Source: an uncultured Pelagibacteraceae bacterium (GTDB lineage: Bacteria; Pseudomonadota; Alphaproteobacteria; Pelagibacterales; Pelagibacteraceae). From it: a stretch of 64,000 nucleotides of DNA. A model generated the notes under the pieces. That model worked only from the letters and a program-made list of their open reading frames with translations, did no database searches and was not told where the DNA came from. The position numbers and the translations under genes were made by a program. The stretch's first letter is position 1. Each line of letters begins with the position of its first letter. This document shows positions 1 to 64,000 of this stretch, in pieces. The stretch is taken from the NCBI GenBank assembly GCA_902523895.1, contig CABZAZ010000001.1:62001-126000 (forward strand). The letters are read 5' to 3'.

Positions 1-428
1 CTAAACTAATACTACCTAAGATAAGTGCAAACCTTGAATTAAGAAAATCGCAAATACAAGAAAATATTGAGGCAGCAGAAAAACAGAGAGAAAGTAGTGA
101 AGCCAAGCTTAAAGAGTACGATGATATTATTTCAAAAAGTAAATTAGAAGCTAATAACATTTTTAAAGAAGCTAGAGAAAATGTGCTCAAAGAAATAAAT
201 GCGAAAAAAGAAACTTTAGATAAACAAATTGATGAGGAAATAAAGAAAGTTGAGCAAGAGATAGATTTACTAAGAAAAGGTGCTTCAGAGAAAATTAATA
301 AAATTGCAATCGAAACTACTTCAGAGTTACTATTGAAATTAATCGGTACAGAAGTTAATAATAGTAGCATTTCCGCGATTGTTGATGATTTATCTAAAAG
401 AAACGGGGATAAATATTATGGCAATTGA
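1..428 (+). CDS. atpF': F0F1 ATP synthase subunit b' (5' end outside window)
   Basis: Partial gene. The reading frame is already open at base 3 and gives 141 residues before the TGA stop. The visible part is an almost continuous, charged alpha-helix rich in Glu and Lys, as expected for the cytoplasmic stalk of a b-type subunit; its membrane helix must lie upstream. A second b-type gene follows directly, which is the b'/b pair typical of alphaproteobacteria, so I read this one as b'. The stop overlaps the start of the next gene by 11 bases, implying translational coupling. The internal ATG/GTG codons near 180 are not starts, because the heptad-like helix runs unbroken through them. The b/b' assignment rests on order and composition only. 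Confidence 0.85.
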   Translation, partial: KLILPKISANLELRKSQIQENIEAAEKQRESSEAKLKEYDDIISKSKLEANNIFKEARENVLKEINAKKETLDKQIDEEIKKVEQEIDLLRKGASEKINKIAIETTSELLLKLIGTEVNNSSISAIVDDLSKRNGDKYYGN

Positions 429-915
429 TGCAACATTTTGGGTAGCTGTATCGTTTATTATTTTCTTTGGAGGCTTAATATATCTTAAGGTTCCACAAAA
501 AATAAACGAAATACTAAATAAATTAATTTCAGATATCAAAAATGAGATTGATGAAAGTGAAAAGCTTAGAACAGAAGCTAAAACTTTATTGGATAATGCT
601 CAAAAAAAACTCGATACAGCTCAATCAGTTAGTAAGGAAATATTGGCACAAGCGAAAAATGACAGTGATAATCTTATTATTGAATTAAACGATAAATTTC
701 ATAAATCTTCAGAAATTAAAAAAAATTCAACAGAAAATAAGATTAATCAAATGAAAGACGCGGCAATAAAAGAAATAAAAGATGCTTCAATTAAAGTTGC
801 GGTAGACTCAGTTAAAAAGATAATTACAACATCGGTTGATAAGTCTAAGCTTGATAACTTGTTTCAAAAAAATTTGGATGAAACAAAAGAAGAGTTAAAA
901 AAAATCAACTCATAA
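418..915 (+). CDS. atpF: F0F1 ATP synthase subunit b
   Basis: 165 residues. It forms part of the peripheral stalk that joins the membrane proton channel to the F1 head of ATP synthase. A single hydrophobic helix at about residues 5-23 (around FWVAVSFIIFFGGLIYL) is followed by a long charged amphipathic helix to the C-terminus, the standard b-subunit plan. I start it at the ATG at 418, 11 bases inside the previous gene. The ATG at 379 would only add 13 residues that duplicate coding sequence of the upstream gene in another frame and would put a tail before the membrane anchor. It ends the ATP synthase operon; 40 bases later the carotenoid operon starts on the same strand. Confidence 0.93.
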   Translation: MAIDATFWVAVSFIIFFGGLIYLKVPQKINEILNKLISDIKNEIDESEKLRTEAKTLLDNAQKKLDTAQSVSKEILAQAKNDSDNLIIELNDKFHKSSEIKKNSTENKINQMKDAAIKEIKDASIKVAVDSVKKIITTSVDKSKLDNLFQKNLDETKEELKKINS

Positions 916-955
916 TACTCTTACAATTTTACAAAAAAGACTATAAATTATATAA

Positions 956-2416
956 ATGAATTCCATTGTTATAGGTTCAGGATTTGGAGGAATAGCTGCA
1001 GCTTTACGTCTTAAAGCTAAAGGGCATAAAGTTACTTTAATCGAAAAACATCGAGATCTTGGAGGGAGAGCTAGAGTATTTCAAAAAAATGGCTTCATTT
1101 ACGATGGTGGACCAACGGTAATTACTGCTCCATATTTGATAAATGAATTATTTGAATTATTTCAAAAAAAACCAGAAGATTATATTAAACTCACTCCACT
1201 AAAAGTTTGGTATCAATTCATTTTCGAAGATAAATCAAAATTTAATTACTCTGGGGACGAGCTAGAGATGAAAAAACAAATAAAAGAGATAAATGAAAAA
1301 GATGTTAAGGGTTACGAAAAATTAGTCAATTTTACAAAAAAAATTTTTGATAAAGGTTTCACGGAGCTTGCTGATGTACCCTTTGATAAACCATTTGTAA
1401 TGATGCAACAATTGCCAGCATTACTAAAACTAAAAAGTTATAAATCTGTTTATTCTTTAGTCTCCTCATATATAGAAAATGAAAAATTAAGGAGAATGCT
1501 TAGTATGCACCCATTATTAGTTGGGGGAAATCCTTTTACTACAACTTCAATTTATGGATTAATCTTATACCTTGAAAAAAAATGGGGTATTCATTACTCA
1601 ATGGGTGGAACAGGAAATATAATCAAAGGTTTTGAAAAATTAATGGATGAAGTCGGGATTAAAATAATTAAAGGTCACGAAGTTACCAAAATTATTTCAA
1701 ACAAAAAAAAAATTACCAGTATCCAATTAGATGATCAAACAATAATAGAGTCTAGCAATGTAATTTGTAATGCTGATCCTCCTGCTGTTTACGAGAAAAT
1801 GTTAAATGGGAATACAAGTAATTCATTTCTTTTTAGATGGAAAAAAAACCGAATGGAATATTCAATGGGATTATTTGTCTATTACTTTGGTACCAAAAAA
1901 AAATACAATAACGTTGAACACCATACTATTAAGTTTGGAAACAAATATAAAGAACATCTAGATGACATTTTCAATAACAAAAAATTGAACGACGATATTA
2001 GTTATTATCTTCACAGACCCTCTGCAACCGATAAAACTATGGCTCCCGAAGGTAACGATTGCTTTTATGTTTTAGTCCCAGTGCCAAATAATCAATCAAA
2101 AATTGATTGGTCTGTTGAGGGAGAAAAAATGAAAAATTTGGTTATTGATAAAATGCAAAATGATTTAATGCCAGATCTCAAAAAAAATATTGTAGAAGAT
2201 TTTTATTTAACACCTGATTACTTTGAAAAAGATTTAAATACAAAATATGGTTCAGGTTTTTCAATCCAACCAAAATTTTCTCAATCTGCATATTTTAGAT
2301 TTCACAATAAGTCTGAGATATACAAAGGGCTTTATTTTGTTGGTGCAGGAACCCATCCTGGAGCAGGTGTACCTGGAGTACTTTCGTCAGCAAAGGTATT
2401 AGAAAAGGTTTTATGA
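956..2416 (+). CDS. crtI: Phytoene desaturase
   Basis: 486 residues, normal for CrtI (about 490-510). It introduces double bonds into phytoene to give lycopene, at the membrane, with FAD. The N-terminus carries the dinucleotide-binding motif GSGFGG at residues 7-12, followed by an acidic residue at the end of the second strand (TLIEKH) and GGRARV. The C-terminus has the typical GLYFVGAGTHPGAGVPG segment at about 458-474, which closes the FAD site. The start lies 40 bases after atpF in a short AT-rich gap (TATAAATTATATAA just before the ATG). It is the first gene of crtI-crtB-crtY-blh; its stop and the crtB start overlap as ATGA. The number of desaturation steps cannot be read from sequence; the lycopene cyclase downstream makes four-step activity likely. 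Confidence 0.96.
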   Translation: MNSIVIGSGFGGIAAALRLKAKGHKVTLIEKHRDLGGRARVFQKNGFIYDGGPTVITAPYLINELFELFQKKPEDYIKLTPLKVWYQFIFEDKSKFNYSGDELEMKKQIKEINEKDVKGYEKLVNFTKKIFDKGFTELADVPFDKPFVMMQQLPALLKLKSYKSVYSLVSSYIENEKLRRMLSMHPLLVGGNPFTTTSIYGLILYLEKKWGIHYSMGGTGNIIKGFEKLMDEVGIKIIKGHEVTKIISNKKKITSIQLDDQTIIESSNVICNADPPAVYEKMLNGNTSNSFLFRWKKNRMEYSMGLFVYYFGTKKKYNNVEHHTIKFGNKYKEHLDDIFNNKKLNDDISYYLHRPSATDKTMAPEGNDCFYVLVPVPNNQSKIDWSVEGEKMKNLVIDKMQNDLMPDLKKNIVEDFYLTPDYFEKDLNTKYGSGFSIQPKFSQSAYFRFHNKSEIYKGLYFVGAGTHPGAGVPGVLSSAKVLEKVL

Positions 2417-3267
2417 TGTCTGATAAAAATTACTTATCAGTTTATGCAAAATCTTTTAATTGGGCAGGTTTTTTTTTACCTAAAAAAACATATAAAAAAT
2501 GTTCTGCATTGTATGATTTTTGTAGAGTTGCTGACAATATTGCAGACGATGAAGAAAAATTAGAAGTTAAAGAAATTAAATTCAAACAATTTAAAAAAGA
2601 TTTTGTTCAAAAGAATTTTGATAATCAAATTGTTAAAAATATGTGGGACCTTATTGATGAATTTAAAATTTCAGTAAAAATTATCGAAGATCTATTAGAC
2701 GGTATAAATTCAGATATAAAAGATAAGGTGATATTAAATTCAAAAAAAGACCTTTTAATTTATTCTTACAGAGTGGCTGGGACTGTTGGTTTAATGATGG
2801 CAAAAATTTTAAAAGTTAATAAAAAAAGCTCACTTAAGTCAGCTATTGATCTCGGTATCGCAATGCAACTTACGAATATATCAAGAGATGTGATTGAAGA
2901 CTCAAAAATAAATAGATTTTATATAAATAAAAATTTTGAGGAAATTACATCGACTATAGATCTTGCAGATACCTTTTATAAGAATTCCTTTTATTCTATA
3001 AAAGACATTCCAATAAGTTTTAGATTTTCAATTTTAGTCGCAAGAAGGATCTACCGAAAAATAGGCTATAATATCCTAAATAAAAAAACGTTTGAAAATT
3101 ATAAAAATTCCGGAAAAATTTACGTCTCCAATATTGAAAAGAGTATAGAGACTATTTTTGCAATTTTTGATCTTATAAAGTTATCTCTCTTAAGTATCAA
3201 AGAAGATCAGATTCAACATGATCATTTTTTAATTAATGAGGAAATAAATCTAGATGAAAGATTTTGA
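2413..3267 (+). CDS. crtB: Phytoene synthase
   Basis: 284 residues. It joins two geranylgeranyl diphosphates head to head into phytoene, the first committed step to carotenoids. The two Asp-rich Mg-diphosphate motifs are present: DFCRVADNIAD at about 35-45 and NISRDVIED at about 155-163, as in trans-isoprenyl synthases of the squalene/phytoene type. The start at 2413 overlaps the crtI stop (ATGATG; the second ATG at 2416 is an equal candidate). The 3' end overlaps crtY by 14 bases. No geranylgeranyl diphosphate synthase gene lies in this window, so the C20 substrate must come from a gene elsewhere. Confidence 0.96.
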   Translation: MMSDKNYLSVYAKSFNWAGFFLPKKTYKKCSALYDFCRVADNIADDEEKLEVKEIKFKQFKKDFVQKNFDNQIVKNMWDLIDEFKISVKIIEDLLDGINSDIKDKVILNSKKDLLIYSYRVAGTVGLMMAKILKVNKKSSLKSAIDLGIAMQLTNISRDVIEDSKINRFYINKNFEEITSTIDLADTFYKNSFYSIKDIPISFRFSILVARRIYRKIGYNILNKKTFENYKNSGKIYVSNIEKSIETIFAIFDLIKLSLLSIKEDQIQHDHFLINEEINLDERF

Positions 3268-4321
3268 CTATGTCATTATTGGTGGCGGCTGTGCTGGTTT
3301 ATCTTTAGCATATGAATTGGAAATTCATGAAAAGCTTAAAGATAAAACTTTGGCGATCATAGAGCCAAGGGATGAATACAAAAGAGACAAAACTTGGTCT
3401 TTTTGGAAAGTAACATCTCACAACTTTGAGGATTGTGTAAAAAAAAATTGGGAAAATTTTTCAATTAATATTCCAAACAAAACTAACTATCTGGAGTGTA
3501 AAAGTTCTCCATATCAAAGTATTGACAGTGGTTTATTCTATGAAAAAATTAATAATAAGCTAAATAAAAATAAAAATATTTCCTACTTTAAAGATATCAG
3601 TGAAATTAGTTTAAAAAATTCTTTTATTTTTAATAGCGTACCATTTATTAAAAAAGATTATCGAAATCTTTGGCAACACTTTTGTGGAGTGGAAATCGAA
3701 ACTAAAAATAATTTTTTTGATGATGAAATTTTTAACCTTATGGATTTTGATTGTGATCAAAGAGAAAGTGTTCATTTTTTTTATACCTTACCCTACTCAA
3801 AAAATACTGCTTTAGTTGAAACCACTTGGTTGTCTAAAATTAATGACAATTCTCAAAAAGATTATGACAAACAGATAAAAGATTACATTGAAAATCATCT
3901 AAATTTGAAAGATTACAAGATAATTTATAAAGAGGAAGGGGCGATACCTTTATTTTACCCAATCGATAAAAATGAAAAAAATAAAATTAATATTGGAACT
4001 GCTGGTGGTATGACTAGATTAAGCACAGGTTATACTTTTCTTAATATTCAAGAACATAGTAAATATATTAGAGAAAATATTGAAAATATTGCTAATGTTA
4101 AAAAATATAAGATAAGCACCAAATATCAATTTTTAGATGAAATATTTTTAAGAGTTCTTGAAAAACATCCAGAAAAAATGTCCAATATATTCTTTAAAAT
4201 GTTTAAGGCTTCTCCAAAGACTGTTATAAAATTTTTGTCCAATAAAAGCAATTTTTTCGAGGATTTGTCTATTATTTTAAGAATGCCTAAATTGACTTTT
4301 ATTAAAGCATTATTTTATTAG
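3254..4321 (+). CDS. crtY: Lycopene beta-cyclase (CrtY type)
   Basis: 355 residues, slightly shorter than the usual 380 or so. It closes the ionone rings at both ends of lycopene to give beta-carotene. An N-terminal FAD/NAD-binding motif IIGGGCAGLSLA (about 8-19) is followed by the cyclase signature around KTWSFWKV (about 48-55). A Pro-rich loop (EEGAIPLFYP) and a glycine-rich segment (GTAGGMTRLSTGYTF) lie in the second half, as in bacterial CrtY. The start is inside the end of crtB (14-base overlap), so the two genes are probably translationally coupled. Blh follows 12 bases downstream. Position between phytoene synthase and the carotene-cleaving enzyme supports the call independently. Confidence 0.94.
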   Translation: MKDFDYVIIGGGCAGLSLAYELEIHEKLKDKTLAIIEPRDEYKRDKTWSFWKVTSHNFEDCVKKNWENFSINIPNKTNYLECKSSPYQSIDSGLFYEKINNKLNKNKNISYFKDISEISLKNSFIFNSVPFIKKDYRNLWQHFCGVEIETKNNFFDDEIFNLMDFDCDQRESVHFFYTLPYSKNTALVETTWLSKINDNSQKDYDKQIKDYIENHLNLKDYKIIYKEEGAIPLFYPIDKNEKNKINIGTAGGMTRLSTGYTFLNIQEHSKYIRENIENIANVKKYKISTKYQFLDEIFLRVLEKHPEKMSNIFFKMFKASPKTVIKFLSNKSNFFEDLSIILRMPKLTFIKALFY

Positions 4322-4333
4322 TAGAATTTTAAA

Positions 4334-5269
4334 ATGAATAACAGATCAAAAAAAATAAATTTCAATCATTCTTTCATTTTTTTTTTAGTTTGTAATATTT
4401 TTTCATTGATAGCTTTTAAGTTTAAAACTTTTGCAATTTCACCATTTATTTGTTTGTTATTAATTTTAAGTATCGGTATATCTCATGGATCACTTGACAA
4501 TTTAAAAGGAAGAAAACTTTTTCAAATCTTTAAAGTTAAAAAATTTTATATTTTTTACTTGGCATATATTTTAATAGCCATCATAGTTATAATTTTATGG
4601 ATACTTATACCATATGTTTCTTTAATCATTTTTTTAATGGTTGCCTCATATCATTTTGGAAAAGAAGACACTCAATTTTTAATAGTTGAAAACTCTTATT
4701 ACAATCAATTTTTATTTTTGTTAAAAGGTTCTTTAATTGTTTTTGCACCAATGTATTTCCATTTCGAAGAGACAATATCAATATTCAAATTGCTGTTTAT
4801 TGAAAATGAAAATTTCTATAATTTTTTAGATTTAATAGAGTCAAAAAAGATATTGTTATATTGTATTATTCTATCAACTTTAGCAAATATTCTACTATTT
4901 ACAAAAAATTTTGAGCTAAAGAAATTCACAATATTTTTAGATTATTTTTCAATTATAATAATAAATTATTATTTTTCTCCATTAGTAGCTTTTACAATTT
5001 ATTTCTGCTTTTTACACTCTGTAAGACATAGTATCTCATTAGTGTCTGAATTAGACAGAGATGACCTCGGTAATGGATTTAAAATCTTTATAAAAAAGGC
5101 TTTACCACTAACAATTATTACAGCTATTTTTTGTGCAATTGGTCTTTATTTACTAAATAATACTTACAATTTCGAAAGTTCAATTCTTAAAATTATATTT
5201 ATAGGTTTGGCGTCTTTGACCTTTCCACATATATTGCTTGAGTATTTGATTGAAAAAAATGAAAAATAA
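4334..5269 (+). CDS. blh: Beta-carotene 15,15'-dioxygenase, Brp/Blh family
   Basis: 311 residues of mostly hydrophobic, multi-pass membrane protein. It cleaves beta-carotene centrally to two retinals, the chromophore of proteorhodopsin. The four His positions expected as iron ligands in this family are visible: H51 in GISHGSLDN, H107 in SYHFGKEDT, H228/H232 in FLHSVRHS and H299 in FPHILLEY. It is the last gene of the crt cluster and overlaps the following ispH. No opsin gene is in the window, so retinal use by a rhodopsin is inferred from what Blh does elsewhere in marine bacteria. The gene is very AT-rich, like its neighbours, with no sign of foreign composition. Confidence 0.94.
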   Translation: MNNRSKKINFNHSFIFFLVCNIFSLIAFKFKTFAISPFICLLLILSIGISHGSLDNLKGRKLFQIFKVKKFYIFYLAYILIAIIVIILWILIPYVSLIIFLMVASYHFGKEDTQFLIVENSYYNQFLFLLKGSLIVFAPMYFHFEETISIFKLLFIENENFYNFLDLIESKKILLYCIILSTLANILLFTKNFELKKFTIFLDYFSIIIINYYFSPLVAFTIYFCFLHSVRHSISLVSELDRDDLGNGFKIFIKKALPLTIITAIFCAIGLYLLNNTYNFESSILKIIFIGLASLTFPHILLEYLIEKNEK

Positions 5270-6203
5270 ACATTTGAAAATATTACTTTCTGCACCAAGA
5301 GGTTTTTGTGCGGGTGTTGAGAGAGCTATAGAAATTGTAGAAAAATCAATCAAAAAATTTGGTGCTCCAGTATATGTTCGCCATGAAATTGTGCATAATA
5401 AATATGTTGTAGACGATTTAAAAAATAAGGGTGCCATCTTTGTTGAGGAGCTTGAGGAGATAGAAGATAGATCAAGGCCGGTTATTTTTTCTGCACATGG
5501 CGTTCCAAAAAAAATACCGAAAGATGCTAAAAACTATAACATGACTTATATAGATGCTACATGTCCATTGGTGTCAAAAGTGCATAGAGCAGCTGAAAAT
5601 TTACATAAAGCCGGGTATCATTTAATTTTGATAGGACATCAAAATCACCCTGAAGTAATTGGTACCATGGGTCAATTACCAGAAGGATCAATTGATCTTG
5701 TTCAAAATGAGGATGAGGCTAAAAAATATAAACCTCAAAACAACAAAAAAATTTCTTATGTAACCCAAACAACGCTATCTGTAGATGATACAAAAGATAT
5801 AATTCAAATCTTAAAAGAAAGATTTCCTAATATAAAAGAACCCATGAAAGAAGATATTTGTTACGCCACAACAAATAGACAATTGGCTGTAAAAAATATT
5901 GCAAAAAAATGTGATTTATTTTTTGTAATTGGTAGTAGAAATTCGTCTAATTCTGTTAGATTAGTAGAAGTTGCAAAAAAATCTGGCTGCTCTAACTCGC
6001 TATTAATTCATTCACAGAGTGAAATACCATTCGATTTAATTAAAAATTCTCATACAATTGGAATTTCTTCTGGAGCTTCTGCACCTGAAATTTTAGTCGA
6101 TAACTTTATAAATGAGTTAAAAAATAAATTTATAGTAAGTATAGACGAAATAGAAATAATTAAAGAAAACGTTGTTTTCAAAGCACCGAAAAATTTAAAC
6201 TAA
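5259..6203 (+). CDS. ispH: 4-hydroxy-3-methylbut-2-enyl diphosphate reductase
   Basis: 314 residues from the ATG at 5259; a TTG at 5250 would add three. It is the last enzyme of the MEP pathway, a [4Fe-4S] reductase making IPP and DMAPP. The cluster cysteines are C17 (RGFCAGV), C102 (DATCPLV) and C201 (EDICYATTN); the substrate-site region HPEVIG (about 130-135) and the SSNSVRL segment are also present. The start overlaps the blh stop, so ispH is read as the distal gene of the retinal operon. That is coherent, because its products feed crtB through the missing crtE. It is equally the first gene of the ispH-thrB-rnhA order common in alphaproteobacteria. Confidence 0.97.
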   Translation: MKNKHLKILLSAPRGFCAGVERAIEIVEKSIKKFGAPVYVRHEIVHNKYVVDDLKNKGAIFVEELEEIEDRSRPVIFSAHGVPKKIPKDAKNYNMTYIDATCPLVSKVHRAAENLHKAGYHLILIGHQNHPEVIGTMGQLPEGSIDLVQNEDEAKKYKPQNNKKISYVTQTTLSVDDTKDIIQILKERFPNIKEPMKEDICYATTNRQLAVKNIAKKCDLFFVIGSRNSSNSVRLVEVAKKSGCSNSLLIHSQSEIPFDLIKNSHTIGISSGASAPEILVDNFINELKNKFIVSIDEIEIIKENVVFKAPKNLN

Positions 6204-6204
6204 A

Positions 6205-7170
6205 ATGGCTGTTTACACGAAAATTAGTAAAAAAGATATTTCTTATATTAATAGAAAATTTGATATAGAAAAAATTTTAGAATTTAAAGGTATAAAACAA
6301 GGAATTGAAAATACAAACTATTTACTAAAATCAAAGAATAAAAAATTTATACTAACAATTTTCGAAAAAAGAGTATCAAAAAAAGAATTGCCTTTTTTTA
6401 TGAGTTTGATGGATAAATTGAATAAATCAAAAATAAATTGCCCGAAACCACAAACAAAAAAAGGTGGTGGGTATTTAATTAATTTAAAAAATAAAGCTGC
6501 ATGCATAGTTTCTTTTCTTAGTGGAAAAGATAAAAAATCACTTAATTTTAAAAACTGTTATGACATTGGCAAAATGATTGCTGAAATGCACCAATCTACA
6601 AAAAAAATGAATCTTACTAGAAAAAACTCTATGGGTGTTAGAAATCTAAATCCATTACTAAAAAGTATAAAATTTAAGTCAAAAAAATTTACTAATGTAG
6701 AAAAATTTTTAAAAAATAATTTTAAAGATATTAAAACGAAATGGCCTAAAAATTTACCGAACGGGGTAATTCATGGAGATTTATTTATCGATAATATCTT
6801 TTTTAAAAATAATAGATTATCAGGGGTAATCGATTTTTATTTTGCAGCTAATGACTATTTTATGTATGAGATCGCAATTTGTGTGAATGCAATATGTTTT
6901 GATAAAAAAAAATCAAAGTTTGTGTTGAACAAAAAGAAAGTTAAAAATTTAATAAAAGGTTATGAAAAAATTAGGAAAATCTCAGTTAAAGAAAGGAAAT
7001 CATTAAATATTTTATGTCGTGGTGCTGCAATTAGATATTTTATGACTAGACTTTATGACTATTCAAATACTCCTAAGACAGCATTAATTAAAATAAAAGA
7101 TCCAAGAGAATATTATCAAAAGCTTATAATACACAATAATTTAAGAACTTATAAAGATTATTTGAATTAA
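6205..7170 (+). CDS. thrB: Homoserine kinase (aminoglycoside phosphotransferase-like fold)
   Basis: 321 residues. It phosphorylates homoserine, the step before threonine synthase. This is not the GHMP-type kinase of E. coli but the APH-fold type found in many alphaproteobacteria: the catalytic loop is VIHGDLFIDNIFF (H190, D192, N197) and the metal-binding Asp is D210 in GVIDFYFA. The N-terminal GIENTNYLL strand is also characteristic. It starts one base after ispH ends and overlaps rnhA by one base. APH-fold kinases include choline and fructosamine kinases; the ispH-thrB-rnhA context decides for homoserine. The partner gene thrC lies only 1 kb away but is broken (see 8072-9351). Confidence 0.88.
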   Translation: MAVYTKISKKDISYINRKFDIEKILEFKGIKQGIENTNYLLKSKNKKFILTIFEKRVSKKELPFFMSLMDKLNKSKINCPKPQTKKGGGYLINLKNKAACIVSFLSGKDKKSLNFKNCYDIGKMIAEMHQSTKKMNLTRKNSMGVRNLNPLLKSIKFKSKKFTNVEKFLKNNFKDIKTKWPKNLPNGVIHGDLFIDNIFFKNNRLSGVIDFYFAANDYFMYEIAICVNAICFDKKKSKFVLNKKKVKNLIKGYEKIRKISVKERKSLNILCRGAAIRYFMTRLYDYSNTPKTALIKIKDPREYYQKLIIHNNLRTYKDYLN

Positions 7171-7592
7171 TGATTAAAATATACACTGATGGTTCATGTA
7201 TTGGCAATCCGGGTCAAGGTGGCTGGGCAGCAATAATATTAAATGAGGGGGAAAAAACTGAAATAAAAGGAAGTAAAAAAGATACTACAAATAATCAAAT
7301 GGAATTATTAGCGCCTATAGAGGCGCTTAAAAAGATTCCAAAAGGAAGCAAAGTTGAAATTTTCACTGACTCTAAATATGTAAAGTCTGGAATAACAGAG
7401 TGGATACACAATTGGAAAAAAAATGGATGGAAAACTTCAAATAAAAAAGAGGTGAGTAATAAAGAACTTTGGACAGAATTGGACCAACTAAATAGTGAAT
7501 TTGAAATAAGTTGGAACTGGGTAAAAGCGCATTCAACAGATAAATTAAATAACGAAGTGGATTTACTTGCTAGAGATGCTGCAAATTTATAG
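7170..7592 (+). CDS. rnhA: Ribonuclease HI
   Basis: 140 residues, close to the usual 150. It cuts RNA in RNA-DNA hybrids (Okazaki primers, R-loops) in the cytoplasm. All catalytic residues are present: D7 in TDGSC, E45 in NQMELLA, D67 in FTDSKYV and D131 in NNEVDLLA, with the assisting H121 in KAHSTD. The Trp-rich handle region (WIHNWKKNGWKTS) is intact. The start overlaps the thrB stop by one base. The 3' end overlaps the convergent peroxiredoxin gene by six bases, leaving no room for a terminator. Confidence 0.97.
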   Translation: MIKIYTDGSCIGNPGQGGWAAIILNEGEKTEIKGSKKDTTNNQMELLAPIEALKKIPKGSKVEIFTDSKYVKSGITEWIHNWKKNGWKTSNKKEVSNKELWTELDQLNSEFEISWNWVKAHSTDKLNNEVDLLARDAANL

Positions 7593-8075
7593 TAGATTGT
7601 TCAATAAGTTTTCTGCAGAAGTTAAGCCGCATTCTTTAGTCTCTTCTTCTTCATGAATTTTAATAACTGTAAAATTTTCAATAACCATCAAATAACGATT
7701 TGATCTAATTCCCATTCCTTTTGCATTTCTATCAACTTCCGCACCGATTGCTTTCGTAAATACTAAATATGGGTCAGATAACATTTTAATTTTATCTCCA
7801 GTATTATTAATCTCTCCCCAGCCATTCATTACATAAGGGTCATTGACTGATAAACAAAATATATTTTCTATTCCTTTTGCTTTGATTTTATCTGCATTTG
7901 TTACAAAACCTGGTAAGTGAAGTTTGGAGCAAGTCGATGTAAATGCTCCAGGTAATCCAAACAAAACAATTTTTCCATTACCTATGATTTCTCTTAAGTT
8001 ATTTTTTTGAGGCTCTCCATCAATAAGTTGAAAAATCTCTGTATCTGGAAGTTGATCTTTTATTTTAATTTTCAT
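7587..8075 (-). CDS. Peroxiredoxin, Prx5 type
   Basis: 162 residues. A thiol peroxidase that reduces hydrogen and alkyl peroxides. The peroxidatic site PGAFTSTC matches PxxxTxxC, with C49 as the peroxidatic cysteine; it is preceded by the strand KIVLFGL and followed by HLPGFV, as in the Prx5/AhpE branch. A second cysteine near the C-terminus (about C149, KECGLTS) could resolve the sulfenic acid, but I cannot show that. The start overlaps the end of thrC by four bases, so it is read as the last gene of the cytochrome oxidase-thrC transcript. Reductant (glutaredoxin or thioredoxin) is unknown. Confidence 0.92.
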   Translation of the reverse strand: MKIKIKDQLPDTEIFQLIDGEPQKNNLREIIGNGKIVLFGLPGAFTSTCSKLHLPGFVTNADKIKAKGIENIFCLSVNDPYVMNGWGEINNTGDKIKMLSDPYLVFTKAIGAEVDRNAKGMGIRSNRYLMVIENFTVIKIHEEEETKECGLTSAENLLNNLL

Positions 8076-9351
8076 ATCGAATTCATTACATATTTTTTAA
8101 CTTTTTCAATATCATTTGAAAGAAGTTCAAATTTTTCTTTTCTGTCATAAACATATTTAAGACTTTCTGGTAGATTTTCAGTTTTTGATATTGCATCTTC
8201 TATTGCCTTTGGAAATTTACACGGATGTGCAGTTGATAATACAACGCAATTTTTTTCTAATCCTAATTTTCTAACAGCACCAATACCTACTGCGGTATGC
8301 GGATCAACTACCATCTGATGTTCATCATTGATAGTTTTTATCATTTCAACAGTTTCGTTTTCATCAAGCATCTCAGATACAAAATTCTTTTTGATTTTAT
8401 CTAAATCATTTTTATCAATTTTATAGGTATTATTTTTTATTTCAGCCATTACACCTTTTGTAACTTCTGAGTTACAATCTTTTACATCATATAAAAGCCT
8501 CTCAAAATTACTTGCTATTTGTATATCCATACTTGGAGTATTTGTTTCCTCAACTTTCTTTTGACAATAGTCACCGTCTGATATGGCTCTATGAAGTATG
8601 TCATTTTTATTTGTAGCTACGATTAGCTTATCAATTGGAAGGCCTAATTTTTTTGCTAAGTATCCAGCATAAATATCACCAAAGTTTCCTGTTGGAACAG
8701 AAAAGGATAAAGGCTGACCATTTCCAACTTTAAAGAAAGCGTAAAAATAATACACCGATTGAGCAATAATTCTTGCCCAATTAATTGAATTTACCCCTGA
8801 CATATTAATCGCTTTTGAAAATTTTTCGTCATTAAACATTGCTTTTACTAGATTTTGACAGTCATCAAAGTTGCCCTCTACTGCAATATTAAACACGTTA
8901 TTCTCCTCATGTATTGTCATTAACCTTCTTTGTACAGGTGAAATTTTATTATTTGGGTGTAATACAAAAACATTTAAATTGCTTTTTCCTTTTAAAGCAT
9001 CGATTGCATTGCGATATCTTTAAAAGCAAGTGTGGGTCCATGAAATAGTTCTAATACTTTTAAATTTCCGAGATTAGAAATTTTAACAACATCGTCAGAT
9101 CTAAAATTTGAATATGATTTTGAAATCATAGAGATTAGATCATCTTTAGACATGAAATCTCCAATAAATGGATAAATTATTTCAGCAGCTAAATCATTGT
9201 AACTAAGATTTTTTAGATTATGTAATTCTTCCTTTTGGAATTGTTTAATTGATTTAGGAACAAAAAGTCCTCCATCGTCCGCCAATCCTTTGAGGAAAAC
9301 ATCTTTAAAAGAAAAGTTTTTTTGATTATTTCTTGTACTAATGTAATTCAT
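8072..9351 (-). pseudogene. thrC: Threonine synthase broken by an internal deletion and frameshift
   Basis: Threonine synthase turns phosphohomoserine into threonine with PLP. The 5' part (8992-9351, 119 codons) is normal, starts with MNYISTR and includes the PLP-lysine motif TLAFKDIAMQ, then meets TAA four codons later. The rest is open in another frame: from about 9007 it reads AIDALKGKSNLNVFVLHP and continues to a normal C-terminus at 8072. The stretch that should join them, including the phosphate-binding SGDTGSAA loop, is absent. From family length (about 465) roughly 30 residues are missing. The frames differ by one, so the deletion is 3n+1 bases (about 91-97), apparently at a short GCA repeat. 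No single frameshift can restore the protein. Both parts otherwise look unmutated, so the event is recent or a sequencing/assembly artefact. Confidence 0.88.
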
Positions 9352-10005
9352 TTAATAATTCTTTTTTCTAAAATATAAATATAGCAAAAGAATTGAAAGC
9401 GCTAATGAAAACCAAGTAATAGCGTATTTTTGATGATTATTAGAAATATTTGCAGTAATTTTTTTTGGTCTGGGTAACTGATAATTTCCATCTAAATAAA
9501 TAATATATTTAGAAAAATTTTTACCTGTAAATTTTAAAATATCTTCTCTATTTAAACTAAACCAGTAATTTTCATCTAAATCATTATCTGGCTTAAAGAT
9601 ATTTTTTCTACCTTGTAATCTTAGGGTTCCGATAATATTTTTTTGATCAAATACGTTTATTTCTTGAGTACCTTTTTTTTCAAATGGTATCCAACCTCTA
9701 TTTATCAAAAAATTTTCATCCTCAATCGTAATTGGATTTATTACTTCAAATCCAGGTGTACCAGAGTCATTTAAATTGTATAAATAAATTTGCTTATCAA
9801 AATCTATAGACCCTGAAGTTTTAATTTTTAGAAAATTTTCTTTGTTTGATTGAGCTAATTCCACCGGAGGATTTTTTAATGAATTTTCAATTTCTAAAAT
9901 TAAATTATTTTTCCAATTTAGACGGATAATTTGCCACGTACCTAGTCCAATAAAAACAAAAATAAAGAAAATTATAAAGACGGAAAATAAAAACTTATGT
10001 TTCAA
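9352..10005 (-). CDS. surf1: SURF1-family cytochrome oxidase assembly protein
   Basis: 217 residues. SURF1 (Shy1) is a membrane factor that helps insert heme a into cytochrome oxidase subunit I. The topology is typical: an N-terminal helix (about 4-24) with the family signature GLGTWQIIRLNWK, a central extracytoplasmic domain with INRGWIPFEKKG, and a C-terminal helix (ITWFSLALSILLLYLYF). The N-terminal helix is followed by the basic/aromatic pattern expected of the family. The gene ends one base before the thrC start codon and begins eight bases after ctaE, as the seventh gene of the oxidase operon. Confidence 0.93.
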   Translation of the reverse strand: MKHKFLFSVFIIFFIFVFIGLGTWQIIRLNWKNNLILEIENSLKNPPVELAQSNKENFLKIKTSGSIDFDKQIYLYNLNDSGTPGFEVINPITIEDENFLINRGWIPFEKKGTQEINVFDQKNIIGTLRLQGRKNIFKPDNDLDENYWFSLNREDILKFTGKNFSKYIIYLDGNYQLPRPKKITANISNNHQKYAITWFSLALSILLLYLYFRKKNY

Positions 10006-10013
10006 GGATCAAA

Positions 10014-10802
10014 TTAACTTCCCCAAATATATATTGCAGCAAACAAAAATAACCAAACAACGTCAACAAAATGCCAGTACCATGCAGCTGCTTCAAAGCC
10101 AAAATGATGGTCTTTGGTAAAATGACCTAATTTTCCTCTCCATAAACATACTGCTAAAAAAATTGTTCCAACTATAACATGGAAGCCATGAAAGCCTGTT
10201 GCCATGTAAAAAACAGAACCATAAATATGATCTGAAAAAGTAAATGTAGCATGATGATATTCGTATGCTTGAAGTGCTGTAAAAAATGCTCCAAGAATTA
10301 CCGTTAGCACTAATCCTTGTATAAAACCTTTTCTGTCACCTTCTAATAATGAATGGTGAGACCAAGTGACTGTTGTACCTGATAATAGTAAAACTAATGT
10401 GTTAATCAAAGGTATATCCCAAGGATCGAAAGTCACAATATCTTTAGGTGGCCACACGTTTCCTACAAAATCATTTGGGAAAAGACTAACGTCAAAGTAA
10501 GCCCAAAACCAAGCAACAAAAAACATTACCTCAGATGCGATAAATAAAGTCATTCCATAACGGTGATGAATTTGGACTACTGGGGTATGATGACCTTGAT
10601 GTTCTGCTTCAATGACCACATCTCTGAACCACATATATGCGCCATAAATTAAAAGAGCTAATCCAAGATACATTCCCCATGAAACATCTGAATGCATGTA
10701 ATACACAGCACCTATAGCTAATACTAAGCAAGAAAACGAAACGTAAATAGGCCAAGGACTTGGATCCACTAAGTGATAATCATGTTTTTTTTCAGCTGAC
10801 AT
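10014..10802 (-). CDS. ctaE: Cytochrome c oxidase subunit III
   Basis: 262 residues, seven predicted membrane helices. Subunit III of the aa3-type oxidase stabilises the complex and the proton-uptake site; it has no redox centre. Recognisable family segments are HDYHLVDPSPWP at the N-terminus, a conserved membrane Glu (FIASEVMFFVAWFWAYF) and the C-terminal AAAWYWHFVDVVWLFLF. The order ctaG-ctaE-surf1 matches alphaproteobacterial oxidase operons. It begins ten bases downstream of ctaG. Confidence 0.98.
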   Translation of the reverse strand: MSAEKKHDYHLVDPSPWPIYVSFSCLVLAIGAVYYMHSDVSWGMYLGLALLIYGAYMWFRDVVIEAEHQGHHTPVVQIHHRYGMTLFIASEVMFFVAWFWAYFDVSLFPNDFVGNVWPPKDIVTFDPWDIPLINTLVLLLSGTTVTWSHHSLLEGDRKGFIQGLVLTVILGAFFTALQAYEYHHATFTFSDHIYGSVFYMATGFHGFHVIVGTIFLAVCLWRGKLGHFTKDHHFGFEAAAWYWHFVDVVWLFLFAAIYIWGS

Positions 10803-10811
10803 TTTTTTGAA

Positions 10812-11345
10812 TTATGATTGTTTATAATAATCTGTCGAGAAAAAAGTATACGACATAGTTACATCTTCTAGGTTTTTAACACTTGGATCATTAATCATTT
10901 CAGGGTCTAGATAAAAAGTCATTACATAGGTGGCTTTTTCTCCTGCTTTTAGTTCTTGTTTTTCAAAACAAAAACAGCCAAGTTTACTATAATATTTTCC
11001 AAAACTTGCTGGTGATACGTTAAAACTTGCTACACCGGCAGTTGGTTCGCTACTATAATTTTCAACTTCAAACTCTATTTTGTTAACTTGGCCAACTTTC
11101 ACATCTATAACATTCGATTTTGCCTTAAAATCCCAAGGTAGATTATTCACGTTAGTATCAAATCTAACACTCACTACTTTATTTAGAACTATTTTAGGAG
11201 CACTGTTTGAAATTTGAGTAGTACCTCCAAAACCCGTTACTCTACAAAATAAATCATATAAAGGTACTGCAGCGTAGGATAGACCTAACATAAATACAAA
11301 TATCCCTATAAGAACTAATGGTGTAAGATTTTTTTTTTGTATCAT
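10812..11345 (-). CDS. ctaG: Cytochrome c oxidase assembly protein CtaG (Cox11)
   Basis: 177 residues. A membrane-anchored copper chaperone that loads CuB into subunit I. One N-terminal membrane helix (about 9-29) is followed by an Ig-like periplasmic domain. The copper-binding pair is in GCFCFEKQ (C124 and C126), and C34 lies just after the helix in YDLFCRVTGFGG, all as in Cox11. The start overlaps the stop of the small coxF-like gene (ATGA). Confidence 0.97.
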   Translation of the reverse strand: MIQKKNLTPLVLIGIFVFMLGLSYAAVPLYDLFCRVTGFGGTTQISNSAPKIVLNKVVSVRFDTNVNNLPWDFKAKSNVIDVKVGQVNKIEFEVENYSSEPTAGVASFNVSPASFGKYYSKLGCFCFEKQELKAGEKATYVMTFYLDPEMINDPSVKNLEDVTMSYTFFSTDYYKQS

Positions 11346-11467
11346 ATTGCTCTATCAAAAACTCCAGTGTTATATAATGTAAATAAAAAAAGAAAAATCA
11401 TGAAGGCAATAATCGCTAATGCCGTCTTGATATTTTTTTTCTTAGTTTTTTTATCTGGTATAATCAT
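11342..11467 (-). CDS. coxF: Small CoxF-like membrane protein of the oxidase operon
   Basis: 41 residues; it begins MIIPDKKTKKKN and ends NTGVFDRAI. A basic cytoplasmic head is followed by one hydrophobic helix (about 14-33) and a short tail. Its start overlaps the ctaB stop (ATGA, 11464-11467) and its stop overlaps the ctaG start (ATGA, 11342-11345), so it exactly fills the gap between the two assembly genes. Alphaproteobacterial oxidase operons commonly carry a small single-helix gene (coxF) here. The match is by position, size and topology, not detailed sequence. Its function is not established; a role in oxidase assembly is inferred. Confidence 0.82.
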   Translation of the reverse strand: MIIPDKKTKKKNIKTALAIIAFMIFLFLFTLYNTGVFDRAI

Positions 11468-12378
11468 AAAATCTTATCTATCAGAAAAAGCACAAAAACC
11501 AAAAATAAATATAAAATAGAATAGCCAAATATTGATTTAGCTTTTTTTGCACTAAATTTATTTTTTTTAAATTTATAAAGATCGAAACATAGATAATTGT
11601 AATAAATAGTTAATAACAATGATGGAATAAGAAAAACAAGTCCTACAAAGTTGATTACATATGGAAAAATTATAACTGGAAGCATTATCAAAGAGTAGAC
11701 AAAAATATTTACTTTAGTGCTCTCTATCCCATTTGTTAGAGGAAGCATGGGTATATTAGCTTTTTTATAATCTTCTGATTTATATAAGCTTAATGCCCAA
11801 AAATGTGATGGAGTCCAAAAGAAAATAATTAAAAAAAATACAAGAGGTTCAAGAGATAAAGATCCTGTAGCAATAGTCCAGCCTATAACAGGAGGAAGAG
11901 CTCCAGCCGCACCACCAATAACAATATTCTGTGAGGTTCTTTTTTTTAGCCAAATTGTATAAATTAAAACATAAAATATAATAGTAAAAAGTAATATTCC
12001 TGCAGATACTCGATTTGTAAAATAATCTAGTGCAACTACTGAAATAAGCGATAAGGTTATTCCAAATATAAGAGCCTGATTTTTATTAACTTTACCTGTT
12101 GGTATTGGTCTTAGGCAAGTTCTACTCATTAAAGCATCAAGATCAGACTCATACCACATGTTTAATGCTCCTGCTGCTCCTGCGCCCATTGAAACTAGTA
12201 ATATTCCAATTATTGCATCTTGAGTTGAAACCATAGTTGGGGCTGTTAATAATCCAACCGCACAAGTAAATATCACAAGCGACATTACTCTTGGTTTCAT
12301 CAATTTAAATAATTCAGAAAAATTTAGTAAGTCTTCTTGAGACAGATTATCTTTTTTTAATTTTGAACTACTCATCAA
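11464..12378 (-). CDS. ctaB: Protoheme IX farnesyltransferase
   Basis: 304 residues, about nine membrane helices (UbiA superfamily). It adds a farnesyl group to heme b to make heme o, the precursor of heme a for the oxidase. The first Asp-rich prenyl-diphosphate motif is NMWYESDLDALMSRT, followed by the R-P-I-P-T-G pattern typical of CtaB/CyoE; the second region lies around YKSEDYKKANIPMLPL. The start is MMSSS or the next Met. It sits 17 bases downstream of ctaD. Farnesyl diphosphate comes from the same isoprenoid pool that IspH feeds. Confidence 0.97.
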   Translation of the reverse strand: MMSSSKLKKDNLSQEDLLNFSELFKLMKPRVMSLVIFTCAVGLLTAPTMVSTQDAIIGILLVSMGAGAAGALNMWYESDLDALMSRTCLRPIPTGKVNKNQALIFGITLSLISVVALDYFTNRVSAGILLFTIIFYVLIYTIWLKKRTSQNIVIGGAAGALPPVIGWTIATGSLSLEPLVFFLIIFFWTPSHFWALSLYKSEDYKKANIPMLPLTNGIESTKVNIFVYSLIMLPVIIFPYVINFVGLVFLIPSLLLTIYYNYLCFDLYKFKKNKFSAKKAKSIFGYSILYLFLVFVLFLIDKIL

Positions 12379-12395
12379 TTTTAAAGCTTTTATTC

Positions 12396-14845
<2,450 letters not shown>

Positions 14846-14905
14846 TTTTAATAGCTATATAAAGCTCTTTTATAAAAATTACACTTTAGTTTTCGCGACA
14901 ATTTA

Positions 14906-15607
14906 TCAATTAATCACATAATTTACGATCGAAATTGCAGATATGACTGCTGTTTCTGACCTTAAAATATTCTCATTAATTTTAATAGGTTGAACGCCCT
15001 TAAAAGAGAGAATCTTCTCTCTTTCAGTCTCTGAAAAATCTCCCTCAGGACCTATGATTATACAAACAGGCTTATCTGTAAATTTTGATTTATCAATTTT
15101 TTTAATATTTGAATTTAAATCTGTAAAAATTAGATTCATCGAATTTTTTTTGAGAAAGTCATTTAAATCTTGAGCCTCTTCAATTGTTGGTACATTGATA
15201 CGGTTTGATTGTTCACTGGCCTCAATTACAATTTTTTCTATGCGATCTTTATTAATTTTTCTAACAACTGTTCTATCAAAAATAATTGGTAAAAATTTTG
15301 TAACTCCAAGCTCTGTTGCTTTTTGCAGCATAAAATTCTGATAGTTTGATTTTATAGGAGAAAATGCTAACCATAATTCTTTGGTTGTCTCTTTTTGTCT
15401 TAGTTGTTTTATTGTTTTAAATTCAACAATATTTTTGAATATTCCTAAAACTTTTGCCTCCCACTCTCCCTCTTTATTAAATAATGAGAAAACCTCATTT
15501 TCTTTTACTCTCATTACTTTACTTAAATAATGTGATTGATTCTTATCGAGTTTATCAATCATGTTTGCTGATAAAGTATCTGAAAAAAATAATCTAATAT
15601 TACTCAT
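14906..15607 (-). CDS. rsmE: 16S rRNA (uracil-1498-N3)-methyltransferase
   Basis: 233 residues. It methylates U1498 of 16S rRNA with SAM. The C-terminal SPOUT (knotted) domain shows the signature IIGPEGDFSETE and the knot strand ENILRSETAVISA near the end; the N-terminal half is the PUA-like RNA-binding barrel (SHYLSKVMRVKENE). It is immediately upstream of the oxidase operon on the same strand but 60 bases away, and divergent from the HAD gene at 15625 with only 17 bases between starts. Confidence 0.95.
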   Translation of the reverse strand: MSNIRLFFSDTLSANMIDKLDKNQSHYLSKVMRVKENEVFSLFNKEGEWEAKVLGIFKNIVEFKTIKQLRQKETTKELWLAFSPIKSNYQNFMLQKATELGVTKFLPIIFDRTVVRKINKDRIEKIVIEASEQSNRINVPTIEEAQDLNDFLKKNSMNLIFTDLNSNIKKIDKSKFTDKPVCIIIGPEGDFSETEREKILSFKGVQPIKINENILRSETAVISAISIVNYVIN

Positions 15608-15624
15608 TTGTGTTAAGTTAATTT

Positions 15625-16287
15625 ATGAAAAATATTAAAGCAATAATTTTTGATGCTTATGGCACATTGTTTGATGTCAATTCAGCTGCTGAAAAATGTA
15701 AAGACAAGATTGGAGCTAAGTGGGAAGATTTTGCAAATTTTTGGAGAACAACTCAGCTAGAATACACCTGGCTTAGAAGTCTTATGGGAAGACATAAGGA
15801 TTTTTGGCAAATTACAGAAGATAGTTTAGATAAATCAATGAAAACTTTTGATATTGACTCTTCAATGAAAAGTGAATTATTGAATTTATATAAAGTTCTT
15901 TCACCTTTTAAGGAGGTTCCAGAAACTCTTAAAAAATTAAAAGAAAAGAATTTTAAATTAGCTGTACTTTCAAATGGAAACCCATCTCTTTTAAAAGAGT
16001 TAGTTGAAAGTAATAATTTAGATAATCTATTCGATGATTTATTTTCAATAGAGGAAGTTGGAATTTATAAACCAGACTCTAAAGTTTATGAATTGCCTAT
16101 CAAAAAGTATAAAATTAAAAGCAATGAAATAGCTTTCTTAAGTGCAAACACTTGGGATGTTTCAGGAGGTGGAAATTATGGTTATCATTCTATTTGGGTA
16201 AACCGTAATAATAATATCTTTGACAATCTTGATTACAAACCCAAAAATCAAGTTAAAAATTTAAGCGAGCTTGTTAATTTAATTTAA
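15625..16287 (+). CDS. Haloacid dehalogenase-like hydrolase (type II family)
   Basis: 220 residues, HAD superfamily. Motif I is IIFDAYGTLFD with nucleophile D10; motif II is LAVLSNGNP; motif III is a Lys in YKPDSKVYE; motif IV is SANTWDVSGGGNYGY. The SxNxWD pattern and the AYGTLFDV start are those of L-2-haloacid dehalogenases, which hydrolyse 2-haloacids. Many family members have other or unknown substrates, so I do not assign one. It may be co-transcribed with the CDGSH gene that follows after 17 bases. Confidence 0.85.
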   Translation: MKNIKAIIFDAYGTLFDVNSAAEKCKDKIGAKWEDFANFWRTTQLEYTWLRSLMGRHKDFWQITEDSLDKSMKTFDIDSSMKSELLNLYKVLSPFKEVPETLKKLKEKNFKLAVLSNGNPSLLKELVESNNLDNLFDDLFSIEEVGIYKPDSKVYELPIKKYKIKSNEIAFLSANTWDVSGGGNYGYHSIWVNRNNNIFDNLDYKPKNQVKNLSELVNLI

Positions 16288-16304
16288 ATTAAAATGCAGA
16301 TAAT

Positions 16305-16544
16305 ATGAATAAAGGACAAAGAGCTGGGAATAGCGCATTAGCTATAGAAGTCGAACAGGGAAAATCTTATTACTGGTGTAGCTGTGGTAAAAGTTCTAAG
16401 CAGCCATTTTGTGATGGTTCGCATAAAGGAACAGAATTCAAACCCTTGACTTATAAAGCTGAATTAACAAAAAAAGTGTTCTTTTGTGTATGCAAACAAA
16501 CAAACGATCAACCTTTTTGTGATGGCTCGCATAACAAAAAGTAA
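16305..16544 (+). CDS. CDGSH iron-sulfur protein with two clusters
   Basis: 79 residues with two CDGSH motifs in tandem, each C-x-C...C-D-G-S-H: C25, C27, C36 and H40, then C61, C63, C72 and H76. Each should bind a [2Fe-2S] cluster with 3Cys-1His coordination, as in mitoNEET-type proteins (bacterial two-motif class, soluble, no membrane anchor). The biological role is unknown; redox sensing or Fe-S transfer is suggested for the family. It lies between the HAD and pirin genes, possibly as one unit. Confidence 0.93.
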   Translation: MNKGQRAGNSALAIEVEQGKSYYWCSCGKSSKQPFCDGSHKGTEFKPLTYKAELTKKVFFCVCKQTNDQPFCDGSHNKK

Positions 16545-16580
16545 TATTGCAAATCGAAATAGAACAACTATTTTAATCTG

Positions 16581-17417
16581 ATGAAAAATATTGAAGTAAA
16601 TAAAATCATTGATCCTATTCCAGCATCGGATGGGGCTGGAGTTAAATTAAAAAGAAGTATTGGTGTTGAACCAAATTATTTTGATCCTTTTTTAATGCTA
16701 GATGAATTTGGTTCGGAAAATAGTGAAGATTATATTGCTGGATTTCCTCCACATCCACATAGAGGAATTGAAACGGTTACCTATATGCTTGCTGGTGACT
16801 TTGAGCATGAAGACAGTACTGGCGGAAAAGGTAGAATGACTGCTGGCGATGTTCAATGGATGAAAACAGGAAGTGGAATTATTCATTCTGAAATGCCTGC
16901 TATGAAAGAGGGAAAACTTCATGGATTTCAATTATGGATAAATATGCCAGCAAAATTAAAAATGAGTAAACCAGAATATATTTACATTGATGCAGATAAA
17001 ATGAGTGTTCACGAAGATGATGATAAGCAAGTAAAAGTAATTGCAGGCAAATTTCAAAAAGCTGAAGGTCCAGTTAAAGGACATAATGTCGAACCAATTT
17101 ATTTTGATGTTGAATTAAATAAAAACAAAAATTTTAAATTTAGTATTCCCTCTTCGCATAATACATTTATCTATCTCATAAAAGGTGAAATAAAAATTGG
17201 TGAAAAAGAACATGAAAAAGTCAAGGATAGTACTTTGATCTTGCTATCGAAAGGTGAGGATTTAAAAGTCAAAGCACAATCTGATACAAAATTCTTAGTT
17301 ATTTCAGGTAAACCAATTAATGAAGAAATAGCTAGAGGTGGACCATTTGTAATGAACACTAAAGCAGAAATCTTGCAAGCTGTTCAAGATTATCATAATG
17401 GTACATTTGTAAAGTAG
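16581..17417 (+). CDS. Pirin family protein
   Basis: 278 residues, bicupin. The N-terminal cupin has the pirin signature PPHPHRGIETVTYMLAGDFEHED (written here as two overlapping parts: metal His pair in PHPHRG at about 56-61, and His/Glu further on in EHED), followed by MKTGSGIIHSEMP. The C-terminal domain includes FVMNTKAEILQAVQDY, typical of the family end. Pirins bind iron; some are quercetin 2,3-dioxygenases and others redox sensors, so the exact job is open. It is followed three bases later by a quinone oxidoreductase gene, which hints at redox or quinone detoxification. Confidence 0.92.
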   Translation: MKNIEVNKIIDPIPASDGAGVKLKRSIGVEPNYFDPFLMLDEFGSENSEDYIAGFPPHPHRGIETVTYMLAGDFEHEDSTGGKGRMTAGDVQWMKTGSGIIHSEMPAMKEGKLHGFQLWINMPAKLKMSKPEYIYIDADKMSVHEDDDKQVKVIAGKFQKAEGPVKGHNVEPIYFDVELNKNKNFKFSIPSSHNTFIYLIKGEIKIGEKEHEKVKDSTLILLSKGEDLKVKAQSDTKFLVISGKPINEEIARGGPFVMNTKAEILQAVQDYHNGTFVK

Positions 17418-17420
17418 ATA

Positions 17421-18392
17421 ATGAAATCAGTTCAAATAGATAAATTTGGTGGACCAGAGGTTTTGGTTACAAAAGATATAGAACTAGAGAAGCCTGGTCC
17501 AAAAGAGGTATTAATTAAAAATTTATCAATTGGTTTGAATTTTATAGATATTTATCATCGAACAGGCCTTTATCCTATCCCATTACCTAGCGGTATTGGA
17601 CTTGAAGCTTGTGGAGTAATTGAAGAAGTTGGATCAGAAGTAAAATTATTTAAAGTTGGTGATAGAGTTACTCATGCATCAATGCCTATCGGTGCTTACT
17701 CAGAAAAGCAAATAATGCCTGAGGAAAAATTAGTATCTGTTCCAGACGGAGTCTCTGACGAGGTAGCGTCTTGCATTACATTAAAAGGAATTACTGCAGA
17801 ATACTTGTTACACAGAGCATATCCATTAAAAAAGGGTGATAAAGTTTTATATCATGCTGCAGCAGGTGGACTTGGCCAAATTTTATGTCCATGGGCTAAT
17901 GCAATAGGTGCTGAAGTTATTGGAACTGTGGGCTCAAAAGCCAAAGAGGACATTGCTAAAAAAAATGGTTGCCATCATGTAATTAATTATTCTGAAAAAA
18001 ATTTTGTTGAAGAAGTTGAAAAAATTGTTGGTAAAAACGGTATTGATGTTGTTTACGATGGTGTTGGTATCAAAACTTTCAAAGGATCAATTGAAACATT
18101 AAAGATTAGAGGAATGATGGTAGCTTTTGGGAATGCATCAGGTTACGTTGATACCATAGATGTTAAAAAAGATATAAACACAAAAGGTCTTTTTTTTACA
18201 AGGCCATCTATTGCTCATTACACTATAAAAAGAGAGGAGCTTGTAGAGTCTGCAAAAAAAGTTTTTGATGCACTCATATCAAAAAAATTTGATGTTGAAA
18301 TTTCAAAGAAGTATTCACTTCAGGATGCTGCTCAAGCTCATAAAGATCTAGAAGCAAGAATTTTAACTGGTCCCGCAGTTATTATTCCTTAA
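17421..18392 (+). CDS. NADPH:quinone oxidoreductase-like zinc-free MDR dehydrogenase
   Basis: 323 residues, medium-chain dehydrogenase/reductase family, quinone oxidoreductase (Qor) branch. The N-terminal GroES-like part contains NFIDIYHRTGLYP, typical of Qor; the structural and catalytic zinc ligands of alcohol dehydrogenases are absent. The Rossmann part has AAAGGLGQILCPWA (about 150-163), the NADPH motif of Qor. Likely reaction: one-electron reduction of quinones or reduction of an activated double bond with NADPH. It follows the pirin gene after three bases. The 3' end overlaps the convergent DUF2721 gene by 11 bases. Confidence 0.92.
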   Translation: MKSVQIDKFGGPEVLVTKDIELEKPGPKEVLIKNLSIGLNFIDIYHRTGLYPIPLPSGIGLEACGVIEEVGSEVKLFKVGDRVTHASMPIGAYSEKQIMPEEKLVSVPDGVSDEVASCITLKGITAEYLLHRAYPLKKGDKVLYHAAAGGLGQILCPWANAIGAEVIGTVGSKAKEDIAKKNGCHHVINYSEKNFVEEVEKIVGKNGIDVVYDGVGIKTFKGSIETLKIRGMMVAFGNASGYVDTIDVKKDINTKGLFFTRPSIAHYTIKREELVESAKKVFDALISKKFDVEISKKYSLQDAAQAHKDLEARILTGPAVIIP

Positions 18393-18789
18393 ATTGAATA
18401 TCCATATCGGAGAGGTGAAGTCTAAGAGCTTTAGTTGAAATTTGAATTTCCATAATAAAAAATATAATTGAAATCATCATTGATAGGCAACATGAGCCAA
18501 AAATTATTCTTGCCACAAAAAGTTCCTCTAAATAAAGTCCAAAAACTGTCAACATATTAAATAGAAATCCAAAAGCGGCAAATAAGATGCTTAATTTTAA
18601 AACACCTATTCTTTTTTCTAAATTTAACAATTGGTCCTTCCATTCAGGTGGAGTGTGCTTTTCAAATACATACTCATCATGAATTTTTCTAATTAGAGAG
18701 CTTAGGGTATGAAACCGGTTAGAATAAACTCCCATTATCAATGGGATTGCTGGAAACATTAAGGCTGTTACTGTGTAATCTATATTCAT
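18382..18789 (-). CDS. DUF2721 family membrane protein
   Basis: 135 residues from the ATG at 18789 (MNIDYTVTALMFPAIPL); an upstream ATG at 18810 would add seven. Hydrophobic segments lie near the N-terminus (TALMFPAIPLIMGVY) and as a pair in the second half (LSILFAAFGFLFNMLTVFGL and RIIFGSCCLSMMISIIFFIM). The NRFHTLSSLIRKIHDEY stretch after the first helix is characteristic of DUF2721. No function is known. The start region is divergent from ubiA. Confidence 0.82.
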   Translation of the reverse strand: MNIDYTVTALMFPAIPLIMGVYSNRFHTLSSLIRKIHDEYVFEKHTPPEWKDQLLNLEKRIGVLKLSILFAAFGFLFNMLTVFGLYLEELFVARIIFGSCCLSMMISIIFFIMEIQISTKALRLHLSDMDIQFKE

Positions 18790-18841
18790 ACGAATCAGTT
18801 TGATTATCAATCTTGCCTTTGTTATTTACAAGTAAATTCTT

Positions 18842-19702
18842 ATGAACCAAGTAAATCTTTTTTTAGAGCTTACAAGACTTAAAAAACCGATTGGCTACAT
18901 GTTGCTATTTTGGCCATGTGCTTGGGGCTTAACAATCGCTTATGATTTTTCATCAGATTTAAAAATTTATTTTTTTTACTTATCATTATTTTTTTTTGGT
19001 TCTGTTTTGATGAGATCCGCAGGTTGTATCGTTAATGATATACTTGACAGAAAATTCGATAAGGAGGTTTTTAGAACAAAAGAAAGACCAATAGCATCTG
19101 GAAAAATATCTGTTAAACTTGGCTTACTTTATGCAAGCATCCTATGTTTGTTTGCGTTTATAGTATTGATAAATTTTAATTTTTTCACAATATTAATCGC
19201 TTTGGCCTCTATGCCTCTTGCGTTTACATATCCGCTAATGAAAAGATTTACATATTGGCCTCAACTATTTTTAGGAATTACATTTAATTACGGATTGTTA
19301 CTTGGATGGACATCAATTAATGAAGAAATAAATATGTTGCCATTTATATTCTACTTAGGTGCCATATTTTGGACATTGGGATACGACACGATATATGGAT
19401 TTCAAGATATAGAGGATGATGAAATAATAGGAGTAAAATCTACATCAATTAAATTTAAAAAAAATCCAAAAATATTTTTATGTTTCTGCTATTTTTTATT
19501 TATCTTTATTATTGTATTTACAGGTCTAGAATTAAATTTGAATAAATTTTTTTTTATGGGAGCAATTACAGTTTTTATACACTTATTTTTTCAGATAATC
19601 ACTTTTGAAGGAGAAAATAAATTAAAATGTCTTAATATTTTCAAAAGCAACAATATTTTAGGACTAATAATTTTGATCAGCATTGTTTTAGGAAAAATTT
19701 AA
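18842..19702 (+). CDS. ubiA: 4-hydroxybenzoate polyprenyltransferase
   Basis: 286 residues, about nine membrane helices. It attaches the polyprenyl tail to 4-hydroxybenzoate in ubiquinone synthesis. The two Asp-rich motifs are NDILDRKFDKEVFRTKERP (about 63-81) and DTIYGFQDIEDDEIIGVKS (about 179-197), both in the forms expected for UbiA; RPIASG after motif one also fits. The next gene on the same strand is four bases downstream. The related CtaB in the oxidase operon differs in motif one, which supports the split. Confidence 0.95.
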   Translation: MNQVNLFLELTRLKKPIGYMLLFWPCAWGLTIAYDFSSDLKIYFFYLSLFFFGSVLMRSAGCIVNDILDRKFDKEVFRTKERPIASGKISVKLGLLYASILCLFAFIVLINFNFFTILIALASMPLAFTYPLMKRFTYWPQLFLGITFNYGLLLGWTSINEEINMLPFIFYLGAIFWTLGYDTIYGFQDIEDDEIIGVKSTSIKFKKNPKIFLCFCYFLFIFIIVFTGLELNLNKFFFMGAITVFIHLFFQIITFEGENKLKCLNIFKSNNILGLIILISIVLGKI

Positions 19703-19706
19703 TTTA

Positions 19707-21437
19707 ATGACAAACTTAGAAATATTAAAAACACTTTATAATAGATACACTAAAAATCATCTTACAAAGATTTTCATTTCAGTATTCTTTTCTGCGCTTG
19801 TAGCTGGCAGCACAGCATTAATTGCCTATTTACTTGACCCTGCTATTGAAAAAATTTTTATAGAAAAAGATGAAAAATTAATGGTAATAATCCCTTTCAT
19901 AATTTTATTCGCATTTGCAGTGAAAGGATCATCACTCTATTTAGCAAAATACATGCTTATTCAAGTTGGTGGCGAAGTCCAAAAAATTTTGCAATTACAG
20001 ATAATGCAATCAATTTTAAAATCAGGTATTGAAAAGATTAATAAAAAACACTCTGGAAAATTTTTAGGTCACATTAGCCTTGATGCTGGACTCGTTAAAA
20101 AACTCGTGACTGATACAATTCTTTTGGTAACTAAAGATACATTAACTTTGTTCGCTTTAATAGGTGTCATGTTTTATCAAAATTGGAAGCTAGCTCTTTT
20201 TGCAATCATAATGATTCCTCTAGCCTCTATAGCTGCAAAATCATTGGGTAAGAGGATTGGTAAAGTTACCACTGAGTCCCAAGAGGTTTTTGGATCATTA
20301 AATTCCTTTTTTCTCGAAATAATAAAAAATCATAAGATTATCAAAATCTTCCAAAATGAAGGATATGAAAATAAAAGATTAAATAAAATAATTACTACAT
20401 TTAAAGAAAAAGTAGTAAAGATTGAAACTGTTTTAGTGCGAGCTACTCCAATTATGGAAACATTAACTGGTTTAATGATTGGAGGTTTAATTTATTATTC
20501 AGGTAATTTAATTGTAAAAGGAGAGTTAGAATTAAATAATTTTTTCTCATTTTTGGCTGCTATGATGCTTGCTTACCAGCCGGTGAGATCTTTAGCGACT
20601 TTAAATATGGGTATTTTTCAGGGTTTATCTGCTGCTAAAAGACTCCTGCCTATAATTGACGAAGATAACGATGATAAAAATAGTCACAAACATTTAGAAG
20701 TAAAAAAAGGCAATATAAGTTTTCAAAATGTAACGTTCAAATATTCAGAAAGTCCTGAAAATGTTTTAAATAAAATCAGTTTAGAAATTAAAAGTGGAGA
20801 AATGACTGCTCTTGTTGGACATAGTGGTGCCGGTAAGTCAACTATATTAAATTTAATTCCTAGATTTTATGAACCATTAAATGGGAATATTTTTCTAGAT
20901 AAACAACAGATAAATAACTTTTCAATTAAATCTTTAAGAGACCATATATCTTTAGTTAGTCAGGATGTTTCTTTATTTGATGACACAATTAAGAATAATA
21001 TTAAATATTCAAAATTAAATGCCTCAGATGACGAAATAATTGAAGCTGCAAAATTGTCAAATTGTGATGACTTTATTCATAAAATGCCAAATGGTTTTGA
21101 CACTGTTATTGGTGAAAATGGAGTAAGATTATCTGGAGGGGAAAAACAAAGATTATCAATTGCTAGAGCAATTTTAAAAAAAAGTAAGATAATTTTGTTA
21201 GATGAGGCAACATCATCATTAGATGCGGAGACTGAGGACAAAATTCAAAAAGCAATTAATTATCTTACAAAAAATAAAACAACTATCGTAATTGCTCATA
21301 GATTATCTACCATTTTAAATTCTGATAAAATTTATGTAATTGATAGTGGGAAAGTGGTAGCTCAGGGAAATCATACGGAACTAATGTCCACCTCTTCTAT
21401 TTATCAAAATTTTTATGATAAACAAATTAGATCCTAA
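19707..21437 (+). CDS. msbA: ABC exporter, MsbA-like (lipid A flippase type)
   Basis: 576 residues, a half-transporter with six N-terminal membrane helices (to about 320) fused to an ATPase. Walker A is GHSGAGKST (about 371-379), the ABC signature is LSGGEKQRLSIARA, Walker B is IILLDEATSSLD, and the switch His is in IAHRLST. MsbA flips lipid A-core across the inner membrane. The fold alone cannot separate MsbA from peptide or drug exporters, but the gene is immediately followed by waaA, lpxK and an LpxL-type gene, which strongly favours lipid A export. Its TAA stop overlaps the waaA ATG by one base. Confidence 0.88.
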   Translation: MTNLEILKTLYNRYTKNHLTKIFISVFFSALVAGSTALIAYLLDPAIEKIFIEKDEKLMVIIPFIILFAFAVKGSSLYLAKYMLIQVGGEVQKILQLQIMQSILKSGIEKINKKHSGKFLGHISLDAGLVKKLVTDTILLVTKDTLTLFALIGVMFYQNWKLALFAIIMIPLASIAAKSLGKRIGKVTTESQEVFGSLNSFFLEIIKNHKIIKIFQNEGYENKRLNKIITTFKEKVVKIETVLVRATPIMETLTGLMIGGLIYYSGNLIVKGELELNNFFSFLAAMMLAYQPVRSLATLNMGIFQGLSAAKRLLPIIDEDNDDKNSHKHLEVKKGNISFQNVTFKYSESPENVLNKISLEIKSGEMTALVGHSGAGKSTILNLIPRFYEPLNGNIFLDKQQINNFSIKSLRDHISLVSQDVSLFDDTIKNNIKYSKLNASDDEIIEAAKLSNCDDFIHKMPNGFDTVIGENGVRLSGGEKQRLSIARAILKKSKIILLDEATSSLDAETEDKIQKAINYLTKNKTTIVIAHRLSTILNSDKIYVIDSGKVVAQGNHTELMSTSSIYQNFYDKQIRS

Positions 21438-22672
21438 TGTTTTATCTATATAGAATTTTAATTAACATTATATTCTTTTTTTCACCATTTATAATTTTTT
21501 ATAGGATTATTAAAGGCAAAGAGAACCCAAAAAGATTTCATGAAAAATTAGGTTTTTTTACAAAAAAAAGAAATAAAGGAAAACTAATCTGGTTTCACGG
21601 TGCGAGTGTTGGTGAAATTCAAAGTATTATTCCATTAATAGAAAGATTTGAAAAAAATAAAGAAATTAAACAAATATTGATTACATCAAATACAGTAAGC
21701 TCCTCACTTATTATTAAAAATTTAAGATTGAAAAAAACAATACACCAATTTTTTCCAATAGATTGCAATTTTATTTCTCAAAAATTTTTAAATTATTGGT
21801 GTCCCTCTAAAGCTTTTTTTATAGACTCTGAAATTTGGCCAGTAACTATAAGTAATTTATATAAAAGAAACACACCAATATTTCTTCTTAATGGGCGAAT
21901 TACAAAGAAATCATTCAATAGATGGAAAATATTTTCTTCATTTGCAAAATTAATTTTTAGTAAATTTAATTTATGTCTTTCGTCAAATACTGAGACTAAG
22001 AAATATTTAAAAAAACTAGGGGCTAAAAATATAAAAATAATCGGTAACTTAAAATTCAGTCAGTCAGAGAATGAGAGAAAAAATTTAGATAAAAACCTGA
22101 TAAATTTCATAAACTCTAAAAGAACATGGTGCGCCTCGAGTACCCACTATAATGAAGAGGAGTTTTGTGGAAAAACACACATAAGATTGAAAAAAAGATT
22201 TAAAAACTTATTAACAATAATTATACCAAGACATATTAATAGAATTAATTCAATTAAGAGTGAACTCAATAATTTGAATCTTAAAGTTCATTTGGATGAA
22301 CCTAGAAAAAAAATTAAACCTAACACAGATATTTATTTAGTAAATTCCTATGGAAAAACAAAATTATTCTATAAAGCTTGTAAGAATATTTTTCTAGGAG
22401 GATCATTAATTATGCATGGTGGTCAAAACCCTTTAGAGGCAACTAGATATGGTTGTAGAGTTTTACATGGTCCGAATGTTTCAAATTTTAAGGAAATTTA
22501 TAAATTTCTGGGTAAAAAAAATTTATCAAGAAAAATTACTAATCAAGATCAACTTATTAACTATATAATTAAATATTTTAATTCAAAAAGCAATTCTCAA
22601 AAAATAATTAAAGATTTACATTTGATGGGAATAGATATTTTAAATAAAACCTACAAGGAAATTAAGAAATGA
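21437..22672 (+). CDS. waaA: Kdo transferase
   Basis: 411 residues, GT30 family. It transfers Kdo from CMP-Kdo to lipid IVA at the inner membrane. An N-terminal membrane anchor (about 5-22) precedes the signature WFHGASVGEIQS, whose Glu is the catalytic base in this family; the C-terminal half has the sugar-nucleotide segment FLGGSLIMHGGQNPLEA. Start and stop overlap both neighbours (one base with the exporter; ATGA with lpxK), so the four genes form a tight operon. Confidence 0.95.
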   Translation: MFYLYRILINIIFFFSPFIIFYRIIKGKENPKRFHEKLGFFTKKRNKGKLIWFHGASVGEIQSIIPLIERFEKNKEIKQILITSNTVSSSLIIKNLRLKKTIHQFFPIDCNFISQKFLNYWCPSKAFFIDSEIWPVTISNLYKRNTPIFLLNGRITKKSFNRWKIFSSFAKLIFSKFNLCLSSNTETKKYLKKLGAKNIKIIGNLKFSQSENERKNLDKNLINFINSKRTWCASSTHYNEEEFCGKTHIRLKKRFKNLLTIIIPRHINRINSIKSELNNLNLKVHLDEPRKKIKPNTDIYLVNSYGKTKLFYKACKNIFLGGSLIMHGGQNPLEATRYGCRVLHGPNVSNFKEIYKFLGKKNLSRKITNQDQLINYIIKYFNSKSNSQKIIKDLHLMGIDILNKTYKEIKK

Positions 22673-23625
22673 TTTTAAAAAAACCAAAATTTTGGGATTT
22701 TAAAAAACCAAATTTTTTTGTTTATTTGCTCTATCCTTTTACAATATTTGTTAAAATTAATAATATTATCTCAAGTTTTATTCCCAAAAAAAAATTTACT
22801 GAAATAAGAACTATGTGTGTTGGAAACTTATATGTTGGTGGTACTGGTAAAACACCAACCACACTGTTTCTATACAAGCTTTTAAAAAAAATGAATATTA
22901 ATCCAGTTACTGCCAAGAAATTTTATAATAACCAAGTAGATGAACAAAAATTTCTTAGAGATAATTCAAATTTCATTTCATGTAATAATAGAAACGAAAT
23001 AGTTAAAAAAGGTATTGAAATGAAATTTGATATGATAATTTTTGATGATGGACTTCAAGAAAAATGGATTGATTATGATATCAAATTTGTTTGTTTTGAT
23101 AGTGAGAAGTGGGTTGGAAATGGTCATTTGATGCCATCTGGTCCATTAAGAGAACAAATGAATGCTTTAAAAAACTATCATGGAATATTTTTAAAAACAG
23201 TCAATGAGGACACAAATTTAGATTATATTTATAATAAGATCAGAGAAATAAATCCAAATATTGAAGTTTTTGTATCAAATATTGAGATAAAAAATATTAG
23301 TAAATTCAATATTGATAAAAGTTATATTATTTTTTCAGGAATTGGAAATCCCGATAGTTTCAAAAAGTTATTAATTAAAAATAAATTTAAAATAATTGAA
23401 GAAATTACTTTTCCAGATCATTATAATTACCAATATAAAGATATTTTAAAAATTATAGATAAAGCAAATTCCAATAATGCAGAAATCATTACTACTGAGA
23501 AAGATTTCAAAAGAATTCCTCAAAATTTTAAAGAAAAAATTAGTTTCTTAGAAATAAACATGAAAATTAAAAATGAAAGTAAGCTTGTTCAATTTTTAAA
23601 AACGAAGATAAATGAAATTAATTAA
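22669..23625 (+). CDS. lpxK: Tetraacyldisaccharide 4'-kinase
   Basis: 318 residues. It phosphorylates the 4' position of the lipid A disaccharide. An N-terminal hydrophobic anchor (VYLLYPFTIFVKI) leads to the P-loop VGNLYVGGTGKTPTT (about 50-64), which is diagnostic for LpxK. The DDGLQ motif (residues about 125-129, MIIFDDGLQ) and GPLRE are also typical. The 3' end overlaps the next acyltransferase gene by 14 bases. Confidence 0.96.
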   Translation: MILKKPKFWDFKKPNFFVYLLYPFTIFVKINNIISSFIPKKKFTEIRTMCVGNLYVGGTGKTPTTLFLYKLLKKMNINPVTAKKFYNNQVDEQKFLRDNSNFISCNNRNEIVKKGIEMKFDMIIFDDGLQEKWIDYDIKFVCFDSEKWVGNGHLMPSGPLREQMNALKNYHGIFLKTVNEDTNLDYIYNKIREINPNIEVFVSNIEIKNISKFNIDKSYIIFSGIGNPDSFKKLLIKNKFKIIEEITFPDHYNYQYKDILKIIDKANSNNAEIITTEKDFKRIPQNFKEKISFLEINMKIKNESKLVQFLKTKINEIN

Positions 23626-24478
23626 ATATTTTATACAGTTTATTTTTATTATCTTTTTATTTTTATTATTTAAGATTTTAGGACTGAAATTATCAAAATC
23701 TTTTTCAAGTTTTATTTTCAAAATAATTGGCCCTCACTTTAGATCAAAAGAGATTTCACATTCTAATTTAACTATAGCTTTCCCAAAGTTAGATAAGAAT
23801 GAAAAAGACAAGATTGTAAGCAGTATGTGGGTAACTTATGGTAAAATTTTTGCTGAATATATTTTTATCAAAAATTTTAGGCAATCTTCCAAATTTTCAA
23901 AAAAAATTATTATAGAAAATCAAAAGGGCCTGGAAAAAATAAAACAAAAAAATACACCAGTAATTTTCATATCAGGACATTTCGATAATTTTGAATTAAT
24001 GGCAATGCATATTGAAAAGTCTGGTATTGATTTAGCTGCAATTTATAGACCCTTGAATAATAAATTTCTAAATCCACTTATGGAAAACATAAGAAAAAAT
24101 TATATTTGTAAAAAACAAATTCAAAAAGGAATTTCTGGTACCAAAGAGTTGCTTAGACAATTCAAAAATGGAACATCTATTGCTCTAATGATTGATCAAA
24201 GAGTATCAGAAGGAATAAAATGTGATTTTTTTGGTAAAGAAGCTCTCACTACTACTATACCAGCTCAATTCATCAAAAAATTTAATGCTGAGGTAGTTCC
24301 TATTAATATAGAAAGATCAATAGATGATAGTTTTAAGATTAGAATTTTTGATAACATTCGATTTTCTGAAAATGACTCTGTCGAAAAAATTACACTGGAA
24401 CTTAATAAAATTTTAGAAAAAATGATTATCGCAAATCCAAAACAATGGATTTGGACGCATAATAGGTGGAAATTATAA
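23612..24478 (+). CDS. lpxL: Lipid A acyltransferase, LpxL/LpxM (HtrB) type
   Basis: 288 residues. It adds a secondary acyl chain to Kdo2-lipid IVA. It has an N-terminal membrane helix (about 5-25), the catalytic H-x4-E pattern in SGHFDNFE (about 122-129), and IDQRVSEGIKCDFFG with the conserved acceptor-site region. The C-terminal QWIWTHNRWK is the family's usual ending. Substrate (lauroyl or myristoyl) cannot be told. It closes the exporter-waaA-lpxK-lpxL operon and ends four bases before the convergent DUF2093 gene. Confidence 0.93.
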   Translation: MKLIKYFIQFIFIIFLFLLFKILGLKLSKSFSSFIFKIIGPHFRSKEISHSNLTIAFPKLDKNEKDKIVSSMWVTYGKIFAEYIFIKNFRQSSKFSKKIIIENQKGLEKIKQKNTPVIFISGHFDNFELMAMHIEKSGIDLAAIYRPLNNKFLNPLMENIRKNYICKKQIQKGISGTKELLRQFKNGTSIALMIDQRVSEGIKCDFFGKEALTTTIPAQFIKKFNAEVVPINIERSIDDSFKIRIFDNIRFSENDSVEKITLELNKILEKMIIANPKQWIWTHNRWKL

Positions 24479-24482
24479 TAAT

Positions 24483-24671
24483 TTAGGTCTCTGATTCTTT
24501 TTTTTGATGAGCTTCTTTATAAGAAAAATAGGCTTCTTGAGTTTCCACATTCCAATAATTTAAATTTTCCAAAGAAATTTTTTTACCTGAGACCGCGCAT
24601 AAAACATGGTCACCATTTTCAATTATTTTGAAATTATTTGGTAAATATTTTAATTTAGCTAATTTTTTCAT
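24483..24671 (-). CDS. DUF2093 family small protein
   Basis: 62 residues. The sequence KYLPNNFKIIENGDHVLCAVSGKKISLENLNYWNVETQEAY matches the DUF2093 pattern as I know it from alphaproteobacteria (a small protein near lpxK or xseA); quoted here in part as LPNNFKIIENGDHVLCAVSG. One Cys, no membrane segment. No function is known. It starts 24 bases from the divergent purD start. Confidence 0.85.
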   Translation of the reverse strand: MKKLAKLKYLPNNFKIIENGDHVLCAVSGKKISLENLNYWNVETQEAYFSYKEAHQKKESET

Positions 24672-24695
24672 GATTTATAGTTTATATATAATTAT

Positions 24696-25958
24696 ATGAA
24701 AGTTGGAGTAATAGGAAGCGGCGGGAGAGAGCATGCCTTATGTATATCTTTGAAAAAGTCAAAAAATATTGACAAAATTTACTGTTTTCCAGGAAATGCA
24801 GGTACTAGCTTTATTGCAGAAAATATTGAGATTGAACTTAATAATTTTGAGGAATTAAAAAGAATTATAAAAGAACTTGGCATAGATATAATAATAGTAG
24901 GTCCTGAAAAACCACTGGTAAATGGAATAGTCGACTTCTTGGAGCTAAATAAAATTAAAGTATTTGGTCCTGATCGTATTTCTTCACAACTTGAAGGTTC
25001 AAAGATTTTCACAAAAAATTTATGTAAAAAATATAATATCCCCACTGCAAAATTTGGTGTCTTTAATAGCATTCAAGATAGTCTTTCATTCTTAAATGAG
25101 TGTAAATTTCCTATAGTTGTTAAGGCTGATGGTTTAGCCGCGGGAAAAGGTGTGTATATTTGTGAAACCAATGATCAATCTAAGAAAGCAGTCGAGGAAA
25201 TTTTTAAAGGTAAATTTGGAGAAGCAAAACAAATTTTAATTGAAGAATTTTTGAAAGGTGAAGAAATGAGTTTTTTTATAATTTCTGACGGCATCAATTA
25301 TAAAATATTTGGAACTGCACAAGATCACAAACGAGCATTAGAGGGAGATAAAGGTAAAAACACGGGGGGAATGGGAGCTTACTCCCCTTCTCGATTGGAA
25401 AGTGAAAAACTGGAAAAAAAGATAATAGAGAAAATAATAGAACCAACATTAAAAGGCTTAAAAGATATGAATAACAAATTTAAGGGTTTTCTATACGCGG
25501 GATTAATGATTCTTGACGGTGAGCCTTTTTTGATCGAATACAATGTAAGAATGGGAGATCCTGAATGTCAGACAATACTTCCAAGACTCAAAACCGATTT
25601 TTTAGACATAGTAGTTGCAACTGTAAATGAAAATTTAAAAAATATAAATTTAGAATGGTTTGAAGAAAAAAGTATTTGTATTGTTTTAGCTTCAAGAGGA
25701 TATCCAGATGAATATAAAAATAATTTAGAAATAAATGGTCTTAAAGAAATTAAGCTTCAGAATAATGAATTTATTTTTCACGCTGGTACTAAGATAAATA
25801 ATTCAAGAATATACTCCAATGGTGGTAGAGTATTAAATTTTGTGATTAAATCAGATAATTTAAAAATTGGTAGAGACCAAGCCATTAATTTAATTAAAAA
25901 ATTAAATTGGCAAAATGGATATTTTAGAAAAGATATTGGTTATAAGATTATATCATAA
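24696..25958 (+). CDS. purD: Phosphoribosylamine-glycine ligase
   Basis: 420 residues, normal length. ATP-dependent joining of phosphoribosylamine and glycine in purine synthesis. The N-terminal GSGGREHAL (about 7-15) binds substrate phosphate; the ATP-grasp core shows VVKADGLAAGKGV and IEEFLKGEEMSFF, and the signature NTGGMGAYSPSR. The metal-site region is EYNVRMGDPECQ. The stop overlaps the rsmD start (TAATG). Confidence 0.98.
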   Translation: MKVGVIGSGGREHALCISLKKSKNIDKIYCFPGNAGTSFIAENIEIELNNFEELKRIIKELGIDIIIVGPEKPLVNGIVDFLELNKIKVFGPDRISSQLEGSKIFTKNLCKKYNIPTAKFGVFNSIQDSLSFLNECKFPIVVKADGLAAGKGVYICETNDQSKKAVEEIFKGKFGEAKQILIEEFLKGEEMSFFIISDGINYKIFGTAQDHKRALEGDKGKNTGGMGAYSPSRLESEKLEKKIIEKIIEPTLKGLKDMNNKFKGFLYAGLMILDGEPFLIEYNVRMGDPECQTILPRLKTDFLDIVVATVNENLKNINLEWFEEKSICIVLASRGYPDEYKNNLEINGLKEIKLQNNEFIFHAGTKINNSRIYSNGGRVLNFVIKSDNLKIGRDQAINLIKKLNWQNGYFRKDIGYKIIS

Positions 25959-26518
25959 TGAGAATAATTTCTGGGAGATTTAAAGGAAAAAAGTTATTAT
26001 TACCTAAAGATAAAAACACTAGACCTTTAAAAGATTTAGTAAAGGAGTCAATTTTCAATCTTCTAGAACATTCAAAAAAAATGAATGTAAGTTTACAAGG
26101 TTCTACAATTTTAGATTTATTTTCTGGCTGTGGATCTTTTGGAATAGAATGTTTATCTAGAGAATCTGGGTGTGTATATTTTTTTGAAAATTATTTTGAG
26201 GCAATTAAAGTATTAGAAAAAAATCTACTTCTTTTTAAGAATGAAAAAAAATTCCAAATCTTTAAAGATAATTGTTTTGAATTTTTTGACTCCACCAAAA
26301 AGATTGATAAAAAATTTGATATAATCTTTATTGATCCCCCTTACAAAGAAATAAAAATTAATATGTTAATTGAAAAGATTATTTATAGAAAACTTCTTAA
26401 AAAAGATGGTATTTTTATTATTCACAGACATAAAAAAGATAAAATATTAATGACCAAAAAAATTAATATTCTTGATACTCGGACCTATGGCGTATCTAAG
26501 GTATATTTTGCAAATTAA
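25958..26518 (+). CDS. rsmD: 16S rRNA (guanine-966-N2)-methyltransferase
   Basis: 186 residues. SAM-dependent methylase of the 30S subunit. The N-terminal RIISGRFKGKKLLLP is typical of RsmD; SAM motif I is ILDLFSGCGSFGIE and the catalytic motif IV is IDPPYKE. It shares one base with purD at its start and a 4-base TTAA with the convergent pgi at its stop, so both stop codons use the same bases. Confidence 0.95.
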   Translation: MRIISGRFKGKKLLLPKDKNTRPLKDLVKESIFNLLEHSKKMNVSLQGSTILDLFSGCGSFGIECLSRESGCVYFFENYFEAIKVLEKNLLLFKNEKKFQIFKDNCFEFFDSTKKIDKKFDIIFIDPPYKEIKINMLIEKIIYRKLLKKDGIFIIHRHKKDKILMTKKINILDTRTYGVSKVYFAN

Positions 26519-27672
26519 GAATTTTTTAAAATTTTTTTCGTTTCTATTTTAATTAGTTCAACAGCTGGTTGATCATAAGGATTTATTTTTAAAGCTTTAG
26601 CTAGAAGAATTGTTTCTAAAATAAAATAGGTAAATAATTCACCAAGCACTTCCTCATTTTTATATTTTATATAAAAACTTCTATAAGGTATCTTTTTTTT
26701 TTGAAAAACTTTTTTTGTTGCTTGAATCTTAGAATGAAGAATATCACCCAAATTTTTTTTTTTTAAAAATTTTAAAGAACCAGGAATGATATCTTGATTT
26801 AACTTTTGGTAATTTTGATCTTTTGTATAAAAAAACGTGTAAAAATTGTTTTTTTGACCATCTAGATATAATTGCATTAAACTATGATTATCTTTGGGCA
26901 TATTTGATATTATTGGGAAAATGCCATTCCCTTTTTTGCCTAAACTTTCTGCTACTAATTGTTGATACCATTTTAAAAAATTATCAGTGGTTTCATCATA
27001 ATTGAGAATTACCGAATTAAATTTTTTTCTTTTAATTAATTCTAAAATATTTGAAACATTAATAATTAGTGAATTTAAAAATTTCTTATTAGTTACTAGA
27101 TTATCAAATTTCTTAAATTTCTTTGAGTCCAGCCCCATTAATTCTGCTGGCAACATACCGACCTCTGATAAAACTGAATATCTTCCGCCAATAAAGTTAT
27201 TATGATCAATAATATCTGATTTTAGCTTCATACTTATCTCTCTCAAAATACTCTCTTTTTTATCTGAAACTAAAATATTTTTATCGTTTTTATTTATATA
27301 TAAATTGCTATTAACGATTGTTTCCAATGTGTTTCCAGATTTTGAAATTACTAAGTTAAGATATTTTTTTTTTGGAAATTTTATCTTTTGATTTAAATTT
27401 GTAAGAAAATAAAAATTTTTATTTATTTTATGTTTTAAGAAATCATAAATCGCCATTGTTCCTAAAGAAGATCCACCCATACCGAAAATTCTAATATCTT
27501 TATATCCTTTTAATTTTTTGATTAATTTTTTAGAATAACTGTATTTATAGCTTCTTGATAAAGAATTAATAACTTCGCTTTTTGTAGAAATTAGTTCTTT
27601 CAAATAATTTTTTAATTTTAGATTAACTTTTTTATTTACAAAATTTTCAGAAGTAAGATTTTTTGTCACCAT
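26515..27672 (-). CDS. pgi: Glucose-6-phosphate isomerase (short form)
   Basis: 385 residues, clearly shorter than the usual 440-550. It interconverts glucose-6- and fructose-6-phosphate. The two SIS domains are recognisable: GMGGSSLGTMAI (about 80-91) and the phosphate-binding SKSGNTLET (about 130-138), then QQLVAESLGKKGNG, which contains the catalytic Glu. N- and C-terminal extensions of the standard enzyme are missing, but no motif is interrupted, so I read it as a compact variant, not a fragment. The start abuts the stop of the lipoprotein gene region (one-base contact at 27672). Confidence 0.88.
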   Translation of the reverse strand: MVTKNLTSENFVNKKVNLKLKNYLKELISTKSEVINSLSRSYKYSYSKKLIKKLKGYKDIRIFGMGGSSLGTMAIYDFLKHKINKNFYFLTNLNQKIKFPKKKYLNLVISKSGNTLETIVNSNLYINKNDKNILVSDKKESILREISMKLKSDIIDHNNFIGGRYSVLSEVGMLPAELMGLDSKKFKKFDNLVTNKKFLNSLIINVSNILELIKRKKFNSVILNYDETTDNFLKWYQQLVAESLGKKGNGIFPIISNMPKDNHSLMQLYLDGQKNNFYTFFYTKDQNYQKLNQDIIPGSLKFLKKKNLGDILHSKIQATKKVFQKKKIPYRSFYIKYKNEEVLGELFTYFILETILLAKALKINPYDQPAVELIKIETKKILKNS

Positions 27673-27983
27673 TATTGTTTTTTAATTTTATCAGAAATAC
27701 TTTTTTTAATATCAGATTTTGAAGAGTTTTGATTATTATCTTCCTCAGAACTACTTTGTTCTCCATCAAATAGAGATATGATATTTACTTCTTCATCAAC
27801 CACTTCAGGTTGCTCATTGGGTTTTGGCAATTTTGAAAAATCTGGTGGTAAAATTAGAGGATCTTTTTTTTCTATTAAAAATTCTTCACCTGAGGTAGCT
27901 TTTTTTTTTAATTTGAATCCTCCACAAGAAAATAAAAATGAGGATACTACTAAAATTAAAAAAATATTATAAATAAATCTCAT
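27672..27983 (-). CDS. Small lipoprotein, DUF3035-like
   Basis: 103 residues. A lipoprotein signal peptide with lipobox LFSC (Cys about 20) is followed by GGFKLKKK and then FLIEKKDPLILPPDFSKLPKP, which resembles the conserved core of DUF3035 lipoproteins encoded next to lspA in alphaproteobacteria. The C-terminal third is low-complexity, rich in Ser, Glu, Asn and Lys. Function unknown. It overlaps lspA by four bases (ATGA) and pgi by one. Assignment to DUF3035 is from pattern memory and position. Confidence 0.75.
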   Translation of the reverse strand: MRFIYNIFLILVVSSFLFSCGGFKLKKKATSGEEFLIEKKDPLILPPDFSKLPKPNEQPEVVDEEVNIISLFDGEQSSSEEDNNQNSSKSDIKKSISDKIKKQ

Positions 27984-28453
27984 TTAAATTTTTTACCAAA
28001 GATTTCAAAACTTATTAAAAAAATTATGCCTATCGTAATGAATATATCAGCAACATTAAATATAAACCAATGAAAATTGTTAATATGTAAATCTATAAAA
28101 TCCGGTACTGCGGAGTAAAATATTCTATCAAAAATATTCCCGAGAGAACCTCCTATAATCATAATATAACTTAATTTCTCAAAACCACTAGATCTAAACA
28201 TTAGCCAAATAATAACAACAGTTATTAGGCAAATAAAGATTGTCAGAAAATTATAATAAAGTTTTTCATCAAAAGAAAATAACCCAAAAGCAATACCTTC
28301 ATTCCAAATCAAATTGAAATTTAAAAAAGATGTAACACTAATTCCATATTGTTCATAAGTTTCTGGAGAACTAATGATCAATAATTTACTTAGTCGATCG
28401 ATTAAAAAAATAAAAATGATAATAGAAAAATTTACTAAATGTTTTTTTAACAT
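27980..28453 (-). CDS. lspA: Signal peptidase II (lipoprotein)
   Basis: 157 residues from the ATG at 28453, directly after the ileS stop. An in-frame ATG at 28519 would add 22 hydrophilic residues that duplicate coding sequence of ileS and precede the first helix, so it is rejected. Aspartic membrane protease that removes lipoprotein signal peptides. Four helices; the catalytic Asp pair lies in GGSLGNIFDRI and FIFNVADIFITIG; the N-terminal helix has FLIDRLSK. The downstream gene is itself a lipoprotein. Confidence 0.95.
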   Translation of the reverse strand: MLKKHLVNFSIIIFIFLIDRLSKLLIISSPETYEQYGISVTSFLNFNLIWNEGIAFGLFSFDEKLYYNFLTIFICLITVVIIWLMFRSSGFEKLSYIMIIGGSLGNIFDRIFYSAVPDFIDLHINNFHWFIFNVADIFITIGIIFLISFEIFGKKFK

Positions 28454-28454
28454 T

Positions 28455-31175
28455 TTATTTACAATTTGGTCTTTCACATGGTGTGCTTCTGATTTTCCAA
28501 CATATTGAACATTTTTCACCTGTCGCTTTGCTTGTTTCTACAATTATCTCATTTGTATTACTATTCTCGATTTTGACTGAAGAAGTTATACAAAGTTCTG
28601 AGAGGTCAACGTTTTTCAAAAATTTCTGGTTCTCATTATTTAATTTAACAATTAATGCTGCCTCTAAACTAGATCCTATATCTTTACTTGCTCGTTTTTG
28701 CTCAATACTCAGATTACAAATATCCCTTATTTTAATTAATTGTTCCCATTTAGAATTAAGATTTGAATTATTAAATTTTTCGGGAAAATTTAAAAATTTT
28801 TCAAGATGAATACTTTTTTTATTTTTTGAAATAAGTTGATAAATCTCTTCAGTTGTAAAAGATAATATTGGTGCAAACCATCTTATTAAAGAATTAAGAA
28901 TAACATTTAACAATACAAGTGTAGATTTTCTTTTTTCAGAGTTTATTGGATCACAGTACAAAGTATCTTTTCTTATATCAAAATAAAAAGCAGATAAATC
29001 TACAGTGCAAAAATTCAATAATTCTTTATACAAATTATGAAAATCATATTCTTTGAAATACTTGATAAATTTAGAATTTAAATTGTAAATTTTATGAAGC
29101 ATAAATTGCTCTAATTCAGGTAAATTCTCAATTTTAATTTTTTCTAAATCTATTTGTTCAAAATTATCATTAAGATTTCCAAGCAAATATCTAAATGTAT
29201 TTCTTATTTTTCTATAGGACTCAGCATGCTGATCAAGTATTGAATAGTCTATTCGAAGATCCTCAGCATAATTTGAAGAAGCAACCCAAATTCTAAGTAT
29301 ATCAGCACCATATTTTTTTAAGATATCTTCAGGCGCAATTACATTTCCCAAAGATTTTGACATTTTTAGACCTTTACCATCAACTACAAAACCATGAGAA
29401 AGAATAGACTCAAAAGGTGCACGATCTCTTGTTCCGCAAGACTCTAGAAGAGATGAATGGAACCAGCCCCTATGTTGGTCAGAGCCTTCGAGATACATAG
29501 AAGCAGGCCACTTTAAATCTTTTCTTTTTTCCAATACAAATGAATGTGTAGATCCACTATCAAACCATACCTCTACGATATCACTTAACTTTTCAAAATC
29601 CTCGGCTTTATATTTTTTTCCAAGAAATTTTTGTGGATCATCTGAAAACCAACAATCAGAGCCCTCTTTTTCATAAATTTTTGCAATATTATCAAAAACC
29701 TCATCATCAACCAAAATTTCACTTGTCTTCTTGTTAATAAAAATAGGTAATGGAACTCCCCAGACTCTTTGTCTTGAAACACACCAATCAGGTCTTGTTT
29801 CAATCATTGATTTTAATCTTTCTTTTCCTTTGCTAGGATAAAAGGTTGTTTCATCAATTGCTTTTAAGGCTTTCTTCCTAAGCTTATGACTATCCATAGA
29901 AATAAACCATTGGGGAGTTGCCCTGTGAACTAATGGTGCTTTCGACCTCCATGAATGAGGATAAGAGTGAACAAGTTCACCACTAGATAATAATTTTTTT
30001 TGGTCTTTTAATTTTTCAATGACAATTGAATTAGATTTAAAAATATGTATCCCCTCAAAAAGTGCTACATTTTTGGTATATTTTCCATCACCATCAACTG
30101 TTTCAATTGCTTTAATTCCATTATTCATACACAAATTAAAATCATCTGGACCATGACTTGGCGCACAATGAACAATTCCAGTGCCTTGTTCTGTGGTAAC
30201 AAAACGTGCCTCTAGCATAGGTATGTCATATTCATAACCAAGTTTTAAAAAGGGGTGATTACATATTGTTCCTTTAAAATCTTTACCTTTAAAATTTTTT
30301 AATTTTTTGAAACTTTGGATTTTGGTATCTTTTACAACTGAGTCAATTAATGCAGCTGCAATTAGAATTTTTTTATTTTTAAAATCTCCATCATCATTTA
30401 CCTCAATCAACGAATATTCTAAGCTTTCATTGTAAGCTAATGCTTTATTGGCTGGTATAGTCCAAGGAGTAGTTGTCCAAATTACTATTTCACTATCATT
30501 TAATTCCTTAATGTTTGATGATTTAACAGGAAAAGATGCATATATAGTATCTGACTTATGATCTTGGTATTCAACCTCTGCATCTGCTAAGGCCGTTTTT
30601 TCAACAGTTGACCATAAAACAGGTTTAAAACCTCTATATAAACTTCCCTCTTTCAAAAATTTACCTAATTCTCTTACTATTTGAGCTTCAGCATCAAAGC
30701 TCATTGTGGAATAGTAATTATTCCAATCTCCTACAACTCCTAACCTTTTAAATTGGTCTTTATGGATATCTATCCATTTTTCTGCAAAGGCTCTGCACTC
30801 TTTTCTAAATTCAACGATTGGCACTTCATTTTTGTTTTTTTTATTTTTTTTATATTGTTCTTCAATTTTCCATTCTATTGGCAATCCATGACAGTCCCAT
30901 CCAGGAACATAGACAGAATCTTTTCCATCCATTTGATGGAATCTCACAATTATATCTTTTAGAATTTTATTTAAAGCTGTTCCCATGTGTATATTACCAT
31001 TCGCGTAAGGAGGACCATCATGAAGAACAAATTTTTCTTCGCCTTTTCTTGATTTTCTTAATTCATCATAAAGGTTTATTTTTTGCCAAAATTTCAAAAT
31101 TTCTGGTTCTCGTGTTGGCAAATTTGCTTTCATCGAAAAGGCGGTTTTGGGGAGATTAATTTGTGATTTGCTCAT
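28455..31175 (-). CDS. ileS: Isoleucyl-tRNA synthetase
   Basis: 906 residues, class I synthetase of bacterial type. The HIGH equivalent is PYANGNIHMG (about 55-64), the KMSKS motif is KMSKSLGN (about 608-615), and the editing domain contains WTTTPWTIPANKA. The C-terminus keeps a four-Cys zinc site, CSICW and CERPNC. It charges tRNA-Ile. It stands between ribF (one base) and lspA (one base), the gene order common in alphaproteobacteria and many other proteobacteria. Confidence 0.98.
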   Translation of the reverse strand: MSKSQINLPKTAFSMKANLPTREPEILKFWQKINLYDELRKSRKGEEKFVLHDGPPYANGNIHMGTALNKILKDIIVRFHQMDGKDSVYVPGWDCHGLPIEWKIEEQYKKNKKNKNEVPIVEFRKECRAFAEKWIDIHKDQFKRLGVVGDWNNYYSTMSFDAEAQIVRELGKFLKEGSLYRGFKPVLWSTVEKTALADAEVEYQDHKSDTIYASFPVKSSNIKELNDSEIVIWTTTPWTIPANKALAYNESLEYSLIEVNDDGDFKNKKILIAAALIDSVVKDTKIQSFKKLKNFKGKDFKGTICNHPFLKLGYEYDIPMLEARFVTTEQGTGIVHCAPSHGPDDFNLCMNNGIKAIETVDGDGKYTKNVALFEGIHIFKSNSIVIEKLKDQKKLLSSGELVHSYPHSWRSKAPLVHRATPQWFISMDSHKLRKKALKAIDETTFYPSKGKERLKSMIETRPDWCVSRQRVWGVPLPIFINKKTSEILVDDEVFDNIAKIYEKEGSDCWFSDDPQKFLGKKYKAEDFEKLSDIVEVWFDSGSTHSFVLEKRKDLKWPASMYLEGSDQHRGWFHSSLLESCGTRDRAPFESILSHGFVVDGKGLKMSKSLGNVIAPEDILKKYGADILRIWVASSNYAEDLRIDYSILDQHAESYRKIRNTFRYLLGNLNDNFEQIDLEKIKIENLPELEQFMLHKIYNLNSKFIKYFKEYDFHNLYKELLNFCTVDLSAFYFDIRKDTLYCDPINSEKRKSTLVLLNVILNSLIRWFAPILSFTTEEIYQLISKNKKSIHLEKFLNFPEKFNNSNLNSKWEQLIKIRDICNLSIEQKRASKDIGSSLEAALIVKLNNENQKFLKNVDLSELCITSSVKIENSNTNEIIVETSKATGEKCSICWKIRSTPCERPNCK

Positions 31176-31176
31176 T

Positions 31177-32103
31177 TTATTTTTTTGCTATCAATAAATC
31201 ATTTTCAATTTGTCTTCTAAGCTGCCCAACATTTTTAAATTTTTTTTCTTTTCTAATAAATTTTTTAAACTCTACTGTTAAATACTTATTATAAAGATTT
31301 CCAGAAAAATTAAATAGATGAACCTCTAATAATATTTTTTTGCCATTAAATGTTGGGCGATAACCTAAATTAGCAATTCCTTTTATGTAGTTGTTTTTAT
31401 CACTCCTTTTTACTTTTACTGCATATACGCCTGGACAAGCTAAGATATAATTCTTGATATCAATGTTTGCGGTCGGGTAACCAATTTTTTTTCCTAGCTG
31501 CCTTCCCTTTTGAACCTTTCCAACAATTGACCAATTTCTATTCAAAATTTTATTGGCTTTATCTAATTTTCCTTTTTGTAAAAGTTTTCTAACCAATGAT
31601 GAAGATGCTATTTTTTTATTGGTTAACAATGGTTTTGGTTTTACCACCTTATAACCGCATATCCTCTCAAATTTAATCAACTGTTCAACATTACCTTCTC
31701 TCTTGTTCCCAAATCTAAAATTATTACTTACAAAAATGAACTTTGGTTTTAATTTTTTACCTAATATTTCTCTGATGAAAGTTGTAGATTTTATTTTTGA
31801 GAATTTTCGATCGAATTTTTTTATAATTATAAAGTTTACCTTAAGATTTTTAAGATTATCAATTTTTTGTTGTAAACTAGAAATTCTAAAATTACCTAAA
31901 TTTTTATTAAAAAACATTTTTGGCATTGGTTCAAAAGTCAACACACCAATTTTTGAGGAATATCTTTTTTTATATTTCTTAGCTAATGAGAATAATTTTT
32001 GATGTCCTTTATGAACCCCATCAAAGTTACCAATCAAGATAATTGAATCTTTATATCTTTTATTTATATTAAAATTCTTATATATGTTTTTTGATTTTAC
32101 CAT
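31177..32103 (-). CDS. ribF: Bifunctional riboflavin kinase / FAD synthetase
   Basis: 308 residues. It makes FMN and then FAD. The N-terminal adenylyltransferase domain has IGNFDGVHKGHQKLF (about 24-38, HxGH motif) and SSLVRKLL; the C-terminal kinase domain has GRQLGKKIGYPTANID (about 201-216, with the PTAN motif). Very Lys-rich. It overlaps the upstream HAD gene by seven bases and ends one base before ileS. Confidence 0.96.
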   Translation of the reverse strand: MVKSKNIYKNFNINKRYKDSIILIGNFDGVHKGHQKLFSLAKKYKKRYSSKIGVLTFEPMPKMFFNKNLGNFRISSLQQKIDNLKNLKVNFIIIKKFDRKFSKIKSTTFIREILGKKLKPKFIFVSNNFRFGNKREGNVEQLIKFERICGYKVVKPKPLLTNKKIASSSLVRKLLQKGKLDKANKILNRNWSIVGKVQKGRQLGKKIGYPTANIDIKNYILACPGVYAVKVKRSDKNNYIKGIANLGYRPTFNGKKILLEVHLFNFSGNLYNKYLTVEFKKFIRKEKKFKNVGQLRRQIENDLLIAKK

Positions 32104-32918
32104 TTCAATTCTGATTGAATATAATTACAAATTGTTTCGTAAGATTTTGCAACTTTTTCTATTCCTTTTTCTTTAATCTCATCCTTATGAATTCCATTTG
32201 AAATTATTAAAGAGTCATAATTTAAAAGGTTTGCTCCTTTTATATCAGTATTTAAATTATCACCTATAGAGAGAATTTTTTTATTCTTATTATCAGTAGA
32301 TTGATTGTAAACCTCGGGATAAGGTTTACCAAAATAAATAACTTCTCCTCCCATTTTTTCAAAAATCATTGCAACAGAACCAGCACAAAATTCTCTAGTG
32401 TTTCCTCTATCAACGATGAGGTCAGGATTTGTACAAATCATTTTTTTTTTAATATTTTTTTCAAACAAATTTTTATAATATTTTAAATCTTCATTATGAT
32501 CATCAAATAATCCTGTGCATAAAATATAATCAGATTTGTCTATGTTATTTAATTTCATCTTTTCAAAATCTTTAAATAAATCAAAATCTCTTGGTGGCCC
32601 TACGTGAAAAAAAGTTTTATTAGTCAGATTTTTCTTTAAATAAACGAGAGCTGCTTCACCGGAGGTAAAAACATGGTCTCTGATTTCTTTTTCCATACCT
32701 AGTTTTTCTAAAAAAGATTTAACCGCATGATTAGGTCTGGGTGCATTTGTGAGTAAAATATAGTCCTTTCTTTTTTTATCGATTTCTTTTAACGCCCTAA
32801 TCGCTTCGACGTGTAAGGTAACCCCGTCATGGACCACTCCCCATAAGTCAACATAAAATAGCTGATAATTGTCTGCTATAGAACTTAGACCTTCTTTATC
32901 TAAATTTTTAGTCATCAA
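32097..32918 (-). CDS. HAD-type class IIA hydrolase (TIGR01459-like)
   Basis: 273 residues. Motif I is FYVDLWGVVHDG (nucleophile D24), with LLTNAPRP as motif II and the Lys and Asp motifs in FGKPYPEVY and SIGDNLNTDIKGA. The LWGVVHDG variant and the position before ribF-ileS fit the alphaproteobacterial family known as TIGR01459. Substrate unknown; a sugar or nucleotide phosphate is possible. The start is divergent from groES, with a 120-base gap that carries the groES promoter. Confidence 0.88.
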   Translation of the reverse strand: MMTKNLDKEGLSSIADNYQLFYVDLWGVVHDGVTLHVEAIRALKEIDKKRKDYILLTNAPRPNHAVKSFLEKLGMEKEIRDHVFTSGEAALVYLKKNLTNKTFFHVGPPRDFDLFKDFEKMKLNNIDKSDYILCTGLFDDHNEDLKYYKNLFEKNIKKKMICTNPDLIVDRGNTREFCAGSVAMIFEKMGGEVIYFGKPYPEVYNQSTDNKNKKILSIGDNLNTDIKGANLLNYDSLIISNGIHKDEIKEKGIEKVAKSYETICNYIQSELKW

Positions 32919-32984
32919 ATTAATCTATAAACCATAAAACCCTCAAATTCCCTTATTTTTTAACCAACTAATTTTTAACTATAT

Positions 32985-33012
32985 CTTGAAATAGTAAGGT
33001 CAATATCTATAT
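32985..33012 (+). promoter_or_regulatory. Predicted RpoH (sigma-32) promoter of groESL
   Basis: A -35 element CTTGAAA at 32985-32991 and a -10 element TCTATAT at 33006-33012, separated by 14 bases, compared with the RpoH consensus CTTGAAA-N11-16-CCCATNT (-10 matches five of seven positions). It lies 27 bases before the groES start. The same -35 with the same spacing stands before hsp20 (51893-51920). I see no CIRCE inverted repeat, so RpoH activation is the more likely mode. Confidence 0.7.
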
Positions 33013-33038
33013 GAAGTCCATATTAATAAGGAGAATTT

Positions 33039-33329
33039 ATGAAATTTAGACCGTTACACGACAGAGTTTTAATAGAAGTTTTAGATAGCAGCGAAAAAAC
33101 TGCTGGTGGAATAATCATACCTGACACGGCACAGGAAAAACCTCAAGAGGGCAAAGTAGTCGCAATTGGTGGTGGTGCAAAAACTGAAGACGGCAAAACG
33201 ATACCAATGGATGTAAAAGTTGGAGATAAAGTTTTATTTGGCAAATGGTCAGGAACCGAAGTCAAAATTGATGGCAAGGAATACAGCATAATGAAAGAGT
33301 CTGACATTATGGGTATTTCAAGTAAGTAA
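33039..33329 (+). CDS. groES: Co-chaperonin GroES
   Basis: 96 residues. Forms the heptameric lid of the GroEL chamber. It starts [15 protein letters not shown], carries the mobile-loop segment [15 protein letters not shown] and ends with the DIMGI strand, all standard. Ribosome-binding site AAGGAG lies 6-7 bases before the ATG. It is first in a two-gene operon with groEL, 23 bases apart. Confidence 0.99.
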
Positions 33330-33334
33330 TTTAA

Positions 33335-35014
<1,680 letters not shown>

Positions 35015-35064
35015 TACGTTTCCATTTAGAGAACACTCTAAATACATACACTAAACAAAATTAG

Positions 35065-35096
35065 AACCCTCGGAATGAAAGTTTCGGGGGTCTTTT
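35065..35096 (+). terminator. Rho-independent terminator of groESL
   Basis: A GC-rich stem: ACCCTCG pairs with CGGGGGT, extended by AA/TT around a short loop, followed by TCTTTT. It is 50 bases after the groEL stop and directly before the convergent MORN gene end. One of the few classical terminators in the window. Confidence 0.8.
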
Positions 35097-35100
35097 ATAA

Positions 35101-36117
35101 TTATTTAATTTTTTTCTTAATTTCATTAAATTCTTTTTTTGCTTGTTTTATCTTGTTTTTTAATTCAATTAGTTTTTCATTTTTATCTGCTAAATTAATG
35201 TCTTTGTTAAATGTGTTAACATTTTCCATCAATTTTACAAAATGATTATTCTTTATTTCGAAAAATTTGTTTAAATCAAACATTAATTTTATAATATCTT
35301 TTTTTGCCTCATATTTTAAATCAGAAAATTTTTTAGTAAAAATATCAAGATTAAAATAGGTTTCATAAATTTGATAAGTTAAATCTGATAACACTTTGTC
35401 CATTTTTTTTGGTTTAATACTTTCCCATTCTTCTATTTTATTAAATATAACCATAGGAGTTTTCGTCCCCTTATCCAAATCAAATTCAAATAGACCACTT
35501 GGTGTATCTTGTGATAAATTACCATCATCATCTTTATTAATTTCTATCATTAATTTGTATCCTTGACCGTTATAAAAATATCCAATTAATTCTGTATTAC
35601 AAATTTTTTGATTTCCTTTGTCAAATTTTTTGAATGTTGCAAATCCATTTTGAAGATTATGAGTAAATGTACCTTCATAACAACACAAAAATTCCCAGTC
35701 TGTTATTAATTTTTTTCCTAAACCATGATAAGAATCTGCAAACCATTCACCAGCGTAGTAAGGTATGTTAAATGGGTGATGAGCACTACCTCCTCCACTA
35801 AAGTAAGTATATTTTCCCATACCATGTCTTAAACCACTATCAAATTGACCATAGAACATATCTTCTGACGGTGCAAATATCATTGCCCCATTTCCATTTG
35901 GCATAATGTCTTTATTATATTCTCCCGTATATGCTCCATTAAAGTAAGGAAATCCCTCTTTCTTTTTATTTTTTATTGTCTTTTTTTCTAATTGTGGGAT
36001 TTTTTTATTTACAATTTCGTCTAACTTTTTATCTATCTCTAATTTTTTATATTTAAATTCTTGAACAACTCTTAAATAAAGTGCTTGAAGTTGCTTTTCA
36101 GACAATGGTTCTGCCAT
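35101..36117 (-). CDS. MORN-repeat protein
   Basis: 338 residues. After a charged N-terminal helix (about 1-52) come four MORN-like repeats at about 64-85, 88-110, 121-143 and 147-168, recognisable as YxGEYxxxxxxGxG: YTGEYNKDIMPNGNGAM, FYGQFDSGLRHGMGKY, YAGEWFADSYHGLGKK and YEGTFTHNLQNGFA. The C-terminal half (about 215-338) is Lys- and Glu-rich and probably helical, ending in a coiled coil. There is no signal peptide. MORN repeats mediate protein or lipid contacts; the job here is unknown. It is transcribed towards groEL from an unusual 150-base leader (36118-36274). Confidence 0.85.
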   Translation of the reverse strand: MAEPLSEKQLQALYLRVVQEFKYKKLEIDKKLDEIVNKKIPQLEKKTIKNKKKEGFPYFNGAYTGEYNKDIMPNGNGAMIFAPSEDMFYGQFDSGLRHGMGKYTYFSGGGSAHHPFNIPYYAGEWFADSYHGLGKKLITDWEFLCCYEGTFTHNLQNGFATFKKFDKGNQKICNTELIGYFYNGQGYKLMIEINKDDDGNLSQDTPSGLFEFDLDKGTKTPMVIFNKIEEWESIKPKKMDKVLSDLTYQIYETYFNLDIFTKKFSDLKYEAKKDIIKLMFDLNKFFEIKNNHFVKLMENVNTFNKDINLADKNEKLIELKNKIKQAKKEFNEIKKKIK

Positions 36118-36274
36118 ATGAGTAAACTAGCAATAAAGACAAACAAAGTCACCTTCTCATTTCCTTCCTGTTTCGTCTGATTCTGCAATGAACTTTGCAA
36201 TGAACTGCTTAAATAAGTGAGTATTGGCGTACTAAGAATGCGAATGTAATCCCCACTAATCTCAAACAAAAATT
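36118..36274 (-). other. GC-elevated leader with possible RNA structure, no gene
   Basis: Intergenic stretch upstream of the MORN gene. From 36151 to 36260, 42 of 110 bases are G or C (38%), well above the neighbouring spacers. Read on the minus strand, AGTGGGGATT (36247-36256) can pair with AATACTCACT (36218-36227) through nine of ten positions, with G-U pairs that exist only on that strand. An 11-base direct repeat TGCAATGAACT lies at 36184-36194 and 36196-36206. An open frame across it gives 65 residues that resemble nothing I know. It could be a structured leader, a small RNA or a decayed remnant. Confidence 0.4.
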
Positions 36275-36307
36275 CAAAAAGGGCAGTTTTTACTGCCCTT
36301 TTTTTTT
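36275..36307 (-). terminator. Terminator after the FkbM methyltransferase gene
   Basis: A perfect hairpin, GGGCAGT pairing with ACTGCCC around a TTTT loop, flanked by A and T runs on both sides, so it can work in either direction. On the minus strand it lies 24 bases after the stop of the methyltransferase gene (36331) and separates it from the MORN leader. Confidence 0.85.
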
Positions 36308-36330
36308 GGCTAATTTGAATACCTTTTCAA

Positions 36331-37029
36331 TTATTTTTTGATGATAATATTATTTAAATACTTGTAGTGTTTAGTGCTTATAATCCACAAAAACAATTTT
36401 GAAATAAATATATTCCAGTAAATTTTTTTCTTTCTAAACAAATAATCAAAATTTTTGTGATCATATCCATACCCACAATACGAATAGCCTTTTTTTGATA
36501 GATATTTTATCAAATCTTTTTTTTGTAATTTTTTTAAATGTAAATATTCTATTGATATATTTTCAATATTATACTTTTCTAAATCGATAGATTTTAATAC
36601 ATCTAAATCTATTCCCTCAAGATCAATGCTCAGATAATCAATATTAGCTTGGTCTATTTTTCTAAAAAAATCATTTATCTCAATAGCTTTTATAGTAAAA
36701 TTTTTTATCTGTTCACCTGGATAATGTCTTTCAACATGTTCTTTTTTAATTGACGTTACCTGGAAATGAGGAGCATCTTTCTCGGTATAATAGAATTTAA
36801 TTTGATCGGTTTTTTCAAGGGAAATACCTAAATTAAAAATTTCTACATTTCGAAAATTTATGTATGACTCTTTTAATTTTTCTATATTAAAAGGATTAGC
36901 CTCAACACAGAATATTTTATCATTAGAATTTGAGTTTTTTTTAATAAATTCTGTAAAGCCACACCTAAAATTCTGTCTACTATCAAGGTCACCTGCTCCT
37001 GATCCTAAATGGACAAAAACTTTTCCCAT
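36331..37029 (-). CDS. FkbM-type SAM-dependent methyltransferase
   Basis: 232 residues from ATG 37029 (MGKVFVHLGSGAGD). The SAM-binding Rossmann start VFVHLGSGAGDLD is at residues 4-16, FCVEANPFN is motif II, and YLSIDLEGIDLDVLKSID with ENISIEY is the FkbM signature core. Family members methylate sugars or other small acceptors; the target is unknown. An in-frame ATG at 37182 would add 51 residues of hydrophobic sequence lying antisense to the small gene at 37112-37228, so I prefer 37029. It stands alone with its own terminator, which suggests an accessory gene for surface glycan modification. Confidence 0.82.
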   Translation of the reverse strand: MGKVFVHLGSGAGDLDSRQNFRCGFTEFIKKNSNSNDKIFCVEANPFNIEKLKESYINFRNVEIFNLGISLEKTDQIKFYYTEKDAPHFQVTSIKKEHVERHYPGEQIKNFTIKAIEINDFFRKIDQANIDYLSIDLEGIDLDVLKSIDLEKYNIENISIEYLHLKKLQKKDLIKYLSKKGYSYCGYGYDHKNFDYLFRKKKIYWNIFISKLFLWIISTKHYKYLNNIIIKK

Positions 37030-37111
37030 TTGTAAAGATTTATCGAAAATAAATAAGAAATCTATTAATATTTCATTTAAGTAACATTTATTTTGTGTAT
37101 AAATTAATTTT

Positions 37112-37228
37112 ATGTCTAAAAGATATAGTGGAAAATCTTTTAAAGATTCTAGCGTTAATAAAAAACCAAAACTTAGCCTCAAAGAAAAGAGAAGTTTAAA
37201 AAGAGAAAAGGCAAAAAAAACAAAATAA
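37112..37228 (+). CDS. Small very basic protein upstream of typA
   Basis: 38 residues. It starts MSKRYSGKSFKDSS and ends REKAKKTK: 15 Lys and 5 Arg by eye against few acidic residues, so strongly cationic, with no hydrophobic segment. The reading frame has a sensible start after an AT-rich TATAAATTAATTTT stretch and a TAA stop. It faces typA in the same direction with 86 bases between. Composition suggests nucleic-acid or ribosome contact, but that is inference. It is short enough to be a chance ORF; the low stop density of Lys-rich AAA codons argues for caution. Confidence 0.55.
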   Translation: MSKRYSGKSFKDSSVNKKPKLSLKEKRSLKREKAKKTK

Positions 37229-37314
37229 CGTCATATTTTGTCCAAAATCCTTTTATTTATTTGGTTTTTTTAAAGTTTTCAAAAAAATTTTTTAAGGTAT
37301 AAGAGCCAGGATTT

Positions 37315-39141
37315 ATGAGCAAAGATATTAGAAACATCACTATAATCGCACACGTTGATCACGGCAAAACTACATTAATTGATAATCTAATGAAACAAAG
37401 CGGCTCATTTAGGGAAAATGAAGTTGTTGACGAAAGACTAATGGATTCAGGCGAGCTTGAAAAAGAGAGAGGTATTACAATTTTAGCAAAACCTGCATCT
37501 ATCAATTGGAAAGATTCAAGAATAAATATTATTGATACCCCGGGTCACCGTGATTTTGCTGCAGAAGTTGAAAGAGTTTTAAGCATGGCAGATGGCGCAT
37601 TACTTTTAATTGATTCTGCAGAAGGAGTTATGCCTCAAACAAAATTCGTTTTATCTAAAGCTCTAAAACAGGGATTAAAACCAATTGTAGTAATCAATAA
37701 ATTGGACAAATCAGATCAAAGAGCCAATGAAGTTTTAGATGAAACTTTTGATTTATTTGTAAGTTTAGATGCAAATGAAGAACAGCTAGACTTTCCTGTT
37801 TTATATGCGAGTGGAAGATCTGGTTGGGCTGATAAAGAAATTGATGGTCCAAGAGAAAATTTAAATCCTTTATTAGATCAAATTATTGATCATGTAAAAC
37901 CTGCTGAACTTGATAAAACAAAACCCTTTGCAATGTTGTCTACTCTTCTTTACGCAGACAATTTCTTAGGGAGAAGCTTAGTCGGAAGAATTGCACAAGG
38001 AACTGCAAAAGCTAATCAATCAATCAAGGCAATAAATTTAAAGGGTGAAAAAGTTGATGAAGGAAGACTTACTAAAATTTTTAGATATGAGGGTACAAAA
38101 AAAGTACCAATCGAAATTGGTGAGGCGGGAGATATTGTAGTTGTTGCTGGCTTAGAAAAAGCAAATGTTGCTGACACAATTTGTGATCTTGAGGTAAATG
38201 ATCCTATTAAAGCTACTCCAATCGATCCACCAACAATGTCTATTACCATTACTGTAAACACATCTCCTCTTGCAGGAACTGAGGGTAAAAAACTTACAAG
38301 TACTCAGATAAGAGATAGATTAATTCAAGAAGCGCAGAATAATGTTGGAATTACTTTTACAGAAAATGAAGGTAACGATTCTTTTGTTGTAAGCGGTCGA
38401 GGTGAATTAATGCTAGAAATTTTACTAACTCAAATGAGAAGAGAAGGTTTTGAAATGACAGTTAGTCCCCCAAAAGTTCTCTATAAAAAAGATGAAAATG
38501 GTAAAAAACTTGAGCCAATAGAAGAAATAACTATGGATCTTGATGAGGAACATTCATCAAAAATTATTGACTCCATGAATAGAAGAAAAGGCAAGTTAAT
38601 AGAATTAAAAGACACTGGTAAAAATAAAAAAAGATTAATCTTTCATGCACCAACAAGAGGTTTAATGGGATACACAAGTCGGTTTCTAACACTTACAAAA
38701 GGCAATGGTGTAATTAACAGAATTTTTCATGCGTATGGACCATTTGAGGGTGAAATGGAAGGTAGAAGAAATGGTGCACTTATTTCAATGGAACAAGGAA
38801 AAGCAGTTGCATTTGCAATATTTAATTTGCAGGCTAGAGGTGAGATGTTTGTAACTCATAATGATCCTGTTTATCCAGGTATGATTGTGGGATTATCTCC
38901 TAAACCTGGAGATATGATTATTAATGTTATGAAGGGCAAAAAATTAACTAATATGAGAACACAAGGTACAGATGAAAATGTCGTTCTAACGCCGGTAAGA
39001 AAAATGTCCATCGCAGAACAATTAAGCATGTTAAATACTGATGAGGCTTTGGAAATCACTCCAGACTCTTGCAGATTGAGAAAAGCCATTCTCGATCCGC
39101 ACGAAAGAAAGAGAAGTGAAAAATCAGGCGCTGCAGCCTAA
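37315..39141 (+). CDS. typA: Ribosome-associated GTPase TypA/BipA
   Basis: 608 residues, translational GTPase of the EF-G class. G1 is AHVDHGKTTL (about 13-22), G3 is DTPGHRDF, G4 is NKLDKSD; the switch I region ERGITI is intact. Domains III and V follow, then the BipA-specific C-terminal domain. It acts in 50S assembly at low temperature and stress responses. Its TAA overlaps the TAG of the convergent gene by four bases (CTAA, 39138-39141). Confidence 0.98.
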   Translation: MSKDIRNITIIAHVDHGKTTLIDNLMKQSGSFRENEVVDERLMDSGELEKERGITILAKPASINWKDSRINIIDTPGHRDFAAEVERVLSMADGALLLIDSAEGVMPQTKFVLSKALKQGLKPIVVINKLDKSDQRANEVLDETFDLFVSLDANEEQLDFPVLYASGRSGWADKEIDGPRENLNPLLDQIIDHVKPAELDKTKPFAMLSTLLYADNFLGRSLVGRIAQGTAKANQSIKAINLKGEKVDEGRLTKIFRYEGTKKVPIEIGEAGDIVVVAGLEKANVADTICDLEVNDPIKATPIDPPTMSITITVNTSPLAGTEGKKLTSTQIRDRLIQEAQNNVGITFTENEGNDSFVVSGRGELMLEILLTQMRREGFEMTVSPPKVLYKKDENGKKLEPIEEITMDLDEEHSSKIIDSMNRRKGKLIELKDTGKNKKRLIFHAPTRGLMGYTSRFLTLTKGNGVINRIFHAYGPFEGEMEGRRNGALISMEQGKAVAFAIFNLQARGEMFVTHNDPVYPGMIVGLSPKPGDMIINVMKGKKLTNMRTQGTDENVVLTPVRKMSIAEQLSMLNTDEALEITPDSCRLRKAILDPHERKRSEKSGAAA

Positions 39142-39785
39142 TCAAAAATTTTATCAACTATATACAGGCCTAAGGCAACACAAGGACCAATTCCAAAAGC
39201 AAATAATAAAGTTCCCACTCCCACAGTTCCACCTAAGTACCATCCGATACTTACAACAGAAATTTCTAAGAATGCTCTTACGACAGCAACTGGTAAATTT
39301 GTTTTTTTTTGGAGACCAATCATCAAACCATCTCGTGGTCCAGCTCCAAGATTAGATACTAGATAAATACCTCCACCAATCCCAACAGTTATTACTGAAA
39401 TTATTGCCAGAATTAATTGATAAAAGTAATTAGATGGGGTCGGAACAAATTTTATACAAAGATCAATCATCAATGCAATAATGATTGCATTAAGTATTGT
39501 TCCCATCCCTGGTTTTTGATCAAGCGGCATCCACAATATTAAAACTGCAACACTAATCAAAAATGTTATTGTTCCTATACTCAAGTTAACATTTAAAGAG
39601 ATACCTTGAGCTAAAACACTCCACGGAGAAGCACCTGTAAAAGATACAATTAATAGACCTTCTCCAAGACCAAATAACATCAAGCCAAAACATAAAAAAA
39701 AGAATGTAGAGAATTTTGGTTTAAAGTTATAAGGCTTATCTGAGCTCCAATTGACTCTTGGTATTTTCTTAATTTTTAAAAACAT
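39138..39785 (-). CDS. YczE/YitT-family membrane protein
   Basis: 215 residues with about five to six membrane helices. The family pattern is seen in FGLGEGLLIVSFTGASPWSVL near the N-terminus (shown in part: TGASPWSVLAQG) and in GGIYLVSNLGAGPRDGLMIG in the middle, both typical of COG2364 proteins. No transport substrate is established. It starts 50 bases from the divergent DUF6134 gene. Confidence 0.85.
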   Translation of the reverse strand: MFLKIKKIPRVNWSSDKPYNFKPKFSTFFFLCFGLMLFGLGEGLLIVSFTGASPWSVLAQGISLNVNLSIGTITFLISVAVLILWMPLDQKPGMGTILNAIIIALMIDLCIKFVPTPSNYFYQLILAIISVITVGIGGGIYLVSNLGAGPRDGLMIGLQKKTNLPVAVVRAFLEISVVSIGWYLGGTVGVGTLLFAFGIGPCVALGLYIVDKIFD

Positions 39786-39835
39786 TTTAATAAATCATTT
39801 CTATTGTTAATAAAGTCTATTAAACTAGTTGTTAA

Positions 39836-40516
39836 ATGAAAAAAATTATAGTCATTTTATTTCTTTTTATTTATTCAACAAATTCAATCGCTCATATTGG
39901 ACATTACATTAAATACAAGAAAATTGAGATGGAGATTTTTCGAAATGGTGAGCTTATTGGCTATAATCATTATTTTTTCAATAGAAATGGATCAGAAACA
40001 ATTGTTACTAATCAAATTAAATTTGCAGTTAAACTTTTGGGAGCAACAGTTTTCCAAGTTGAGGGTTATAGCGAGGAAAAATATTTTAAAGATCAATTAG
40101 TTTCTTATAATTCTAAAACTTTACAAAATGACAAAAAGAAGTTTGTTAATTTAACCTTTGACCAAAAAAATAAAAAATTTGATATCAAAGGCTCTTCATA
40201 TAATGGAGAAGCCTCAGCTAATAATGTGATTGGAAATTGGTGGAATCACAAAATTTTACAAGCTAGTTCTCAAATAAGTCCTATCTCAGGGAGTATTAAG
40301 GATCAAGTTGTAACTTTTTTAGGTAAAGAAAAAATAGAACTTTATGGAAAAGTTTATGATGTTGATCATTTTACACTGAAGTCTAAAGACATGAGTATAC
40401 CTAAAGATAAAAGATTAGATTTTGACATTTGGTATGATCGTAAAAATTTAATGATATTAAAAGTATCCTATTCAAGAATGGGTAACTGGGAGTATAAATT
40501 AAAGAATTTTAATTAA
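39836..40516 (+). CDS. Exported DUF6134-like protein
   Basis: 226 residues. A signal peptide is likely (about 1-19, cleavage near NSIAH). The mature part is beta-rich with repeated short strands (IEMEIFRNGELIGYNHYFF; DVDHFTLKSKDM; FDIWYDRKNLMILKVSYSR), resembling DUF6134 periplasmic proteins that follow a DUF3108-like fold. The C-terminal FDIWYDRKNLMILKVSY is the most family-like part. No catalytic motif is evident. Function unknown. The 3' end overlaps the convergent FAD protein gene by eight bases. Confidence 0.7.
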   Translation: MKKIIVILFLFIYSTNSIAHIGHYIKYKKIEMEIFRNGELIGYNHYFFNRNGSETIVTNQIKFAVKLLGATVFQVEGYSEEKYFKDQLVSYNSKTLQNDKKKFVNLTFDQKNKKFDIKGSSYNGEASANNVIGNWWNHKILQASSQISPISGSIKDQVVTFLGKEKIELYGKVYDVDHFTLKSKDMSIPKDKRLDFDIWYDRKNLMILKVSYSRMGNWEYKLKNFN

Positions 40517-41489
40517 TTTCTCTTGAGATTTTTCTGAATAAATCATGTGCACTTATCCATCCTGACTCTAATCTAGGTCCTACAAACCAATCGGCACAAA
40601 CACCCAATCTTTTCTTAGGATCCCAAAAACTCTTAATTTTAAATGGTCTCGAATTTGAGGAGTATCGCCAACCGTGATTAAGTGAATAATAAATCTTTGT
40701 TTTTTTGATATTTGAAAGTTTAAAAAATTTATCGATCATAATTTGTGAATTTTCTTTTTTGTTATTCTTGTTTTTACTAATCTTTTTATTTGCCCACTTA
40801 AATGTACTTTGAAGAGTCCATAAATCATATTTTGATTTAAATCTTTTTTTTGAGTTTTCATTTCCTGCCCAGCCAAGAATTGGGTCTTCAAAAAGATAGC
40901 TACTATTTGAATTCTTACTTTTTTTTATTGCAATCATAGTAGTAATATTTGCGTCCATTTTTATTGATTTTCTTAAAAAAGAGTTATTAATAAATTTCTT
41001 AGAAAGTTTTTTTAATTGTGGAAAAGGACAAGTCAAAATTAAGTTTTTAAAGGACCTTAATTTTCCATCGTCAAATAACAAATACCAGAGTTTATTTTTG
41101 TAATAGATTTTTTTTAATTCACTGTGATAGTTACAATTAATTTTCTTTAGCAAATGTTTGCTAATATCATTATTTCCATTTTTACCAATTACTTTTAAAT
41201 GTTTTTTATCTTCTTTTTTTTTTGAATTAAGAAAAACATGTTTGCCTCTCCATACTTTTAAAATTTTTTTTTTAATTAAATCTTTAGTAAATTTTTTAAA
41301 TTCCTTAGTTTTTGGTGAAATATACTGAGTACCATGATCAAAACCTGTTTTGCCTTTTATTCTTTTAAAAGATGCACGACCCCCAGGACCTCTTGCTTTA
41401 TCGAACAAAATTACTGAATATTTTTTATTAAGAAGATTTGCAATTGTGGATCCAGATATTCCAGAACCAATTATACAAAATTCACTCAT
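40509..41489 (-). CDS. FAD/NAD(P)-dependent oxidoreductase (renalase-like)
   Basis: 326 residues. N-terminal dinucleotide motif IIGSGISGSTIANLL (about 6-20), then KARGPGGRAS, and a C-terminal GWRYSSNSRPF and CADWFVGPRLESGWISAHD segment that would close the FAD site. This matches the COG3380/renalase-like group of predicted amine or nicotinamide oxidases. Substrate unknown. The start overlaps the tldE stop by four bases, so it is read as the third gene of tldD-tldE-oxidoreductase. Confidence 0.85.
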   Translation of the reverse strand: MSEFCIIGSGISGSTIANLLNKKYSVILFDKARGPGGRASFKRIKGKTGFDHGTQYISPKTKEFKKFTKDLIKKKILKVWRGKHVFLNSKKKEDKKHLKVIGKNGNNDISKHLLKKINCNYHSELKKIYYKNKLWYLLFDDGKLRSFKNLILTCPFPQLKKLSKKFINNSFLRKSIKMDANITTMIAIKKSKNSNSSYLFEDPILGWAGNENSKKRFKSKYDLWTLQSTFKWANKKISKNKNNKKENSQIMIDKFFKLSNIKKTKIYYSLNHGWRYSSNSRPFKIKSFWDPKKRLGVCADWFVGPRLESGWISAHDLFRKISREIN

Positions 41490-42802
41490 TTACCAGCAAC
41501 AACCATTCCCTCTATTAACATGGTTGGTGAGTTAGTTGCATATTTGAACTCTAAATCATTTGCTAAGGTAATATTTTGAAACATGTCTTTAAAATTACCT
41601 GCTATAGTAATTTCATTTATTGGATATTTAAACTCACCCTTTTCAATTAAAAACCCGGTTGCTCCAACTGAATAATCTCCGGTAACAATATTACTTCCAT
41701 GTCCTATGGTTTCTGTAATATAAAGACTTTTTGAATTTGAATTCAGTAAATCTTTAAAACTAATATTTCCATTTTCAAAATAAAGATTACTTGTTCCTCC
41801 ACATCTTCCATTAGATTTAAGATTTAATTTTTTTCCATTGTAAGTATCAATCAGATAATGTTTCAAAATTCCTTGATCCACTAATTTAAGTGTGTCGGTT
41901 TTTACTCCTTCACTATCAAAATTTCTTGAGCCTAATCCTTTGAGCATATCAGGTTTGTCAAATACATTAATTTTATCTGAGAATATTTTTTGATTAACTT
42001 TATCCTTTAAAAAAGAAGTTCCTCTTGATATTGCTGATGAGGAAATAGCGCTTGCAAAAGTACTTAATACTCCCTTAGCTATTCTTTTATCAAAAATTAT
42101 AGCAATTTTCTCACTCCCAATTTTTTTTGGACTTAATTTTCTAATGGTTTGATTAGCAGCTAAATTGCCTAATTCATCTGCATCATCTAAGTCTTTAAGA
42201 AAACATTTACTAGAATATTCATAATCTCTTTCCATGCTTTTTTCATCTTTTGCAACTGTTACACTTGATGCTGTAAATGAAGATGTTTTGTAACCATCAC
42301 AAAAACCTTCACTGTTAGCTAAAACAAAATTAGATTTATTTTGAGTAAAACTGGACTCAGTATTAACAATTTTTTTATCACTTGAAGCAGCGGCCTCTAA
42401 TTTTTTTAGATAATCTATTTTTTGATTATTTTCTATATGAGTTTCATCATAAAGATTTAGGTCCTTAACTTCTTTTGCAAATAAATCTCTGTCCGGTAAA
42501 GAATTAAATTCATCCTCAGGCGTATTTTTTGTAGTCTCAATACATTTTTCAATCAAAATATTTAAATTGTCATTAAGCAAATTAGAGGAAGATATTGATG
42601 ATTTTTTTTTACCAATATACGTAGTGATGCTTAGGCCTAGATCGTCTGATCTATTAGACTCATCTAATTTTTTATTTCTAAAATTTACAGTTTCAGAAAT
42701 CGAGTTTTTTACAATAATACTTGAGTCTGTTGCACCTAATTTCTTTGCTAAACTTAAACAATATGATGCTTTTTTCTCTAAAAATTCTTGATCTTTAACC
42801 AT
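41486..42802 (-). CDS. pmbA: TldE/PmbA metalloprotease partner subunit
   Basis: 438 residues. The inactive-looking partner of TldD: it shows the shared fold (LGLSITTYIGKK, RNFDSEGV with TDTLKLVDQGILKHYLIDTY, shown in part as LVDQGILKHYLID) but lacks the HExxxH zinc motif. TldD/TldE degrade unfolded peptides such as CcdA and process microcin B17 in E. coli. It begins directly after tldD, which is the usual pairing. The C-terminal SPTMLIEGMVVAGK is typical. Confidence 0.95.
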   Translation of the reverse strand: MVKDQEFLEKKASYCLSLAKKLGATDSSIIVKNSISETVNFRNKKLDESNRSDDLGLSITTYIGKKKSSISSSNLLNDNLNILIEKCIETTKNTPEDEFNSLPDRDLFAKEVKDLNLYDETHIENNQKIDYLKKLEAAASSDKKIVNTESSFTQNKSNFVLANSEGFCDGYKTSSFTASSVTVAKDEKSMERDYEYSSKCFLKDLDDADELGNLAANQTIRKLSPKKIGSEKIAIIFDKRIAKGVLSTFASAISSSAISRGTSFLKDKVNQKIFSDKINVFDKPDMLKGLGSRNFDSEGVKTDTLKLVDQGILKHYLIDTYNGKKLNLKSNGRCGGTSNLYFENGNISFKDLLNSNSKSLYITETIGHGSNIVTGDYSVGATGFLIEKGEFKYPINEITIAGNFKDMFQNITLANDLEFKYATNSPTMLIEGMVVAGK

Positions 42803-44224
42803 TTAAAGTTTCGTACCACCTACAGTCATCTTATCGATTAATATTGATGGCTGCGCTACGCCTACAGGTACACCTTGACCAGCTTTACCACATGTTCCAA
42901 TTCCAGGGTCCATCATCATGTCATTGCCTACCATAGAAACTTCTTTTAAAATTGAAGGACCATCTCCAATCAATGTTGCGCCCTTAATTGGTGATCCAAT
43001 TTTGCCATTAACAATTTCATAAGCTTCAGTGCAATTAAATACAAATTTTCCAGATGTAATATCAACTTGTCCACCACCAAAACTTACTGCGAAAATACCT
43101 TTGTCGACTGACTTAATCATTTCTTCTTGGGTTTGCTTACCGCTTAGCATCATGGTATTTCTCATTCTTGGTAGAACTATATGTCTATAGTTTTCTCTTC
43201 TTCCGCTACCAGTAGATCTTGTTTTCATCAAACGTGCATTGAGCCTGTCTTGCATAAAATTTTTTAAAATTCCATTTTCAATCAAAACAGTTTTTTCTGT
43301 TGGTGTTCCCTCATCGTCAATTGTAAGACTGCCTCTTCTATTATCAATGGTACCGTCGTCAATAATTGTAACTCCTTCACTTGCAACTTTTTGGCCCATC
43401 AAATTATGAAATGCTGAAGTTTTCTTTCTATTGAAATCTCCTTCTAAACCATGACCAACAGCCTCATGAATTAATATTGCTGGCCACCCAGGTCCGAGTA
43501 CAACCTTCATCTCTCCTGCTGGCGCGGGTTTACTCTCTAAATTTACTGATGCTATCCTTAAAGCTTCGTCACAAACACTTTTCCAATTTTCATCTTTTAA
43601 ATATGAGTCATAAGATTGTCTTCCGCCAACACCGTATACGCCTGTTTCTTTTCTGCCATCTTTCTCCACCATAACTGACACATTAAATCTTACTAAAGGA
43701 CGGACATCTGACAAAGTCTCTCCACCAGATCTAATTATTTCTACAGACTTTTGCTCTCCCAAAAAATTAGCTGTAACTTGTTTAACTTTATCACCTTTAG
43801 ATCGTAAATAATCATTTACATCGTTCAATATTTTTATTTTTTCATTAAGAGATTTTTGCTCAATAGGATTAATATTGTCATAATACTTTTTATTTGATTT
43901 AGGAATTTCATGATTGTAAGTACCTTTGACAGATTTTAAAGTTGACTTTAAATTTTCTGAAGATTGTTTTAAAGAGTTTTTAGAAATCTCATTAGAATGA
44001 GAATAAGCGACCACTTCATCAGATATAGCTCTAAAACCAAATCCTAAATCTGAATTATAACTAGAATTTTTAATTTTGTTATCATCTAATAGTATCGACT
44101 CAGATTTTGAATTTTCCAGATACAATTCGCCATCATCACATTTTTGCAAAGTGTCAGAAATAATACTTTCAGCCTCTTTTCTAGATACGTCAGATTTTTC
44201 AAAGAAATTACTCATATGAGACAT
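42803..44224 (-). CDS. tldD: TldD metalloprotease subunit
   Basis: 473 residues. Zinc protease subunit of the TldD/TldE heterodimer. The zinc motif HEAVGHGLEGD is at residues 253-263 (H253, E254, H258). The C-terminal half contains SFGGGQVDITSGKF and PGIGTCGKAGQGVPVGVAQPS (part: GIGTCGKAGQGVPVG), typical of the family. The start at 44224 or M4 (44215) cannot be separated. It is first of three genes. Confidence 0.97.
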   Translation of the reverse strand: MSHMSNFFEKSDVSRKEAESIISDTLQKCDDGELYLENSKSESILLDDNKIKNSSYNSDLGFGFRAISDEVVAYSHSNEISKNSLKQSSENLKSTLKSVKGTYNHEIPKSNKKYYDNINPIEQKSLNEKIKILNDVNDYLRSKGDKVKQVTANFLGEQKSVEIIRSGGETLSDVRPLVRFNVSVMVEKDGRKETGVYGVGGRQSYDSYLKDENWKSVCDEALRIASVNLESKPAPAGEMKVVLGPGWPAILIHEAVGHGLEGDFNRKKTSAFHNLMGQKVASEGVTIIDDGTIDNRRGSLTIDDEGTPTEKTVLIENGILKNFMQDRLNARLMKTRSTGSGRRENYRHIVLPRMRNTMMLSGKQTQEEMIKSVDKGIFAVSFGGGQVDITSGKFVFNCTEAYEIVNGKIGSPIKGATLIGDGPSILKEVSMVGNDMMMDPGIGTCGKAGQGVPVGVAQPSILIDKMTVGGTKL

Positions 44225-44309
44225 TAAATAGATTGTTTCATAAAATTTTCAACTAGAGTATTTTACGCATGTACATATCTGAGACAAATTAGTAATAAAT
44301 TCACATATT

Positions 44310-44666
44310 ATGAAAGTTTATTTTAATAATTCTTGTAAAATTTGTAAGGCCGAAATTGATCTTTATAAAAAAGAAAAAATAGATGAAATCGATTGGGTTG
44401 ATATTACAGATAATGAGTTGGCTGAAAAGGAAACTTCTAAAGACAGTAAACAACTTTTAAGAAGGCTTCATATCAAAGATGGTGAGAAAGTTTTAGGAGG
44501 TGCAGAGGCATTTTTATTATTATGGAAAAAAATGCCCAAATATAAATTTCTCTATAAATTTTTTAAATTACCAATCATCTTTAATATATTTTCAGTTGTA
44601 TATGAAATAGTAGCCTTTTTTCTTTACTTAAAAAATAAAAAGCAACTAAAAAAATCTAACTTGTGA
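44310..44666 (+). CDS. DUF393 (DCC) thiol-disulfide oxidoreductase family protein
   Basis: 118 residues. The N-terminal strand VYFNNSCKICKAEIDLYKK has the CxxC pair (C10, C13) expected of DCC proteins, though the DCC triad itself reads SCK here. The middle LHIKDGEKVLGGAEAFLLLW and the C-terminal membrane-near helix FLYKFFKLPIIFNIFSVVYEIV are typical of DUF393. Substrate unknown. It overlaps the next convergent gene by 11 bases. Confidence 0.8.
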   Translation: MKVYFNNSCKICKAEIDLYKKEKIDEIDWVDITDNELAEKETSKDSKQLLRRLHIKDGEKVLGGAEAFLLLWKKMPKYKFLYKFFKLPIIFNIFSVVYEIVAFFLYLKNKKQLKKSNL

Positions 44667-44949
44667 AAAATAATAAAAATTTACTTAATAAAGACATAGA
44701 GGATACAAACATTACTAAGACTATTGAGTACATTAGTAATATAATTTTATTTTTTTTTCTTCTTAATCTAACAAAATCCTTATCATCCAGATCAGAAATG
44801 TCTCTCTCACCAACTACTGGATAATCATAAGTAAATCGCCACGTACTTTCACCAAGTCTTGGGTCTAAATTATTATAATATGTGATCCACGCAATAATGT
44901 ATCTGAAAACTAAATATAAAATTATTAAAAAGGCAGATCCTAAAATCAT
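44656..44949 (-). CDS. Small membrane protein of unknown function
   Basis: 97 residues with one hydrophobic helix at each end (about 4-22 and 72-95) and a polar middle containing WRFTYDYPVVGERDISDLDD. I do not recognise a family. It has a normal start and lies 30 bases downstream of the coiled-coil gene on the same strand, so the two may be co-transcribed. Confidence 0.65.
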   Translation of the reverse strand: MILGSAFLIILYLVFRYIIAWITYYNNLDPRLGESTWRFTYDYPVVGERDISDLDDKDFVRLRRKKNKIILLMYSIVLVMFVSSMSLLSKFLLFFTS

Positions 44950-44979
44950 ATAAGATAATATCTAATTAAATATAAATGT

Positions 44980-46179
44980 TTAATTATTATTTTTGGCTCT
45001 TTTCCTTGCAATAAGCTGTGTTAAAGAGTCTACCATGGTGTCTGAAGCTTTAAAGATGTCTACATTTCTAAACTCATGGGAAAGATTTTTTTCAGGGTTT
45101 GTTTTATCTTCAATGACAATTCCTTCATCTGGAGAGTTATTTTTGATGTAAATTAATAATAACCACTCATCATCTGATGACTCGTCCCATTTAATAAAAA
45201 CTTCTCCAGTTTCAAATCGTCTATCTATACACCGAAAAATAGACATATCTCTTGTAATATGTCTTTTATTGAGTTGAAATACTAAACTACTTGCGCTTCT
45301 GTAAAAACTTTCAAGTGCAAATTCAACTTTTTGTCTTGCTAATGTATATTCTTTTTCTTTTTCTAATAAGGTTTCTCTGTCTTCGTCACCTTGAAGTTTA
45401 ACACCTAGCGCCTCGACTCTTTCTTTGATTTTTTGATCCCTTAGTAATCTGTATTTTTCTTTAAGTTTGTCGATTCTCTCTTGTAGCCCAGAATAATCTT
45501 CTCTTTTTTCTTTTAGGGAAATTTTCTCAAGTTTTTCTAGTTCTTTAACTTCTCTTATTCTGAATTTTTCAATTTGTTTATCTAATCTTAATTGTTTTAA
45601 AAATTGTTTTTGCTTTTCTGCTTGTTCGATTCTTAAAAGCGCTTGTTCTTTTCTTAAAAATAATTTTATATCTTTTGTTCTCTGTTTTTCTAATTTTTCC
45701 TCTTCTCTTAGCGTTTGCTCCCTCAGCTTTAATCTTAAATTTTCTTCTTCTTTTTTCTTCTCTGCTTCTTCGATTTTTTCTTTTCTCTCCCTTTCAATTT
45801 TTTCTATTTTTATTCTTCTTTTTTCATCGGTTTTTAATATCTTGTAATTAGAAATTGTCTCTGAAATCTTGTCAAAAAAACTCTGAATGCTTTTTTCCAA
45901 ACCAAAATTAAATTTGAAATCAAATTGTGGTTTGAGAGATAATTGAAATTTAACTAGTTTTAAGACTAGGCTATCTTTCTGTTTTTTTTTTATTTTTGGT
46001 TGGTAATTGACTTTTTTTGGTTTTTTAGACTTATTTTTTTTCTTTTTTTTAATTAACTTATTTTTTCTTTGTTTTTTTGAGCTTTTTCTAATTTTATTTA
46101 TTTTTCTTTTAGCTCTCTTAGCTTTATTTTTCTTTTTAGTTTTTGTCTTTTTTTTTGATTTTTTCTGTTTTTTTTTCAT
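44980..46179 (-). CDS. Lys-rich coiled-coil protein with a C-terminal domain
   Basis: 399 residues in three parts. Residues about 1-70 are mostly Lys/Arg (KKKQKKSKKKTKTKKKNK...), a strongly cationic tail. Residues about 125-275 are a continuous Glu/Lys/Arg helix, most likely a long coiled coil. Residues about 275-399 look folded (FYRSASSLVFQLNKRH, FRCIDRRFETGEVFIKWDES, EWLLLIYIKNNSPDEG). I do not recognise the family. The tail could bind nucleic acid or anionic lipid; that is inference. No signal peptide or membrane segment. It lies upstream of the small membrane protein gene, same strand. Confidence 0.7.
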   Translation of the reverse strand: MKKKQKKSKKKTKTKKKNKAKRAKRKINKIRKSSKKQRKNKLIKKKKKNKSKKPKKVNYQPKIKKKQKDSLVLKLVKFQLSLKPQFDFKFNFGLEKSIQSFFDKISETISNYKILKTDEKRRIKIEKIERERKEKIEEAEKKKEEENLRLKLREQTLREEEKLEKQRTKDIKLFLRKEQALLRIEQAEKQKQFLKQLRLDKQIEKFRIREVKELEKLEKISLKEKREDYSGLQERIDKLKEKYRLLRDQKIKERVEALGVKLQGDEDRETLLEKEKEYTLARQKVEFALESFYRSASSLVFQLNKRHITRDMSIFRCIDRRFETGEVFIKWDESSDDEWLLLIYIKNNSPDEGIVIEDKTNPEKNLSHEFRNVDIFKASDTMVDSLTQLIARKRAKNNN

Positions 46180-46208
46180 TTCTAAGAAGAAATGACCCTA
46201 TCAATAAT

Positions 46209-47396
46209 TTATTGATAAATATAGTCTCTAGTCACAGGTGTTGAATTATAATTTTTAGTAAGTTGAAATTGATATACAACTTGATCTCCCCACTTGAATG
46301 CCATTTCACAACCAGCAAGATAAAACTCCCACATTCTAAAAAATTTTTCATCAAACATTTGGATAATTTTATCTTTATTTTTTAAGCAATTTTCTTTCCA
46401 ATGTCTTAACGTGTGTGCGTAATGAAGCCTTAAAACCTCAATGTCTGTTACTATTAAGCCAGCTTTTTCAATAGGGTTGGTTACTTCACTTAAACTTGGA
46501 GTATAACCACCAGGAAAAATATATTTCGTAATCCATGGATGAGGATCTCTAGGAGGATTTACAGATCCAATAGTGTGTATCAGTGAAACCCCGTCTTCTT
46601 TCAACATTTTTTCGATTTGTTTGAAAAATTTTTTATAAAATTTCCTTCCAACATGTTCGAACATCCCAACACTTACAATTCTGTCAAATTTTTCATTTAA
46701 CTCTCTATAATCCATTAGTTTAAACTTAACTTGGTTTTCTAAATTCAATTCTTTAGCTTTTTGGGTACAATAATTAAGTTGGTTCTTTGATAAAGTAATA
46801 CCAGTTACTTCACATTGAGCACTTTTGGCTATATCGATGGCAAGTGAACCCCAGCCACATCCAATATCTAAAACTTTTTGATTGGGTTTTATATTTAATT
46901 TTTTAATTATGTGTTGAATTTTATTATTTTGAGCTGTTTCCAAACTGTCATTCTCATTTTTAAAATATGCACAAGAATACTGTCTTTTTGGATCTAAAAA
47001 TAAATCATACAAGTCGTCCTTAATATCATAATGGTGAGACACATTCATTTTGGATTTTTTAATAAAATTAAAGTTAGTTAAATATCTATATGATCCCCTT
47101 AATTTATTAATTAAACAACTGAAAAAGTTTAATTCTCCCCTTCCAAAATTCATTAAGGCAAGATCTAAAAAATCTGTAAGTGTGCCGTTTTCAATTACAA
47201 TTTCACCGTTGGTATATGCTTCACCAAAATATAAATCAGGATGAAATAACAATTTATAATGAAGATTTTTATTTAAAATTTTTAGTCTAATAGGGTTATT
47301 GTCTGGTTCTCCAATAATATATTCTTTAGAATTAGCATCAGTTAATATAAAACCACCTTTTTTAAAAACTTTGTTAAGAAATCTTGCTAATTGCAT
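46209..47396 (-). CDS. cfa: Cyclopropane-fatty-acyl-phospholipid synthase
   Basis: 395 residues, standard length. It adds a methylene group from SAM to unsaturated acyl chains of membrane lipids. The SAM motif is VLDIGCGWGSLAIDIA (about 175-190), preceded by QYSCAYF and followed by FDRIVSVGMFEHVG, which are CFA signatures. An N-terminal domain of about 110 residues binds lipid. One base separates it from the upstream aldolase gene. Confidence 0.96.
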   Translation of the reverse strand: MQLARFLNKVFKKGGFILTDANSKEYIIGEPDNNPIRLKILNKNLHYKLLFHPDLYFGEAYTNGEIVIENGTLTDFLDLALMNFGRGELNFFSCLINKLRGSYRYLTNFNFIKKSKMNVSHHYDIKDDLYDLFLDPKRQYSCAYFKNENDSLETAQNNKIQHIIKKLNIKPNQKVLDIGCGWGSLAIDIAKSAQCEVTGITLSKNQLNYCTQKAKELNLENQVKFKLMDYRELNEKFDRIVSVGMFEHVGRKFYKKFFKQIEKMLKEDGVSLIHTIGSVNPPRDPHPWITKYIFPGGYTPSLSEVTNPIEKAGLIVTDIEVLRLHYAHTLRHWKENCLKNKDKIIQMFDEKFFRMWEFYLAGCEMAFKWGDQVVYQFQLTKNYNSTPVTRDYIYQ

Positions 47397-47397
47397 T

Positions 47398-48282
47398 TTA
47401 TGCTGCCAGGGTTGGTTTGTTATAAAATTTTAAATCTTTTAATCTATTCATTAATTCCTCTTCATCATTTTTATTTAAGAGACTTAGTGGTGGTAAAATA
47501 TTTTTGTACATATTGTCGTTTTGTGCACAGAAAGTATGTAAACTAGAAATTAGATTATATTTATCAAAGGTGCTTCTCACATCACATAACTTATCATTAT
47601 ATAATTGTTTTTTTCCTGCAAAAAAATCATCATAAACTTGCCTAGATAATTCTGCTGTAACGTTGCAAGTTGCAGTTATTATTCCAGAACATCCTAATTC
47701 CAATCCTTTTAACAATTTAATTTCTGAACCGGGTAAAATTGAAAAATTTTTAAGTTTTAAATTTTCATATAAATTGTAAGAGCTATCTTTTACCCCAACT
47801 ATTTGTTTTGGAAATTTATTAACAAGTGTCTCTACACACTTCAAACTAAATTTGTAACCACTAAGTTTTTCAAAATTATAAAGAATAATTTTACAATCTG
47901 GCACTGAATTAATTATTCTAGAATAAAAATCCAAAACCTCTGTATCACCATAATTATAATATGCGGGAGGCATAATTAAAAATTTATTTAGATTCAATGA
48001 AATTGCTATCCTCATAAAATTTATTGTTTCACCTAAAGAGTTAAGACCTGTGCCAATTATATGTTTATCTTGATATTTGCTTTTTGAGAGATTGTTAAGT
48101 AAGTCAATTTTTTCTGAAATAGGTATTAATTGAGACTGACCTGTGCTGCCAAAGATTACAGTGCCATGACAACCTTGATCGATAAGCTTCTCAGCATGTA
48201 TTATTGTTTTTTCAACATTCAGGCTTAAATCATTGTTAAGCACTGACATTGAAGCAGCAAAAATTCCACTTATTTTTGTCAT
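47398..48282 (-). CDS. DapA-family aldolase (dihydrodipicolinate synthase-like)
   Basis: 294 residues, (beta/alpha)8 aldolase of the DHDPS/NAL family. Schiff-base Lys is K165 in VGVKDSS; the pocket Tyr is Y135 in ILYNFEK; the phosphate-like loop GSTGQS (about 45-50) differs from the GTTGE of genuine DapA. That substitution and its position beside cfa and not with lysine genes suggest a different keto-acid substrate. I therefore give no symbol. Confidence 0.85.
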   Translation of the reverse strand: MTKISGIFAASMSVLNNDLSLNVEKTIIHAEKLIDQGCHGTVIFGSTGQSQLIPISEKIDLLNNLSKSKYQDKHIIGTGLNSLGETINFMRIAISLNLNKFLIMPPAYYNYGDTEVLDFYSRIINSVPDCKIILYNFEKLSGYKFSLKCVETLVNKFPKQIVGVKDSSYNLYENLKLKNFSILPGSEIKLLKGLELGCSGIITATCNVTAELSRQVYDDFFAGKKQLYNDKLCDVRSTFDKYNLISSLHTFCAQNDNMYKNILPPLSLLNKNDEEELMNRLKDLKFYNKPTLAA

Positions 48283-48330
48283 AATAAAAATTTATATAAA
48301 AATATACTCAGTAAAGTTTATAAATACTAT

Positions 48331-49293
48331 ATGAAAATATTAGCAGTTCAGAGCAGAATGGGTATTGGAGATACCGTAATTTTCTTACCATTTATAAAGG
48401 CTTTGTCCAAAAAATTTAATTCACCAATTAGTATATTGGTAAAAGAAAACTCTAAAGCCAATCAATATTTACACCAGACAAAATATATTGATAAAATTCT
48501 TACTCTAGAAAGAGATAATAAAACAAATAATAGACATGGTGGTTTTTTTGGTATTTTTAAATTAGCAAACGATTTAAAAAAATATAAATTTGATAAAATT
48601 TTTATTTTTAATTCATCTCTTAGATTTAACTTAGTTGCTAAGATATCTGGTATTCCACAAATTTACCAATATCCATTGTTCGCAAAAAACAAACAACATA
48701 TAATTGAGGCTCCTAAAAAATTTTTAAAAAAAAATTTAGATTTAGACATTAATGAGGATCCTGAAGTACAAATCGATAGTAATTTAATTTCTAATGCAGC
48801 ACAAAAATTTCAAATAGATAAAAATACTACAAATATTCTCTTAGGCATAGGTGGTTCTGGACCTACAAAAAGAATTCCTGCAAAAACTTTCTTAAGCGTA
48901 ATTGATAAGATATCAAATATGAAAAATTGCAGATTTTTTCTTGCAACAGGTAAGGCAAATGAGGAACAGGAAGTATTAAACGAAATTTTGCAATCTAAAT
49001 TTCAGAATTTTTGTACTCGTTTAGATAATTTAACCATTAAAGAAATTTTACCGTTAATTAAGAATTGTAATGTATCCATTTGTAATGATTCGAGCTTTAG
49101 TCATTTATCCGCAGCTTTAGGTATTAAAACAATTACTTTAATGGCTGATACTCCATTAATTTATGGAAATTATAGCTCAAAAATGTTTCCAATAATTCCA
49201 GACGGAGAAAACACAGTAACTCATAATACTTTGGGTAAAGATAAAATTGATCCACAAAGAATTTTTGAGAGATTTTTAGAAATTATTGTTTAA
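48331..49293 (+). CDS. Glycosyltransferase family 9 (heptosyltransferase-like)
   Basis: 320 residues, GT-B fold. The N-terminal MGIGDTVIFLPFIKAL (about 11-26) and the C-terminal donor domain with ILLGIGGSGPTKRIPAK and VSICNDSSFSHLSAALGI are GT9 hallmarks. It would add heptose or a related sugar to the LPS core. The acceptor is unknown, and no heptose biosynthesis genes are in the window. It stands alone; the TAA overlaps the convergent J-domain gene by four bases. Confidence 0.88.
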   Translation: MKILAVQSRMGIGDTVIFLPFIKALSKKFNSPISILVKENSKANQYLHQTKYIDKILTLERDNKTNNRHGGFFGIFKLANDLKKYKFDKIFIFNSSLRFNLVAKISGIPQIYQYPLFAKNKQHIIEAPKKFLKKNLDLDINEDPEVQIDSNLISNAAQKFQIDKNTTNILLGIGGSGPTKRIPAKTFLSVIDKISNMKNCRFFLATGKANEEQEVLNEILQSKFQNFCTRLDNLTIKEILPLIKNCNVSICNDSSFSHLSAALGIKTITLMADTPLIYGNYSSKMFPIIPDGENTVTHNTLGKDKIDPQRIFERFLEIIV

Positions 49294-49793
49294 GAAATAT
49301 CGTTTAATACAATATCTTTAGCCTCATTAACAATTGAAGATAATCTTGAAGTTTCAGGAGATATATCGGGATGAATCTTTTTTTGGATTTTTATATATGC
49401 TTTATTAACATCTTCTTTGGTAACTTTTTTATTCATATCTAAATTTAAAATTTTGTATGCCTCAGAAACTGATATAGACGAAACGTTATTAGTACCTGCT
49501 TGGTTAAAAGAAAAGCGACCAGATCTTCTTAATGTCTGAATAAGTCTAAAAAGAGAAATTAATTGAAAAATAGATAAACCTTTTAATTTTAATAAAGCTA
49601 AACTTGCCAAAGTAAGAGGTAAGGTCAATAAAAATTTTCCACCAATAGCAAACAAGACTGCTAAAGCAATTAATCCTAATATAATTAAAAATCTTAGGCC
49701 TTTTGAAATTTTCCTAGATGAAATGTTGGTTATTAAACGTAGTAGAAAATAAAAAATGGTTAATATAACCACTGTATAAATTATTATATTCAT
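49290..49793 (-). CDS. Membrane-anchored J-domain protein
   Basis: 167 residues from ATG 49793; an ATG at 49820 would add nine residues and run into the divergent peptidase gene. Three short hydrophobic segments in the first 70 residues are followed by a C-terminal partial J domain at about 113-167, with the HPD tripeptide in KKIHPDISPE, in the TIM14/DnaJ-like arrangement. It should stimulate a DnaK-type chaperone at the inner membrane. The domain lacks helix IV. Confidence 0.85.
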   Translation of the reverse strand: MNIIIYTVVILTIFYFLLRLITNISSRKISKGLRFLIILGLIALAVLFAIGGKFLLTLPLTLASLALLKLKGLSIFQLISLFRLIQTLRRSGRFSFNQAGTNNVSSISVSEAYKILNLDMNKKVTKEDVNKAYIKIQKKIHPDISPETSRLSSIVNEAKDIVLNDIS

Positions 49794-49807
49794 ATATTTT
49801 TGATTTA

Positions 49808-51883
49808 ATGAAAATACCACAACTTAAAAAAAAACCAGAGCTTAAATCTTGTCACAATACCACGTGGGAGGATAATTATAGTTGGATCCATCAAGATAAT
49901 ATTCTTGAAGTTTTAAAAGATAGTTCAAAGCTACTTCCAGATGTTAGGAAATATCTTGAAGAAGAAAATGACTTTACAGAACATAATTTAAAAGACACAA
50001 AAAAATATCAGAAAATCTTATTTGATGAAATTAAAGGTAGAATAAAGTTAGATGATGAATCATTAAAATTTAAAGACAAAGAATATGAATATTGGACTAA
50101 AACAACTGCAGTAGGAAATTATTCGATAAAACTAAGAAAGAAAATTGGGAGTGATAAAGTTGAAGAATTTTGGAACGGTGATGAAGAAAAAGAGAAATTA
50201 AAAACTGAATATTTCGGTGTAGGTGATTTAGAGGTAAGTTATAATGACAAACTTTTAGGTTATTCTTTAGATTTAAAAGGATCTGAATATTATACAATTT
50301 ACATAAGAAATATTAGCTCGGGAAAATTAGTCACTGAGAAAATAGAGGAAACTAGTGGAGGTATTACTTTTAGTTTAGACGACCAATATTTTTTTTATTC
50401 AAAGCTTGATGAATTTCACAGACCAAGAAAAATATTTAGACACAAAATTGGATCATCAGTCAAAGATGATGAGCTTATTTTTGAAGAGAAGAGTGAAGCA
50501 TTTACTGTGGGCATAAGTTTAAGTTCAGATGAAAAATATTTTTTTATAACAACATCAGATCATAATACTTCCGAACAATATTACTTTGAAGTAACAGAAA
50601 AAAATCCAAAGCCAAAATTAATTATAAAAAGAAATAAGGGTGTAATTTATTCAGTCAATTCTTGGGATGGATATTTTTATTGTCATACTAATAATGGTGC
50701 AGAAGATTTCAAAATCGAAAGATGTGATGATTTATCAAATCAAAAGTGGGAAATTTATATAGCTGCTAAAGAAGAGGTTTTAATTGGAGGATTAATATTT
50801 TTAAATGATTGGATTATCAGAGGGGAAAAATCAAATGCATTGGGGAAATTATTTGTAAGAAATAAACAAACAGGAATTGAGGAAGAATTAAAATTTACTG
50901 ACGAATCTGTGATTGTGCCTGGTGTTTCATTGATACAAAGAAATAAAAATACTGACTTAGTTTACTTGTCATATTCATCCCCAAAAACACCAGGTAAAAC
51001 TTATTTATACAATTTAAAAACAAAAGAAAAAAAATTAGTAAAAGAACAAGAAATCCCATCTGGTCATAATCCAGATGACTATATAGTCGAAAGACTAGAA
51101 TGCCCTTCTCATGATGGAAGATTAGTTCCACTTACAATTACCAGGCACAAAAAAACAAAAATTGATGGGTCAGCAAATTTACTTTTATATGGCTATGGGT
51201 CATATGGAAGTTCAATGACTCCAGATTTTTCCTCAACTAGATTGAGTTTAATTGACAGAGATATTATTTGGGTAACTGCACATATTAGAGGGGGAATGGA
51301 AAAAGGAATGAAATGGTGGAAAGAAGGAAAACTTCTCAATAAAAAAAATACATTCGAAGATTATATACACGTAGCAAAGTTTTTGATTGAAAAAGGATAT
51401 TCATCGAAAGGAAAAATTGTTGGTATGGGTGGATCAGCTGGTGGTTTATTAATGGGAGCAGTAGTTAATCAATCCCCAGAATTATTTCTTGGAATTGTTA
51501 TGGCTGTGCCGTTTGTTGATTCATTAACAACTAACTTGGATCATTCTTTGCCCCTTACTGTTGGAGAATTTGATGAATTCGGAAATGCAAAAGATAAAAA
51601 AGACCATTTTGATTACATCTATTCTTATGCTCCGTATAATAATATTAAAAAAATGGATTACCCTCACATGTTAATTACTACAAGCTTAAGTGATAATAGA
51701 GTGCTATTCGATGAACCAGCAAAATTTACAGCCAAACTTAGAGATTTAAAAACTGATAATAATTTACTTTTGTTAAAAACTGAAATGAATGCAGGCCATG
51801 GAGGTAAGTCAGGTAGAGATGGCGCCATTGAAGAAATATCTTTTGACTATGCATTTATATTGAAGATCTCTGAAAAAATTTAA
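49808..51883 (+). CDS. ptrB: Prolyl oligopeptidase family serine peptidase (S9A, oligopeptidase B-like)
   Basis: 691 residues. An N-terminal beta-propeller (about 70-400) caps an alpha/beta-hydrolase. Nucleophile Ser is about S543 in GMGGSAGGLLMG; the His is about H664 in NAGHGGKSGR; the propeller includes SLDDQYFFYSKLDEFHRPRK (part: YFFYSKLDEFHRPR). It cleaves short peptides after basic residues or Pro in the cytoplasm; the exact specificity is not clear from sequence. The gene starts 14 bases from the divergent J-domain gene. Confidence 0.93.
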   Translation: MKIPQLKKKPELKSCHNTTWEDNYSWIHQDNILEVLKDSSKLLPDVRKYLEEENDFTEHNLKDTKKYQKILFDEIKGRIKLDDESLKFKDKEYEYWTKTTAVGNYSIKLRKKIGSDKVEEFWNGDEEKEKLKTEYFGVGDLEVSYNDKLLGYSLDLKGSEYYTIYIRNISSGKLVTEKIEETSGGITFSLDDQYFFYSKLDEFHRPRKIFRHKIGSSVKDDELIFEEKSEAFTVGISLSSDEKYFFITTSDHNTSEQYYFEVTEKNPKPKLIIKRNKGVIYSVNSWDGYFYCHTNNGAEDFKIERCDDLSNQKWEIYIAAKEEVLIGGLIFLNDWIIRGEKSNALGKLFVRNKQTGIEEELKFTDESVIVPGVSLIQRNKNTDLVYLSYSSPKTPGKTYLYNLKTKEKKLVKEQEIPSGHNPDDYIVERLECPSHDGRLVPLTITRHKKTKIDGSANLLLYGYGSYGSSMTPDFSSTRLSLIDRDIIWVTAHIRGGMEKGMKWWKEGKLLNKKNTFEDYIHVAKFLIEKGYSSKGKIVGMGGSAGGLLMGAVVNQSPELFLGIVMAVPFVDSLTTNLDHSLPLTVGEFDEFGNAKDKKDHFDYIYSYAPYNNIKKMDYPHMLITTSLSDNRVLFDEPAKFTAKLRDLKTDNNLLLLKTEMNAGHGGKSGRDGAIEEISFDYAFILKISEKI

Positions 51884-51892
51884 ATTTAATAT

Positions 51893-51920
51893 CTTGAAAA
51901 AAATAAAATAACTCCCATAT
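51893..51920 (+). promoter_or_regulatory. Predicted RpoH (sigma-32) promoter of hsp20
   Basis: A -35 element CTTGAAA (51893-51899) and a -10 element CCCATAT (51914-51920), spaced by exactly 14 bases. Both match the RpoH consensus CTTGAAA/CCCATNT fully. Transcription should start about 51925-51928, exactly where the leader hairpin begins. It lies only 10 bases after the upstream peptidase stop. Confidence 0.88.
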
Positions 51921-51924
51921 ATCC

Positions 51925-51983
51925 ATTGTTGGTCGCCTAATGGGGCTGACAATAAATAAACTTGCTTAACAAAGGAGGATATT
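51925..51983 (+). promoter_or_regulatory. Candidate ROSE-type RNA thermometer in the hsp20 leader
   Basis: Two hairpins fill the leader. Hairpin one (51925-51953) pairs ATTGTTGGTCGC with GGGGCTGACAAT around CTAAT, with one mismatch. Hairpin two pairs CTTGCT (51961-51966) with AGGAGG (51973-51978), the ribosome-binding site, giving U-A, C-G, a G-G pair, U-A, U-G and C-G around a six-base loop. The UYGCU-against-AGGA geometry with its G-G pair is the signature of ROSE elements upstream of small heat-shock genes. Heating would free the site, which stands five bases before the ATG. The pairing is seen; the behaviour is inferred. Confidence 0.7.
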
Positions 51984-52430
51984 ATGACAAGTAAGGATTT
52001 ATCTATATTCAACTCACTAAGACCTTTTTCAATTGGTTTTGACGACATGTTTGACCAATTCGAAAATATGCTTGGTAATGGTTCTTTGACTATGCAGTCA
52101 AATTACCCACCTTATAACATCAGAAAAACTGGTAAGGATAATTATGCAATCGAAGTTGCTTTAGCTGGTTTTAATAAAAACGATGTTGAAGTTGAGTTTG
52201 AAGATAATTTATTAACTGTAAGAACTAAACAAGTTAATAAATCTGAGAATAATAATGCTGATGGAGAAATAATTCATAAAGGTATTTCTCAAAGACAATT
52301 TGCCAGATCATTTACTATAGCTGACGATGTGAAAGTTAATGGTGCAGAATTAAAAGATGGTCTTTTAACAATATCTTGTGAAAGAATTGTTCCTGAGCAT
52401 AAAAAAAGAAAACTTATTGAAATTAAATAA
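51984..52430 (+). CDS. ibpA: Small heat-shock protein, Hsp20/IbpA type
   Basis: 148 residues. Holds unfolding proteins for refolding by DnaK/ClpB. It starts with MTSKDLSIFNSLRPFSIGFDDMFDQF, seen here as SIFNSLRPFSIGFDDMF; the alpha-crystallin domain covers about 45-135 with NYAIEVALAGFNKNDVEVE and QFARSFTIADDVKVNGAELKDG (part: FTIADDVKVNGAELKDG). The C-terminal anchor motif is present in weak form (RKLIEIK). The strong SD AGGAGG is sequestered by the leader. It is the only gene of its transcript. Confidence 0.96.
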   Translation: MTSKDLSIFNSLRPFSIGFDDMFDQFENMLGNGSLTMQSNYPPYNIRKTGKDNYAIEVALAGFNKNDVEVEFEDNLLTVRTKQVNKSENNNADGEIIHKGISQRQFARSFTIADDVKVNGAELKDGLLTISCERIVPEHKKRKLIEIK

Positions 52431-52439
52431 GTATACCTT

Positions 52440-52466
52440 ACTTGCGGAGATAAATTCTCCGCAGGT
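52440..52466. terminator. Hairpin between hsp20 and the convergent lipoprotein gene
   Basis: An 11-bp inverted repeat: ACTTGCGGAGA pairs with TCTCCGCAGGT (one G-U) around TAAAT. It starts nine bases after the hsp20 stop and ends two bases before the lipoprotein gene stop. No T run follows on either strand, so it is a weak intrinsic terminator at best and may instead protect 3' ends. Confidence 0.6.
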
Positions 52467-52468
52467 AA

Positions 52469-52774
52469 TCAAAAGCAACCGTTAGAAACAAATCCAATAA
52501 CAACTAATTTTGCGTTTACTTCAAATCTTCTTTCGCAAGGTATTCCGTATTTTTTTGTGTTATAAACTAAAACTAAATTTCCTTTTTCATTTTTAAAATC
52601 TTCATCTGGACTACCTAAGCTGCTTTTTAAATCCTGAGAAGACTTACCTATAAATGCACTCAATTTTTTATTTTCCTTCTCAACAATAGCGTCGGTTTTT
52701 TGCTTAATTGTCTGACAGCCCAATAAAGAAAATATTATAAATACACTTAAAATTGAAATCTTTATTTTTTTCAT
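52469..52774 (-). CDS. Small exported lipoprotein
   Basis: 101 residues. A lipoprotein signal with lipobox SLLGC (Cys about 20). The mature part contains FIGKSSQDLKSSLGSPDEDF, reminiscent of the SmpA/OmlA (BamE-like) repeat, which is quoted as a resemblance only, and two further Cys (IPCERRF and SNGCF) that could form a disulfide. The function is unknown. It is divergent from the purine permease, with a 126-base gap that carries a palindrome. Confidence 0.75.
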   Translation of the reverse strand: MKKIKISILSVFIIFSLLGCQTIKQKTDAIVEKENKKLSAFIGKSSQDLKSSLGSPDEDFKNEKGNLVLVYNTKKYGIPCERRFEVNAKLVVIGFVSNGCF

Positions 52775-52793
52775 AATTTTATATTAACAACGT

Positions 52794-52810
52794 AATTATG
52801 GCATAATTAT
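52794..52810. promoter_or_regulatory. 17-bp perfect palindrome, possible operator
   Basis: TAATTATG-G-CATAATTA, eight-base arms around one central G. It lies in the 126-base gap between the divergent lipoprotein gene (starts 52774) and the permease gene (starts 52901), 20 bases before the lipoprotein start and 91 before the permease start. A dimeric repressor could bind it and control either gene. A palindrome of this size in very AT-rich DNA can also be chance. Confidence 0.45.
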
Positions 52811-52900
52811 AAACTTGTGGGTTGAAAATTGTTAATAAGAATTAGTTTTGACGAGTAATACAGGAAAGAATCAAATATTTTGCGATTTATAGGAGGATAA

Positions 52901-54211
52901 ATGCTTGAGAAATATTTTGAATATAAAAAACATAAAACAGATTTTAAAACTGAAGTAATTGCTGGAACAACTACGTTCTTAACAATGGCATACATAATGT
53001 TTTTAAATCCATTCATCTTATCAGGGGAGTTTGCCGGCCCTGAAAAAGGTTTCTTTGATTTCGGCGCAGTGTATACAGCAACTATTTTAGCAACAGCTTT
53101 AGCTTGTTTTATAATGGCCTTTTACGGAAAAACTTGGCCAATTGGACTAGCACCAGGTATGGGTATAAATGCATTCGTTGCTTTTGGAGTTTGTGCTGGC
53201 ATGGGTTATACGCCACAACAAGCTCTTGGTGCAGTTTTGGTTGCTGGAGTATTGTTTTTAATTATATCACTTACTCCTATTAGGGCCTGGTTAATTAACT
53301 CAATTCCAAAAAGTTTAAAACTAGGAATAGGTGCGGGTATTGGATTGTTTCTTGCAATAATTGGATTACAAATTATGGAAGTTGTAGTTGATAATCCTGT
53401 AACACTAGTACAGCTTGGAAATTTAAGTGATCCATTAGTTCTGCTTGGATGTGCAACTTTTATTGCAATTATTGTACTTGAAAAAATGAATGTAAAAGGA
53501 AATATCATTATAGGTATTCTATTTTTTAGCGTTATCGCTTGGGCAACTGGTCTAGCTAAATTTAATGGGTTAGCGAGTTCGCCACCACCAATGACATACC
53601 TTTTTGAATTTGACTTATCCGCTGCCATGACTGCTGGAATGTCTACAGTAATATTTACTTTATTATTTATAGATTTCTTTGATACAGCTGGAACATTAAC
53701 TTCTGTTGCAAACGTTGCGGGTAAAGTTGATAAACAAGGAAAAGTTCAGGACATTAATAAAGCAATGTTGTCTGACAGCGTTGGGACTGTTGCAGGTGCT
53801 ATGATGGGAACAACAACTGTTACTAGTTATGTGGAATCAGGAGCTGGTGTAAAAGCTGGTGGTAAAACTGGAATGACTTCTCTTGTAATAGGTATATTGT
53901 TTTTGGCATGTATATTTTTTGCGCCTCTTGCAACAAGTTTACCAAAACAAATTGACGGTGCTGCCTTACTATTTGTTTCTGTTTTGTTTATAAGAAATAT
54001 AACAGACATAGAATGGAATGATATCTCAGAGTCAGCTCCAGCAATTTTAGCGATGATAGCTATGCCACTAACTTATAGTATCAGTAATGGAATTGCTTTG
54101 GCATTTGTTTCGTATGCTTTAATAAAAATATTCACTGGAAAATTTTCAAGTACTTCTCCAGCAATATGGGTTATTGCAATTTTAAGCGTTGTTAGTTTTG
54201 CAGTTGCCTAA
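52901..54211 (+). CDS. NCS2 purine permease (AzgA/PbuG type)
   Basis: 436 residues, about 12-14 membrane helices. The N-terminal DFKTEVIAGTTTFLTMAYIMF, quoted in part as EVIAGTTTFLTMAYIM, and the later TFLTM/FFDTAGTLTSVA (about 255-275) region with SDSVGTVAGAMMGTTTVTSY (part: GTVAGAMMGTTTVTSY) are characteristic of the adenine/guanine/hypoxanthine branch of NCS2. It imports a purine base by proton symport; which purine is open. The convergent gene downstream encodes a phosphoribosyltransferase, which would trap the imported base. SD AGGAGG stands before the ATG. Confidence 0.93.
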   Translation: MLEKYFEYKKHKTDFKTEVIAGTTTFLTMAYIMFLNPFILSGEFAGPEKGFFDFGAVYTATILATALACFIMAFYGKTWPIGLAPGMGINAFVAFGVCAGMGYTPQQALGAVLVAGVLFLIISLTPIRAWLINSIPKSLKLGIGAGIGLFLAIIGLQIMEVVVDNPVTLVQLGNLSDPLVLLGCATFIAIIVLEKMNVKGNIIIGILFFSVIAWATGLAKFNGLASSPPPMTYLFEFDLSAAMTAGMSTVIFTLLFIDFFDTAGTLTSVANVAGKVDKQGKVQDINKAMLSDSVGTVAGAMMGTTTVTSYVESGAGVKAGGKTGMTSLVIGILFLACIFFAPLATSLPKQIDGAALLFVSVLFIRNITDIEWNDISESAPAILAMIAMPLTYSISNGIALAFVSYALIKIFTGKFSSTSPAIWVIAILSVVSFAVA

Positions 54212-54221
54212 ATAATATTTT

Positions 54222-54251
54222 AAATAGGGCTAGTTTTAACTGGCCCTATTT
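54222..54251. terminator. Bidirectional terminator between permease and phosphoribosyltransferase
   Basis: A 13-bp stem AAATAGGGCTAGT / ACTGGCCCTATTT (one G-U) around TTTA, with T runs after it on the plus strand and A runs before it. The stem includes the TAG stop of the convergent phosphoribosyltransferase gene (54246-54248), so the hairpin serves both genes. Confidence 0.85.
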
Positions 54252-54782
54252 ATTTTTTTGAATAATTTCCTCTATTGTTAATTCCTCATAGTGCTCGGTA
54301 GGTTGAACGATCCATGGATCTGAATCAAGTTTAATCGGACAAAAATCTGGCTCGAATGTTGAAGATTTTTTTTTCCATAAACAAGCTGTTTTAATTTCTT
54401 TAATGAAATTTTTAATAGGGTCATAGTTTTTTAGCCATTCTATACTTTTGTTTAGAGTCAGTCCGGTATCTGATAGGTCATCAATTAAAAGCACTTTTTG
54501 GAAATCTTTGTTACTTGCAAGTGAACTTATTTCACGAGCGAACATTAACTGTCCTTGTTGATCCTCCATACCTTTGCCTGAATAACTTTGTATTACAATG
54601 TAAGCTATTGGTAGTTTTAAAATTCTTGAAAGAATATCTATTATTGGAGCTGCTCCTCTCATTATACCTACTAAAACGGTAGGATTGTAATTTTTATGAA
54701 TTTCAATAGCTAATTTTTCGACAATTTTGTTATATTCTTCAAAACTAATAATTAATTTATCTGCCATGGATTTTTTTATCAT
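54246..54782 (-). CDS. Purine phosphoribosyltransferase-like protein
   Basis: 178 residues (the ATG at 54767 gives 173). PRTase type I fold: the PRPP-binding motif is VLLIDDLSDTGLTL (about 96-109), preceded by VGIMRGAAPIIDIL. It resembles the xanthine/hypoxanthine group (COG2236 and related), converting a purine base and PRPP to the nucleotide. The acceptor base is not certain. Convergent to the purine permease with a shared terminator; a joint role in purine salvage is inferred. Confidence 0.82.
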   Translation of the reverse strand: MIKKSMADKLIISFEEYNKIVEKLAIEIHKNYNPTVLVGIMRGAAPIIDILSRILKLPIAYIVIQSYSGKGMEDQQGQLMFAREISSLASNKDFQKVLLIDDLSDTGLTLNKSIEWLKNYDPIKNFIKEIKTACLWKKKSSTFEPDFCPIKLDSDPWIVQPTEHYEELTIEEIIQKNK

Positions 54783-54815
54783 ATAAAAAAAATTAAAAAA
54801 GATTAAAAAGTAATT

Positions 54816-55706
54816 ATGAAAATTTTTGATTGTTTTATGTACTTTGATGAAGAGATAGTTTTAGAAGTAAGGCTTAACATGCTTAATAAATATGTTGATT
54901 ATTTTGTTATAGTCGAAAGTACCTATAATCACAGAGGTGATAAAAGAAGATTACTTTTTAATATAAATAAGTTTGAAAAATTTAAAAATAAAATTATTTA
55001 CCTAATATATGATGAAAATCCTCAGAATATTGAAAAAGTTTTAGAGAATGATAACCCCTCAGAGATATCAAAAAAATATATCCTTAATGCTGCTAAAAGA
55101 GAAAATGGTCAAAGAAATTATATTTTTAATGCATTAGAAAAAGCCAATAATGATGACTTAATTTTAATTTCAGATGTTGATGAAATTCCAAATTTAGAAG
55201 CTTTAGATATTAATAAAATAGATAAAAAAATAATACTTTTTAAGCAAGAGATGTTCTATTATAAGTTTAATCTTAAATTACCAAATTTAATTTGGACTGG
55301 AACAAAGGCTTGCAAAAAAAAGAATTTGGTATCACCTCAATGGTTAAGAAATATAAAAGATAGAAAGTATCCTTTTTATAGACTTGATACCCTTTTTTCT
55401 AATACTAAATTTATCGATGTAAAAATTATATCTAATGGTGGATGGCATTTTTCAAATATAAAAACTGCATCTGAAATAGAACATAAATTGAAATCATATC
55501 TGCATCATCGGGAATTTGACGTAAACCCGATGTCAATTAAAGAGATTGATGACATAATTAAAAATAAACAAGCAATTTATGATTTGAAAGTTGATAAAAG
55601 AATAAACAAGATTGGAGATGGAAGTAAGTTGGAAAAGTATCCTTTTAACAAATTACCAAAATTTTTACAGGAAAATTCAAATTATTTTAAGGAATGGATT
55701 GATTAA
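54816..55706 (+). CDS. Glycosyltransferase family 17 protein
   Basis: 296 residues. The family start KIFDCFMYFDEEIVLEVRL (about 2-20) is diagnostic, followed by FVIVESTYNHRG and the metal-binding ISDVDEIPN (DVD at about 120-122), and WHFSNIK near the end. GT17 contains the eukaryotic N-glycan GlcNAc transferase (MGAT3); bacterial members are less common and their acceptors unknown. No other glycan genes are near. One base after its TAA the DUF1330 gene starts. Confidence 0.88.
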   Translation: MKIFDCFMYFDEEIVLEVRLNMLNKYVDYFVIVESTYNHRGDKRRLLFNINKFEKFKNKIIYLIYDENPQNIEKVLENDNPSEISKKYILNAAKRENGQRNYIFNALEKANNDDLILISDVDEIPNLEALDINKIDKKIILFKQEMFYYKFNLKLPNLIWTGTKACKKKNLVSPQWLRNIKDRKYPFYRLDTLFSNTKFIDVKIISNGGWHFSNIKTASEIEHKLKSYLHHREFDVNPMSIKEIDDIIKNKQAIYDLKVDKRINKIGDGSKLEKYPFNKLPKFLQENSNYFKEWID

Positions 55707-55707
55707 T

Positions 55708-56007
55708 ATGAAAAAAGGATATTGGGTTAGTCTATATTTTAAGATAGATAATAAAGAGAATCTGAAAAAATATTCTGAGTTAGCTACACCAATCATTAAA
55801 AGTTACGGAGGTGTGCCTTTAATAAGAGGTGGTAAGCACGATACTTTCAATGGTGATGATTTTAGTAGGACTGTTGTATGGGAATTTCCAAGTTATGATA
55901 AAGCATTAGAGTGTCACTCTTCAAAAGAATATCAAGATAGTTGGGCAGTAGCAAAAAAAACTACAAAAAGACATATGCAAGTAGTTGAGGGGTTTAGTAC
56001 TGAATAG
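55708..56007 (+). CDS. DUF1330 family protein
   Basis: 99 residues from ATG 55708; an ATG at 55612 in the same frame would overlap GT17 coding sequence and add 32 residues outside the domain. The ferredoxin-like DUF1330 core is seen in KGYWVSLYFKIDNKENLKKY and the WEFPSYDKALECHSSKEYQ segment (part: FPSYDKALECHSSKEYQ). Function unknown; dimeric alpha-beta barrels of this kind often act on small aromatic or polyketide-like molecules. It overlaps alkA by 14 bases at the 3' ends. Confidence 0.88.
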   Translation: MKKGYWVSLYFKIDNKENLKKYSELATPIIKSYGGVPLIRGGKHDTFNGDDFSRTVVWEFPSYDKALECHSSKEYQDSWAVAKKTTKRHMQVVEGFSTE

Positions 56008-56629
56008 GCTCAGGATCTATACTTCTCCATAAATACCACGTGGCTACAGAGCAATAAGGACTAAACCTTTTTTTTAATAATGATACAAATTTATCAGGTG
56101 GTAAATATTTTTTTTTATAATTTTTTGAAATAGCTCTTAGAAGGCCGATATCCTGAATTGGCCAAATATTTGATCTGTTATATGTAAATAATAAAATCAT
56201 TTCAGCTGACCATCTCCCTATTTGTCTTAATTGTGATAAATAATTAATAGCCTCCTCATCTGACATTTTATTAATCAGTTTAGGATTAAAAGTTTTTTCT
56301 ATTGTTTGCTTCGCTAAACTCTTTATCCCTAATACTTTCTGTCTGCTTAATCCACAGCTTTTCAATTGAGTAAAAGTCAGTTTAGATACTGTTTTTGCGT
56401 TAATTTTATTTTTACATTTTTTTTTAAATTTTAAAAAGACAGAATTTGCTGCTGCAACACTTATTTGTTGTCCAATTATACTTTTGCATAACGAAAAAAA
56501 AATATCTCGCCTTGAAGTTAAAATAGTTTCTGAAGGACTTTCATAACTTTTGATTAACTTAGAAAGAGTTTGATCTTTTTTAGATAAATATTTTTTTGCC
56601 TTATTCCAATATTTAGGTACTTTATTCAT
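55994..56629 (-). CDS. alkA: DNA-3-methyladenine glycosylase II
   Basis: 211 residues, HhH-GPD family. It removes alkylated bases to start base-excision repair. The helix-hairpin-helix is LRQIGRWSAEMILLF (about 134-148) and the catalytic Asp is D160 in WPIQDIGL. The short length fits the compact bacterial AlkA without the N-terminal Ada-like domain. It follows the DMT transporter gene, overlapping by eight bases. Confidence 0.92.
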   Translation of the reverse strand: MNKVPKYWNKAKKYLSKKDQTLSKLIKSYESPSETILTSRRDIFFSLCKSIIGQQISVAAANSVFLKFKKKCKNKINAKTVSKLTFTQLKSCGLSRQKVLGIKSLAKQTIEKTFNPKLINKMSDEEAINYLSQLRQIGRWSAEMILLFTYNRSNIWPIQDIGLLRAISKNYKKKYLPPDKFVSLLKKRFSPYCSVATWYLWRSIDPEPIQY

Positions 56630-57506
56630 TAATTGACCTAGATGTTATAATTTTTTTCTTATAAATCTCCCTTCTAAAAATTATAAGCGTTGAAACAATT
56701 ACCAATAAAGCGCCCATTAGTGTTTTAAACGTGGGTATCTCGTTCCAAATGAAATATCCAAATATAATAGCGAAAACTAAAGCTAAATATTTAAGGGGAG
56801 TTACCAGAGAAACCTCTGAAAATTTATATGATTGACTTAACCACAAGTTTGCAACACCTCCAAAAATACCTATCAAAGATAAAAGTATAAAATGATTTAA
56901 AGTAGGCATTACCCAGCCCTGTGGGATAGTTAAAAAACTTAATAGTGTAATTGCTAACGAAAAATAAAAAGAAATTAACCACACTGGTTCGGTTGTTGAC
57001 AGTTGTCTAATAGTTATGGCTACATAGGATAGACCTAAACAAAATATAATCGGAAAAATATAATAAATATTTAATTCAGTGATCCCAGGTTCTGTAATTA
57101 TAAGAATTCCAACAAAGCCTATGATCACTGCTAACCACCTAAAAATTCCAACTTTTTCATTTAATAGAAAAATAGATAATATTGTTGTAAATATTGGAGC
57201 GGCAAAAGAAATGCTTACAACAGTTGCTAATGGCAGCTGCCTTAAAGCAATAAATATTGCAATTAGAGCTATTAATCCTGAGCCACATCTTAAAGCATGT
57301 AAACCTGGTCGTTGAGTTTTGTAAAAATTATGAAATCTTTCTTTTGGAATTATAAAAAAATAAAAGATTATTCCAAAAAAACCTCTAAAAAACAAAACCT
57401 GCCCAATAGGATAATCTACAGACCACTTTACAATTAAATCCATTAATGAAAATGCACAAATGGACAAAAACATGTACAAAAATCCCAATTGATTTTTACT
57501 TAGCAT
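56622..57506 (-). CDS. DMT-superfamily (EamA) transporter
   Basis: 294 residues, ten membrane helices in two EamA repeats (about 10-140 and 150-285), each ending near the typical GxxxIxxE pattern (first repeat IFLLNEKVGIFRWLAVIIG). It is a metabolite exporter or importer of unknown substrate. No substrate can be told. The start is 36 bases from the divergent msrA gene. Confidence 0.9.
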   Translation of the reverse strand: MLSKNQLGFLYMFLSICAFSLMDLIVKWSVDYPIGQVLFFRGFFGIIFYFFIIPKERFHNFYKTQRPGLHALRCGSGLIALIAIFIALRQLPLATVVSISFAAPIFTTILSIFLLNEKVGIFRWLAVIIGFVGILIITEPGITELNIYYIFPIIFCLGLSYVAITIRQLSTTEPVWLISFYFSLAITLLSFLTIPQGWVMPTLNHFILLSLIGIFGGVANLWLSQSYKFSEVSLVTPLKYLALVFAIIFGYFIWNEIPTFKTLMGALLVIVSTLIIFRREIYKKKIITSRSINE

Positions 57507-57541
57507 ATGAATAATTTGTAAATTAAATTAAATCTTATTCA

Positions 57542-57985
57542 ATGGAAATAGCTGTTTTAGCACTTGGATGTTTTTGGGGACCTGAAATTAAATTCAGTAA
57601 AATAGATGGCATAATCAAAACAGAAGTTGGCTACTGTGGAGGTAATAGCTCAATCACCACTTATAAAGAAGTTTGCACTGGCAATACAAATCATGCTGAA
57701 GTGGTAAAGTTAGATTTTGATGAAAAAATTATCACATACGAAAAAATTTTAAAAATATTTTTTCAAATTCATGATCCAACTACTTTAAATTCTCAAGGGC
57801 CAGATTTTGGAACCCAGTATAGAAGTGAAATATTTTATCTTAATGACAATCAAAAAATGATAGCTGAGAAGGTATTAAATGAAGTGAATGAACGTTTATC
57901 TGGAAAAGTTGTAACAAAAATATCTTTACTAAAAAATTACTGTCCAGCTGAGGAATATCATCAAAAATACCTAGAAAAGCGATAA
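57542..57985 (+). CDS. msrA: Peptide-methionine (S)-S-oxide reductase
   Basis: 147 residues, shorter than the usual 160-215. It repairs oxidised methionine. The nucleophile C10 is in LGCFWGPE; GYCGG and the later THAEVV-like NHAEVVKLDFDE fit MsrA, as does HDPTTLNSQGPDFGTQYRS (part: DPTTLNSQGPDFGTQYRS). The C-terminal YCPAEEYHQKYL ends the protein, so the separate C-terminal recycling cysteines of E. coli MsrA are missing; the Cys in YCP may serve. It is first of a run including sseA and the RND pair. Confidence 0.95.
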   Translation: MEIAVLALGCFWGPEIKFSKIDGIIKTEVGYCGGNSSITTYKEVCTGNTNHAEVVKLDFDEKIITYEKILKIFFQIHDPTTLNSQGPDFGTQYRSEIFYLNDNQKMIAEKVLNEVNERLSGKVVTKISLLKNYCPAEEYHQKYLEKR

Positions 57986-57986
57986 C

Positions 57987-58802
57987 ATGTCTTTAGTTGA
58001 AACTGATTGGTTGGAAAAAAACCTTACTAAAGTGAAAATTATTGACTGCTCTTGGCATATGCCTCAAACACAAAGAAATGGTTTCGAGGAATATAAATCT
58101 CTTCATATACCTGGCGCAATTTTTTTTGATATAGATGAAAATTCAAGAAAAGATACTGCTTTACCACATATGTTAGTTGACCAAATGAGTTGGGATAAAA
58201 TTATTTCAAATATGGGAATTAAAAAAAATGATGAAATAGTCATTTACGATAATTCAGATGTTATAAGTTCATGTCGTGGTTGGTTTAATTTTATTTATTA
58301 CGGACATGATCCAAAATTAATAAATGTTTTAAATGGTGGTTTAAAGAAATGGCTTAAAGAAAAAAAGAAAGTAACTAATGAAATTTCAAATATAGATAAA
58401 TCAGATTATAAAGGTAGCGAGAGAAAAGATCTTGTTAAGAGTAAACAAGAAATTGATCAAAATATAGATGAAAAAATATTCACATTAATTGATGCTCGAA
58501 GTAGAGAGAGGTTTGAAGGTAAAATCCCTGAGCCCAGAAAAGGTCTTAGAAGCGGATGTATAAAAAACTCTTTTTGTATACCGTTTAATGACTGTCTAAA
58601 TGACGATAAAACTTTTAAAAATAAAGATCAACTTAAAGAAATTTTTAAAACAAGTATTGAAAATTTAAAGCAAAAAAAGATTGTTTTTTCATGTGGTTCA
58701 GGTGTTACAGCGTGTGTTTTGGCACTAGCTTATTCTTTAATTAATGATAAATATCTTCCTTGTATATATGATGGCTCTTGGGCCGAATACGGATTAATTT
58801 AA
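57987..58802 (+). CDS. sseA: 3-mercaptopyruvate sulfurtransferase (rhodanese)
   Basis: 271 residues, two rhodanese domains. It transfers sulfur from mercaptopyruvate to cyanide or thiols. The N-terminal domain is inactive; the C-terminal one has the active Cys C236 in FSCGSGVTACVL. CGSGVTA is the SseA/TST type with Gly-Ser-Gly, which favours 3-mercaptopyruvate over thiosulfate. DARSRERFEGKIPEPRKGLR (part: DARSRERFEGKIPEP) is also typical. It starts one base after msrA. Confidence 0.93.
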   Translation: MSLVETDWLEKNLTKVKIIDCSWHMPQTQRNGFEEYKSLHIPGAIFFDIDENSRKDTALPHMLVDQMSWDKIISNMGIKKNDEIVIYDNSDVISSCRGWFNFIYYGHDPKLINVLNGGLKKWLKEKKKVTNEISNIDKSDYKGSERKDLVKSKQEIDQNIDEKIFTLIDARSRERFEGKIPEPRKGLRSGCIKNSFCIPFNDCLNDDKTFKNKDQLKEIFKTSIENLKQKKIVFSCGSGVTACVLALAYSLINDKYLPCIYDGSWAEYGLI

Positions 58803-58809
58803 ATTTAAT

Positions 58810-59679
58810 ATGAAAAGATCTACGAAAACAATTTCAATAATATTTGTGTTTTTTTTAATAATTACAATTGTAATTGTTGGAAGATCAATGATTGGCAATC
58901 ATTTTAAAAAAAAATTTAGTAAGAGACCACCACCAGGAATAATTGTAACTGAGGTTATCGAAAAAGAATTCTCTGAACAAATAGAAACTTACGGTACAGC
59001 AATTTCTAAAAAATCAAAAACTTTTAAGATTAAAAAAGATGATCTTTTTGAGGATTTAAAACTTAAAAATTTTGTTAAAAAAGGAGATGTTTTAATTAAA
59101 TTAAAAAGTGGTGATATACTAGCTCCATTTAGTGGGGTTCTTGGCTACACAGGTTTAACTGAGGACATCCTTGTTTCAAATAACATATTTATCATTACTC
59201 TTGATGATAACTCAATAATTTACTCAGATATTAAAATTCCAGAAAGCTACTCTACATTTATAGAAAAAGGTCTTCCAGTCGAAGTTACCTTATCTAGTTT
59301 TAAAGATAAAACTTTTTCAGGTGAAATAGATTTTGTTTCAAGCAGAATAAATGCGGACACCAGAAGTTTATTATCAAGAATAAAAGTGAAAAATGAAAAT
59401 TTAGAATTAATTTCAGGTTCACTTTTAGAGGTAAGAGTAAAATTTGATTTGAGAAATTCTTTAAGTGTACCTGATACAAGTGTGATGATAGAGGGCGATA
59501 AATCATATGTTTACAAAATTAGTGCAGAAAATATTGCAAATAAAACTGAGGTAAAAACTGGCCTTAGAGGCGATAGTAACATTGAAATAATTTCTGGCTT
59601 AGCTGCAGGTGATATAATTGTAGCTGAGGGTCTAAAAAAGGTAAGGCCTCGTGGAAAAATAAAACCTATTAATAAATAA
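58810..59679 (+). CDS. RND efflux periplasmic adaptor (apparently without alpha-hairpin)
   Basis: 289 residues, short for an MFP (about 370-400). An N-terminal membrane helix (about 9-27) anchors it. The two half-motifs of the lipoyl domain, FVKKGDVLIKLKSG (about 88-101) and LAPFSGVLGYTGL (about 104-116), follow each other directly; the coiled-coil alpha-hairpin normally between them is absent. The beta-barrel (IYSDIKIPESY) and membrane-proximal domains are present. It joins the pump at 59679 with an outer-membrane channel that is not in the window. It overlaps the pump gene by one base. Confidence 0.88.
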   Translation: MKRSTKTISIIFVFFLIITIVIVGRSMIGNHFKKKFSKRPPPGIIVTEVIEKEFSEQIETYGTAISKKSKTFKIKKDDLFEDLKLKNFVKKGDVLIKLKSGDILAPFSGVLGYTGLTEDILVSNNIFIITLDDNSIIYSDIKIPESYSTFIEKGLPVEVTLSSFKDKTFSGEIDFVSSRINADTRSLLSRIKVKNENLELISGSLLEVRVKFDLRNSLSVPDTSVMIEGDKSYVYKISAENIANKTEVKTGLRGDSNIEIISGLAAGDIIVAEGLKKVRPRGKIKPINK

Positions 59680-62600
59680 TGTTTATTACTGAATTAAGTA
59701 TTAAAAGACCGACGGTATCTTGGGTTATGTCACTGATACTGATCATATTTGGTTTATTTGTTTTTTGGAAATTGCCCGTTAGAGAATTGCCCAATGGAAT
59801 TCAACCACCTGTTGTTCAAGTTCAAGTAGACTACAAGTCTGCATCAGCTTCAATAGTAGATCAAGAGGTCACACAAGTTGTTGAAGATGTTATTGGTGGG
59901 GCAGAGGGTATAAAAAATATAGACTCCAAATCTGAAAATGGAAGAAGTACAATTAATGTCGAGTTTGATACGAGTATTGATCTAGATAATGCTGCCAATG
60001 ATATAAGAGAAAGAGTTGCAAGAGTTGTGGATAACTTGCCAACAGAGTCAGATCCACCACAAATACTTAAACGAGCTGCAGGGTTTACAACAACAATGTG
60101 GCTGTCATTATCCTCATCTTCATGGAGCGACCTTGAATTAGGAGATTACGCGGAGAGATATCTTGTAGACCAATTTTCAAGTGTTAAAAATGTTGGAAGA
60201 ATAAGGGTTGGTGGATTAAGAGAATTAAGCATTAGAGTTTGGATTGATCCTATTAAACTTGCAGCTAATGATTTAACCATTAAAGAAGTTGAATTTGCAA
60301 TTCGTGGGGAAAATGTAAGTTTGCCTGCAGGAACTTTAGAAGCAGATAATATCGACTTAACACTAAATCTAGATAAATCATACAACGATATTGAAACTAT
60401 AAAGCAAATACCCATCAAAAAAACTAGTAATCGAGTAATTCAGTTATCAGACGTAGCAAACGTTGAATTCGGTCCAGTATCAGAGAAAACTCTTTTTAAA
60501 GCTCAAACTAAAGATCAAATAAATTTGAAAACTGTAGGAATAGGAATCTATGCAAGAAGTGGTGCTTCAACGGTAGAACTTTCAAATGATATCAAAAAAA
60601 AAATTGTTGAAGTAAAAAAATCTTTACCAGAAGAATTAGATTTAAGAGTTTCATTCAATAGAGCTAATTATGTTGAGGCCGCAATTGAAGAAGTATATAA
60701 AACTTTGGTCATTGCGTTTATTTTGGTAGTATTGATAATTTATTTATTTTTAGGGAATTTAAAGGCAGTCATCGTACCTGCTATTGCACTCCCGGTGAGT
60801 TTAATAGCATCCTTTCTAGGCTTATATATATTTGGTCTTTCTATTAATATTTTTGTCCTTTTAAGTTTTATTTTAGCGATTGGTATAATCACAGACGACT
60901 CAGTAATTATGACAGATGCAATATATAGAAGAATAGAGAATGGTGAGACCCCACTCGTTGCAGCTTATAAGGGCTCTAAACAAATTTCTTTTGCTATCGT
61001 TGCTACAACACTAATTTTAGTAGCAGTTTTCCTACCGTTAATATTTATTGAGGGAATTTCTGGAACATTATTTAGAGAGACAGCGATTGCATTATCTTTT
61101 TCAATTGTAGTTTCTTCTTTTGTTGCATTAACTTTGTCACCAATGCTTGCAAGTAAATTTTTATACAAAAAAAAATCAAAAAAAATTTTTATTCAAAAAT
61201 TTGAAAAAATTTTTTCTAACTTCGCAAAATTTTATGAAGAAACTTTAGTTAATGTTATTGATAAAACTAAAAGTGTAGGTTTTTTTATTGTTTTTATAAT
61301 AATTGCTTCAGTGCTTTTATTTAGTTTCTCAAAAAAAGAACTTTTGCCTATGGAGGATCGAGGAGCATATCTAATAATTGGCTCAACTGATGAAGGAAGT
61401 TCTTTTGAATATACTCAAGAACAAGCCCAAAAAGTAGAGGCAAGACTTATTCCTTTGCTACAAGCTGAGGATAGCCCATATTCAAGATTTATAATGCGTG
61501 TTCCAGGATTTGGAAATTCAGCTAATTCATATAATAGTTTTATAATAATCGCTCTCCTTGATGATTGGAAAAATCGTAAAAAAGGTCAACAAGTTGTTCT
61601 TAGAGAAGCGATTGGGAAAATAGTAACTTTACCCCAAGCCCTAGCTTTTCCTATATCTCCTCAATCTATAAGAGTATCAAATTACAACAAACCAGTTCAA
61701 ATGGTCATTTATGGAAATACTTATGAGGAACTTGAGGCGATACAAAAAAAAGTTATACGAACACTCAGATCTAATAAAAATCTCTCAAGAATTGAGTCTG
61801 ATTACAATCGAAACAAACCAGAAGTAAAATTAATAATAAATAAAAATAAAGCCAAAGATCTAGGTGTCTCAACTAAATCAATTGGTGAAACACTTGAAAC
61901 ACTTTATGGGGGTAAAAAAATAACGACTTTTAATAAACTAGGCAAAGAATATCCAATAATCGTTCAACAATATTTATCTGATCGACGAAATAAAGAGGGT
62001 GTTTCGAAAATATTTGTTCGCTCTGAAACCAATGGAAAATTAATATCTTTAGCAAATCTTGTTAGTTTTAAGGAAGAAGGTGCAGCAAAAGAACTTGCTA
62101 GATATAATAGACAACGGGCTGTAACAATTTCTGCAAATATTAGTGAGGGATATACATTAACAGAAGCGATTAAATACTTCGAAAATGTGATGGTTGATTT
62201 AGCACCAGAGAACCAAATTACTTGGAAAGGAAAATCAGAGGAAATTAAAGAAACAAGTAATGAATTATTTATAATTTTTGCTTTAGCTTTACTAACTGCT
62301 TATTTGGTTATGGCTGCAACATTCAACTCATTTGTTCATCCATTTGTTATAATCTTAACTGTGCCTTTGGCTATTTTTGGAGGATTAGTATTTATTTTAT
62401 TTTTAAATAGCTCAGTAAATATTTTTTCTCAAATTGCATTAATTATACTAATAGGTATCTCAACTAAAAATAGTATTTTAATTGTAGATTACGCAAACCA
62501 AATTAGATCTAGTGGAAAAACTATTGAATTAGCTGTTAAAGAAGCGTGTGCTGTTCGGTTTAGACCAATTATAATGACATCACTGAGTACGATGATTGCA

Positions 62601-62807
62601 ATGATGCCTTTAGTGATTGGAAATTTTGGCCCTGGTGCAGGAGAGGGTTCAAGATTAGCAGTTGGTTCTACGATATTAGGGGGAATGATTATTTCAACTT
62701 TCTTTACTTTATATGTCACTCCTTCAATGTATCTTGCATTAGCTAAAAATACTAAAAGGATTGATATAGTTGACTTAGAACTAAAAAAAGAATTATCTAA
62801 AAAATAA
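59679..62807 (+). CDS. RND efflux pump, HAE1-type permease
   Basis: 1042 residues with twelve membrane helices and two large periplasmic loops. The proton-relay residues in helix four are in IGIITDDSVIMTDAIYRR (Asp-Asp pair at about 408-409), and the second-half helix contains LIGISTKNSILIVDYAN. Substrate unknown; drugs, bile-like molecules or lipids are exported by the family. The adaptor gene upstream overlaps by one base. The 3' end overlaps the convergent transglycosylase gene by 11 bases. Confidence 0.97.
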   Translation: MFITELSIKRPTVSWVMSLILIIFGLFVFWKLPVRELPNGIQPPVVQVQVDYKSASASIVDQEVTQVVEDVIGGAEGIKNIDSKSENGRSTINVEFDTSIDLDNAANDIRERVARVVDNLPTESDPPQILKRAAGFTTTMWLSLSSSSWSDLELGDYAERYLVDQFSSVKNVGRIRVGGLRELSIRVWIDPIKLAANDLTIKEVEFAIRGENVSLPAGTLEADNIDLTLNLDKSYNDIETIKQIPIKKTSNRVIQLSDVANVEFGPVSEKTLFKAQTKDQINLKTVGIGIYARSGASTVELSNDIKKKIVEVKKSLPEELDLRVSFNRANYVEAAIEEVYKTLVIAFILVVLIIYLFLGNLKAVIVPAIALPVSLIASFLGLYIFGLSINIFVLLSFILAIGIITDDSVIMTDAIYRRIENGETPLVAAYKGSKQISFAIVATTLILVAVFLPLIFIEGISGTLFRETAIALSFSIVVSSFVALTLSPMLASKFLYKKKSKKIFIQKFEKIFSNFAKFYEETLVNVIDKTKSVGFFIVFIIIASVLLFSFSKKELLPMEDRGAYLIIGSTDEGSSFEYTQEQAQKVEARLIPLLQAEDSPYSRFIMRVPGFGNSANSYNSFIIIALLDDWKNRKKGQQVVLREAIGKIVTLPQALAFPISPQSIRVSNYNKPVQMVIYGNTYEELEAIQKKVIRTLRSNKNLSRIESDYNRNKPEVKLIINKNKAKDLGVSTKSIGETLETLYGGKKITTFNKLGKEYPIIVQQYLSDRRNKEGVSKIFVRSETNGKLISLANLVSFKEEGAAKELARYNRQRAVTISANISEGYTLTEAIKYFENVMVDLAPENQITWKGKSEEIKETSNELFIIFALALLTAYLVMAATFNSFVHPFVIILTVPLAIFGGLVFILFLNSSVNIFSQIALIILIGISTKNSILIVDYANQIRSSGKTIELAVKEACAVRFRPIIMTSLSTMIAMMPLVIGNFGPGAGEGSRLAVGSTILGGMIISTFFTLYVTPSMYLALAKNTKRIDIVDLELKKELSKK

Positions 62808-63396
62808 TATATTTTTTTCTATTTAATTTACTTTTACATTTCAATAATTGATTTTTGTATTTATTAGATTGTCTTTCAACTTTTTTAGCTAGTCCAATTA
62901 CTTTTTTATTTTTTTTATAATTTTTATAATTTCCCCATCCTTCGTGATATGCAAGATACTGTTTGAAAGCATCTTTCTTTGATATCTTTAAAATGTTTTC
63001 TGATTTATTTGTATACCATCCAATGAAGTCAACACTGTCTTTAAATCTTGCTCTTGTTGCTAATTTATTACCAGTTTCTCTTTTATATTGCTCCCAAGTT
63101 CCTTTGACTGCTTGCGAATAACCAAAAGAACTAGAAGGTCGTTTATAAGGTATCACTTTAAAAATTTTTTGTCTTGCCGGTTTAGCAAGCCAATCAAAAT
63201 CTGACTCCATTTTAATTATTGCTAATTGAATATAAATAGGTGTACCCCACTTTTGCTCAACTTTTTTGGTATGCTTATACCATAAATATCTTTCACTAAA
63301 AATTGAACAACTATTAGAAGTGTTTGAAGGAATTGATGAACAGCTTAATGTAAAAAAATAAATAAAAATTAATAATTTATTTTTAAAATCTACCAT
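62797..63396 (-). CDS. Lytic transglycosylase-like lipoprotein
   Basis: 199 residues. A lipoprotein signal with TLSC (Cys about 19). The likely catalytic Glu is E64 in IIKMESDFDW, the segment expected of goose-lysozyme/SLT domains, followed by SSFGYSQAVKGTWEQYK and LAYHEGWGNY. It would cut peptidoglycan glycan strands at the outer membrane. The tail is Lys-rich. It overlaps the VanZ-like gene by 14 bases. Confidence 0.82.
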   Translation of the reverse strand: MVDFKNKLLIFIYFFTLSCSSIPSNTSNSCSIFSERYLWYKHTKKVEQKWGTPIYIQLAIIKMESDFDWLAKPARQKIFKVIPYKRPSSSFGYSQAVKGTWEQYKRETGNKLATRARFKDSVDFIGWYTNKSENILKISKKDAFKQYLAYHEGWGNYKNYKKNKKVIGLAKKVERQSNKYKNQLLKCKSKLNRKKYIIF

Positions 63397-63772
63397 ATTT
63401 ATTTATAAAATTATTAAGAAGAATTACAACAATAACACCCAATAAATTTCCAAACAAATCAGACCATTGAAAAGTTCTCTCAGGTATAACTAGGTGAAAA
63501 ATTTCAAGCGTGATAGACAGAAAAATTAAATATAATAGTAATAAGAAATTTTTCTTAGAATTTGCAAAAGTTAAAAAACCAATAATTGAAATTAATACAA
63601 ATACATAAAAATGATTTGATGATATAACAAAATCTGGTGTTATTTGAGGTTGTATACTTTTATTGTCATAAATTATCCAGCCTAATAAACTCCCAGGATA
63701 TAGATATAAAATAATTAAAAGGATATTAATTATATAAAATATTATTTTATATGTAGAAAAAAAATTTGACAT
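63383..63772 (-). CDS. VanZ-like membrane protein
   Basis: 129 residues with about four membrane helices. The C-terminal SITLEIFHLVIPERTFQWSDLFGNLLGV, quoted in part as VIPERTFQWSDLFGN, is the VanZ-type signature (E...P.R....D...N..G). Function not established. It starts 44 bases from the divergent gpmA. Confidence 0.82.
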   Translation of the reverse strand: MSNFFSTYKIIFYIINILLIILYLYPGSLLGWIIYDNKSIQPQITPDFVISSNHFYVFVLISIIGFLTFANSKKNFLLLLYLIFLSITLEIFHLVIPERTFQWSDLFGNLLGVIVVILLNNFINKYGRF

Positions 63773-63816
63773 TTAGTTAAATGATTTTTTTATAAATAAT
63801 TTTTAGATATAACAAG

Positions 63817-64000
63817 ATGAGTTTTTTGATATTAGTAAGACATGGTCAGAGTATTTGGAATCTTGAAAAAAGATTCACCGGTTGGGTTGATGTTGATCTA
63901 ACAGATCAAGGTAAAATTGAAGCTGAGAGAGCTGGTTTACTTATCAAAAATCAAAATATAAATTTAGATTTTTATTATTCCTCGTTTCAAGTGAGGGCAA
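63817..64000 (+). CDS. gpmA: Phosphoglycerate mutase (3' end outside window)
   Basis: First 61 residues of a gene running off the window. It starts MSFLILVRHGQSIWNLEKRF, seen here as LVRHGQSIWNLEKRFTGW, with catalytic His in RHG and the phosphate-binding Arg; VDVDLTDQGKIEA follows, which fits the 2,3-bisphosphoglycerate-dependent (GpmA) branch. It interconverts 3- and 2-phosphoglycerate in glycolysis. Confidence 0.95.
   Translation, partial: MSFLILVRHGQSIWNLEKRFTGWVDVDLTDQGKIEAERAGLLIKNQNINLDFYYSSFQVRA

Follow-up and report, generated by a model that had tools for sequence, protein, structure and literature searches.

A displaced groEL 3' end beside a MORN-repeat gene in a Pelagibacteraceae bacterium: probable junction of a small integrative cassette

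In a stretch of 64,000 nucleotides from an uncultured Pelagibacteraceae bacterium, analysed here at its full length (the window), a gene for a MORN-repeat protein lies between groEL and typA. Upstream of its start stands a segment (36118-36274) that an earlier description, made from the letters alone (the sequence-only reading), took for a new cis-regulatory RNA, a small RNA or the scar of an integrated element. Which of these is it, and how did the MORN gene come to lie there? On the comparisons described below, the segment is most probably an attR-like junction, left where a small integrative cassette of the non-autonomous kind entered the 3' end of groEL. The suggestion of a scar was thus right in essence: the segment forms the right-hand junction of an insertion at the groEL end.

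A second groEL end behind the MORN gene

The end of groEL occurs twice in the window (Table 1), once on groEL itself, where it is followed by a new terminator, and once displaced by about 1.2 kb, behind the MORN gene. This displaced end, with its terminator (36242-36310), had been overlooked in the sequence-only reading. The insertion measures 1,235 bp and lies between two copies of a 9-base core, GAATGTAAT. Its breakpoints were located by alignment with a relative (L043) that has groEL, the same terminator and an FkbM gene, and is without this insertion. At the left breakpoint, 67 of 71 positions are identical through the core and 19 of 69 beyond it; at the right breakpoint, 11 of 60 are identical before the core and 65 of 67 from the core onward. 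The alignments place the switch within the 9 bases of the core, and a duplicated groEL end with so precise a switch is the signature of site-specific integration at the end of a gene. As in tyrosine-integrase islands, the target end is regenerated and the old end displaced. In 54 of 80 loci, groEL is immediately followed by sequence of the type found at 36242-36310 (last codons, stop and terminator). These 80 loci combine an even draw of genomes with loci fetched for their resemblance to the window; L127, L128 and L134, whose contigs equal those of L050, L037 and L035 in length, are excluded as apparent duplicates of them. The window's groEL itself ends in a different terminator. A DNA search matched the segment in 112 of 201 genomes (its own and 200 of the genus), and among the matches listed most span only about 36236-36307, which is the groEL end and terminator in these relatives.

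Table 1. Features of the window from groEL to typA (positions are those of the 64,000-nucleotide stretch)
Feature	Position	Strand	Basis
groEL, target gene	33353..35014	+	ORF; groEL ends compared in 39 loci
Left core copy GAATGTAAT, 9 bases, includes groEL stop codon	35007..35015	+	Identity break relative to L043
Left-end module, replacement groEL terminator, hairpin 35066-35091	35016..35100	+	Terminator scan; related copies
Cargo, 338-aa MORN-repeat protein, reads towards groEL	35101..36117	-	ORF; Pfam MORN; L131 homologue
Possible short leader frame, GTG start 36152, 26 codons; tentative	36072..36152	-	Start-codon offset across modules
Right-end module (the 'leader' of the sequence-only reading); cargo-side boundary approximate	36141..36241		25- and 20-copy alignments
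Direct repeat copy 1, putative arm-type binding site	36184..36194	+	Alignment; repeat scan
Direct repeat copy 2, putative arm-type binding site	36196..36206	+	Alignment; repeat scan
Right core copy GAATGTAAT	36242..36250	+	Identity to L043 resumes here
Displaced groEL 3' end and intrinsic terminator, hairpin 36276-36303	36242..36310	+	Search; terminator scan; L043 comparison
FkbM methyltransferase	36331..37182	-	Pfam; FkbM in same interval of L043, L034 and L050
typA, far flank of interval	37315..39141	+	ORF; 96-101 bp behind groEL in relatives

The right-end module and the case for an RNA

Several properties of the segment had first drawn attention to it. Its GC content is indeed raised, at 0.350 over 36118-36274 against 0.289 in the whole window, with 0.373 over 36142-36251 and 0.40 in the best 110 bases, but is not exceptional: of 90 sampled 'non-ORF' 110-mers, 22% come to 0.38 or more, and many of these lie in small genes below the ORF cut-off. 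The adjacent 11-base direct repeat TGCAATGAACT was confirmed as two exact copies, and this pair is the sole exact repeat of at least 11 bases at a spacing of 11-16 in the 64 kb. Shuffling in 500-base blocks gave a mean of 0.82 such repeats per window, and at least one in 32 of 60 shuffles, so that the pair by itself is not beyond chance; it owes its significance to its conservation in relatives, across 25 aligned copies.

The proposed minus-strand stem fared worse. On that strand the segment folds at -24.8 kcal/mol, more weakly than the shuffle average (z +1.39), and 185 of 200 shuffles fold equally well or better. On the plus strand, 36118-36310 gave a z of -1.88, with 8 of 200 shuffles as good, a value that has to be qualified because the stretch takes in the terminator hairpin at 36276-36303. 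This hairpin is the only inverted repeat reported by a scan of 36118-36320 and lies past the end of the segment. An RNA acting as cis-regulatory leader of the MORN gene, or as a small RNA, would sit well with a module placed directly upstream of cargo starts, and the plus-strand value, terminator included, leans the same way. Against it stand the minus-strand fold, the absence of any consensus pair in a minus-strand alignment of 20 copies, the lack of an Rfam family at gathering score, and the presence of the same module before unrelated genes. The covariation check that had been proposed, made on 25 aligned plus-strand copies, gave a single weak helix of 6 pairs with a covariation term of +0.1. 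The statement that no known riboswitch or tRNA fits was borne out at gathering thresholds, all loose Rfam matches to the segment falling below them (the best at 30.9 bits against 45); no tRNA or tmRNA gene was found in the window. Neither structure nor Rfam lends support to a small RNA. Both-strand folds, Rfam searches at gathering and loose thresholds and two folded alignments led us to reject RNA as the main explanation, and we regard it as very improbable. A transcript may arise from the right-end module, and the module may play a generic leader role for any cargo.

The module is present in other genomes of the genus and of the family, so that a lack of conservation beyond the one strain, named by the sequence-only reading as a refuting condition, does not hold. 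The window's copy and those of other junctions, 25 in all, can be aligned across about 90 bases, within which the tandem repeat, a block AAATAAGTGAGTATTGGCGTACTA and the core are largely conserved; these copies were picked among the matches, weak or partial ones (for example L050, L052, L053 and L054) and type 2 ends being omitted. Type 2 is a second family of right ends with repeats of type GTGATGAAGGA and a different spacer. With up to two mismatches allowed, 13 of 201 genomes have the type 1 pattern and 8 of 201 the type 2 pattern. These two pattern searches yielded 23 loci; the short flanks of 22 include groEL, typA or a terminator module of the groEL type, and one (L114) has the right-end module only. 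The window's 23-base tandem repeat was found, in exact form, on 9 stretches among 84,980 species genomes, all Pelagibacteraceae, and groEL or typA is on 8 of the 9, the exception being L131. Among 41 genomes drawn from the family, G225, from another genus, matches 84% over 103 bases of the module side, and the remaining matches lie mainly on the terminator side.

Relatives of the left-end module stand behind groEL (14 of the 80 loci) or inside arrays. A right-end module lies downstream in 10 of the 14 loci with the window-type groEL terminator and in 18 of the 66 others (p 0.004, in a partly selected set). No recognisable arm repeat was found at the left end of the window's cassette; in some loci, equally oriented repeats lie close to both ends, and none of the 80 has a module on the opposite strand. 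Arm motifs vary between families and sites, which argues for more than one recombinase. The right-end module adjoins the cargo start on its upstream side, whatever the gene. A start codon at 97-99 bases from the end of the core was seen in 17 of 19 modules (the L034 row of the 20-row alignment being omitted), the other 2 having none. The short leader frame that it opens forms one frame with the cargo in 4 modules, overlaps with the cargo frame in 10 and stops short of it in 3. The window's candidate frame overlaps the MORN start out of frame. Translation of the cargo might be coupled to a standard leader of this kind, through a pattern that is in part expected by chance; the leader frame stays tentative because overlap arises easily at such spacing.

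Varied cargo in the groEL-typA interval

Comparing the groEL-typA interval among relatives, as the sequence-only reading had proposed, revealed the 1,235-bp insertion and varied cargo at the same spot. Five relatives (L065, L066, L067, L068 and L071) are uninterrupted and have groEL, the terminator and typA with a gap of 96-101 bp. An even draw of 61 genomes yielded 47 groEL loci (from 46 genomes, G007 giving two; the matching genome G057, at a contig end, is not included). Thirty-one of these reach typA, with intervals of 96-5438 bp that divide into 13 of 96-294 bp and 18 of 650-5438 bp. A core with a following terminator occurs 9 times in 157,409 interval bases and is absent from 450,537 control bases; where no terminator was recognised, core strings were counted 5 times in the intervals and 12 times in the control. 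Other loci carry, on the same sequence signs, one junction or several: junctions are serial in L035, L036, L046, L129, L131 and L135, and L034 contains a gene-free unit of 128 bp from core to core. Unit sizes range from about 0.13 to 6.7 kb. The core string is absent from 11 of the 18 typA-reaching intervals of at least 650 bp, so the core signature cannot explain every inserted gene. In L056 and L062 a different series of genes follows groEL, and the ~14 kb covered contain no typA; part of the genus seems to have another gene order.

A Pfam scan of 45 interval proteins identified several proteins of restriction-modification, an anti-phage function: type I systems in L036, L055 and L060 (the last two also by PADLOC) and, in L040, a C5 methylase together with a HaeII-type endonuclease. 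The other cargo includes FkbM and other methyltransferases, O-antigen ligase, DUF2130, MORN and endonuclease/exonuclease proteins, together with HIT, HNH, DUF805 and DUF4116 families and many proteins without a family, and is mostly oriented towards groEL. All four restriction-modification loci bear type 2 GTGATGAAGGA ends, and the kind of cargo may go with the end family. The window's MORN protein has no PADLOC or NCBIfam match. A search of the genome contigs with this protein returned no relative, though the array L131, obtained by DNA, holds a homologue that is 62% identical.

Could the interval have been exchanged without any integration at the core? In homologous recombination, the modules and the groEL and typA flanks would serve as anchors by which whole intervals are swapped, the junctions being immobile relics of old integrations. 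The modules are conserved enough for anchoring, no recombinase gene was found in the loci and several inserted intervals have no core copy, all in keeping with such exchange. It leaves unexplained, however, why the groEL end is duplicated exactly at the 9-base core, as well as the serial units and the empty unit of 128 bp, and would account for the spread of the units, not for their origin. We consider it unlikely. Integration of a cassette at the groEL core, the reading we prefer, has points counted against it in turn: no recombinase gene was found at the loci searched, the left end of the window's cassette lacks a recognisable arm repeat, arm motifs vary between families and sites, many inserted intervals have no core copy, and the two end types have a limited spread (13 and 8 of 201 genomes).

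Recombinases, a second site and a model for the cassettes

Twelve integrase queries and their profile identified no recombinase among 2020 ORFs on 138 stretches, mostly groEL loci, in a search that recovered 8 of 8 known integrases as a control. The window's own assembly (79% complete) has a single PF00589 gene, on another contig, which encodes 317 aa. This gene (L137, 4660-5613) is set among glycosyltransferase genes. Homologues of its product, at 58-90% identity, are found in 32 of 46 other integrase-bearing stretches, some of which overlap, and PF00589 matches occur in 148 of the 201 genomes, including 26 of the 29 most complete. The protein scores far under the cut-offs for XerC, XerD and integron integrase, and its 8 matches to phage records are each below 30% identity. 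Serine resolvases (PF00239) were found in 0 of 10 genomes, with 10 of 14 positive in the control. No viral contig contained an exact pattern of either right end, of the terminator or of the repeats (diverged copies may escape such patterns), and the segment had no match among phage records. Passages of PMC2217521 name a probable phage integrase, SAR11_0551, in the hypervariable region HVR2.

Like integrons, the groEL loci have serial one-gene cassettes, with different genes in small units divided by a common, repeated recombination site, and a trans-acting recombinase is one possible reading of them. An integron cassette array would have attC sites, whose core-motif consensus is GTTRRRY and RYYYAAC. 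These motifs are absent from 36118-36310 and never occur together in any of the 25 copies; the minus strand has no foldable hairpin, the genome's own recombinase reaches 32 bits against the integron-integrase cut-off of 265, and the cargo is, unlike that of integrons, mostly directed towards the anchor gene. We find an integron hardly credible here.

A related repeat adjoins the tmRNA gene of the same genome. There (L136, C4:66000-85900, at 8078-13454) the tmRNA gene is followed by an array of small minus-strand genes, which is divided by copies of the tmRNA 3' tail (2 full and 2 partial) and by CATTGAAGT-type repeats; repeats like CATTGAAGTTTGCATTGAAGT accompany the tail copies. To judge from this arrangement, the region would be a second docking site in the genome, with a layout similar to that of the groEL site. 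The tmRNA tail was found in 47 of 61 genomes, and at least two copies (up to two mismatches) in 16 of the 47, some on different contigs. In another genome (L143, G160:C3:37000-48000, at 152-6494), an element of ~6.2 kb lies between copies of the tmRNA tail and encodes a tyrosine integrase of 343 aa and a DUF5906 protein; it is possibly a phage satellite. Integrase elements therefore do use the tmRNA site. No CAATGAAST- or TGATGAAG-type repeat pairs were found in L143, so this element is not shown to be a helper of the cassettes. Of ten stretches searched for repeats beside integrase genes, only L136 gave any.

The tmRNA site also bears on a target-specific Tn7-like transposon, for which the core would be a target-site duplication. 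A short duplicated core, repeats near both ends and a site behind a conserved gene would all suit such an element. The end repeats are direct, not inverted, across the 80 loci, no transposase family appeared among the 45 interval proteins scanned by Pfam (part of the cargo), and the tmRNA site is common to an integrase element; a Tn7-like origin is barely conceivable.

For the integrative cassette, we propose the following course. A circular cassette with a core, a terminator and arm sites would recombine with the core at the groEL end, through a tyrosine-type recombinase supplied in trans; the direct repeats would be arm-type sites and the groEL core the crossover region. groEL would be left intact because the cassette restores its last codons, stop and terminator, and the old groEL end would come to lie beyond cargo and arm module. 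The right-end module would then lie upstream of the cargo start, and may double as its 5' leader. Repeated integrations would build the arrays.

Several known systems resemble this arrangement. Passages of PMC7771536 and PMC10872708 describe additive genomic islands in Ca. Actinomarinales, with cassettes marked by direct repeats of tRNA ends, and the same type of cassette, again with tRNA-end repeats, in fGI-2 of Ca. Methylopumilus. The groEL loci share with them small cassettes in streamlined aquatic bacteria, variable genes at one fixed spot and, at the cassette ends, the directly repeated end of a conserved gene. Unlike the islands of those passages, they use groEL (and tmRNA) as the target and not a tRNA gene, and the displaced piece contains a stop codon and a terminator; the right-end modules with tandem repeats, defined here, are not described in the same passages. 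Islander islands, as presented in part of PMC4383910, likewise regenerate the target gene and leave a displaced fragment at the far end. They are typically made by integrases at tRNA or tmRNA genes, whereas the groEL units measure 0.13-6.7 kb and had no integrase in the loci searched. Tycheposons of Prochlorococcus and Methylophilaceae, as told in a passage of PMC10872708, are cargo elements of streamlined aquatic bacteria as well, tied to tyrosine recombinases, and span 4-200 kb at tRNA genes; the groEL units differ in being small, at groEL and in loci where no tyrosine recombinase was found. The groEL cassette site is a variant of additive genomic islands with new features.

In SAR11, four hypervariable regions were reported in 2007 (PMC2217521), in gene tables that do not contain groEL (SAR11_0162); passages of that paper report no attC sites in SAR11 and leave the mechanism of the hypervariable regions open. 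The main text of a study of SAR11 ecogenomics (PMC7318151) does not mention groEL. Among open-licence PMC titles and abstract openings, we found no description of a SAR11 groEL docking site or of groEL as attB.

A wider version of the proposal, which we hold to be doubtful, is that SAR11 practises an integron-like capture of genes in which attC hairpins play no part. A single XerD-like recombinase, retained by vertical descent, would serve several docking sites (groEL, tmRNA) in trans. The cassettes would bring a standard plug-in module that consists of arm sites, a start codon at a fixed place followed by a short leader suited to whatever cargo, and a terminator to replace that of the host gene.

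Few cells in the ocean are as abundant as SAR11 bacteria, whose genomes are tiny. A docking site with recognisable ends makes the gain and exchange of genes in these streamlined cells, restriction systems included, directly testable, and the end modules offer a sequence handle by which such cassettes can be found in single-cell genomes and metagenomes.
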